DNA of 31,998 nt, taken from a virus. The translations under genes and the position numbers were made by a program. The stretch lies in IMG/VR virus record IMGVR_UViG_3300022602_000284, positions 1-31,998 of that record. The stretch is one strand, 5' to 3'. The notes under the pieces are model-generated. The model was not told where the DNA came from. It did not search any database and saw only the letters and a list, made by a program, of their open reading frames with translations. This document shows, piece by piece, positions 1 through 31,998 of this stretch. Position 1 is the first letter of the stretch, and every line of letters starts with the position of its first letter.

Positions 1-4
1 AGGA

Positions 5-193
5 TTAGTCATTTGGAATCCCCTCAAATTTCGCCAAAGCAAAATCGGCAATACATTTCCAAGAACAAAGGTCAGGAATTTTGTATTGGTAACTGTCTTT
101 CAATCCCGCGTTCATTCGTAGATAAGCTTTATTCTCAAAATTTATGTGGGTAATGTCCTTATGGCATTGGTCGCAAAATCTTGTTGTAGCCAT
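5..193 (-). CDS. Small putative zinc-binding protein
   Basis: A 62-residue protein with cysteines at 7, 10, 43 and 47 (C-x2-C then C-x3-C), which suggests one structural zinc site. His11 directly follows the first pair. The ATG comes right after a GGAG Shine-Dalgarno that overlaps the TAA of the upstream gene, so translation is probably coupled. It is the last of three consecutive small cysteine proteins at this end of the operon. No enzymatic motif is visible. Function unknown; such proteins in phages often bind nucleic acid or host proteins, but nothing here shows which. Confidence 0.75.
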   Translation of the reverse strand: MATTRFCDQCHKDITHINFENKAYLRMNAGLKDSYQYKIPDLCSWKCIADFALAKFEGIPND

Positions 194-457
194 TTACTCC
201 ACCCCCATAATCGCTTTGGCTTGTGCTACTGATTCAGGGCAGGGATAAGACGCTCTGTATTCTGAATACTCGCAAACCTCACACAACAAATCACCCGCAT
301 ATGTTTCAAGTCGCTTATGTCTCTCAAAGAACGCTTTGTGGGCGAGCCATGAGTTGCGTTGATCGTGGATGTCTTTGATGTCATCACCATCACGCCAATA
401 ATTTATTTGCCACTCAATCCGTTCCTGCGCCTCTTGAACAATCTCTAGGTCGGTCAT
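194..457 (-). CDS. Small Cys protein with C-x2-C...YPCP motif (paralogue of the next gene)
   Basis: An 87-residue protein of unknown function. The C-terminal part has the order W-L-A, then H47, then C59-E-V-C62, then Y-P-C73-P. This is the same layout as the neighbouring gene at 454-663 (W-L-A, H35, C47-K-E-C50, Y-P-C58-P), so the two look like diverged tandem copies. H plus three Cys would make a zinc site. The ATG overlaps the stop of the upstream gene as ATGA (454-457), indicating translational coupling. The N-terminal half is acidic and probably helical. Confidence 0.78.
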   Translation of the reverse strand: MTDLEIVQEAQERIEWQINYWRDGDDIKDIHDQRNSWLAHKAFFERHKRLETYAGDLLCEVCEYSEYRASYPCPESVAQAKAIMGVE

Positions 458-663
458 AGCAACTCCTTCTCAATCGCTTGAATAGTGGGACAAGGGTAAT
501 CTGTAGAAATCTCACATTCTTTGCAGATAATTCCAAATTTTTTAGTGGGGTAAGGCTTATGCAATTCCACTACTGCGCGAAGGGCTAACCACCCATAAGA
601 ATCAGACTGAAAAGCATTTATGCCACCTTGATTTATTTTTTCCAGCAATTCATCGTGGGTCAT
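454..663 (-). CDS. Small Cys protein with C-x2-C...YPCP motif
   Basis: A 69-residue protein carrying H35, C47, C50 and C58 (C-K-E-C then Y-P-C-P-T-I), a probable single zinc knuckle. I recall similar short proteins with H...CxxC...PCxTI endings in actinobacteriophages, where their role is unknown. The start codon overlaps the preceding stop as ATGA (660-663). It is paralogous to the gene at 194-457 but shorter between H and the first Cys pair. No other domain is visible. Confidence 0.78.
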   Translation of the reverse strand: MTHDELLEKINQGGINAFQSDSYGWLALRAVVELHKPYPTKKFGIICKECEISTDYPCPTIQAIEKELL

Positions 664-1142
664 GCTGAGAACCTTCTAGTTCTTGAACGCATACCGCCTC
701 CGTCTGAAGTGCGGCGTGTTAATTCACGAGAGACCACCTGTGAGTCTCTCTCTACATTGAGAGTACGAGTCTCGATGATCTTACGAAAGGCATACTTAAT
801 ATCTAGCTCATGCGCTAGCTCTTGAATCTCTTCAGTAGCCGCAATCTGTGCTTTGATTAAAGCTACACGGTCACCTTTAGCACCGGTCCAGTTCTTGATC
901 ATACCTGCAGCTTCCGCACTGTCTAGGTTACGCTGTGCTTCTCTCTCATTAATGATAGCAATAGCTTGAGCACCGGCTAGATGATCATTCCACTGTGTGA
1001 ACTGTACGAATAGATCCATAAGACCGTCATCGTCTAGCTCTGTTATATCACGTGGTAGTTCTGGAATACCGTACTCTGGCTTTGCCGTCAAGGAAAAGCC
1101 CAGCTCATTTATAGCGGATAGTACATCTCTACTTATGCTCAT
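660..1142 (-). CDS. Conserved-looking helical phage protein, function unknown
   Basis: A 160-residue protein. I chose the ATG at 1142 rather than an upstream in-frame ATG at 1166 because 1142 has a perfect AGGAGG about six bases upstream and forms an ATGA overlap with the stop of the Cas4-like gene. The sequence is rich in alpha-helix-forming residues (about 40-130: repeated A, E, I, K, Q) and ends in an Arg/Ser/Gly-rich tail that is probably disordered and could contact nucleic acid. Its position directly after the nuclease suggests a partner in DNA recombination or repair, but this is inferred from context only. Confidence 0.75.
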   Translation of the reverse strand: MSISRDVLSAINELGFSLTAKPEYGIPELPRDITELDDDGLMDLFVQFTQWNDHLAGAQAIAIINEREAQRNLDSAEAAGMIKNWTGAKGDRVALIKAQIAATEEIQELAHELDIKYAFRKIIETRTLNVERDSQVVSRELTRRTSDGGGMRSRTRRFSA

Positions 1143-2002
1143 GCTACCTCCTGAAATGGGGCGCAACGCTTGCAGCCCTTTTCTATATTCTTACTGCATA
1201 GTGGTGGGCGATCGTTCTCGGCTGCCCAAGCAACATCAAGAGCTTTATCAAAGATGTCTTTAGTGAACTCAGGGTTGTACTGAACTACAAACTCTTTGTA
1301 TTCTTGATTAGCTTTAAGTTCGTAGATAAATACGATCTCATTAGGTGCGGACTCTAGAAGATTCTCTTCCACCATAAGATGACAAAGGTGAAGGTAAACT
1401 TGGCCCTGCATCTGATGGTCACGGAAAGGCGCTTTGATATTTTTCCAAGCCTTCTCCACGTTATCATCTGCTTGAGCCATGATAGCTGGGGCTTCCATGC
1501 GGATACCACCAGAGCCAATAGACTTGATCTCAATTAAGCAATCATCTCCAAGGCCTTTGATCCAGCCATCAGCATGTCCACGCATCATATGCTTATCACT
1601 GCGTAGAGGTACCTCTAGATACTTAGCATTTGAATCCACAATATCAGAAAGAGCCCAAGGAGTACCGTGCTCTTCTTGCCACTTACCATAAAGCACACCC
1701 ATCTCAGCAAACCAGTTCTGCCACTTAGCATGGATGGTATGGCCCTCAGCAAAGATAGATGCTAGGCGTGCTGTTGGCTTATCACGGGTCTCTACGTAGT
1801 TACCTTTAATAGCGTGGTACTGTGCGAGAGCACACCAGTCGTCTTTAATAATATCTGAAGGATGTATATAACTCATGTCACGAGCATCAAATGGACGTGA
1901 GATTACATGGCGTTCAACTGAACCCATGAGGCGAGTATCTCTCTTACTCGCTGCAAGGAAAGCTTTTAAATCTCCACTGGCGATAGTTCTAGGTTTGCCC
2001 AT
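1139..2002 (-). CDS. Cas4/RecB-like PD-(D/E)XK nuclease with Fe-S cysteines
   Basis: A 287-residue protein. The nuclease core is visible as G-H143-A-D145-G-W, then E158-I-K160 (the E-x-K of PD-(D/E)XK) and Q199-x3-Y203, in the order seen in Cas4, AddB and RecB-type exonucleases. C57 near the N terminus with C269, C277 and C280 at the C terminus match the four-cysteine Fe-S layout of Cas4-like enzymes. Such nucleases resect DNA ends to give single strands for recombination, which suits a position downstream of RecA and a resolvase. No CRISPR array or cas1/cas2 is present, so a role in recombination or replication is more likely than spacer acquisition. It overlaps the upstream WhiB gene by 14 bases. 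Confidence 0.88.
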   Translation of the reverse strand: MGKPRTIASGDLKAFLAASKRDTRLMGSVERHVISRPFDARDMSYIHPSDIIKDDWCALAQYHAIKGNYVETRDKPTARLASIFAEGHTIHAKWQNWFAEMGVLYGKWQEEHGTPWALSDIVDSNAKYLEVPLRSDKHMMRGHADGWIKGLGDDCLIEIKSIGSGGIRMEAPAIMAQADDNVEKAWKNIKAPFRDHQMQGQVYLHLCHLMVEENLLESAPNEIVFIYELKANQEYKEFVVQYNPEFTKDIFDKALDVAWAAENDRPPLCSKNIEKGCKRCAPFQEVA

Positions 2003-2327
2003 ACTTTCTGCCCTCTTTCTCCAACCACTCTTCTAGAGTGATTCCCAATTTCTTAAGCTTACGCTCTGTAGCATTTCTTTCTCTGTGTGACATACCGCCA
2101 AAGATTCCATGCTGCTCTACGTTTAGTATAGCCTCCTTGAGACACTCTTGTCTAACCGGGCAAGGAGGTCTACCGTCTGTACCTAAACAAATTGCTTTTG
2201 CTTTGTCTGCGATAGGCTTGTACAATGCTTTATCTCTAGGAGGAAAGAAAATTTCCGTATCCTCATTCTGACACTTAGCATCATATCGCCAAGTCCATGA
2301 CGGGTCGTCAGGGTAACGCAAGACCAT
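1989..2327 (-). CDS. WhiB-family Fe-S transcription regulator, expanded Cys spacing
   Basis: A 112-residue WhiB-like protein. Cysteines 19, 47, 56 and 62 would hold a 4Fe-4S cluster, and G74-I-F-G-G78 followed by S-H-R-E-R is the family's G-[VI]-W-G-G turn before the basic DNA-binding tail. The third and fourth Cys have the usual x5 spacing (C-P-V-R-Q-E-C). The second and third are separated by eight residues (L-G-T-D-G-R-P-P) instead of the usual two. WhiB proteins bind the principal sigma factor and alter promoter choice; phage copies can interfere with host WhiB regulation. The C-terminal extension (90-112) is highly charged. It is one of two WhiB genes here. Confidence 0.9.
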   Translation of the reverse strand: MVLRYPDDPSWTWRYDAKCQNEDTEIFFPPRDKALYKPIADKAKAICLGTDGRPPCPVRQECLKEAILNVEQHGIFGGMSHRERNATERKLKKLGITLEEWLEKEGRKYGQT

Positions 2328-2678
2328 TTATTCACCTAATTCGTTGTGGCCCCCCACAGGAACATTGTACATGGCATCTGTCAATTCATGAAAATGGTGT
2401 TCTTGAATGATCACATAGTCTTGACCATCTAGGTGAAAAGCCAATACTGGCTCCCGGCTGTCTAGGATAGCCTCTGTTGTGATCTTCTCTAGGATCTCTG
2501 ATTGGATACTGAAGGACTTCTTACTAGTCCACTTATGCTCAAAGAGATAGTGGTCATTGCGTACATCGCCCTTACGGCTCCAGAATGCCCCCGAAGCAGC
2601 ACTGCGCTGGCCACCCGTTAGGGCAGCCAGTCGCTTCTCGTGCTTTAGGGATTGTTTCTGTCCCTCACTCTTCGCCAT
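2328..2678 (-). CDS. Hjc-like Holliday junction resolvase / PD-(D/E)XK endonuclease
   Basis: A 116-residue protein starting at the ATG at 2678, which has GAGG upstream; the TTG at 2690 is less likely. The pattern K-H-E14 early, then G-G..S-G-A-F-W, K-G-D38, then F-E47-H-K49 and K-S-F-S-I matches the small archaeal-type resolvase fold found in phages, with E14, D38, E47 and K49 as the probable metal-binding and catalytic residues. It would cleave four-way junctions or other branched DNA made during replication and packaging. It overlaps the end of the RecA gene by 14 bases, so the two are likely co-translated. A general branched-DNA nuclease of the same fold cannot be excluded. Confidence 0.78.
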   Translation of the reverse strand: MAKSEGQKQSLKHEKRLAALTGGQRSAASGAFWSRKGDVRNDHYLFEHKWTSKKSFSIQSEILEKITTEAILDSREPVLAFHLDGQDYVIIQEHHFHELTDAMYNVPVGGHNELGE

Positions 2679-3726
2679 CTTCGGCCTCAATCATTAGGAC
2701 CGGATTGATACGGAGAGTATCCATTACAGCCTTGCTGATCTCTTCGCTGAGATCAATCTCTTCTCTTAGAGATTCGATAAGGTTCTGAGCACCCTGCCAC
2801 TTGCGGTCCTTGTAGTACATCCAGCCACCACGGCGTTCGATGATACCGTTTAGAATACCTAGGGCTACGATCTCTTTACCGGTGTCATAGCTACCAGCAT
2901 CAATAGCACCGCCGTCTGAGAAGTAGAAATCTAGATAGGCAGCTTGTTGTGGAGGATATGTCTTATTCTTAATGGTACGTACACGGATAGTCTGACCTAC
3001 CCGGCGCTTTTCCTGACCAGTACCGACCTCTAGCCAGTCATCACGCTTTACCTCACAGCGAACGCTGTAAGCGTAATCCTTACCCTGTCCTCCAGGAGTT
3101 GTACGAGGATCGCCATGCATTACGCCGATCTTCATACGATACTGATTAATCATAAGTCCTAGAACAGGGCGCTCTGATTCAATCAAGTCACGCTTAGTAG
3201 CTGAGCTAACCTTACGGAAGAACTTGTTGGTCTGAAGTGCTCCACGACCTACAGTAAACTCTCCCATTTCTTTTTCATCTTCAGCATCAGGTACAAGAGC
3301 GGGAAGAGAATCAACAACGACCATATCAACAGCTTTACTCGCCATGAACTGGATAACCGAGTCAAAGGCATCCTCCATACTATTAGTTTCAATTAGAATT
3401 AGACGTTCGTTATCTACGCCACACATCTCAGCGTAGTCAGGATCAAAGTCTTCAGCTGCAACCCATACGGCAGTGAAGTCTGGGTTCTTAGCCTGGTTAG
3501 CTGCAATGGTGCGAAGAGCGATAGCTGTCTTACCATGTGATGCTTCACCTACAAGCTCAACCCAACGATTCATAGGCCAACCGCCACCAAGAACAACGTC
3601 TAGTGTTAGAGACCCGGAGGTAATACGCTCAGGCATAATAGCTTGGCTGGCAGTAATAACTGTTCCAGGTCCAAGCTTCTTGTTAATCATTGCTACGAGC
3701 TTCTGTGCTTCGGCATTAATAGCCAT
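2665..3726 (-). CDS. recA: RecA-family recombinase
   Basis: A 353-residue RecA homologue. The Walker A motif is G60-E-A-S-H-G-K66-T67, the catalytic glutamate lies in A-A-E92-D-F-D, and the Walker B strand ends at V-V-V-D139-S. The loop L2 region has I-N-Q-Y-R-M-K-I-G-V-M-H-G-D-P and T-T-P-G-G, very close to bacterial RecA. It would form ATP-dependent filaments on ssDNA and carry out strand exchange, together with the adjacent resolvase and Cas4-like nuclease. Length is close to that of cellular RecA (about 350). The ATG overlaps the stop of the zinc-ribbon gene by one base. Confidence 0.95.
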   Translation of the reverse strand: MAINAEAQKLVAMINKKLGPGTVITASQAIMPERITSGSLTLDVVLGGGWPMNRWVELVGEASHGKTAIALRTIAANQAKNPDFTAVWVAAEDFDPDYAEMCGVDNERLILIETNSMEDAFDSVIQFMASKAVDMVVVDSLPALVPDAEDEKEMGEFTVGRGALQTNKFFRKVSSATKRDLIESERPVLGLMINQYRMKIGVMHGDPRTTPGGQGKDYAYSVRCEVKRDDWLEVGTGQEKRRVGQTIRVRTIKNKTYPPQQAAYLDFYFSDGGAIDAGSYDTGKEIVALGILNGIIERRGGWMYYKDRKWQGAQNLIESLREEIDLSEEISKAVMDTLRINPVLMIEAEDGEE

Positions 3727-4139
3727 TATCCGATCCTATCTACGATGACGTTTGGATTAAAACCGTTTCCTTGTGAAGGCTGTTTGGCAGGAGTTGCTGA
3801 ACCGCTACTGCTACTAGGAAGGCCAGCACCACTACCTTGCTGAACCTTTGGATAGCCACAGTCATAACAACGCATAACGTCGAAAGAGCCAGACTGTGTT
3901 GACTGAACACCAACCTTCATATAGTTACCGCTGTAGCAGTTAGGGCAGGAAGTCTTTGTCTTCTCACTCTGTGCTGAAGTCAGTAACTGATCCCTGTTTG
4001 GATCGTAAGTAACCGGAGAGTTACCTTGTTGCGGACGATACGGAGTTCCTTGGTACGGCGTTACAGATGGAGTACTTGGAGAGCTAGATGCAGGAGGATT
4101 TCCATTAGCTAGCTTATTTGCCCACCAATCACTGGCCAT
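3726..4139 (-). CDS. Zinc-ribbon protein with disordered Pro/Ser/Gln-rich flanks
   Basis: A 137-residue protein. The centre is a zinc ribbon with C65-P-N-C68 and C91-Y-D-C94, separated by 22 residues as in many C2C2 ribbons. Residues 12-60 and 100-125 are low-complexity (Pro, Ser, Gln, Gly) and probably flexible. It sits between Pol I and RecA, so a nucleic-acid-binding accessory role is plausible, but no specific family is recognised. It overlaps the upstream gene by 11 bases. Confidence 0.78.
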   Translation of the reverse strand: MASDWWANKLANGNPPASSSPSTPSVTPYQGTPYRPQQGNSPVTYDPNRDQLLTSAQSEKTKTSCPNCYSGNYMKVGVQSTQSGSFDVMRCYDCGYPKVQQGSGAGLPSSSSGSATPAKQPSQGNGFNPNVIVDRIG

Positions 4140-4569
4140 TGCGATGTCCTTTCTCTTCTAATAGATCTAAGCTAAACAACGTTGATACACACGATAGGGT
4201 TGAAGATAGAGCTACCAATCTAAAGAGCTTGGTTAGGTTATCTAGATCTTCTTTACCGAACCCCTCTTCTTCTGATTCCTTATCTTCTAACATATAAGCT
4301 GCTACCGCAATCTTTGCGGAGATCTCTGCATGAGAGTCTATAAAGGGAATCAAGTGAGAGAAACGCTGTAAGCGATCTTCACTAGCCCGCTCTTCCATCT
4401 CAGCAACCTCATCTGAGATAGGAGGTAAACCCATCTCATAAGCGATATCTTCTGCTGGCATCAGCATTGAATCATAAATAACTTGACGAATCAATACCGG
4501 AAGAGGAAGGTGCTTTTCTCTAGCATCGGTGAATGAGACCTTATTGGCCTTCTTCTTACGCTTGAACAC
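4129..4569 (-). CDS. Hypothetical acidic helical protein
   Basis: A 146-residue protein that I do not recognise. It begins with a basic stretch (K-R-K-K-K at 3-7) and continues as mainly acidic, probably all-helical sequence with a hydrophobic segment at about 115-135 that is too short and mixed for a clear membrane span. The start overlaps the last base of the polymerase stop codon, so it is likely translated by coupling to Pol I. Position between Pol I and RecA suggests a replication accessory role. That is context only. Confidence 0.7.
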   Translation of the reverse strand: MFKRKKKANKVSFTDAREKHLPLPVLIRQVIYDSMLMPAEDIAYEMGLPPISDEVAEMEERASEDRLQRFSHLIPFIDSHAEISAKIAVAAYMLEDKESEEEGFGKEDLDNLTKLFRLVALSSTLSCVSTLFSLDLLEEKGHRNGQ

Positions 4570-6545
4570 TACTTAGCCTCTCCCCAACGGTTAACTACTT
4601 TAACATCAGCTAACAACGGGATGTTGAGCGCTGTAATACCTTCCATAGCTGCACGGATCGCAGCCTCTGTTTCTTCTGCGAGATGATCCGGAGTAACCGT
4701 AACAAGCTCGTCATGAATAGTCAAGATTAGGTTTGACTCACTAGGAATCATCTTATGAGCTCTGATCATAGCTAACTTAATGAAGTCTGCTGAAGAGCCT
4801 TGGATCACCGTGTTAAACGCCTGACGTTCAGCTCTAGAGCGTTCCCATGGAACACTCGAACGAAGATCTGGCAGATAACGACGGCGACCCATAGCTGTCA
4901 TAGCGTAGGGAACTGGTCCACGCATACGACTCTCACGGATGACCTGCTTCTTGTACCGAGTTACCGAAGGGAACTTAGACATGAAGCTGTCCAATAGATC
5001 ACGTGCCTGCGTTACTGACACACCGATAGATCCAGCGATCTTATCTGGTCCAACGCCGTACATCATAGCGAGTACTAGAGTCTTAGCAGCTGAGCGGTCT
5101 ACGCCAACAGTATTACCGATGGTGGTATAGATATCTACACCCTCCATATAGTTGTTACACAAGATCCGGTCTTTGCTAAAGGAAGCTAGAACACGAGGTT
5201 CAATCTGTGAGTAATCGGCTACAACAAGCTTATAGCCCTCTGGAGCGATAAAGAGATTACGAATAGCCTTACCATTTTTAGTACGTGGGTTTGGCACATT
5301 CTGTAAGTTAGGATTACGACTGGAGAAACGACCAGTCTCAGCACCATACTGAATGAAGTCTGTATGGATACGGTTCTTAATCATAATAGACTTCTTAGCA
5401 AAGGTCTTAGACTTACCCGCAGTTGTGCGAGTAATGTCTCCACCAAGATATGGAATAACGTAGGTGGTTAAGAGCTTGTTAAGGTCTGAGTATTCAAGCA
5501 GGGCGTCTACTAAGGCATCCTTACCAGCAAAGACTTTGATTGCTGGCTCAGATACCGAGTAGTCGGAAATCGTTGGGGCAGTGCCGGAATCCACACGCTT
5601 CTGCCCCGCAGGTGTTAAGGTCTTAGCACGTAGGCCACGACCCCCCTCGTCCTTCTTAGAGAACAAGAGCTTCTGCTTTTCAGGAACACTATTAATGTTG
5701 AAAGCTTTACCTGCAAATGTATAGATCTTAGCCTTAGTTGTTTCAAGCTGAACTTCTAGATCAGCCTTGAGTAGAGCCAGGGCGTCAACATCAATGTCAG
5801 CACCATGCAGCTCCATATTACAAATTACTTCTAGAACATCCATCTCAAGATTGAAAATGCCAGAAAGCTTGTCTGTCTGTAGATCTGTAGAGAACTTCTT
5901 GTAAAGTTTCCAAGTCCACTCAGCATCTAAACCGGCGTAGGTAGCTACTTCATCGAAGGAGTACTTCTCTACTTCTTTACCTACACCCTTAACCATGTCG
6001 TAACCAAGCTCACGCTTTAAGCAGTCAGCTAAGCCTAGGTGAAGGCTATTACGTGTATTAAGAACAAAAGCAGCGTTTAGCGTACAGAAGTACTTCTTAG
6101 CAGGAAGATTCTTCAAGTACTTAGTTACGCTCTGTAAATCAAACTTTAGGTTGTGACCAATCTTTAGCATGTCTCCTGTGAAGAGAGGCTTAAGGGTCTT
6201 AAATACTTCTCCAGCAGTTAACTGGTCTGGAGCCTCTGTGAATACTTTGGTTGCCTTACGCTCGTCCTTGCTGTAGTCAGATGGACGGATAGGCAAGCCT
6301 TTGAGCATACGCTCTTTAGCTGAAGGTAGTAAAGGGAAGTCGGTACGAATATAGTCACCATTAGGATGACCCATAGGAATCACATCTACACGGCCCTCCG
6401 TAGCAAGTGCGATCCATGTGACGATATTTAGACGTGGATCTCCTCTGTGATCTCCCACAGTTTCTACGTCAAATACAAAAGCATCTTGCGCCATGTAGGC
6501 AGCAAGAACCTCGTCGAGTTGTTCCTGAGTGGTGACTATATTCAT
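4569..6545 (-). CDS. polA: Family A DNA polymerase (Pol I) with 3'-5' exonuclease domain
   Basis: A 658-residue replicative polymerase. The proofreading domain has D26-V-E28 (Exo I), H-N132-x3-D136 (Exo II) and Y203-x3-D207 (Exo III). The polymerase domain has T-G-R-F-S-S-R-N-P-N-L-Q-N near 404-416, motif A D444-Y-S-Q-I-E449, the O-helix R484-x3-K488-x7-Y496-G, and motif C H611-D-E-L. There is no 5'-3' exonuclease domain, as is common in phages. The residue equivalent to E. coli F762 is Leu492, a substitution linked in virioplankton studies with slower replication and temperate-like lifestyles. A Shine-Dalgarno AGGAG lies 5' of the ATG inside a potential hairpin (see the regulatory entry). 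It would copy DNA with the DnaB helicase, primase and SSB encoded upstream. Confidence 0.96.
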   Translation of the reverse strand: MNIVTTQEQLDEVLAAYMAQDAFVFDVETVGDHRGDPRLNIVTWIALATEGRVDVIPMGHPNGDYIRTDFPLLPSAKERMLKGLPIRPSDYSKDERKATKVFTEAPDQLTAGEVFKTLKPLFTGDMLKIGHNLKFDLQSVTKYLKNLPAKKYFCTLNAAFVLNTRNSLHLGLADCLKRELGYDMVKGVGKEVEKYSFDEVATYAGLDAEWTWKLYKKFSTDLQTDKLSGIFNLEMDVLEVICNMELHGADIDVDALALLKADLEVQLETTKAKIYTFAGKAFNINSVPEKQKLLFSKKDEGGRGLRAKTLTPAGQKRVDSGTAPTISDYSVSEPAIKVFAGKDALVDALLEYSDLNKLLTTYVIPYLGGDITRTTAGKSKTFAKKSIMIKNRIHTDFIQYGAETGRFSSRNPNLQNVPNPRTKNGKAIRNLFIAPEGYKLVVADYSQIEPRVLASFSKDRILCNNYMEGVDIYTTIGNTVGVDRSAAKTLVLAMMYGVGPDKIAGSIGVSVTQARDLLDSFMSKFPSVTRYKKQVIRESRMRGPVPYAMTAMGRRRYLPDLRSSVPWERSRAERQAFNTVIQGSSADFIKLAMIRAHKMIPSESNLILTIHDELVTVTPDHLAEETEAAIRAAMEGITALNIPLLADVKVVNRWGEAK

Positions 6546-6602
6546 TGCTCTCCTAAAGTAGAGTTAGGAGCCCGGAGAGAAAGGAGGTAAAGACCGGGCC
6601 CC
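6546..6602 (-). promoter_or_regulatory. Competing hairpins at the Pol I ribosome-binding site
   Basis: The mRNA leader can form hairpin A, with CTCCTAA (6570-6564) pairing TTAGGAG (6556-6550), which buries the polymerase Shine-Dalgarno. It can also form hairpin B, a 9-bp stem between 6602-6594 and 6575-6567 with one G-T pair and an 18-nt loop. The two share bases 6567-6570, so full forms exclude each other. The loop of B contains ACCTCCTTTCT, identical to the 3' end of bacterial 16S rRNA. No T-run follows, so it does not look like a terminator. Translational control is inferred. Confidence 0.5.
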
Positions 6603-6619
6603 CAACTAGTTAGACTGGA

Positions 6620-7318
6620 TTAGTTACCGGCAGCAATCTCTTTTGCAATCTCGGCAAGTTCAGCACGTGTGGACATGTAGAGAGCTTCTTGTCCTAGTGG
6701 CTTCATTGTCTTGATTAGATCGGCGCAAGCAACTGGATCAAGATTCCAGTCTTCAGCGAGGTCACGCTCCTTTACAGGAACGACCGAATATGTTGTCTTT
6801 GTACCAGTACCCGACTTGCTAACCGCAAAGTAAATGTCTTGGCGGTTAAGTGGGCCTGTCTTAGGATTTGTAGCAAGCTTTTCTAGCTGACCACATAGGC
6901 GAATACCTACTGACATCAATTGAACCTGTGGATCTTCATCCGATAGGTTAAGAACAGTCCAAGCAAACTTTTGGTCTGGCTTGCTGCCAACAGCAGTTAG
7001 TGGATCATTTTCTTCCAAGGCAATGAATGACTTCTTACCTGGACGGTTAACCCAGTGTTGCTTATAAATTAGTGGTTCATCTGAAATGAACTTGATAAGC
7101 TGAACATCCTCATCAAAACGGAAGTCTGTAGCAAATGCCTTAGATGATTTCTCGATTGTTGACTTAGCTGCTGCCCAGCCCTTTTGAATTGCAGAAGAAC
7201 GCTCTGGGACTTCGTTCTCATCTTCTTCTGAGAAGAGTTCGACCATCTCTTCTTCTGTAGGTGTTGCGTACTCATCTACGTTAGGTACGTCGTTCTTTAC
7301 TTTTAGTGATGCGCTCAT
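6620..7318 (-). CDS. Probable ssDNA-binding protein (gp32-like in context)
   Basis: A 232-residue protein. The N-terminal 40 residues are acidic; from about 65 to 180 a beta-rich segment contains I-K-F-I-S-D-E-P, Q-H-W-V and G-K-K-S-F-I-A-L, a pattern I recall from gp32-like single-stranded DNA-binding proteins in actinobacteriophages. The zinc-binding cysteines of T4 gp32 are absent. The gene directly precedes Pol I, the usual place for a replication SSB. It would coat ssDNA during replication and recombination. The start has GAGG upstream. Assignment rests on pattern and context, not on a clear catalytic motif. Confidence 0.6.
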   Translation of the reverse strand: MSASLKVKNDVPNVDEYATPTEEEMVELFSEEDENEVPERSSAIQKGWAAAKSTIEKSSKAFATDFRFDEDVQLIKFISDEPLIYKQHWVNRPGKKSFIALEENDPLTAVGSKPDQKFAWTVLNLSDEDPQVQLMSVGIRLCGQLEKLATNPKTGPLNRQDIYFAVSKSGTGTKTTYSVVPVKERDLAEDWNLDPVACADLIKTMKPLGQEALYMSTRAELAEIAKEIAAGN

Positions 7319-7380
7319 GGCGATCCTCTTTCGGTTGTAGGTTGATATCTGAGATCCTGATGGATCTTTGCGATAGGTGG

Positions 7381-7851
7381 TTACTCAGTCTCTTGATCGT
7401 GAATCTTCTTCCAAGCCTCTGTCAATTCAATTGACAGTTCTGGATGACGATTCCAATCAACTCTAGGTGCCCCGATAAGGCCTCTAGCGTGGAATTGTTT
7501 GACAGTCTCTTCGATCATTGCCTTAGAGTACATACGCCATCCTGGCTTCTTTACTCCATCAACAATCATTGACTTTAGGCGATAGGGTGCACGTGGTATA
7601 TAACCTTTTCGTTCCCAAAGCCTTACAGTGACTACCGGTCTTCCTAGTGCTTGGCACAATGCACCAACACTATAAAGCTCTACCGTTTTTCCATTCGGTA
7701 GTTTTTTTACCTGTGGATCTGCATCCCAGGATCCTAAATTCGCCGGCTTCTTTGGTTTTACATCTGGATCTAAGGGGCGGCGTTTATTCCTAGAACCAGG
7801 ATAGTACTCGTCTAAGTCCGCAATGAACTTATCTAAGTTATCTTCTGGCAT
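7381..7851 (-). CDS. MerR-like helix-turn-helix DNA-binding protein
   Basis: A 156-residue protein. After a basic, probably unstructured N terminus (1-55) there is a winged helix-turn-helix at about 59-110: L-Y-S-V-G-A-L-C-Q-A-L-G, then V-T-V-R-L-W-E-R-K-G-Y-I-P, then a wing ending W-R-M-Y-S-K. This order is typical of MerR/excisionase-like domains. There is no C-terminal ligand or metal-sensing dimer domain, only a short helical tail. It could be a transcription regulator of the phage or a recombination directionality-type accessory protein. The upstream promoter-like sequence at 8308-8336 would transcribe it with the polymerase block. Confidence 0.75.
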   Translation of the reverse strand: MPEDNLDKFIADLDEYYPGSRNKRRPLDPDVKPKKPANLGSWDADPQVKKLPNGKTVELYSVGALCQALGRPVVTVRLWERKGYIPRAPYRLKSMIVDGVKKPGWRMYSKAMIEETVKQFHARGLIGAPRVDWNRHPELSIELTEAWKKIHDQETE

Positions 7852-7853
7852 AG

Positions 7854-8288
7854 TTATCCCTTAGGTGTTAGAAACGCATATGAGACTTTCTTAGGAAACA
7901 TCTCATCAATCTCTTCTTCAGTGAGGAGTCCATCATAGAGACAAGCCATTACTTCTGCTTCGTCTAGGACAGGAACTTGCTTAAAGCAACGATCATATAG
8001 ACCCTTTTCTCTAAGGATCTTATCGGCGGTTAATTCATCAAGGCCTTGAGAAACTTTACGTTGGCGTTGTAATGAAGATACGCCTTCTACAGTCTCAGGT
8101 AACTTGTACCATAGATGGCCTTTTTCATCTGGCTCACCCTCGGTGTCTACCAGCTCTACTAGGTCTTTTTGTATTTCAGTCTTAGCACTGACAAGGTCAT
8201 CAATGCGACCTTTAAGTAGCAAGAACTCACGAACTTTCCCGACTAGATCGGGCTGTTTTGGATCCTCTTTGTGAATTACTTTCGGCAT
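7854..8288 (-). CDS. Hypothetical coiled-coil-like phage protein
   Basis: A 144-residue protein of unknown function. Residues 15-50 are heptad-like (V-R-E-F-L-L-L-K-G-R then D-L-V-S-A-K), followed by a short beta segment G-H-L-W-Y-K-L-P and a helical C terminus with an acidic stretch near E-E-E-I-D-E-M-F. It is the first gene after a predicted promoter and has a strong GAGGGGG ribosome-binding site, so it should be well expressed. Located in the replication/regulation block before the MerR-like gene. No known domain recognised. Confidence 0.7.
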   Translation of the reverse strand: MPKVIHKEDPKQPDLVGKVREFLLLKGRIDDLVSAKTEIQKDLVELVDTEGEPDEKGHLWYKLPETVEGVSSLQRQRKVSQGLDELTADKILREKGLYDRCFKQVPVLDEAEVMACLYDGLLTEEEIDEMFPKKVSYAFLTPKG

Positions 8289-8296
8289 CAGTTCCC

Positions 8297-8317
8297 CCTC
8301 TACCGTTAGTATAGAGG
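8297..8317. repeat. Inverted repeat overlapping the P3 -10 element
   Basis: CCTCTA (8297-8302) and TAGAGG (8312-8317) form a perfect 6-bp inverted repeat with a 9-nt centre, covering the -10 and start region of P3. It could be an operator, possibly for the ribbon-helix-helix protein encoded just upstream. Operator function is inferred. Confidence 0.4.
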
Positions 8318-8336
8318 ATTATTCTAGAGATTGCAA
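8308..8336 (-). promoter_or_regulatory. Predicted sigma-70-type promoter (P3)
   Basis: On the minus strand, TTGCAA (8336-8331), a 17-nt spacer and TATACT (8313-8308) resemble -35 and -10 elements. The predicted +1 near 8301 leaves a short leader with GAGGGGG before the ATG at 8288. The bases after the -10 (AACGGTA) match those after two other predicted promoters at 15.5 and 15.8 kb (AACAGTA), which supports a shared phage promoter class. Confidence 0.55.
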
Positions 8337-8480
8337 ATCTGTGTCAATATATGCTTTTAGGGCCTCTACGATCACGTCTGTGACGGTACGGCTGTCATCG
8401 GCTGCTTTGATCTTGACAGCAGACCAGAGCTCATCTGATACCCGGATGGTGCGGGTTGGGGTCTTCGGTGCGTTTGGCAT
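8319..8480 (-). CDS. Small ribbon-helix-helix (Arc/CopG-like) DNA-binding protein
   Basis: A 53-residue protein starting at the ATG at 8480 and ending in TAA at 8319-8321. The core T-R-T-I-R-V-S-D-E-L-W (residues 9-19) gives the DNA-contacting beta strand, followed by two helices, A-V-K-I-K-A-A-D and T-V-T-D-V-I-V-E-A-L-K-A-Y-I, as in Arc/MetJ/CopG repressors. Such proteins dimerise and insert the strand into the major groove. No strong Shine-Dalgarno precedes the start; it lies 12 bases after the helicase stop, so it may be translated by reinitiation. Its 3' end overlaps the P3 promoter region, a typical setting for autoregulation or control of the following genes. Confidence 0.85.
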   Translation of the reverse strand: MPNAPKTPTRTIRVSDELWSAVKIKAADDSRTVTDVIVEALKAYIDTDLQSLE

Positions 8481-8492
8481 AGTAGATAAAGT

Positions 8493-10028
8493 TTAGACCG
8501 AAACGTTCTCTAAAAAAGCCCTAAGTGTGCCAACAGTTAAATTAACACCGCCATCAGCATTTATACCCTCACCATCAATGATGGCATTAGCTACTGACAT
8601 CTTCTGAATCAACATAGCGTGCTGACGTTCTTCTATAGAACCTTCGATAAGAAAATCCTGAATGACGATACTAGGCCAAGTCGAAGAAGCTCTACGAATT
8701 CGCCCATTGCGTTGGAGAGCCAAACCAGCATTCCAAGGCAGGTCGTAATTAATAAGAAGATTAGCTTGAGGAAGGTCAACCCCATATCCGCCAGCATCGC
8801 TACTAACGAGAATACGACAATCAGGATCAGTTTGAAAATACTTCTTAGCAGCCTCTTTAGCTTTTGCATCCATTGCTCCTGTGTATCCGGCTGACATATA
8901 AGTTATCAGCGCTTCTCTAATTAAATAAACCATATGTACATAGCTAGTAAAAATAACAACTTTATTAGCCGGATCTTGATCTAAGAAGTTTTGTACGTAC
9001 TCTTTAAGAGCACCAAGCTTTGGATTCTTAGTTAACTTATGCAGCATTTCTTTCTCATCTAGCTCAGCTACATATTTAGAACTCGTTTTTGATTCTAATA
9101 GCAAGTCCCCATGATCACAGAGCATTCTCAGGGCAGTTAGCTTAGACATAACCTTGCCCTTGAGAGCATCCATTACAGGGTTAGATTTCTCTCCTGAATA
9201 GTGAGTAAATAGGTCGAAAGATGTACCAAAAGAGTCTACGGCCTCATCCAAGTCAGCCAGGATCTCTCTAGCGATGTGCTTATATAGCTTGGCACTATGG
9301 CTATCAAACTCAACCAGAATAGGCTCTGCAAAGATAGTATCTGGAAGATAAGGAGCAACATCAGGATCCTGTTGACGCTTGCGTACAGACGCCGTAGCAA
9401 GTTTAGAACTAAGCGTAGAAAGGTTGCGGTAGCTTTGTACACCACCGAAGTGGTTACGTACAATAAAGGTCTTATCAAACAGATCAAAGCGTCCTAGTAC
9501 CTTAGAGTCTACAAACTGCATGATGCTGTACAACTCTTCAGGCTTACCGTTTTCTACTGGAGTACCGGTGAGAGCAAATCTAATAGGGCTCTCTAATTGC
9601 TTGACGTGTTTGGATCGTTTTGATCTAAATGACTTAATTGCTGTGGCTTCATCGCATACGACGAATCCCTTTGGAAGCCCTTCAACTCCGTCGTCCCAGT
9701 CGTTAACAATTTGCTCATAGTTGAGAATGATATGCGTGTATCTTCCTGAAAGGGCTTCGGCGTACTGAAGCTGCCGTTGTTTCGACGTTCCGTCAATAAC
9801 CAGCGGATTTCCATTATCAGTGAACTTCCTAATCTGTTCTGCCCATTGATACTTCAATGAGGATAGACAGATGATGATACCAGGTTCCGCAGGTGCAAGT
9901 TCTTCAAGTGCAGCGATTGTTAGAACAGTCTTACCTAAACCAAGATCATATGCAACAAGCATTTTTTTGCGTGCGACCATAGCCTCAACGGCTTCGACTT
10001 GATAAGGTAAGAGTGTCCCAGTAAACAT
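8493..10028 (-). CDS. SNF2-like superfamily 2 DNA helicase/translocase
   Basis: A 511-residue SF2 ATPase with both RecA-like lobes. The Q-like motif is L-P-Y-Q10-V-E-A-V. Walker A is D28-L-G-L-G-K33-T34, and motif II is D126-E-A-T129. Motif III is A-L-T-G-T-P near 152-157, and motif VI is Q439-R-N-G-R-I-R-R446. The D-L-G-L-G-K-T form is typical of SNF2/Rad54-type proteins. Phage members are thought to remodel branched DNA or strip proteins during replication and recombination. It ends 12 bases before the small RHH gene and shares the first base of its start codon with the end of the dNMP kinase stop codon. Confidence 0.92.
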   Translation of the reverse strand: MFTGTLLPYQVEAVEAMVARKKMLVAYDLGLGKTVLTIAALEELAPAEPGIIICLSSLKYQWAEQIRKFTDNGNPLVIDGTSKQRQLQYAEALSGRYTHIILNYEQIVNDWDDGVEGLPKGFVVCDEATAIKSFRSKRSKHVKQLESPIRFALTGTPVENGKPEELYSIMQFVDSKVLGRFDLFDKTFIVRNHFGGVQSYRNLSTLSSKLATASVRKRQQDPDVAPYLPDTIFAEPILVEFDSHSAKLYKHIAREILADLDEAVDSFGTSFDLFTHYSGEKSNPVMDALKGKVMSKLTALRMLCDHGDLLLESKTSSKYVAELDEKEMLHKLTKNPKLGALKEYVQNFLDQDPANKVVIFTSYVHMVYLIREALITYMSAGYTGAMDAKAKEAAKKYFQTDPDCRILVSSDAGGYGVDLPQANLLINYDLPWNAGLALQRNGRIRRASSTWPSIVIQDFLIEGSIEERQHAMLIQKMSVANAIIDGEGINADGGVNLTVGTLRAFLENVSV

Positions 10029-10579
10029 TAGAGGTGAGTCATCAAGGTTGTCTTAACTGCAAACTCTAGATCTTCTAGTGAGCTGTTGTTGTGGACATAG
10101 GCATCGAACTCCCAGTTGTCCATATCATGCTCTGATACATGATCATTGACTGCCTTTACCCCATTACGCTCTACACGCCATATCTGTGCGTTGCCTTTTC
10201 TAAAAGGGGACTTAAGTGCTTCAGCCTCATTTTGAAAGCGAACATCCGTTATTACATAGTGTCCGTCACCCACTGTGCTAATAGCCTTATTAATCCAAAT
10301 GTCTGAATCAATAACAGTTCTAGCACCTACTCCCAATGCCTGAAGTAAACGACGGACTTCAGGTTCTTGTTTAGCAACATCCCAACCATCTCGGTCTACA
10401 ACAGTTTTTAAATCCCATCCCCCACCGTCAAACTCAAACCCAACTATGGGATTCATTTTGTATAGAAGTTCACGAATAGGGTCAGCAAAAGCTACACGAG
10501 TAAACCCGTGATTTTCTACTAAATAATTAGCTACAGTGTCTTTACCTGACTGGGCGTACCCAGATAGTCCAATGATCAT
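10028..10579 (-). CDS. Deoxynucleoside monophosphate kinase
   Basis: A 183-residue P-loop kinase of the T4 gene 1 type. The nucleotide loop is G7-Y-A-Q-S-G-K13-D-T15, and the segment V-A-F-A-D-P-I-R (28-35) is the conserved A-F-A-D-P-[IL]-[RK] region of phage dNMP kinases. Y-V-I-T-D-V-R-F-Q-N-E matches the second conserved block. It would phosphorylate dNMPs to dNDPs and so supply nucleotides for replication. It overlaps the primase stop as ATGA (10576-10579). Length and motifs are complete. Confidence 0.9.
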   Translation of the reverse strand: MIIGLSGYAQSGKDTVANYLVENHGFTRVAFADPIRELLYKMNPIVGFEFDGGGWDLKTVVDRDGWDVAKQEPEVRRLLQALGVGARTVIDSDIWINKAISTVGDGHYVITDVRFQNEAEALKSPFRKGNAQIWRVERNGVKAVNDHVSEHDMDNWEFDAYVHNNSSLEDLEFAVKTTLMTHL

Positions 10580-11544
10580 ACAAATGCCCTCTCTCCAAAT
10601 ACGGAATGCTTAGCAGTATCTACTCCCAGTATAGCCGATTCTCTATCCATATCGCCAATGTCTTTATCTTCGGTTGTATAGTTAAAGAACTTACACTCTA
10701 GGCCGTTATCTTTTAATCTGTGCAACATATCTTGTGAGGCCTTGAGGCCTGCAGGATCAATTTTAGGATTATCAAACGCAACGATCAAGCTATCTGCTGA
10801 ACGCATAAGCGATAGCTGGTCTACGCTGAAGGATGCTCCGTAAGTAGCTACGCCTCCGGTAATTCCCAATGATAATAGCTTTACGCAATCGAGTGGCGAC
10901 TCAACTATGATCATAGGTCCAGACTTATAGACATCAAAGCCAAAGAGAGTTTGAGACTTCTTGACTCCTGTAGGCCTGTTACGAAAGTTGCGATTACGTT
11001 GTCCCTTTTCCTGCCAGCCCATTAGCTTGTTTGAATACGGGTGGCGGATAGGTAGGATCCATGAATCAGAACTTGTATCCCAGAGGACTCCGTAGGCCTC
11101 AACGGCCTCTACAGTCAATCCTCGGGCGTCTAAAGCCCATTGTGGAGGCGATGAGAAGATAGCCAAGCGAGCTTCAGACATCTCTACGACTCGTGGGATA
11201 GGAACATACGAATTCTTAGCTTCCTCTAGCTGTTTTACTAGAAGTTCAAAGTTAACCTCGATATTTTGACGCAACCAGTCTTTGGCAGCATCAAGATCAA
11301 GGCGATCCCACTCTGTATAGAACTCATTGACTTCTGCAACAAGTGTGAAAAGGTTTCCCTTGTACCCACAAGAAAAGCAGTGGTGAACTCCGGTATCAGC
11401 ATTGATTGACCACGAAGGGTTCGAATCCTGACGACCGGTACGCTCTAAGTGCATTGGGCATAGCCCAAGAAGCTCATCAGCTCGCTGGGATACTTCAATG
11501 CCCATACGAAGCAAAGCCGTTTCTACATCGCCCTCACGATACAT
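10576..11544 (-). CDS. DnaG-type primase (CHC2 zinc finger plus TOPRIM)
   Basis: A 322-residue primase. The zinc finger is C29-P-M-H32 with C56-F-S-C59, which recognises template ssDNA. The TOPRIM catalytic region has V-E215-S-P-L-D and the metal aspartates in F-D258-N-P-K-I-D263-P-A-G; the usual D-x-D is spread by three extra residues. A C-terminal helicase-interaction domain seems absent, so the protein is shorter than cellular DnaG (about 580). It would synthesise RNA primers for Pol I together with the DnaB helicase two genes upstream. The ATG overlaps the upstream TAA as TAATG. Confidence 0.9.
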   Translation of the reverse strand: MYREGDVETALLRMGIEVSQRADELLGLCPMHLERTGRQDSNPSWSINADTGVHHCFSCGYKGNLFTLVAEVNEFYTEWDRLDLDAAKDWLRQNIEVNFELLVKQLEEAKNSYVPIPRVVEMSEARLAIFSSPPQWALDARGLTVEAVEAYGVLWDTSSDSWILPIRHPYSNKLMGWQEKGQRNRNFRNRPTGVKKSQTLFGFDVYKSGPMIIVESPLDCVKLLSLGITGGVATYGASFSVDQLSLMRSADSLIVAFDNPKIDPAGLKASQDMLHRLKDNGLECKFFNYTTEDKDIGDMDRESAILGVDTAKHSVFGERAFV

Positions 11545-11723
11545 TAGTCCTCCAACATCATATTAACTCCAGGCATAGGTGCTGTTGCAAGAGTGCCACA
11601 CTCAATGCACTCCATATCTTCGAAGTAAGCGGCTACTGCGCCTTCTTCATCCCAACTTACTTTTAGATTCCAAACATAACAACCACACGGACAAACCATC
11701 GTAGGTTCTCCACGCACATCCAT
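11544..11723 (-). CDS. Small zinc-ribbon protein
   Basis: A 59-residue protein from ATG 11723, or 51 residues from ATG 11699. Cysteines C11, C13, C15 and C39-I-E-C42 form a small ribbon (C-P-C-G-C then C-I-E-C-G) around W-N-L-K-V-S-W. The inner ATG has GGAG eight bases upstream. The outer one lacks a Shine-Dalgarno, but the residues D-V-R-G-E-P-T before the inner start look conserved from memory of actinophage proteins. The frame stays open further upstream into the WhiB gene (to 11786) without a standard start codon. It ends in a TAATG overlap with the primase. Function unknown. Confidence 0.72.
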   Translation of the reverse strand: MDVRGEPTMVCPCGCYVWNLKVSWDEEGAVAAYFEDMECIECGTLATAPMPGVNMMLED

Positions 11724-11743
11724 AGCCTGAGTGTAATCAGGCT
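11724..11743. repeat. Perfect inverted repeat between WhiB stop and zinc-ribbon start
   Basis: AGCCTGA (11724-11730) and TCAGGCT (11737-11743) pair over seven bases with a six-base loop. It lies exactly between the WhiB stop codon and the ATG at 11723. It could be an RNA hairpin controlling reinitiation or a DNA operator. No T-run follows, so a terminator is unlikely. Confidence 0.5.
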
Positions 11744-12019
11744 TTACATCGTTGATGTCTTTGATTGTCGTAACCTCTTTCTGTCTCTAGGAGTTGTACC
11801 GCCCCAGATACCATCTAGGTTCGAGGTCTGCATTGCATACTCTAGGCACTCATCCTTGATCCAGCAGTTACCACAAATGGTTTTAGCTTTTTCAACAGCC
11901 TCTAAGTCATTGTAATACTCTGGGAAGAAGAGATTAGGATCCTCATCTATACAGAGCTGTGTTCCATTAAAAGGATTGAATTTCTGTGCCAAAAGCGCCA
12001 TATTCTTCAAAGCGTCCAC
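11744..12019 (-). CDS. WhiB-family Fe-S transcription regulator (canonical)
   Basis: A 91-residue WhiB protein (85 if the ATG at 12001 is used; 12019 is a GTG). The cluster cysteines are C23, C49-G-N-C52 and C58, the classical C...C-x2-C-x5-C. The turn G70-I-W-G-G74 precedes the basic tail R-D-R-K-R-L-R, which would contact DNA. It should bind an oxygen- or NO-sensitive 4Fe-4S cluster and the host sigma factor. It lies directly after DnaB and overlaps it by 34-50 bases, so it is made with the replisome and may time early or middle transcription. Confidence 0.92.
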   Translation of the reverse strand: MDALKNMALLAQKFNPFNGTQLCIDEDPNLFFPEYYNDLEAVEKAKTICGNCWIKDECLEYAMQTSNLDGIWGGTTPRDRKRLRQSKTSTM

Positions 12020-13211
12020 ACTCCCAATCCCACATTAAGTCAGTGGTCGCAGGACCAGAGTTACGGCTAGCTACAATACGTAGTTCACGAGAAGAGTCAT
12101 CTTCCTCGTCTTGTTTCTGTAGACCCAAGATAACATCTGAGTCTTGGAAGAATGAGGATGAGTAACCGATAGAGTCTGCGCTTACTTGGCCCTTCTTCAT
12201 CTTCCACAAAAGAACCTGAGTAGAGATAACTACAGGGATCTCATACTTTTGAGCCACACGCTTTAAGTCACGAGTGATTTGAGTAAGAGCTCTAGGAGTT
12301 TCTGTCTCTCCGGACTTCTCATCTTCCATAAGGTATACGCCATCTACGAATACGATATCTGGGCGAATCTTTTCAATCTTTGCCTGTAGGCCAGAGACTG
12401 TGCGTGCAGCTACTGAATCAGTAAGATAAAACTTTTGCATGGTCTCCATTTTCTTAAGAGCTGCTTGGTATCTGCGATCCTCATCTGGATTAAGTTTTCC
12501 ACGAGTAAGGCGGGAGTGTGCAATGTTTGCACGCATAGCATCATGACGATGCTGCTGTTCAAGGTTCGTCATCTCAAAAGATTGAAACATCGGTACGTGA
12601 CCAGCTTCATGTACGTTAACTGCGATCTGCATAGCTAGAACAGACTTACCTGTTTTAGGTGGAGCAATGATCGTAATTAGCTGACCGGGCTGTAGACCTG
12701 CAGTAGCTTGATCAATAGTTCTAAACCCAGTGCCGTAACCTAATAGGCCACCATCACGGGTCTTAATATCAAGATACTCTTTATAGCGCTGTTCAGTATT
12801 TGCAGTCAGGTCAATGTCTGAACTCTGGCTAACACCTTCATCAAGAATCGTAGCAACACCTTGGCTCATCTCAATGATGGCCTGATCATGGTTGCCGGAA
12901 GCAACTAGCTCGGCAGCAGTCTGAACTACCTCGATAGCTTTCTGACGTCTACGATACTCAAGCAGTTGATCTATAAGGTACTCAAGAGAGTCTTCAACTG
13001 CTAACAAGCGGTAAGTAGGAAAGTTATCTTTGACCGTTACGGCTGTAGGAACTTCCTCATATTTAGTCCAGTGTTGTCGGATGAACTTCCACACTGCTCG
13101 GTTCTCTGCTACGAAGAACCAATCATCTGAGATCCCAGCCTCCATGGCTGGTCCAATATCACGAGTACGGACTACTCTAGATATCAGCCTCTCTTCGTTA
13201 TCTGCTGCCAT
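11967..13211 (-). CDS. dnaB: DnaB-type replicative DNA helicase
   Basis: A 414-residue hexameric helicase of the DnaB/RecA fold. I place the start at the ATG at 13211 (M-A-A-D-N-E-E-R-L), because the longer reading runs far into the upstream gene and its extra residues do not look like a DnaB N terminus. Walker A is A183-P-P-K-T-G-K189-S190 and Walker B is D-I-V-F-V-D290. A helical N-terminal domain (1-125) is followed by the linker and the motor domain with E-M-T-N in F-E-M-T. It unwinds DNA 5'-3' and would be loaded by the DnaC-like ATPase encoded two genes upstream. Confidence 0.93.
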   Translation of the reverse strand: MAADNEERLISRVVRTRDIGPAMEAGISDDWFFVAENRAVWKFIRQHWTKYEEVPTAVTVKDNFPTYRLLAVEDSLEYLIDQLLEYRRRQKAIEVVQTAAELVASGNHDQAIIEMSQGVATILDEGVSQSSDIDLTANTEQRYKEYLDIKTRDGGLLGYGTGFRTIDQATAGLQPGQLITIIAPPKTGKSVLAMQIAVNVHEAGHVPMFQSFEMTNLEQQHRHDAMRANIAHSRLTRGKLNPDEDRRYQAALKKMETMQKFYLTDSVAARTVSGLQAKIEKIRPDIVFVDGVYLMEDEKSGETETPRALTQITRDLKRVAQKYEIPVVISTQVLLWKMKKGQVSADSIGYSSSFFQDSDVILGLQKQDEEDDSSRELRIVASRNSGPATTDLMWDWECGRFEEYGAFGTEIQSF

Positions 13212-13614
13212 TAACTTGCCCCACATCCATATACCAGTGCCCATAGCGTAGACCACGCTCGGGTATATCAATTACGTGCCGTACTTCTGGTCTGTAAGGT
13301 AACTCAGCCACAAGATCAGCTACAACGTTATAAGCCGTTGCATAGTTGAAAGGGTTAGTTCCTAAGTTGTCTAGATCCTCTAATACTTCATCCATCTCTT
13401 TTTGCGTATAGTCAAAGCCGACTAACTCTAGAGTGAACTCATAGTTATCTCTAAATCTCCAGAAGGTTGCTAAAGCAATACGACTGTAGGAATACTCTTC
13501 ATCAGGAACTGCGATTCCGAGAATTCGTTTAGTAACTTTATTTCTATCAACAAGACAATCTAAAGTTACTAGGACACGTTGAGGTATTTCATTTGAGATA
13601 TCGCCCCCACGCAT
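13198..13614 (-). CDS. Hypothetical replication-module protein
   Basis: A 138-residue protein that I do not recognise. The N-terminal half looks beta-rich (R-V-L-V-T-L-D-C-L-V, I-L-G-I-A-V), the C-terminal half helical then beta (M-D-E-V-L-E-D-L-D-N-L). It lies between the SWIM protein and DnaB and overlaps the DnaB start by 14 bases, so it is co-translated with the helicase. A helicase accessory or loading role would fit the position but nothing in the sequence demonstrates it. Confidence 0.72.
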   Translation of the reverse strand: MRGGDISNEIPQRVLVTLDCLVDRNKVTKRILGIAVPDEEYSYSRIALATFWRFRDNYEFTLELVGFDYTQKEMDEVLEDLDNLGTNPFNYATAYNVVADLVAELPYRPEVRHVIDIPERGLRYGHWYMDVGQVNGSR

Positions 13615-13616
13615 GT

Positions 13617-13913
13617 TTACACTACTTCTACTCGGCCATACTTAAATAAGAACTTACGAAACGAACTAGGATCTAAACGAGCCTCTTCGCTTTCCTCTGC
13701 GGAAGCTTTGTTAGAAACTTCTACGGGATACACGCCGTCATTCTCTAGCATCTTGCTCTTTACGAAGCGTGTGTGCTTGCATTGACTTCTAGAAGAATAT
13801 CCAGGACAGTCGCAGCGCAACCTTGCGGAGTCTAGGTTGATCTGTACCTCGTGAACTCCGGTATCAGACAAGAAGATCTGTGTGGCTTGCCAATCGCTCA
13901 TTGTTTTATCCAT
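13617..13913 (-). CDS. SWIM-type zinc finger protein
   Basis: A 98-residue protein with C34-D-C36-x8-C45-K-H47, the CxC...CxH signature of the SWIM zinc finger. SWIM domains bind DNA or proteins and occur in SNF2 helicases and Rad51-associated factors. It stands alone here, with an acidic, Ser-rich segment at 66-82 and a short C-terminal strand. It overlaps the loader gene by eight bases. A role as an adaptor for the phage recombination or helicase proteins is possible but inferred. Confidence 0.82.
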   Translation of the reverse strand: MDKTMSDWQATQIFLSDTGVHEVQINLDSARLRCDCPGYSSRSQCKHTRFVKSKMLENDGVYPVEVSNKASAEESEEARLDPSSFRKFLFKYGRVEVV

Positions 13914-14589
13914 TCTTTCTACGATCCCCCTTAGGTGCTGTAACAGCTATCGGCACGAATGCTTCATTTATAAAACTTCCCATTGGTGTTCCATAAACCT
14001 GACCCCACTGAGCTAACGGAACGTTAGTAGTGATAATCGTTGGCAGACCAGCGTTGAATCTTGAGCGGATCAATGCGTCGAACTGATTTTCAGCCCACTC
14101 ACTAGCAGTTCTATATTCCTTGCCTAGATCGTCTAGTACAAAGAATGGTACATTGGTTAGTATATCCGAGTCACCATATAGGCCGTCAAGTTGACGCTGA
14201 ACGTCCTCATCAAAGTTGCTGAACTGTGACTTCTGAATCCTTAGAAGCTTTGGATAGTCCATAAAGACCCCCACATTCTTAGGATAGCGTCCTGGGCTAC
14301 CTAGCGCTTCCGGAGACATACCCCTAATTAGGCTTTGTAAGGCCGTAGAGGCTAGAGTAGTCTTGCCATGACCTGGCTCTCCCACTAGCACCATTCCGAC
14401 CCCGCAGAGGGGGCTTGTAGGGCTTTTTAGAATCTGTCCATCTACAACGTTCTTGATCCAGCGCTGTATGAGCTTAGATTCATCGGTCTCCTCTAGGTCT
14501 GAGAACTCTTTGCCGAGAGTTTTCATTGGGATACCAGAGTTCATAATCTGGTGTTTGACACTTGGTGCAATTTTGTCTAAATCAAACAT
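13906..14589 (-). CDS. DnaC/IstB-like AAA+ helicase loader
   Basis: A 227-residue AAA+ ATPase. Walker A is G70-E-P-G-H-G-K76-T, Walker B is F-F-V-L-D153-D154-L-G, and sensor 1 is visible as I-I-T-T-N-V near 185-190. F-M-D-Y-P-K-L-L follows the DnaC/DnaI layout. It would place the DnaB hexamer onto DNA opened by the initiator encoded immediately upstream. The gene follows the initiator stop without spacing. The N-terminal helicase-binding region (1-55) is short, as in many phage loaders. Confidence 0.88.
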   Translation of the reverse strand: MFDLDKIAPSVKHQIMNSGIPMKTLGKEFSDLEETDESKLIQRWIKNVVDGQILKSPTSPLCGVGMVLVGEPGHGKTTLASTALQSLIRGMSPEALGSPGRYPKNVGVFMDYPKLLRIQKSQFSNFDEDVQRQLDGLYGDSDILTNVPFFVLDDLGKEYRTASEWAENQFDALIRSRFNAGLPTIITTNVPLAQWGQVYGTPMGSFINEAFVPIAVTAPKGDRRKNG

Positions 14590-15528
14590 TTACTCTCCCC
14601 CTAGTAGTCTTAACATCTTCTCTTGCTGGGCCTTGAAGTCTTCATCCTCGTATACGACAGGCGCATCGTTCTTTACTTTGCCCTGTACGACTTGGTAGTA
14701 GGCGAAGAAGCGTTGCCATAAAGGCTTGCCCGTCCCTACCTCATGCATGTTGCGTGGGTCGTTAAAGAACATCCGCATCGCCTTGAGGATCGTATAGCGG
14801 TCTGTACCCTCGCCCACATGCTTGTTAATCCAAGTCGCTACGTACTTGCTGTTAACCTGCGAGGACATATTCGGGGCAGCCTTGTTGGCTAGCTCGTAGA
14901 ACTCTGCGACCAGATCGTTGGTAGACCAAAGCTCTTCCGGCGTGTTGATACGATCTCGGGCAGCGTGTTGAGCCTTAACAGGCTTCTTGTACTTGGCGTT
15001 GAGCCGGGCCTGATGGTCTTCGACCTTTCCGACAGCCCCCACAACATCCTCACCACGCATTGCTGCTAGCCGTCTGATCTGGCTACGTGATTGTGGCTGA
15101 GTCTCTTCACCGTCTAGATCCCATCCCATGCTTTTCTCCTTTGAGGGGGCGATGCCCCCTATAGATACAACTACGTTAGTAGTTGTATCTATATTAGTAT
15201 TAGTATTAATAGCTTCTAGACTATTAGAAGATAGGTGCCCGCCTTTGCCGTGACCTGAAAATGGCATGTCGGTGCCGAGCAATTTCATGGCCTCTTCGGT
15301 GAATTTGAGTTGCGAAATCCACTGGCCGTTATTCTGCATACGGACAGTTCGGATGTACCTTGCTTCCTTCAATTCATTAATGGCAGATTGAAGAGCGTCC
15401 CGGCCTTCCAGGAACTCGTTGCTATTCTTCAAGTCATCTGCGGACAGCACTTTACCCTTTTCAGCATATAGCATGAAAAGAGCACGAGCCTTTAGTGATA
15501 ATTTTGGATTTGATAGAGCTGCTAACAT
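14590..15528 (-). CDS. Winged-helix replication initiator (lambda O / DnaD-like)
   Basis: A 312-residue protein. Residues 8-85 form a winged helix (L-S-L-K-A-R-A-L-F-M-L-Y, then L-S-A-D-D-L, then A-I-N-E-L-K-E-A-R-Y-I-R), the DNA-binding domain seen in phage initiators. A low-complexity Thr/Asn-rich linker follows (105-128). The C-terminal half (165-300) is helical and contains the W-I-N-K-H-V...M-R-M-F-F-N-D-P pattern of replication-type proteins. It precedes the loader and helicase, the lambda O-P order. The linker DNA holds a dense set of inverted repeats (15144-15230), a candidate origin. Its promoter P2 would give an mRNA starting at an AGGAGG ribosome site. Confidence 0.8.
   Translation of the reverse strand: MLAALSNPKLSLKARALFMLYAEKGKVLSADDLKNSNEFLEGRDALQSAINELKEARYIRTVRMQNNGQWISQLKFTEEAMKLLGTDMPFSGHGKGGHLSSNSLEAINTNTNIDTTTNVVVSIGGIAPSKEKSMGWDLDGEETQPQSRSQIRRLAAMRGEDVVGAVGKVEDHQARLNAKYKKPVKAQHAARDRINTPEELWSTNDLVAEFYELANKAAPNMSSQVNSKYVATWINKHVGEGTDRYTILKAMRMFFNDPRNMHEVGTGKPLWQRFFAYYQVVQGKVKNDAPVVYEDEDFKAQQEKMLRLLGGE
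15144..15230. other. Candidate replication origin: inverted repeats and AT-rich repeats in the initiator gene
   Basis: Three inverted repeats lie end to end. AGGGGGC-gat-GCCCCCT is at 15144-15160. A 14-bp perfect stem with the loop gtta is at 15161-15192. CTTCTA-gactat-TAGAAG is at 15213-15230. Between the last two is an AT-rich run with ATTAGT repeated and then ATTAAT. The block encodes the low-complexity linker of the initiator, as the lambda origin lies within gene O. Origin function is inferred from layout. Confidence 0.5.
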
Positions 15529-15544
15529 TTACCCTCCTACTGTT

Positions 15545-15574
15545 AGTTTAGCGTCTAGGTATACGGTTTGGCAA
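15545..15574 (-). promoter_or_regulatory. Predicted promoter (P2) for the initiator gene
   Basis: Minus strand TTGCCA (15574-15569), 18-nt spacer, TAAACT (15550-15545). The TAA of the -10 is also the stop codon of the membrane-protein gene. Predicted +1 is about 15538, so the mRNA would begin directly with AGGAGGG before the ATG at 15528. A palindrome GGTTTG-g-CAAACC (15565-15577) covers the -35, a possible operator. The 20-bp stretch 15538-15557 is repeated with two mismatches at 15823-15842. Confidence 0.55.
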
Positions 15575-15823
15575 ACCACGAACAGATCTTGGGTTTACTC
15601 CCGTGAAAAGCTGTTCGACAAGGTATGACAAAGTGAGCCCGACAAAAGTCGCAGCTAATGTGTAAACGGTGAGATATTTAACTCTCGTGTCTAGGTTTAG
15701 ACAAAATAGCAAAGAAAGTATAAGTGAGGCTAAACCTCTCCATTTACCTAAATTGATGATCAATCCTTCTATTGCAGTTAGCAAACATGCTGCTGCAAGC
15801 CCTGCCAATATAACTGTTGTCAT
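15548..15823 (-). CDS. Small membrane protein, possible holin
   Basis: A 91-residue protein with three probable membrane segments at about 2-20, 29-44 and 49-68, and a basic C-terminal tail (R-S-V-R-G-L-P-N-R-I-P-R-R). Size and layout fit a phage holin, but no endolysin gene is adjacent and holins cannot be told from other small membrane proteins by sequence alone. The ATG coincides with the predicted transcription start of P1, so it is likely translated from a leaderless mRNA. It sits at the boundary between tail and replication genes. An early membrane role such as superinfection exclusion is an alternative. Confidence 0.7.
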   Translation of the reverse strand: MTTVILAGLAAACLLTAIEGLIINLGKWRGLASLILSLLFCLNLDTRVKYLTVYTLAATFVGLTLSYLVEQLFTGVNPRSVRGLPNRIPRR

Positions 15824-15829
15824 ACTGTT

Positions 15830-15858
15830 AGTTTACTGTCTAAAAACTGCCTTGTCAA
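15830..15858 (-). promoter_or_regulatory. Predicted strong promoter (P1), leaderless
   Basis: Minus strand TTGACA (15858-15853), exactly 17 nt, TAAACT (15835-15830), then six bases to the ATG at 15823-15821. The predicted +1 is the A of the start codon. The -10 begins with the TAA stop of the tail gene. There is no Shine-Dalgarno. Leaderless transcripts with the -10 six to seven bases before the ATG are common in Actinobacteria. Confidence 0.65.
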
Positions 15859-18800
15859 TATCGAAGCCTTGACCCGCAGAATAACCGCTTGTAGGAGTGC
15901 AGCTTACGATGATGATTGCATATGCTGCTCCAGTGATAGTGCTTACTGGGAACGTGTTAGCGAGGTACGCCCAACGATTCAACACATTGATGTTGGTCGT
16001 TGCATCGCGTCCAGTAGGAGCAAGTGTATTAGCTGCACCAGTATCATCTACCGATGACGCAGTTAGTAACCCGGTAATGTTATCTGTGTACACTGGGATA
16101 GCTACGTTATTTGCGTTATACCAAGCAACGCCGAGAGTATACGAACCAAGAGATGCAGTATTAAACGGACGAATAGCTACAGAGCAATAGAATCCACCAC
16201 TAGGTTGTAGGTAGATCTTGCTTGTTTGAATTCCAAACCTAGGGCTTCCAGAGGATCCCGCAGTTGTTACTGCTCCATATGCTTGACCGTGAGTAACTGG
16301 GTCATTAAGTAATGTTCCTCCAGCAACTACTCTTGCGAGTGTTGAGTTAACGCTCTGCCATGTTCCAAGATCTTGTTCAAAAGAAGATGCTGGGAATAGT
16401 GAGTTAGGCAAGTCTTGAAAAGTATCGGTTGGATCCCCAACGTTAATTCTCCAGCTACTTCCTAGAGGAAAATAGTTTCCTACTGTATTGGTAAGACGTG
16501 AAAGCTTTACAACACTGTTATTAAAGTATGAACTCTTTCCACCATATGGGCTTTGAACCTTTGCTGCATATAATGATTTTGCTGTATTTAATGGGTTTAT
16601 AAGTGCTCTTGTAGTTGATAGCGTAGTATCTGCATAACCATTAATAATACGTCCATAGCTAGCTTGGCAACCATCAATATGAAACGAGGTCGAGGTAGAC
16701 CCTGAAGTATTAGTTATAGAAAGACTTACAGGTACCGTTGTTTGTCCTGGAGTTAATTGAATAACTGATGAGATCTCTGTCCAGTTAACAGCTTCGGTAG
16801 AAGGTACTGTATAGGTTGTACCGTTAAGTGTATATGTCCCTACAGCGCCATTAACATATGCAGAAACATAGAAGTCTTCGCCACCTGTTGCTGCCCAAGG
16901 CAGGTATGCAGTTGTTGTGACTGTGCCTGTAGTGGTATACGATAACTTTCCAAAGTGTGTTCCAAACAATGGGCTGTATGCACCATCAGATGTTACAGCT
17001 GTTAACGTACCACTAGTTGCTGTCCAATCTGTTGTGCTTAGCTCAAAAGAAGGGTTGTTAAAATAGTTGTAGACACTCTTAGTTTCCCAATAACAATCTG
17101 CAGGTGCATAGTATGGCTGTGTTGTTGGGTCTGTAGGAAATATTCCACCGCTTCCACCAAAGTATTGAGATGGAGAATACACTTCTTCGGCTAACACGCC
17201 ATCTATCCAATACTTATCATTAGCCTGGTTGTCAGAAAAGTAAATAGAGATCTTTGCTACAGGGTTTCCTACATCCACTGAGTATGGAGAGGTAAGCGTA
17301 GTTGCAAAAAGTTGTTGAGGTGTTCCACTCAAAGTTACTGCTGTAGATTCTACATAGTATTCTGTTGTTGGGTAGTAAATTCCATTAGAATCTTGAAGCA
17401 GTGTTGTTTGAAGTTCTGCTGTTGATTGGTTTGTAAACTCAACTCTTAGTATGGCGGTGCGTGCAGCAGATCCTGAAACCCATGCACTAAATGTCATAGT
17501 AACGTCCGGGTCTACAGCGATCCAATCACTTATATATGCAGCTGTACCTGTAGCTGTAGATGTTAATCGGCAAGCTCTAGTACCGTGAACAATTGCAGGA
17601 GTATTGCTGCTATCTGCAAGAAGAGTTCCGTTTAAAGCAGACCAGTCATACGTACCTAGTTCAAAGTCAGGATTAGAAACATAGTTCTCTCTATCGCCTG
17701 CCACTCTAATGCTTGTCTTTCTGGCGTCTTCATATTCAAAGCTTGTGTGGTATTCAGAGAACATAAAGAAGTCAAAGGCAAAGCGACTTGAAGAAGAAGA
17801 GGACGGGGTAACGGTTATCGTTACTGTAGCAAAGTATGCATTAAGCGGGGCCAACTGACCGTTTCTTCCGGAGTCAGACTTTGTCGTAAATTCAGACCAA
17901 GAAGCTGTCGTTGTTACTGATGTACCGGCAGACGTAGTACTTATCAAAGAACCGTACATGTTGTACCAGCTAATAGTTGCACTTACTGTAGCTGCATGGT
18001 CTAGGTGTTGCACCCAACCGCTAAATACATATCTTGTATTTCCTACAATAGGTACGCCATTAAGAAGCGGACTAACTGAGCCGCTAACGCCTAATGTTAC
18101 TGGGGTCGTAGCTGCAGTCGTTAGCTTTCCAAAACCAACAGCACGAGGTGGATAAGCAGTTTCATAAAATGCTGGGGGAACAGTAAGACCAGAACCTGAA
18201 TACGGTGCCTGTACCCATGTACCGCTCGAAGCAACCCAACGTCCTGTTGACTCTTCAAAAGAAGAATCATTATAATCAAGAAGAAGGTTGTGTCCTGGTG
18301 TAGAGTCGTTAGACCAGTGAGTTAGTGCGGAAGTATAGATACTAAGTCCTTGAGGGCTTCCTTTATACTTATTAATAACAAAACCAGCTGCTGATAAAGA
18401 CCGGTTATAGGAATCTCCTAAAGCATCTTCATATGCCATGCCGTAGCTTGGACCTTTATATTTAAGAAGGGAACTTGGAGTATACGCAGGATTATTATTA
18501 ACCATAAGTAGAGCAGCCTCTACTCGCATTTTATCATAGACAAATACGAAAGCATCTAAAATAGATACCAAGGTATTTGTAGAATCAACTTCTCCTGTAG
18601 CGTCTCCTATAGAATTTGCTTCGTTTACCCAAGCCTTGGGAAACCAAGAAGAGACCATGGTAAGTGTATCTTTATCACTGACTACTACTGCGTAGTCATC
18701 TCCGCAGTTGATCCACTTTGACCCATTAAAGATCCAAAGAGAATAGCTAATCTCAACATCAATAGGCGTGGTGTTAACATCTGTATAGCTTGTTGTAAAC

Positions 18801-19051
18801 GCTGAATATAATCCTCCTGCCAGCTTTACAGCATTAAGAGGGTTATCCAAACTTCCTGAATAGCTTTTAACTAGCATCCAGTTTGTAGGGGTAGGATCAT
18901 TAGGGTTAGGTGTAATCGGCTGCCAGTTTAGCTGCACTATTCCATAGTTTTGAGATACGGCAGTTAAGCCAGAGTCATAGTAGACGCTGACCGTAGATAC
19001 CTCACCGTACTTAAATCCGGAGCCATATCGCTGTGTACCAAACTTTGCCAT
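15833..19051 (-). CDS. gpI-like baseplate protein with four carbohydrate-binding-like modules (receptor-binding tail protein)
   Basis: A 1072-residue protein. Residues about 160-245 (Y-D-K-M-R, L-L-K-Y-K-G, Y-E-D-A-L-G, then K-Y-K-G-S-P-Q-G-L) resemble the tail protein I region that joins wedge to fibre. After it come four repeats, each opening with an [SN]-x-[SD]-F-E-x(4-6)-W motif: near 263, 461, 667 and 889. They extend roughly over 255-435, 456-625, 662-800 and 883-1072. Each looks like a beta-jelly-roll of the CBM4/9 type (a conserved G-x-x-Y...S-x-[WY]-[VI] and a D-G late in the repeat). This protein probably recognises host surface sugars. It follows the J-like wedge gene by 10 bases. 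Modules have diverged, so duplication is old. Confidence 0.8.
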   Translation of the reverse strand: MAKFGTQRYGSGFKYGEVSTVSVYYDSGLTAVSQNYGIVQLNWQPITPNPNDPTPTNWMLVKSYSGSLDNPLNAVKLAGGLYSAFTTSYTDVNTTPIDVEISYSLWIFNGSKWINCGDDYAVVVSDKDTLTMVSSWFPKAWVNEANSIGDATGEVDSTNTLVSILDAFVFVYDKMRVEAALLMVNNNPAYTPSSLLKYKGPSYGMAYEDALGDSYNRSLSAAGFVINKYKGSPQGLSIYTSALTHWSNDSTPGHNLLLDYNDSSFEESTGRWVASSGTWVQAPYSGSGLTVPPAFYETAYPPRAVGFGKLTTAATTPVTLGVSGSVSPLLNGVPIVGNTRYVFSGWVQHLDHAATVSATISWYNMYGSLISTTSAGTSVTTTASWSEFTTKSDSGRNGQLAPLNAYFATVTITVTPSSSSSSRFAFDFFMFSEYHTSFEYEDARKTSIRVAGDRENYVSNPDFELGTYDWSALNGTLLADSSNTPAIVHGTRACRLTSTATGTAAYISDWIAVDPDVTMTFSAWVSGSAARTAILRVEFTNQSTAELQTTLLQDSNGIYYPTTEYYVESTAVTLSGTPQQLFATTLTSPYSVDVGNPVAKISIYFSDNQANDKYWIDGVLAEEVYSPSQYFGGSGGIFPTDPTTQPYYAPADCYWETKSVYNYFNNPSFELSTTDWTATSGTLTAVTSDGAYSPLFGTHFGKLSYTTTGTVTTTAYLPWAATGGEDFYVSAYVNGAVGTYTLNGTTYTVPSTEAVNWTEISSVIQLTPGQTTVPVSLSITNTSGSTSTSFHIDGCQASYGRIINGYADTTLSTTRALINPLNTAKSLYAAKVQSPYGGKSSYFNNSVVKLSRLTNTVGNYFPLGSSWRINVGDPTDTFQDLPNSLFPASSFEQDLGTWQSVNSTLARVVAGGTLLNDPVTHGQAYGAVTTAGSSGSPRFGIQTSKIYLQPSGGFYCSVAIRPFNTASLGSYTLGVAWYNANNVAIPVYTDNITGLLTASSVDDTGAANTLAPTGRDATTNINVLNRWAYLANTFPVSTITGAAYAIIIVSCTPTSGYSAGQGFDIDKAVFRQ

Positions 19052-19061
19052 TTATTTTTCC

Positions 19062-20828
19062 TTAGATTCCGCCTGTGCAGTTGCTGATAAGGTTTGCAGC
19101 TGCTAGATATGGGATTTGGTTAGCAGCCAAAGTTATTGGCGCACTATGTACTGTCTCGTATACTGTAGACGAACCATCAGTGTTGAACTGAGTTGCGCTT
19201 GCAGATACCACTCCTTGGATTCCTTGAACAGCAGTTGTGATAACTGATAGTGGAATTACATCTCCAAATACGTTATTATCATAGTAGAAGATTCCTCCAG
19301 CACCTAACATAGCCTGATAGATTGCTAATTGAATATCAGAGTTTTTATATGAAGGTTCTACCGTTACGTTTAGTGTTAGGTAGATAGGTACATAGGTAGG
19401 AGGAAGCACTGTAAGAGTTGTTCCTAGCAAGATCTGATTAGCCATGGCAGTTTGAACACTATTCGCAAGTGAGTACCAGGCTAATGTAGGAGTTGTAGAG
19501 ATAACCACTCCGCCATAGTTATACGTACCTGTAACAGTACTTGTTACTGTAAATGTAGTTGATGTAGGCACCGAAGCAATCGTTACTCCCTGTAGGTTAT
19601 ACACAATAGGGGATACGCCGGTAATATTAACTACGTTTCCTATAGCCAACCCATGGGCAGTTGCAGTTGCGTATGTTACTACTGTTCCTGAACCAGATAC
19701 TCCAACAAGACTGGAGTCTGGAAATCCAGGAGTAGGTGAGTTATCATTTTGTGGCTGAACGTATAAAGTAACTGATGAGTACACTGCAGCTTGAGCACTT
19801 GCCTTACCTACTAGTGGTACTTGTAGCGCTAGGTTAGCATAATCATTCTGAGTAACTGCACGTCCTAGAGAAGATACCGCAGCCTTTGTTTTAGCTTTAA
19901 GCTGTGTTGCATCATCTGCATCCCCACCGCCGCTAGCAGGTAGTGCGTTGCTTACTGTAAAATATGTTGTTACTTGTGGGTCTAGGTTTCCAGGAACAAA
20001 TGTAAGTTCAGTAATAGCCAATGAGTTGACATTTCCTGCAGCACCTACGCTAGTCTGATAAAGACAGCTTACTAGTTGTCCACTAGTTGGGATTGAGCCG
20101 TGTACGCCATCTCCAAATACAATAGATAGAGTTCCATCTACATTCGTTGAAGTAGTAAATACTTGGTCTGTAGGACCCCACTCAAAGATATTATCTACAT
20201 ACGTCCAGGTACTAAAAGCAACGCCTTGTCCAACATACACGTGAATAGACGCATTGACAATTCCTACGTCTACAATAGGAAATACCTGACTTGGATTTCC
20301 AGTAGAAGTTCCAAGGTTAGATGGAAGTGGGACGTTATAGGTGCTGTCAATAAGGTCAGGACGATCGGTGTTGACCGTCTTACCTTCTGATGCAGGAAGT
20401 GTAATGGCTTGCCCAGGAACAATCGCTGTAGCAGCTGTCGTTGTTTCAAAGTAAACTTGAGAGTATAGTCCAAAAGAAAGAGGAGCCATAACCTGAGTAC
20501 CTACAGGTAAGCTAATAGTATTAGTACTCACGTTTGTAAAGGTAACCTGCACTGTGGCTGGGGTTGGTCCAGAGGGTGTGAAGTCATACAGATTAGCAAA
20601 GGACAAAAGAGTGTTACGCTGAATAGCGGTATCAATAGTGGTTTCATTCGCTACACGGTCAAGATAGTGGGACATGATGTCGCCCATATAGGAGAATGCC
20701 TCAACAAGAACATTGCCCAAATCGTTATAGTCACTAGGATCCCAAGCAGTACCTGTTCTGTTGCCAATAAGGGCAATCAAATCAGACTTAAGACTTGCAA
20801 AGTCTCTAGATGTGTAATCAATTTGCAT
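19062..20828 (-). CDS. Baseplate wedge protein, gpJ / T4 gp6-like
   Basis: A 588-residue protein. The N terminus (Y-T-S-R-D-F, D-L-G-N-V-L-V-E-A-F-S-Y-M-G-D) and central F-G-D-G-V-H-G with G-A-A-G-N-V-N match baseplate J proteins, which form the ring linking hub and fibres. Residues about 377-445 are an insert with A-H-G-L-A-I-G, V-N-I-T-G-V-S and T-F-T-V-T-S that resembles an insert in the sheath. The C-terminal part (450-588) is the usual J tail (I-Y-Q-A-M-L-G-A-G-G). It is followed by the gpI-like gene and preceded by the gp25-like gene, the order of many contractile tails. Confidence 0.9.
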   Translation of the reverse strand: MQIDYTSRDFASLKSDLIALIGNRTGTAWDPSDYNDLGNVLVEAFSYMGDIMSHYLDRVANETTIDTAIQRNTLLSFANLYDFTPSGPTPATVQVTFTNVSTNTISLPVGTQVMAPLSFGLYSQVYFETTTAATAIVPGQAITLPASEGKTVNTDRPDLIDSTYNVPLPSNLGTSTGNPSQVFPIVDVGIVNASIHVYVGQGVAFSTWTYVDNIFEWGPTDQVFTTSTNVDGTLSIVFGDGVHGSIPTSGQLVSCLYQTSVGAAGNVNSLAITELTFVPGNLDPQVTTYFTVSNALPASGGGDADDATQLKAKTKAAVSSLGRAVTQNDYANLALQVPLVGKASAQAAVYSSVTLYVQPQNDNSPTPGFPDSSLVGVSGSGTVVTYATATAHGLAIGNVVNITGVSPIVYNLQGVTIASVPTSTTFTVTSTVTGTYNYGGVVISTTPTLAWYSLANSVQTAMANQILLGTTLTVLPPTYVPIYLTLNVTVEPSYKNSDIQLAIYQAMLGAGGIFYYDNNVFGDVIPLSVITTAVQGIQGVVSASATQFNTDGSSTVYETVHSAPITLAANQIPYLAAANLISNCTGGI

Positions 20829-20830
20829 AG

Positions 20831-21223
20831 TTATCCCGCAATCGTTCCGTCGTAGTTAAGAATGTTAGAATTGACAGCTAGAGTCGTAGTTGTGCTGTCA
20901 GGTAAGTTTAGCGTAAGGGAGATCGTTTCTGTTCCCGAAAGACCTGAACCAGAGATAGACATAGCTGCAACAGTAACGCCTGGGATCCACTTAGCAATAG
21001 CTTGGCTAATTGCTTGGTGGATAGCCGCTTGGGATTCACCTTGGTTTTCAAACATTGCTGAAGACCAATCTACCCCATAGGTAGGTGTCATAGGACGTTG
21101 ACCTATGTTAGTAGATAGGAGAGTAACCACCTTATCTAGATAAATTTTGGCAGTGCTGTTTACTACCTGAACAGCACCCGTATCGGGATCAATCGTATAC
21201 GGATAGTTAATTGATGCGGTCAT
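20831..21223 (-). CDS. Baseplate wedge protein, gp25/gpW-like
   Basis: A 130-residue protein of the gp25-like family, which joins baseplate wedges to the sheath. The segment I-G-Q-R-P-M-T-P-T-Y-G-V-D-W is the family's G-[ET]-R-x-M-x-P-x-[FY]-G signature, followed by helix A-I-H-Q-A-I-S-Q-A-I and a beta-hairpin with I-S-L-T-L-N. The start at 21223 forms an ATGA overlap with the preceding gene; an alternative ATG at 21241 has no ribosome site. Despite the family name 'lysozyme', no catalytic residues are known for this group. Confidence 0.9.
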   Translation of the reverse strand: MTASINYPYTIDPDTGAVQVVNSTAKIYLDKVVTLLSTNIGQRPMTPTYGVDWSSAMFENQGESQAAIHQAISQAIAKWIPGVTVAAMSISGSGLSGTETISLTLNLPDSTTTTLAVNSNILNYDGTIAG

Positions 21224-21624
21224 GGCTCTATTCCAATCCATACTGGGTATTCAGGGTCTCCGGCAATAAACATGACCCATATATGTTGACCTACGGTAGG
21301 TAGGGCTGGAAGTACGGGGGTTGATTTAGCGGTAACGGTTAACGCAGGTATAGAAACTGTTACGGTTCCTCCCTGGGGATCTCCACCGGAGGCAGTTGTA
21401 GTTGCTGTGGTCAAGCTAGGGGCTATCTGAGAGGATAGGTGAGTTACAGGAAGAACTGCTGGAATCCAGTTAGTTACTTCTGTTCCATGAAGCTGTGGGA
21501 TCTGAACCTTAAGCTTGTACTTATTAAGAGGATCAGAGTTACTTACTACAATAGCCCTATAGATACCAAAGAACCTGTTGCGTCCTTGTGGGTCTAGTCC
21601 GTATTCAGACTCGTGTTGATTCAC
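21220..21624 (-). CDS. Baseplate hub/spike OB-fold protein, gp5/gpV-like
   Basis: A 134-residue protein. The OB-fold pattern is visible as F-F-G-I-Y-R-A-I-V, K-L-K-V-Q-I-P-Q-L and P-T-V-G-Q-H-I-W-V-M-F, ending Y-P-V-W-I-G, as in the N-terminal domain of T4 gp5 and related spike proteins. A Thr/Ala/Gly-rich insert at 70-100 separates the halves. There is no lysozyme domain or beta-helical spike, so the tip must be completed by other proteins. It overlaps both neighbours by four bases, placing it in the hub gene set. Confidence 0.82.
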   Translation of the reverse strand: MNQHESEYGLDPQGRNRFFGIYRAIVVSNSDPLNKYKLKVQIPQLHGTEVTNWIPAVLPVTHLSSQIAPSLTTATTTASGGDPQGGTVTVSIPALTVTAKSTPVLPALPTVGQHIWVMFIAGDPEYPVWIGIEP

Positions 21625-22235
21625 TTTAGCACCTTCCCGCTACTCTTAGCCACCCATTGTACAGTTCTTTTTACTGAGCCGATGTTCGGTGACGTACCTG
21701 CATACGGAGAGGCCCCTGTAACTGTGGGGACTGCAATGGAAGACTTGGCCGTAATAGCCGTAGGAGCAGTTACTCCATAGGTAGGAGACAGCTGTGAAGA
21801 GTTAGGTGATAGCTTATACTGGCTTAGAGTAGAGCCAGAAGCATCAAGTGATTGACCTGCAAGGTCATTCTGAACATTTCTGGTATCTGCATTCGTTGCA
21901 GCCTTAGGATTAGAATCACCAATAACGTCTGTTCCTACTATAAGATCCATCATGTAGTATGCAGGTGTTCCACCAAAAATGCTTTTGATAGATAAGACTG
22001 TCCAATAACCGGACATACCGTTTGGTAGGCCATCTAAATAAATAGGGTCATAAAGACTAAGGGTGGGGTGTCCAGCGATAGTGACTTCAGCTCTGTACTG
22101 GTACCTATGAGCATTGGAATAATCTTCTGCAATGGCTTGAGACTCAGCTAAGCTGGTACTTACCTCATATGTGTGGTGCTTTTTAAATATCGCTATCGGC
22201 GTATTAGTTGGACTGCTATTAGAAAAGTTACTCAT
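21621..22235 (-). CDS. Baseplate hub, C-terminal part (gpD/gp27-like domain)
   Basis: A 204-residue protein. Residues 45-105 (Y-R-A-E-V-T-I-A-G-H-P, then L-Y-D-P-I-Y-L-D-G, then W-T-V-L-S-I-K-S) resemble the second beta-barrel domain of late-control D / gp27 hub proteins, where 'G-x-P-x-L-x-x-G' precedes a beta sheet. The remainder (110-204) is Ser/Thr/Pro-rich and probably extended. The gene overlaps the preceding hub gene by four bases (ATGA), consistent with one hub protein split over two frames. The two parts would reassemble in the hub trimer. Confidence 0.7.
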   Translation of the reverse strand: MSNFSNSSPTNTPIAIFKKHHTYEVSTSLAESQAIAEDYSNAHRYQYRAEVTIAGHPTLSLYDPIYLDGLPNGMSGYWTVLSIKSIFGGTPAYYMMDLIVGTDVIGDSNPKAATNADTRNVQNDLAGQSLDASGSTLSQYKLSPNSSQLSPTYGVTAPTAITAKSSIAVPTVTGASPYAGTSPNIGSVKRTVQWVAKSSGKVLK

Positions 22236-23098
22236 AGGAAGAACTCCGGTGATGGGATTACTACTCCAGGGTTACTTGGGGCTACGCCTTTATAAGGATG
22301 CGTAGTCTTAATAAGCTTAACGTTCTTAGGATCTGTTCCAGAGATAACACGATCAACCATAACCCCAGCTTCAGGACTTTGATCTGAGATGATAGGTTTG
22401 AAATTAAGAATTGTTCCAGTCATGCGAAGCTCTCTTGTTACCACGCCTTTAACTTCATTGTCTACATAGTTAAAGTATGGAGCTGTAGCTTTCTTATTTT
22501 GAAAGATCTTATCTTTAGACATAAAGAATATAGTTGTATTTGTGGCAAATAAAGCAAAGCCTGTGGTCTTAGCTAACCGCTTAAGAACCTGCCAGTAGCT
22601 TTGCCCTGCCTGTACGATGCTGTCTTTAACTCTAGGATGACGCTGCGTAATAGCCTCTAGGCTATTGGCCGCCGCTATCTTGCTAATGACCTGATCTGCG
22701 GTAGTATTTGTATATACCTTTTGATCTGTGCCCTTAAGAACATATGAGGCTCCTACACAAACAATGTCCGTATTTCCACCTTGCCATGTATTGGTTTGTG
22801 GAATGCTGTGTATATACCCATACCATGTATGGGTTAGCTTTTCTGATGTGACCTTAAAGATTACAGGGTCTCCACCTACTAAAGATTGCTTCTTGTTTAG
22901 AGGTGTGCCCTTAAAATGCAGCACAAGACGGTCATGCTCCTCAGGATCTTGATGTAGTTCCGCACCTATTAGCAATAGCTCCATGTCGGTAGCATTAGGA
23001 AAAGACACATCAAAGGATGTATTTAAAACCGAGGCTGACGAACCCCAGGTAAAAGTTTTCTGCGCTGGGGTATTAGTATCGAATGCGTTAGTTGCCAT
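22232..23098 (-). CDS. Baseplate hub, N-terminal part (gpD/gp27-like)
   Basis: A 288-residue protein. The first beta-barrel (S-F-D-V-S-F-P-N-A-T-D and the H-T-W-Y-G-Y-I-H-S-I region) and the inserted W-Q-V-L-K-R-L-A-K-T-T-G-F-A-L-F-A-T (about 168-185) match the 'Q-x-W-E-F-L-x-R-L-A-x-x-x-G' signature of gpD/VgrG/gp27 hubs. The C-terminal barrel is missing and is encoded by the next gene. It overlaps the LysM/gp53 gene by 11 bases. It would form the trimeric hub on which the spike sits and the tube starts. Confidence 0.82.
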   Translation of the reverse strand: MATNAFDTNTPAQKTFTWGSSASVLNTSFDVSFPNATDMELLLIGAELHQDPEEHDRLVLHFKGTPLNKKQSLVGGDPVIFKVTSEKLTHTWYGYIHSIPQTNTWQGGNTDIVCVGASYVLKGTDQKVYTNTTADQVISKIAAANSLEAITQRHPRVKDSIVQAGQSYWQVLKRLAKTTGFALFATNTTIFFMSKDKIFQNKKATAPYFNYVDNEVKGVVTRELRMTGTILNFKPIISDQSPEAGVMVDRVISGTDPKNVKLIKTTHPYKGVAPSNPGVVIPSPEFFL

Positions 23099-23369
23099 AT
23101 GGCACCAGAACTACAGTTCCAGGTGTGATATCAAATGGGTCAGCAATCTGTGGATTGATGTCCATAATTTCCCACCAATATTTTACGCCACTACCGTATG
23201 TCTGTGCAACGGAAGAAAGAGTATCTCCTTCTTTCCATATATAGGTAATGTACTTAACACTAGTGACATTAGGAAAGGTCCTAAAAACAGAGATCTCATA
23301 TGTACCTGTGTATTTGTTAGGAGTCTGGGCCAAGGTCCCGTCATAGTATCTAGATACTCTTTCAATCAT
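23088..23369 (-). CDS. LysM-containing baseplate protein, gp53-like
   Basis: A 93-residue protein. Residues 43-90 form a LysM-like module (W-K-E-G-D-T-L-S-S-V-A, W-W-E-I-M-D-I-N-P, then I-T-P-G-T-V-V-L-V-P). In contractile tails this layout is found in gp53-like wedge and tube-adaptor proteins rather than as a peptidoglycan anchor. The first 42 residues (Y-Y-D-G-T..Y) are beta-rich. The start overlaps the previous stop (ATGA at 23366-23369). Confidence 0.85.
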   Translation of the reverse strand: MIERVSRYYDGTLAQTPNKYTGTYEISVFRTFPNVTSVKYITYIWKEGDTLSSVAQTYGSGVKYWWEIMDINPQIADPFDITPGTVVLVPYGN

Positions 23370-25303
23370 GGTGTGGTTCCTGTTCCTGCGACTGTTCCGC
23401 TAGCTGAGCTTGCTCCAGCTTGTCCAACTGATGCCTCGTTAAAGATAGTGTTGCTTGAGTTAAGTGATGGGTAACGACTAAATGTGACGCTTACTACACT
23501 TAGGATAGGAACCATACGTAGATCAAACATTACGTGGTTAACCTGTATAGACGCAACTGCACCAAAGTAACGAAGGTTGTCATTTAGCCACATCCAACAT
23601 GGAACAGCGGTAGTGTATCCAAAGTCTGAAGTAACTCCACCAAGACTCTTATAAGAATCGCTCAAAAGAGTAGATCCGGTTACAGGACTTCCATTTAGAA
23701 CTCTATATAAGAATTCAATATCATATTCAGTTCCACGATGCAGTATGCCGTACATCTCATTTTTAGAAAGAGGTCGGCCGTACCCAATATCTGTAGTTGT
23801 AGGATCAACGTTATTAAGTTCAGCATTTTCTAAAGCGTTAAGATCCAAGATACGGTTTAGATATAGATCAAAAGTTACCTGTGAGTTACCTACTAGCAGC
23901 GCTGAAGGATCGCTACTTCCATTAGTCCAGTCAACACTGTTATTAGAACTACTGTTATAAGAGAATGTTGTAGGGTTATACATAAATCTAAAGCCCCATT
24001 GTAATGCTTTAGATGTTCCCTTTAATGATAGGCTACTTTGATAGCTGTTTAGTGTGCTTGCACTAAGAGGGTCTTGAAATATACGCCCCTGATTGCTGCT
24101 AGAAGACGCCTGTAAAATTCCTGTAATAGTGGTAGGGTCTTCAGAAAGAAGAAGTTTTTCTAGTCCTACAACCGTCTGCTCAGTTTGTCCAAGAGTAGAA
24201 GACTCATATAGTTGGACTACTTCAGCATAGGACGCTAATCGGCTACCAGAATATGCAGGAGGATTCCACTGATCATTAATAGTAGGAGGGGTAAGAACTT
24301 TTGGGTTAGGTGTTGATGATGTCCCACCTCCAGCACCGCCTGCACCACCATTGCCCGCAACAGTTGTTATTCCTCCGCAAATACCTAAGGCATACTCTTT
24401 GAATTGAGCCAAGATTTTACTAACTTGGGTAGTATCTACTTTGCCGGTAGCTGCTGGAGCTTCAGACGTAGGAGGAATTCCATTAGTAAGTTTTGTATTA
24501 TTAGGTGTACAAGTATACGTAGAGTATGTGTACATAGGCTTACCAGAAGAAGATGCCTTAATCGGAGTAACAGCCAAGCCGTACCATGCGCCTCCAGGAT
24601 AACCAGGGGTAGGACATGGATAGAAAGTCATATAGACCTTACCACCTGCAGTCGCATCTGCTACTAAAGCATTCTCTAGAATAGAGGGGACAGGTGGGGT
24701 AGGCGGCTTTTTAGATATCGTAAGGATTGGGCTGTATCCAGCAAGCGTAGGAAAGATATAGTTATTATTCGTATCTCCATTAAGATTACCACTAGGTCCG
24801 TTAGCAGGAACAATGCCTCCATTGTTGTAGCTAAGAAGCGGTACAGAGATACTTCCTGCTGTGGCAGGTTTAAAATAAAAGTAAAAAACAGTACCATCAT
24901 CATATGCTGTTGATATAGATGTACTGCCAGACCCCTGTGTATTTAAGTTAACATGGTTGTTTGTAGAGTTACCTAGTGCTGCGGCATCTGCAAGTGTGAA
25001 TCTTAAATCCTTTACGACACTGGAATCAAGCCAGTGAATCTGATACCCACTACCTGTAGTAATTACTTGATAGAATCTAACCTGAACCTTGACTTCATTA
25101 TTTGTCTGTAAAGTAATTCTTTTTCCAGCCGCAGGGACGGTTAAAGATGTCGCCTCAGGCATGATCTGGATCCAAGTAGATCCTGGGTTAGTCATAACAG
25201 AGCTGTAGTCAACTGCGTCAATCTGTTCAACGCTGGCGTTGCTACCATTCTCAGTATTACCAAAGATCTGAAGGGTGTAATAGTACGCATATGTTGTAGC
25301 CAT
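23366..25303 (-). CDS. Large tube-initiator/baseplate protein with CIS-tube-like C terminus
   Basis: A 645-residue protein. The first 200 residues are beta-rich and unrecognised; 310-328 is a Gly-rich linker (G-N-G-G-A-G-G-A-G-G-G). Residues about 437-620 include F-R-F-M-Y-N-P-T-T-F-S-Y-N, V-T-F-D-L-Y-L-N-R and V-A-S-I-Q-V-N-H-V-M-F, a pattern I recall in tube-initiation proteins of contractile injection systems (Afp7/Pvc7, gp48/gp54-like). It is encoded between the tape measure and the LysM protein, the expected place for a tube initiator. The N-terminal half may be a phage-specific decoration. The first base of its ATG overlaps the tape measure stop. Confidence 0.65.
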   Translation of the reverse strand: MATTYAYYYTLQIFGNTENGSNASVEQIDAVDYSSVMTNPGSTWIQIMPEATSLTVPAAGKRITLQTNNEVKVQVRFYQVITTGSGYQIHWLDSSVVKDLRFTLADAAALGNSTNNHVNLNTQGSGSTSISTAYDDGTVFYFYFKPATAGSISVPLLSYNNGGIVPANGPSGNLNGDTNNNYIFPTLAGYSPILTISKKPPTPPVPSILENALVADATAGGKVYMTFYPCPTPGYPGGAWYGLAVTPIKASSSGKPMYTYSTYTCTPNNTKLTNGIPPTSEAPAATGKVDTTQVSKILAQFKEYALGICGGITTVAGNGGAGGAGGGTSSTPNPKVLTPPTINDQWNPPAYSGSRLASYAEVVQLYESSTLGQTEQTVVGLEKLLLSEDPTTITGILQASSSSNQGRIFQDPLSASTLNSYQSSLSLKGTSKALQWGFRFMYNPTTFSYNSSSNNSVDWTNGSSDPSALLVGNSQVTFDLYLNRILDLNALENAELNNVDPTTTDIGYGRPLSKNEMYGILHRGTEYDIEFLYRVLNGSPVTGSTLLSDSYKSLGGVTSDFGYTTAVPCWMWLNDNLRYFGAVASIQVNHVMFDLRMVPILSVVSVTFSRYPSLNSSNTIFNEASVGQAGASSASGTVAGTGTTP

Positions 25304-27987
25304 TAACCAATACTTCCAATCGTCTTAAGCAATGAGCTGCTCTTAGCCTCAGCTTCAATCATTTTAATAAATCTCTTTGCATCCGCAACGCTTGCCTGCT
25401 GTGCGTAGAACTTAACGTTAAAGTTAACGTTTACAGTTCCACCTGCACCACCAGAAACTGTTGGGCCACCTCTTCCTGAGGAAGGCATGCTAAGTGTAGT
25501 GCTAACTCCTGCAGTTCCTAGATCACCTGTAGGTCCACCATACCCAGGGATATGAGTTCCCCAAGGTGAATGATCTACTGCGGTGAGCACGCTTCCTACA
25601 TTGTTGCCTTTAGTTAAAGCAGAAAGAATAGACTTATAACGTCCGTTATTAAGAGTTTCAACTGTTGCGGCGTACCCTTGATCCCAAGACTTATAGGATT
25701 TAACGCCTTCATTATTCATGTTGGTTGCTCCAGCTTCAGGCTGGGTAGTATTAAGTGGGTTATAATGAGCAGAGTTATGCCATTGTCCACCTTCCCATGC
25801 GGCCCATGTTGTAAGCGCCCTAACGTTATCTGCTGTTGCCGGCTTACCTAATTTTCCTAGAAGTGTTCTAGCCCAAGCTTGCTGGCTACCTGTTCCTAGA
25901 ATTGTTCCAGCTGTAGTTTGTAATTGACCTTTAATAAAGGACATAGAAGAATTTGAGCTTAGGTTCTTAGAACCGCTAGCTCCAAAGATATTAGATAGGT
26001 CTGAATAGCTGGAAGTATTAAAACTGTTAAGGGCAGAGTTAACGTCCGTGCTGGATAAGGATCCTAGATCAGTGATTGTGCTCTGACTATTGCTTCTTCC
26101 CGTGCTATAAACACGTGAGTTACCTGCTCTAGCATTGCTTGACCCAGAACCTACAAGGTAGGGTGCTGGATTAACTTTCTTTCCATTAACCAATACTTCA
26201 AAGTGAAGGTGGGGACCTGTAACGTTACCAGTAGCGCCGGACTTAGCAATTACCTGTCCGCCGCTTACCTTTTGTCCTCTAGATACCATGATGGAAGATA
26301 GGTGGGCATAACGTGTGCGGTATGAGCCGTGGTCAATTTCAATGTAGTTACCGTAGCCGCCACCGTTACCGATAAGAGTTACTGTACCAGAATCATGAGC
26401 ATATACAGGTGATCCTGTTTGGACACCATAGTCAACGCCCGGGTGAAAGCCTTTAGTCTTTGCTCCGCCGCCACGAGGGCCATATGGAGATGTGATTGGG
26501 GTTCCCTTAGAAACAGGAAGAATGTTGTCATGTCCTTCTGTAGGGCCACCAATACCACCATGTCCCATAGAGCCATGATCAGCCGGACCTCCAGCCAAAA
26601 CTTCAGGATCAGCTTCAAGGAATCCAAATACACTCTTAAGTACATTACCTGCACCGCCTAGTATGCCCGGTACTTTAGACCCAATCTTTGATAGTAAGCT
26701 TTGCTCCCCTTTAGAGGTAAACTTTCCATTAGAAAGAAGAGGTCCAATTTGTGACTCTTCACCTTTTAGCGCAGATGTAATACTTCTTTTAAGTGAGCGA
26801 TTCATAAGCGCATTAGCACCCAAAGTTGCTACTGTGCTCCCTACGCCTGAAATTGTTCCGCCGACGCTCCCAGCACCAGGAAAGGTTTGCAAGAATCCCT
26901 TAAGTCCCATGAGGGCCTTAGTCACTCCGTCTGCAGAAGCAGCAAGGTTTGCAAGATTATTAGTAACATCTGCATTTGCATTGAGGGCAGTATTGTAGCC
27001 ACCTACAAGTCCAGACTCAGTTGAGCCTAACAGATTAGCTTGGGCGGTGTTGTTTTTAAAATTAGAATAGAGAGGGCTTGAGCTATCAACACCCATAGTC
27101 TTGAGCATGGTAAGACCATTACTCATCTCATTAGACGTCAGTCCGCTTCCAGCCTTAGCACGGGCCATCATTCCAGACTGTAAAGTTTGTAGCAAGCCCT
27201 GGTTGCCGCCTGCAAGAGCAATAAGTGTTTGGGTACCTGGTCCATTAGGACTTAAGAATGTTGCCGCTACTTGAGCCTGTGTAAGCTGTCTTCCGCCTAC
27301 AAGACTGTTCCAAACATTGTTAATAATTTGATTTGGTGGTAGCAAGTTGCCGCTGGCATCACGGACTCTGATTCCTTTAGATAGGAAGTTCATTCCATTT
27401 ATGCTGCCCATAGCACCGGCCGCTTGTTCGTTACTCATACCGGTCATAGCACTAAGGCCGCCGATTTGTCCCATAACGTTATTAGAGCTTGCGCTTCCTG
27501 CAAGTAAGCCCATAGAAGATAGATTTGCTGCTGCCATGGTTGGGCCCATAGCGCTTGTAGCTCCCATGCCAACTTGCATATTAGCCATCTTTGTGGCTTG
27601 CATATTGGTCATGCCTGAGAAGCCGGCATAAGTAGATGCGGCAAGGGCTTGTGTAACCGCCGACATAGTAGACGGCGCCATAGAAGAGAGGATTGATCCT
27701 GTAGCGACTACGCCTAGTCCTAGACCGGTAGCTACTGAACCTACGCTAAAAGATCCTAGCCCTAGTTTGCCGGAGCCTGGGGTTGAGCTTCCGGCATCTT
27801 TAGATACGTCTTTAATACTTGAGGCTGTGCCTTCCCAAGTCTTAGCAATCTTATTAACAAGAGATTCTACTTGGGTAAATAGTTTGAGCAGGTCTTTAGG
27901 CATGTCTTCAAAAGAAGACATAGATGAGATGCCAGCAAATCCACCAGAAGCATCATCTGGTGAGATTAAATTCTGAGATCCAGCCAT
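25303..27987 (-). CDS. Tape measure protein with M23 peptidase and lysozyme-like domains
   Basis: An 894-residue tail length protein. The N-terminal 480 residues are Ala/Gly/Ser/Met-rich and helical, with hydrophobic stretches near 82-105 and 370-395. Residues about 495-612 are an M23 endopeptidase with zinc ligands H515-P-G-V-D519 and H595 in G-P-H593-L-H595, and Y-A-H562. Residues 697-815 resemble a lysozyme-like domain of the kind found in actinophage tape measures (W731-E732-G-G, Y-N-P-L-N-T-T, Y-K-S-W-D-Q-G-Y-A-A-T), with E732 as possible catalytic acid. Both would open the cell wall during DNA entry. The start has GGCGGTGAT upstream, five bases after the frameshift-frame stop. Confidence 0.92.
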   Translation of the reverse strand: MAGSQNLISPDDASGGFAGISSMSSFEDMPKDLLKLFTQVESLVNKIAKTWEGTASSIKDVSKDAGSSTPGSGKLGLGSFSVGSVATGLGLGVVATGSILSSMAPSTMSAVTQALAASTYAGFSGMTNMQATKMANMQVGMGATSAMGPTMAAANLSSMGLLAGSASSNNVMGQIGGLSAMTGMSNEQAAGAMGSINGMNFLSKGIRVRDASGNLLPPNQIINNVWNSLVGGRQLTQAQVAATFLSPNGPGTQTLIALAGGNQGLLQTLQSGMMARAKAGSGLTSNEMSNGLTMLKTMGVDSSSPLYSNFKNNTAQANLLGSTESGLVGGYNTALNANADVTNNLANLAASADGVTKALMGLKGFLQTFPGAGSVGGTISGVGSTVATLGANALMNRSLKRSITSALKGEESQIGPLLSNGKFTSKGEQSLLSKIGSKVPGILGGAGNVLKSVFGFLEADPEVLAGGPADHGSMGHGGIGGPTEGHDNILPVSKGTPITSPYGPRGGGAKTKGFHPGVDYGVQTGSPVYAHDSGTVTLIGNGGGYGNYIEIDHGSYRTRYAHLSSIMVSRGQKVSGGQVIAKSGATGNVTGPHLHFEVLVNGKKVNPAPYLVGSGSSNARAGNSRVYSTGRSNSQSTITDLGSLSSTDVNSALNSFNTSSYSDLSNIFGASGSKNLSSNSSMSFIKGQLQTTAGTILGTGSQQAWARTLLGKLGKPATADNVRALTTWAAWEGGQWHNSAHYNPLNTTQPEAGATNMNNEGVKSYKSWDQGYAATVETLNNGRYKSILSALTKGNNVGSVLTAVDHSPWGTHIPGYGGPTGDLGTAGVSTTLSMPSSGRGGPTVSGGAGGTVNVNFNVKFYAQQASVADAKRFIKMIEAEAKSSSLLKTIGSIG

Positions 27988-27992
27988 TTAGA

Positions 27993-28142
27993 TCACCGCC
28001 TTGTCCTTTTAAGAGCCGTATTTAGCCAATTAAGTCGCTCTCTCAGACTGAGGGAACGAATCTCTGTTAATGACCACCCAGGATATTGTTGACTTAATAA
28101 GTCATACATTTCCATAAGTAGTTCGTAGTCAATCTCGCTAGC
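27993..28142 (-). CDS. Frameshift-frame extension of the gp26/28-like protein (tail chaperone-like)
   Basis: A reading frame, open from 28154 to the TGA at 27993, gives 49 residues after the slip: A-S-E-I-D-Y-E-L-L-M-E-M-Y-D-L-L, then Y-P-G-W-S-L-T-E-I-R and L-R-E-R-L-N-W-L-N. The Y..L-M-E...W-S..E...L...E-R..W-L layout resembles, from memory, the short DUF6760-type proteins or tails next to gp26-like genes in contractile injection systems. The only internal ATGs (28115 and 28109) lack a Shine-Dalgarno, so I favour a +1 shift from the overlapping gene, giving a 321-residue fusion. A stand-alone 40-residue protein from 28115 is the alternative. Confidence 0.65.
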   Translation of the reverse strand, partial: ASEIDYELLMEMYDLLSQQYPGWSLTEIRSLSLRERLNWLNTALKRTRR

Positions 28143-28169
28143 GAAATAGTTCCGCTAAGGTTAGCGGAA
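28138..28169 (-). other. Candidate +1 programmed frameshift site with upstream hairpin
   Basis: The zero frame ends CTA TTT CGC TAG. In the only window where both frames are open (28154-28138), tRNA-Phe on TTT (28146-28144) can re-pair with TTC one base on; GCG, GAA, CTA and CGC cannot. A 9-bp inverted repeat (28150-28158 with 28161-28169) lies three bases before TTT. Shift product would be 321 residues. Confidence 0.55.
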
Positions 28170-28959
28170 GCGGTACCTCCGTGCCGCAAGACTGACATGG
28201 TTTCTTGATTTCGCTAAGTTGTGGGCCAGGGTTTCGGTTTGTGATCTCTTCCAGGATATCCTTACGATCCTTGATACCAAGGTTTCGTACAGTCTCCGGG
28301 TTAATTACAGGAGCTCCATTAATAGACTTAATGCAGTTCTTCAGAAGAATTGTATCTAATTCTGCTGAGGTTTTGTTGGTAGACGTGATAAGAGCTTTTT
28401 GGGTAACACCTGTAGGAAGGGATACCTGCACTTCTCCTACCTTACAGCTGACAGTAAAATCGCTAGATCCCTCAAGCTTCTTGATAGGAACATCGTTTAC
28501 TAGGTCTACTTCAAAGGTTTGTTCTACTCCGCATGAAGGACAGTTACCTGGACCGATTTTAATGTCAGGTCCAAAGGTTACGTTTCTAATTCCTAGGAGA
28601 ATCATTTCACGGTCTCCCGCAAATAAAGCATCTAGGATGTCCTTGTTAGCGACTTCATCGCCAATCTTAACTGTGGCTCTTTCAAGAATAGTTAGAAGTG
28701 CTTTACCAAGATCTGAGATCTTAGAGATTGTCTCCTCGTCTACACCTGTTAGCTCTCGAACCTCCGCTGTATTAATAGACACGCCTGTGAAGGGATCTAT
28801 TAATCCAGCTGGAAGTTCAATAGTTGTCTCAGGAGGCAACTTTATTGGATCCGGCTGTAAAGCCGCAGTTGTTGCCTCCTGTTGAGCCATTGCAGCAGCC
28901 GCTAGTTTATTGGCGGCCGCTGGGTTTGCTGTAGCTTTTATAACAGTATCGTTAGACAT
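28138..28959 (-). CDS. Baseplate hub/chaperone protein, T4 gp26/gp28-like
   Basis: A 273-residue protein. After a disordered Ala-rich N terminus (1-40), the centre has L-F-A-G-D-R-E-M-I-L-L-G-I-R-N-V-T-F-G and C140-P-S-C143, then a second pair C255-Q-S-C258 near the end. This arrangement is that of T4 gp26/gp28-type baseplate hub proteins; two zinc sites are likely. It ends P-L-P-L-T-L-A-E-L-F-R just where a +1 reading frame continues. Position directly before the tape measure is the usual site of tail-assembly chaperones that use frameshifting. Confidence 0.8.
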   Translation of the reverse strand: MSNDTVIKATANPAAANKLAAAAMAQQEATTAALQPDPIKLPPETTIELPAGLIDPFTGVSINTAEVRELTGVDEETISKISDLGKALLTILERATVKIGDEVANKDILDALFAGDREMILLGIRNVTFGPDIKIGPGNCPSCGVEQTFEVDLVNDVPIKKLEGSSDFTVSCKVGEVQVSLPTGVTQKALITSTNKTSAELDTILLKNCIKSINGAPVINPETVRNLGIKDRKDILEEITNRNPGPQLSEIKKPCQSCGTEVPLPLTLAELFR

Positions 28960-28982
28960 ATTGTGTACCTTTTAGTTAGATG

Positions 28983-29612
28983 TTATGCGAATGTTGTGTA
29001 CTTTGCTGTTCCTGCTGCTGAGTAGTCTGTTGCGTATGCGACGTCGAAACCTTCATGAACAAGCTGTAGCTCTTCTACCATGAGTGTGTTAGCACCGGCA
29101 TCAAGGTTTGAGTATGCAAGGGATGTGATCCATGCGTTATAAACCTTGAAACGAAGAGAGGTATGCTGATCGGTTGGGTTTGAAGCTTGTGCGCCTGTTG
29201 TACCTGAACCTGTCATACCTTCTGGGTTTGGATGTGTTAGAACTTGGATATCCAAGTTAACACGGAAATCCGCACCTAGACCTGTTGTAGATGTTGGAGT
29301 GGTGACTTCGAACAGTCTTTTCATCCAAGCAGCATTTGTATTCTGACCAATCATAGATCCCTTAGAAAGGGTGATTGGTGTGAATGACGTCTGACCAGGA
29401 ATCTGGTGAACGTTGGTGTTATATCCGCCTTCACGGTAAGCAATAGACTCTGTTGAGATGCTTAGACCGGAAAGAGATACGAAGCCCATTGATCCGATAG
29501 GATTTGTTGGAGTCGCTCCGGTACCGCTAGGAACTGGATAGAAGGTTACTAGGAACTTAAAATTACGGATTGGATCCGAAACCAAGTTACTAAAGGATGG
29601 TGTTAGTGCCAT
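28983..29612 (-). CDS. Tail tube protein, gp19-like
   Basis: A 209-residue inner tube protein. The pattern F-L-V-T-F-Y-P-V near 19-26, F-V-S-L-S-G-L-S-I-S-T-E-S-I-A-Y-R-E-G-G, then I-T-L-S-K-G and W-M-K-R-L-F-E matches the gp19 family (D-x-[KR]-G used in many). It forms hexameric rings stacked inside the sheath and around the tape measure. The ribosome site AAGGAGA precedes the ATG. It is encoded directly after the sheath, the universal order for contractile tails. Confidence 0.93.
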   Translation of the reverse strand: MALTPSFSNLVSDPIRNFKFLVTFYPVPSGTGATPTNPIGSMGFVSLSGLSISTESIAYREGGYNTNVHQIPGQTSFTPITLSKGSMIGQNTNAAWMKRLFEVTTPTSTTGLGADFRVNLDIQVLTHPNPEGMTGSGTTGAQASNPTDQHTSLRFKVYNAWITSLAYSNLDAGANTLMVEELQLVHEGFDVAYATDYSAAGTAKYTTFA

Positions 29613-29626
29613 TTTATTTTATCTCC

Positions 29627-31390
29627 TTACGCCGAAGCGTTTCCTGTGAGCTGGCTGACATTTACGATAACGAACTCAGCTGGGTATTCAAGGGCAACGC
29701 CAACCTTAACATTCACACGACCTGCTTGCATATCTGCAAAGGATGTGGTTGTTGCGTCGCATTGTACGAAGAATGCCTGTGTAGAGTTCGAACCTCTAAG
29801 TCCACCATTTTGCCAGTAGTTAAACAAGAAGGTGGTTAGGATTGTATTGAGCTTTGACCATAGTACTGAGTCATTGTTCTCAAAGATAGCAAATGCGCTT
29901 AGATCCTGGATAGACTTCTCAATGTAGATAAGAGAACGACGAATGTTGATGTAACGATTGTTTGGAGTATTATCCAAAGTACGTCCACCCATTACAACAA
30001 TTCCGGCACCAGGTACTTGACGGATAGGGTTGATTGGATCAACAGAGGTATTAAGCGAATCAAGTTCAGCATTTGTAAATGAGTGGTTTGTAGAAACAGC
30101 AAGAGCGATCTTGTTGTTAAAACCAGCCGGTGTCTTAGAAGGACCACGAAGAGCATCTGTAGCTAGGTATTGTCCTAGTACTGCTGCGCCTGGAGCCTGT
30201 GAACGAGTTGTACCCTGGATCTTTGTGATGTCTGGAATGTTAACCCATGGGTAGTAAGCAGCCGCAATATTTCCAGTTGTGCTTGCTGCAGCAATTGCTC
30301 CAGTAGCTGTAATCTGAGTTTGAGCTTGAGCTACAGACATTTGATCTGGAGTATCAACGATTGCAAAGCAATCTGTACGGCTAGCAGCATAAGTAATTGC
30401 ATCACCATGAAGCTGTGATGTGAGTGTTGATGTTGACTGATACGGTGCATCTGGTGCGTATAGAACTAGGCTGCTTGGGACTGCGTCATAGTTAGACCAG
30501 CCTGCTGCGTACTGTGCACGTGTAGGTGCTACACCATCTACGCCACCAGAAACTGATAGTGGTGAAGATGTTACGCCTGGAGTTACCGTGCTATTGACTG
30601 CGCCTACTGTAAAGGTCTGAGAACCAGAGTTAATTACAGAAAGAACATAGTTCGTATCTGTTGAGCTCATGCTTAGATCTTGGTAGGTCTCTACAGGAGT
30701 TGTGCTAGATACGCCATTAATTGTAACAGACGCATAGATAACAACGTTAAAACGTGAAGGTGTTCCAGCAGGTACGATGTTAACTGTGTAGTTATTTGAC
30801 CATGAACCTGGGTTATTAGCTGTCAATGTAAAGGCATTTGATGGTGTCAGAGTAACTGTTGCGGTAGCAGATGCGCCTGTAACAGCGGTACCTGTAGCTG
30901 CGTTAGTTACTGTGAACTGGGTTGACGTAGCTGTAGCAATTGTTACGCTAGTCAAGTTAAAGGCTGAAGTTGAGAGTCCTGTGATAGAGACTGTCTGTCC
31001 AGCTGTAAATGAGTTAGAAGCTGTATATGTAACAGTTCCGCTTGAAGCAGATGCTGCTGTTACTGTAGCTGTTAGGGTACCTGTAGCTCCGTTTGTAACG
31101 GTTACTGCTCCTGTAGCTGCGCTTGCTCCTACTACACGTTGTACGTAGAGGTTGCGACCACCATTAGCAAAAAAGTTATAGGCAGCCCAAGTTGTTGGGT
31201 AGGAATCATTCAATCCACCGAATGTATTCACAAAATCAGTCCAAGTGCGTACCTGTACTGGCGCTAAGATAGGACCCTGTGCAAGGGCTCCCACGAAAGC
31301 ACCAATAGCAGTACTGGTATTACCAGCTGCAATTGACTGAGGAAGTGCTACTTCCTGGATAAAGACTCCCGGGCGACTGTATGTTGCCAT
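29627..31390 (-). CDS. Contractile tail sheath protein
   Basis: A 587-residue sheath subunit. It begins Y-S-R-P-G-V-F-I-Q-E-V, the sheath N-terminal signature, and has V-G-A-L-A-Q-G-P and F-V-N-T-F-G-G in the first 60 residues. The C-terminal domain includes V-V-M-G-G-R-T-L, I-N-I-R-R-S-L-I-Y-I-E-K-S-I and V-K-V-G-V-A-L-E-Y-P-A-E-F, the conserved core that contracts. Residues about 100-185 are a Thr/Ala/Ser-rich beta insert (with V-S-I-T-G-L-S and F-T-V-T-N) that is probably displayed outside. Length exceeds minimal sheaths (about 480) because of this insert. This is the clearest evidence for a myovirus tail. Confidence 0.95.
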   Translation of the reverse strand: MATYSRPGVFIQEVALPQSIAAGNTSTAIGAFVGALAQGPILAPVQVRTWTDFVNTFGGLNDSYPTTWAAYNFFANGGRNLYVQRVVGASAATGAVTVTNGATGTLTATVTAASASSGTVTYTASNSFTAGQTVSITGLSTSAFNLTSVTIATATSTQFTVTNAATGTAVTGASATATVTLTPSNAFTLTANNPGSWSNNYTVNIVPAGTPSRFNVVIYASVTINGVSSTTPVETYQDLSMSSTDTNYVLSVINSGSQTFTVGAVNSTVTPGVTSSPLSVSGGVDGVAPTRAQYAAGWSNYDAVPSSLVLYAPDAPYQSTSTLTSQLHGDAITYAASRTDCFAIVDTPDQMSVAQAQTQITATGAIAAASTTGNIAAAYYPWVNIPDITKIQGTTRSQAPGAAVLGQYLATDALRGPSKTPAGFNNKIALAVSTNHSFTNAELDSLNTSVDPINPIRQVPGAGIVVMGGRTLDNTPNNRYINIRRSLIYIEKSIQDLSAFAIFENNDSVLWSKLNTILTTFLFNYWQNGGLRGSNSTQAFFVQCDATTTSFADMQAGRVNVKVGVALEYPAEFVIVNVSQLTGNASA

Positions 31391-31438
31391 TCCGGTTTAC
31401 TCCTTAGGGTTAGGTTATTTTCTTGTGGGGCCGTATTG

Positions 31439-31998
31439 TTAGGATGTTGTGAAATCAACTTCTTGATAACTAAACGCAATTGTAGGGGCTTGTGTTACTT
31501 CGTAGATCTGATACAGGACATCTTGGAAGAGTTCTGCACTGATTCTGATATTGTAGACATTACTGAATAGACGCTTATCGCCCTCAGTAGTATCTCTTTT
31601 TGAGAACCCCAATACATCCAAACGACGGTTAGTACCGTCTTGAGGAATAGGAAGTTGCCCAAATCTAAGTGGTAGTCTACCATAGGAAAACAGCTGGGCA
31701 ATGATCTGACGATCATGGCGAGGCTGACGAGCCCATGTTGAGACTTGATAGTTTAGCTGAACCGGGATAGGAAAAGATGTGATCTGACCTTCTGTAGCAC
31801 CTTCGGGTGTGTACATACTATCGGTTGGGATAGTAAGGGAGCCACGATGTGTGCGATCTACTTCCTCAGAAACTCCTACAAGATCAATTGTGATGTATGG
31901 GTATGACTGTGAGCGCATTTCCTTATCAGGCTGGCCATAGAAGACCGCTACTGGGCGAGCTGAGTTTCCAGCATCAGCCACGGTCATTCCGCTAAGCA
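31439..31998 (-). CDS. Tail completion / sheath-terminator-like protein, partial (N terminus outside window)
   Basis: At least 182 residues. The frame remains open through the ATG at 31987 to the window end (L-S-G before M), and no ribosome site precedes that ATG, so the true start probably lies beyond 31998. The pattern V-F-Y-G-Q-P-D-K-E, S-Y-P-Y-I-T-I-D-L-V and T-H-R-G is one I recall in small proteins encoded next to sheath genes, which cap the tube or sheath. The C terminus is beta-rich with Y-N-I-R-I-S-A-E-L. Exact T4 counterpart (gp15-like or other) is uncertain. Confidence 0.65.
   Translation of the reverse strand, partial: LSGMTVADAGNSARPVAVFYGQPDKEMRSQSYPYITIDLVGVSEEVDRTHRGSLTIPTDSMYTPEGATEGQITSFPIPVQLNYQVSTWARQPRHDRQIIAQLFSYGRLPLRFGQLPIPQDGTNRRLDVLGFSKRDTTEGDKRLFSNVYNIRISAELFQDVLYQIYEVTQAPTIAFSYQEVDFTTS

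Follow-up and report, generated by a model that had tools for sequence, protein, structure and literature searches.

The stretch of viral DNA analysed here (the window) comprises positions 1–31,998 of the IMG/VR record IMGVR_UViG_3300022602_000284 and is 31,998 nucleotides long. The genes of the locus all lie on the minus strand, as do the features of the window whose coordinates are given below. In the direction of transcription, a tail sheath protein (29627–31390), recognised by domain and PHROG matches, is followed by a tail tube protein of the T4 gp19 family (28983–29612), just upstream of a gene of the T4_baseplate family (28138–28959), and then by a tape-measure gene candidate of 894 residues (25303–27987). 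The candidate is supported by Pfam and PHROG matches, with an M23 peptidase domain (Pfam M23, E=6e-31; residues 514–607, in mid-protein) and hits to the PHROG tape-measure and endolysin families. The T4_baseplate-family gene thus has the position of a chaperone-type gene, directly before the tape measure and after tube and sheath.

The 273-residue product of this gene matches PF12322, the T4 gp26/gp51 family (E=6e-11, 42.9 bits against a cut-off of 24.5), and PHROG 150, annotated as baseplate hub. An earlier reading of the sequence had called the gene gp26/28-like; the gp26 half of that description agrees with the family match and the gp28 half does not. A sequence search of the PDB gave no matches. 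The predicted structure of the 0-frame protein, which reached a pLDDT of 84 with a deeper alignment (40 in the first fold), has as its top match among solved structures the HK97 tail assembly chaperone 2ob9, with a probability of 0.95–0.97 but E=0.14; its matches among viral models are to hub assembly proteins from T4-like phages. A putative role as tail assembly chaperone is supported by the HK97 match of the model together with the place of the gene before the tape measure.

The 273-codon reading frame ends GCG GAA CTA TTT CGC TAG, with the stop at 28138–28140. The +1 frame is open from the TTC at 28145–28143 for 50 codons, a Phe codon and 49 more (27996–28145), as far as a TGA at 27993–27995, and five bases (TCTAA) then separate this stop from the tape-measure ATG. 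If TTTC is read as a single Phe step the product has 321 residues. The original prediction had the gene end, the 49-residue continuation and the spacing to the ATG right. It was equally accurate on the only place at which a tRNA could change frame: over the stretch in which both frames are open, GCG GAA CTA TTT CGC, the +1 partner codons are CGG, AAC, TAT, TTC and GCT, and the same tRNA can re-pair solely at the step from TTT to TTC. The slip site is thus TTT_C (28143–28146), with UUU in the P site re-pairing on UUC and the 0-frame codon CGC (28141–28143) in the A site. The window has about 30 further in-frame copies of this tetranucleotide, and four copies of TTT_CGN counting this site, so UUU_C alone is not strongly slippery and its context must matter.

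Conservation of this arrangement was assessed in 71 loci from two IMG/VR scans, with four Streptomyces phages added for the slip-site count and with five loci that end before the site, and one (L051) whose frame is cut by an early stop, left out. In L051 the chaperone frame stops after about query residue 218, through either an assembly error or a broken gene. TTT_C is present in register in all 69 readable relatives, 58 of them distinct, at identities of 33–100%; these relatives are not mutually independent, so that there were fewer independent events than the counts suggest, and the argument rests on their spread across divergent lineages. The A-site codon is CGN in 55 of the 58 distinct relatives, CAG in two and CTC in one, and further out CTG, CAA and CCG are also found; a strict requirement for UUU_CGN was dropped once the CTN, CAR and CCG loci turned up. 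The 0-frame stop follows TTT at a distance of two, three or four codons, and it is therefore not the fixed element.

The breadth of this sample bears on two other ways in which the frames might be joined. The first is that a sequencing or assembly indel has split one continuous gene, for which the bacterial relatives with in-frame fusions described below might be taken to speak. The identical break recurs across many assemblies, at 69 loci, and in the complete genomes of cultured phages; this excludes an indel, and we give this explanation practically no weight. The second is a −2 slip of the kind used by phage Mu, or slippage during transcription, as the route into the +1 frame; the +1 and −2 frames are identical, and the U-runs at the site are longer in some distant homologues. 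A −2 slip, however, needs a re-pairing codon before TTT, and the codon found there is CTA, TTG, CTC, CTG, ATC, GTG, GCG, ACC or CTT; the three T in the window are too short for polymerase slippage. We consider either route very improbable.

The extension itself shows the substitution pattern of a coding sequence. Among 34 close loci, variation in the +1 frame is 0.30 at third positions, 0.13 at first and 0.07 at second, and pairwise dN/dS is about 0.1–0.5 for those pairs in which dS could be computed. From this pattern we conclude that the +1 extension is evolving as a protein under purifying selection and, on the same comparative grounds, that the conserved dual-frame arrangement is beyond what chance would give. 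All relatives retain the module YPGWSLTEIRSLSLRERLNWL, which is predicted, by analogy, to be helical. Its likeness to DUF6760, suggested in the original prediction, is weak: the extension in the window has no Pfam DUF6760 match, and DUF6760 (PF20546) is approached weakly, below its cut-off, through relatives (BRock, E=0.17; L112, 20.3 bits against 27). Matches to Phage_P2_GpE (PF06528) are likewise sub-threshold, at 15.5 bits for the window extension and 19.1 bits for L047 against a cut-off of 23.

Could the extension instead be a small gene in its own right, with ribosomes reinitiating, or starting internally, close to the stop of the short form? ATG codons do occur at extension codons 8, 10 or 12 in the window and its nearest relatives, and a separate small ORF is annotated in the phages BRock, LuckySocke, GiJojo, SP-15 and immuto. 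In the window, the sequence ATG GAA ATG (28107–28115; extension codons 10 and 12) lacks a Shine-Dalgarno sequence, as had been noted, and these codons are not conserved as starts. Several phage lineages have no possible start codon (ATG, GTG or TTG) before the extension core, and the same is true of 11 of 12 bacterial loci; conservation of the extension begins directly after TTT_C; and the extension is in frame in homologues, with T4 gp51 continuous through the junction. We therefore regard a separate gene as very unlikely, if slightly less so than a −2 slip. An alignment of relatives had been proposed as a check on the frameshift, and it reveals conservation of TTT_C and of both frames: no close relative with an intact +1 frame has lost TTT_C, and in no close relative does the extension have its own conserved start and ribosome site. 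A +1 programmed frameshift giving a 321-residue fusion is thus the best reading, as originally predicted, with TTT_C in 69 of 69 relatives and the +1 frame under purifying selection.

The same organisation is seen in cultured phages. The +1 extension follows TTT_CGC or TTT_CAG in the Streptomyces phages BRock, LuckySocke, pSt2308 and GiJojo (identity about 33%), and Bacillus phage SP-15, Streptococcus phage GXN1, Flavobacterium phage immuto and a 484-kb metagenomic phage have TTT_C and the +1 extension. Listeria phage LIS04 and Microcystis phage Mel-JY01 have TTT_T at the site. In three loci (L078, L084 and L115) TTT TTT followed by A or TGG replaces TTT_C, and these are possible UUU_U +1 sites. 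In Agrobacterium phage Atu_ph07 and Xanthomonas phage XacN1 the extension lies in the −1 frame after U-runs, and this is probably the case also in a 595-kb phage. Published phage records call the out-of-frame extension a separate small hypothetical protein at L073 (4255–4437), L074 (4303–4458), L076 (4258–4455), L080 (3321–3440) and L085 (3330–3440); it is unannotated in L075 (pSt2308) and L078 (LIS04).

Bacterial genomes add further lineages and further routes to the long form. A +1 extension lies behind TTT_C in twelve of twelve loci, from actinobacteria (Streptomyces, Saccharothrix, Nonomuraea and Terracoccus) and from two MAGs of other groups. Every one of these loci, GC-rich in the actinobacteria, uses TTT as its slip codon; elsewhere in the same genes there are 9 TTT against 66 TTC. 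In acidobacterial and proteobacterial contractile-system loci the extension is instead in the −1 frame, at TTT TTT TTG. Ten bacterial contractile-system or phage-like loci (L109–L114, L128, L137, L149 and L151) have U-runs followed by the extension in frame −1 and are probable unannotated −1 frameshifts. A later sample, picked by PF12322 alone, served as a fresh test set. Every usable locus in it has the extension, mostly as an in-frame fusion and in some cases in the −1 frame (mostly at T_TTT_TTA), and those that use the +1 frame carry TTT_C or TTT_T. The in-frame fusions show the long form to be a genuine protein architecture. Fusions of PF12322 with the extension are found in Streptomyces-order genomes such as L118, L121–L127 and L129–L136, and the PF12322 family is present in 67 of the 394 genomes sampled. 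In a quick tree the window falls within a 28-row +1 clade with a support of 99, and at least five changes of mode are needed. A nucleotide search of phages and a protein search of plasmids returned no matches.

Two elements upstream of the slip site are candidates for stimulators. The first is an inverted repeat, TTCCGCTAA-CC-TTAGCGGAA (28150–28169), which is perfect over 9 bp and ends 3 nt before TTT; as RNA it folds into a stem of 8 bp with a 4-nt loop (−10.9 kcal/mol). The original prediction was correct as to the perfect repeat three bases upstream. Conservation base for base did not hold, and we rejected it, with pairing falling to between 1 and 5 of the 9 positions in distant relatives. 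What does hold is the position of the stem-loop, whose end sits 2–7 nt upstream of TTT. In 10 main-clade representatives it is more stable than synonymous recoding predicts (z from −2.7 to −4.4), while the pairs themselves change; in outgroups the z values are weaker (−0.8 to −2.2), and outside the main clade the evidence for a stem-loop is suggestive. Downstream of the site, RNA structure exceeds its expected stability in some loci of the main clade, but not consistently.

The second element is a Shine-Dalgarno-like GGAGG upstream of the stem-loop (28176–28180). At −33, all 57 loci that have Glu there encode it by GAG, against 37% expected from the share of GAG in these genes, and this conserved codon yields GAGG or GGAGG upstream of the stem-loop. 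Judged from these patterns the stem-loop probably stimulates the shift, and the GGAGG possibly does so. In T4 genes 25 and 38 a stem-loop shortens the Shine-Dalgarno spacing at initiation (PMC3014915), and by analogy the stem-loop here may act on Shine-Dalgarno spacing in a similar way.

Comparison with T4 suggests what the two products may be. T4 gp26 and gp51 are both covered by PF12322 and PHROG 150, with gp26 ending near the end of the short form and gp51 reaching further at the C-terminus. A profile of diverse fusions aligns with a profile of nine gp51 sequences (E=8e-8) through the junction and as far as gp51 residue 245 of 249; the fused profile scores 59.8 against gp51, compared with 43.6 when the extension is removed. 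The extension on its own scores 25.0 against the gp51 C-terminus, with 8.0±1.6 (maximum 14.5) for 300 column shuffles. An independent HMM test likewise gave preference over shuffles to gp51, to the −1 extensions and to the tails of in-frame fusions, with a weak preference for P2 E'. Profiles are needed on both sides, as single T4 gp26 or gp51 sequences gave no meaningful alignment with the phage-only profile. Frameshifting in tail-chaperone genes is conserved in long-tailed phages, with T4 named as the exception (PMC5009743). From the profile matches we infer that T4 genes 26 (short) and 51 (long) are probably a two-gene, paralogous version of the short/long pair. We found no report in the open-access literature of a frameshift in the PF12322 family, or of gp26 and gp51 as a short/long pair.

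A further possibility is that the shift is real and that its product is a structural component of the hub with a C-terminal variant, not a pair of tail-assembly chaperones. The family carries the name baseplate hub, and gp26 was placed in the hub by some of the T4 genetics (PMC3004832). The same review lists gp26 and gp51 as hub assembly chaperones and reports gp51 to be absent from T4 virions, and the position of the gene directly before the tape measure, the P2-E'-like extension (weak) and the HK97 chaperone fold match (E=0.14) all point away from a structural component. We consider that explanation unlikely, although it deserves more weight than a separate gene, a −2 slip or an indel.

We are thus largely confident that a tail (baseplate-hub) assembly chaperone is made in two lengths, short and long, through a +1 frameshift at UUU_C, a pair for which T4 probably has two genes. 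Slippage, as we infer it from the conserved dual coding, would have an efficiency such that most ribosomes stop at TAG and release the 273-residue short form. In the remainder, tRNA-Phe(GAA) would occupy UUU in the P site, with a codon beginning with C in the A site, and would slip one base forward to pair with UUC; the +1 frame would then be read for 49 codons, giving the 321-residue long form with its conserved module. The tRNA-Phe(GAA) pairs better with UUC than with UUU, and the forward slip would be favoured for that reason. The 5' stem-loop, possibly with the preceding GGAGG, would stimulate the shift. A phage-borne tRNA was considered as a helper and dropped, since no tRNA genes were found in the window. 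The presumed targets of both forms are the tail tube and the product of the neighbouring tape-measure gene, as in lambda gpG/gpGT and P2 gpE/gpE+E'.

On the comparative evidence, then, the hub/tail chaperone gene, which is of T4 type, most probably carries a conserved programmed frameshift in the +1 direction, and its evolutionary story is wider than was originally proposed. It ties the frameshift rule of tail chaperones to the T4 hub-assembly proteins gp26 and gp51, may explain the apparent exception of T4, and predicts that gp51 is the long form of gp26. UUU_C also emerges as a well-conserved +1 site, of a kind seldom characterised in phages and bacterial phage-like loci; the phages that have it include cultured ones of Streptomyces, Bacillus, Streptococcus and Flavobacterium. 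Annotation pipelines currently split or miss the extension. More tentatively, and with a slight leaning against it on our part, these systems might form a +1 class in bacteria and their phages. The slip in such a class would be driven by a stem-loop immediately 5' of UUU_C together with a Shine-Dalgarno-like GAGG further upstream, and the long form of the chaperone would be reached by +1 shift, −1 shift, fusion or duplication, with T4 no exception. As part of the same joint reading, the drive from a 5' stem-loop would be the mirror image of the 3' structures that drive −1 shifts.

The tail chaperone genes of lambda (G/GT), P2 (E/E+E') and HK97 shift −1. They share with the present gene its place before the tape measure and the production of a short form and a frameshift-extended long form, and P2 E' carries a similar W..E(I/L)..(M/L)S..E...W module (weak score). 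The system described here differs in shifting +1 at UUU_C and in having a protein of the PF12322 family at its N-terminus. T4 gp26 and gp51 belong to that same family, gp51 having the extra C-terminal module, and differ in being two genes without a frameshift. The RF2 (prfB) site is CUU_UGA; the A site there holds the stop, and a Shine-Dalgarno sequence lies three bases upstream. The likeness to RF2 lies in a forward slip near a 0-frame stop with an upstream Shine-Dalgarno-like element; here, however, the stop is 2–4 codons past the slip codon and the GGAGG is some 30 nt upstream, beyond the stem-loop, so that the site is not of the RF2 type.

A parallel to the slip itself comes from the UUU_CGN +1 sites of influenza A PA-X and the plant amalgaviruses (PMC5052127), in which UUU likewise re-pairs on UUC. 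In contrast to these, the present system is bacterial, has a 5' stem-loop and a nearby stop, and has CGN at 55 of 58 sites yet does not need it, as the CTN, CAR and CCG loci show. The original prediction had called a +1 shift with a 5' hairpin unusual. In phage tail genes +1 shifts are indeed uncommon, but they have precedents: they occur in structural genes of the Listeria phages PSA, A118 and A500, and one is predicted in the tail chaperone of the haloarchaeal myovirus HSTV-2 (PMC5009743). The Listeria sites are proline CCC codons in capsid and tail-shaft genes, not chaperones; HSTV-2, an archaeal virus, is alike, by description, in its +1 tail-chaperone shift. Finally, gp143 and gp144 of phage 0305phi8-36 are a short/long tail chaperone pair encoded by two genes without a frameshift (PMC2147016), an arrangement that, by description, resembles the one proposed here for T4.
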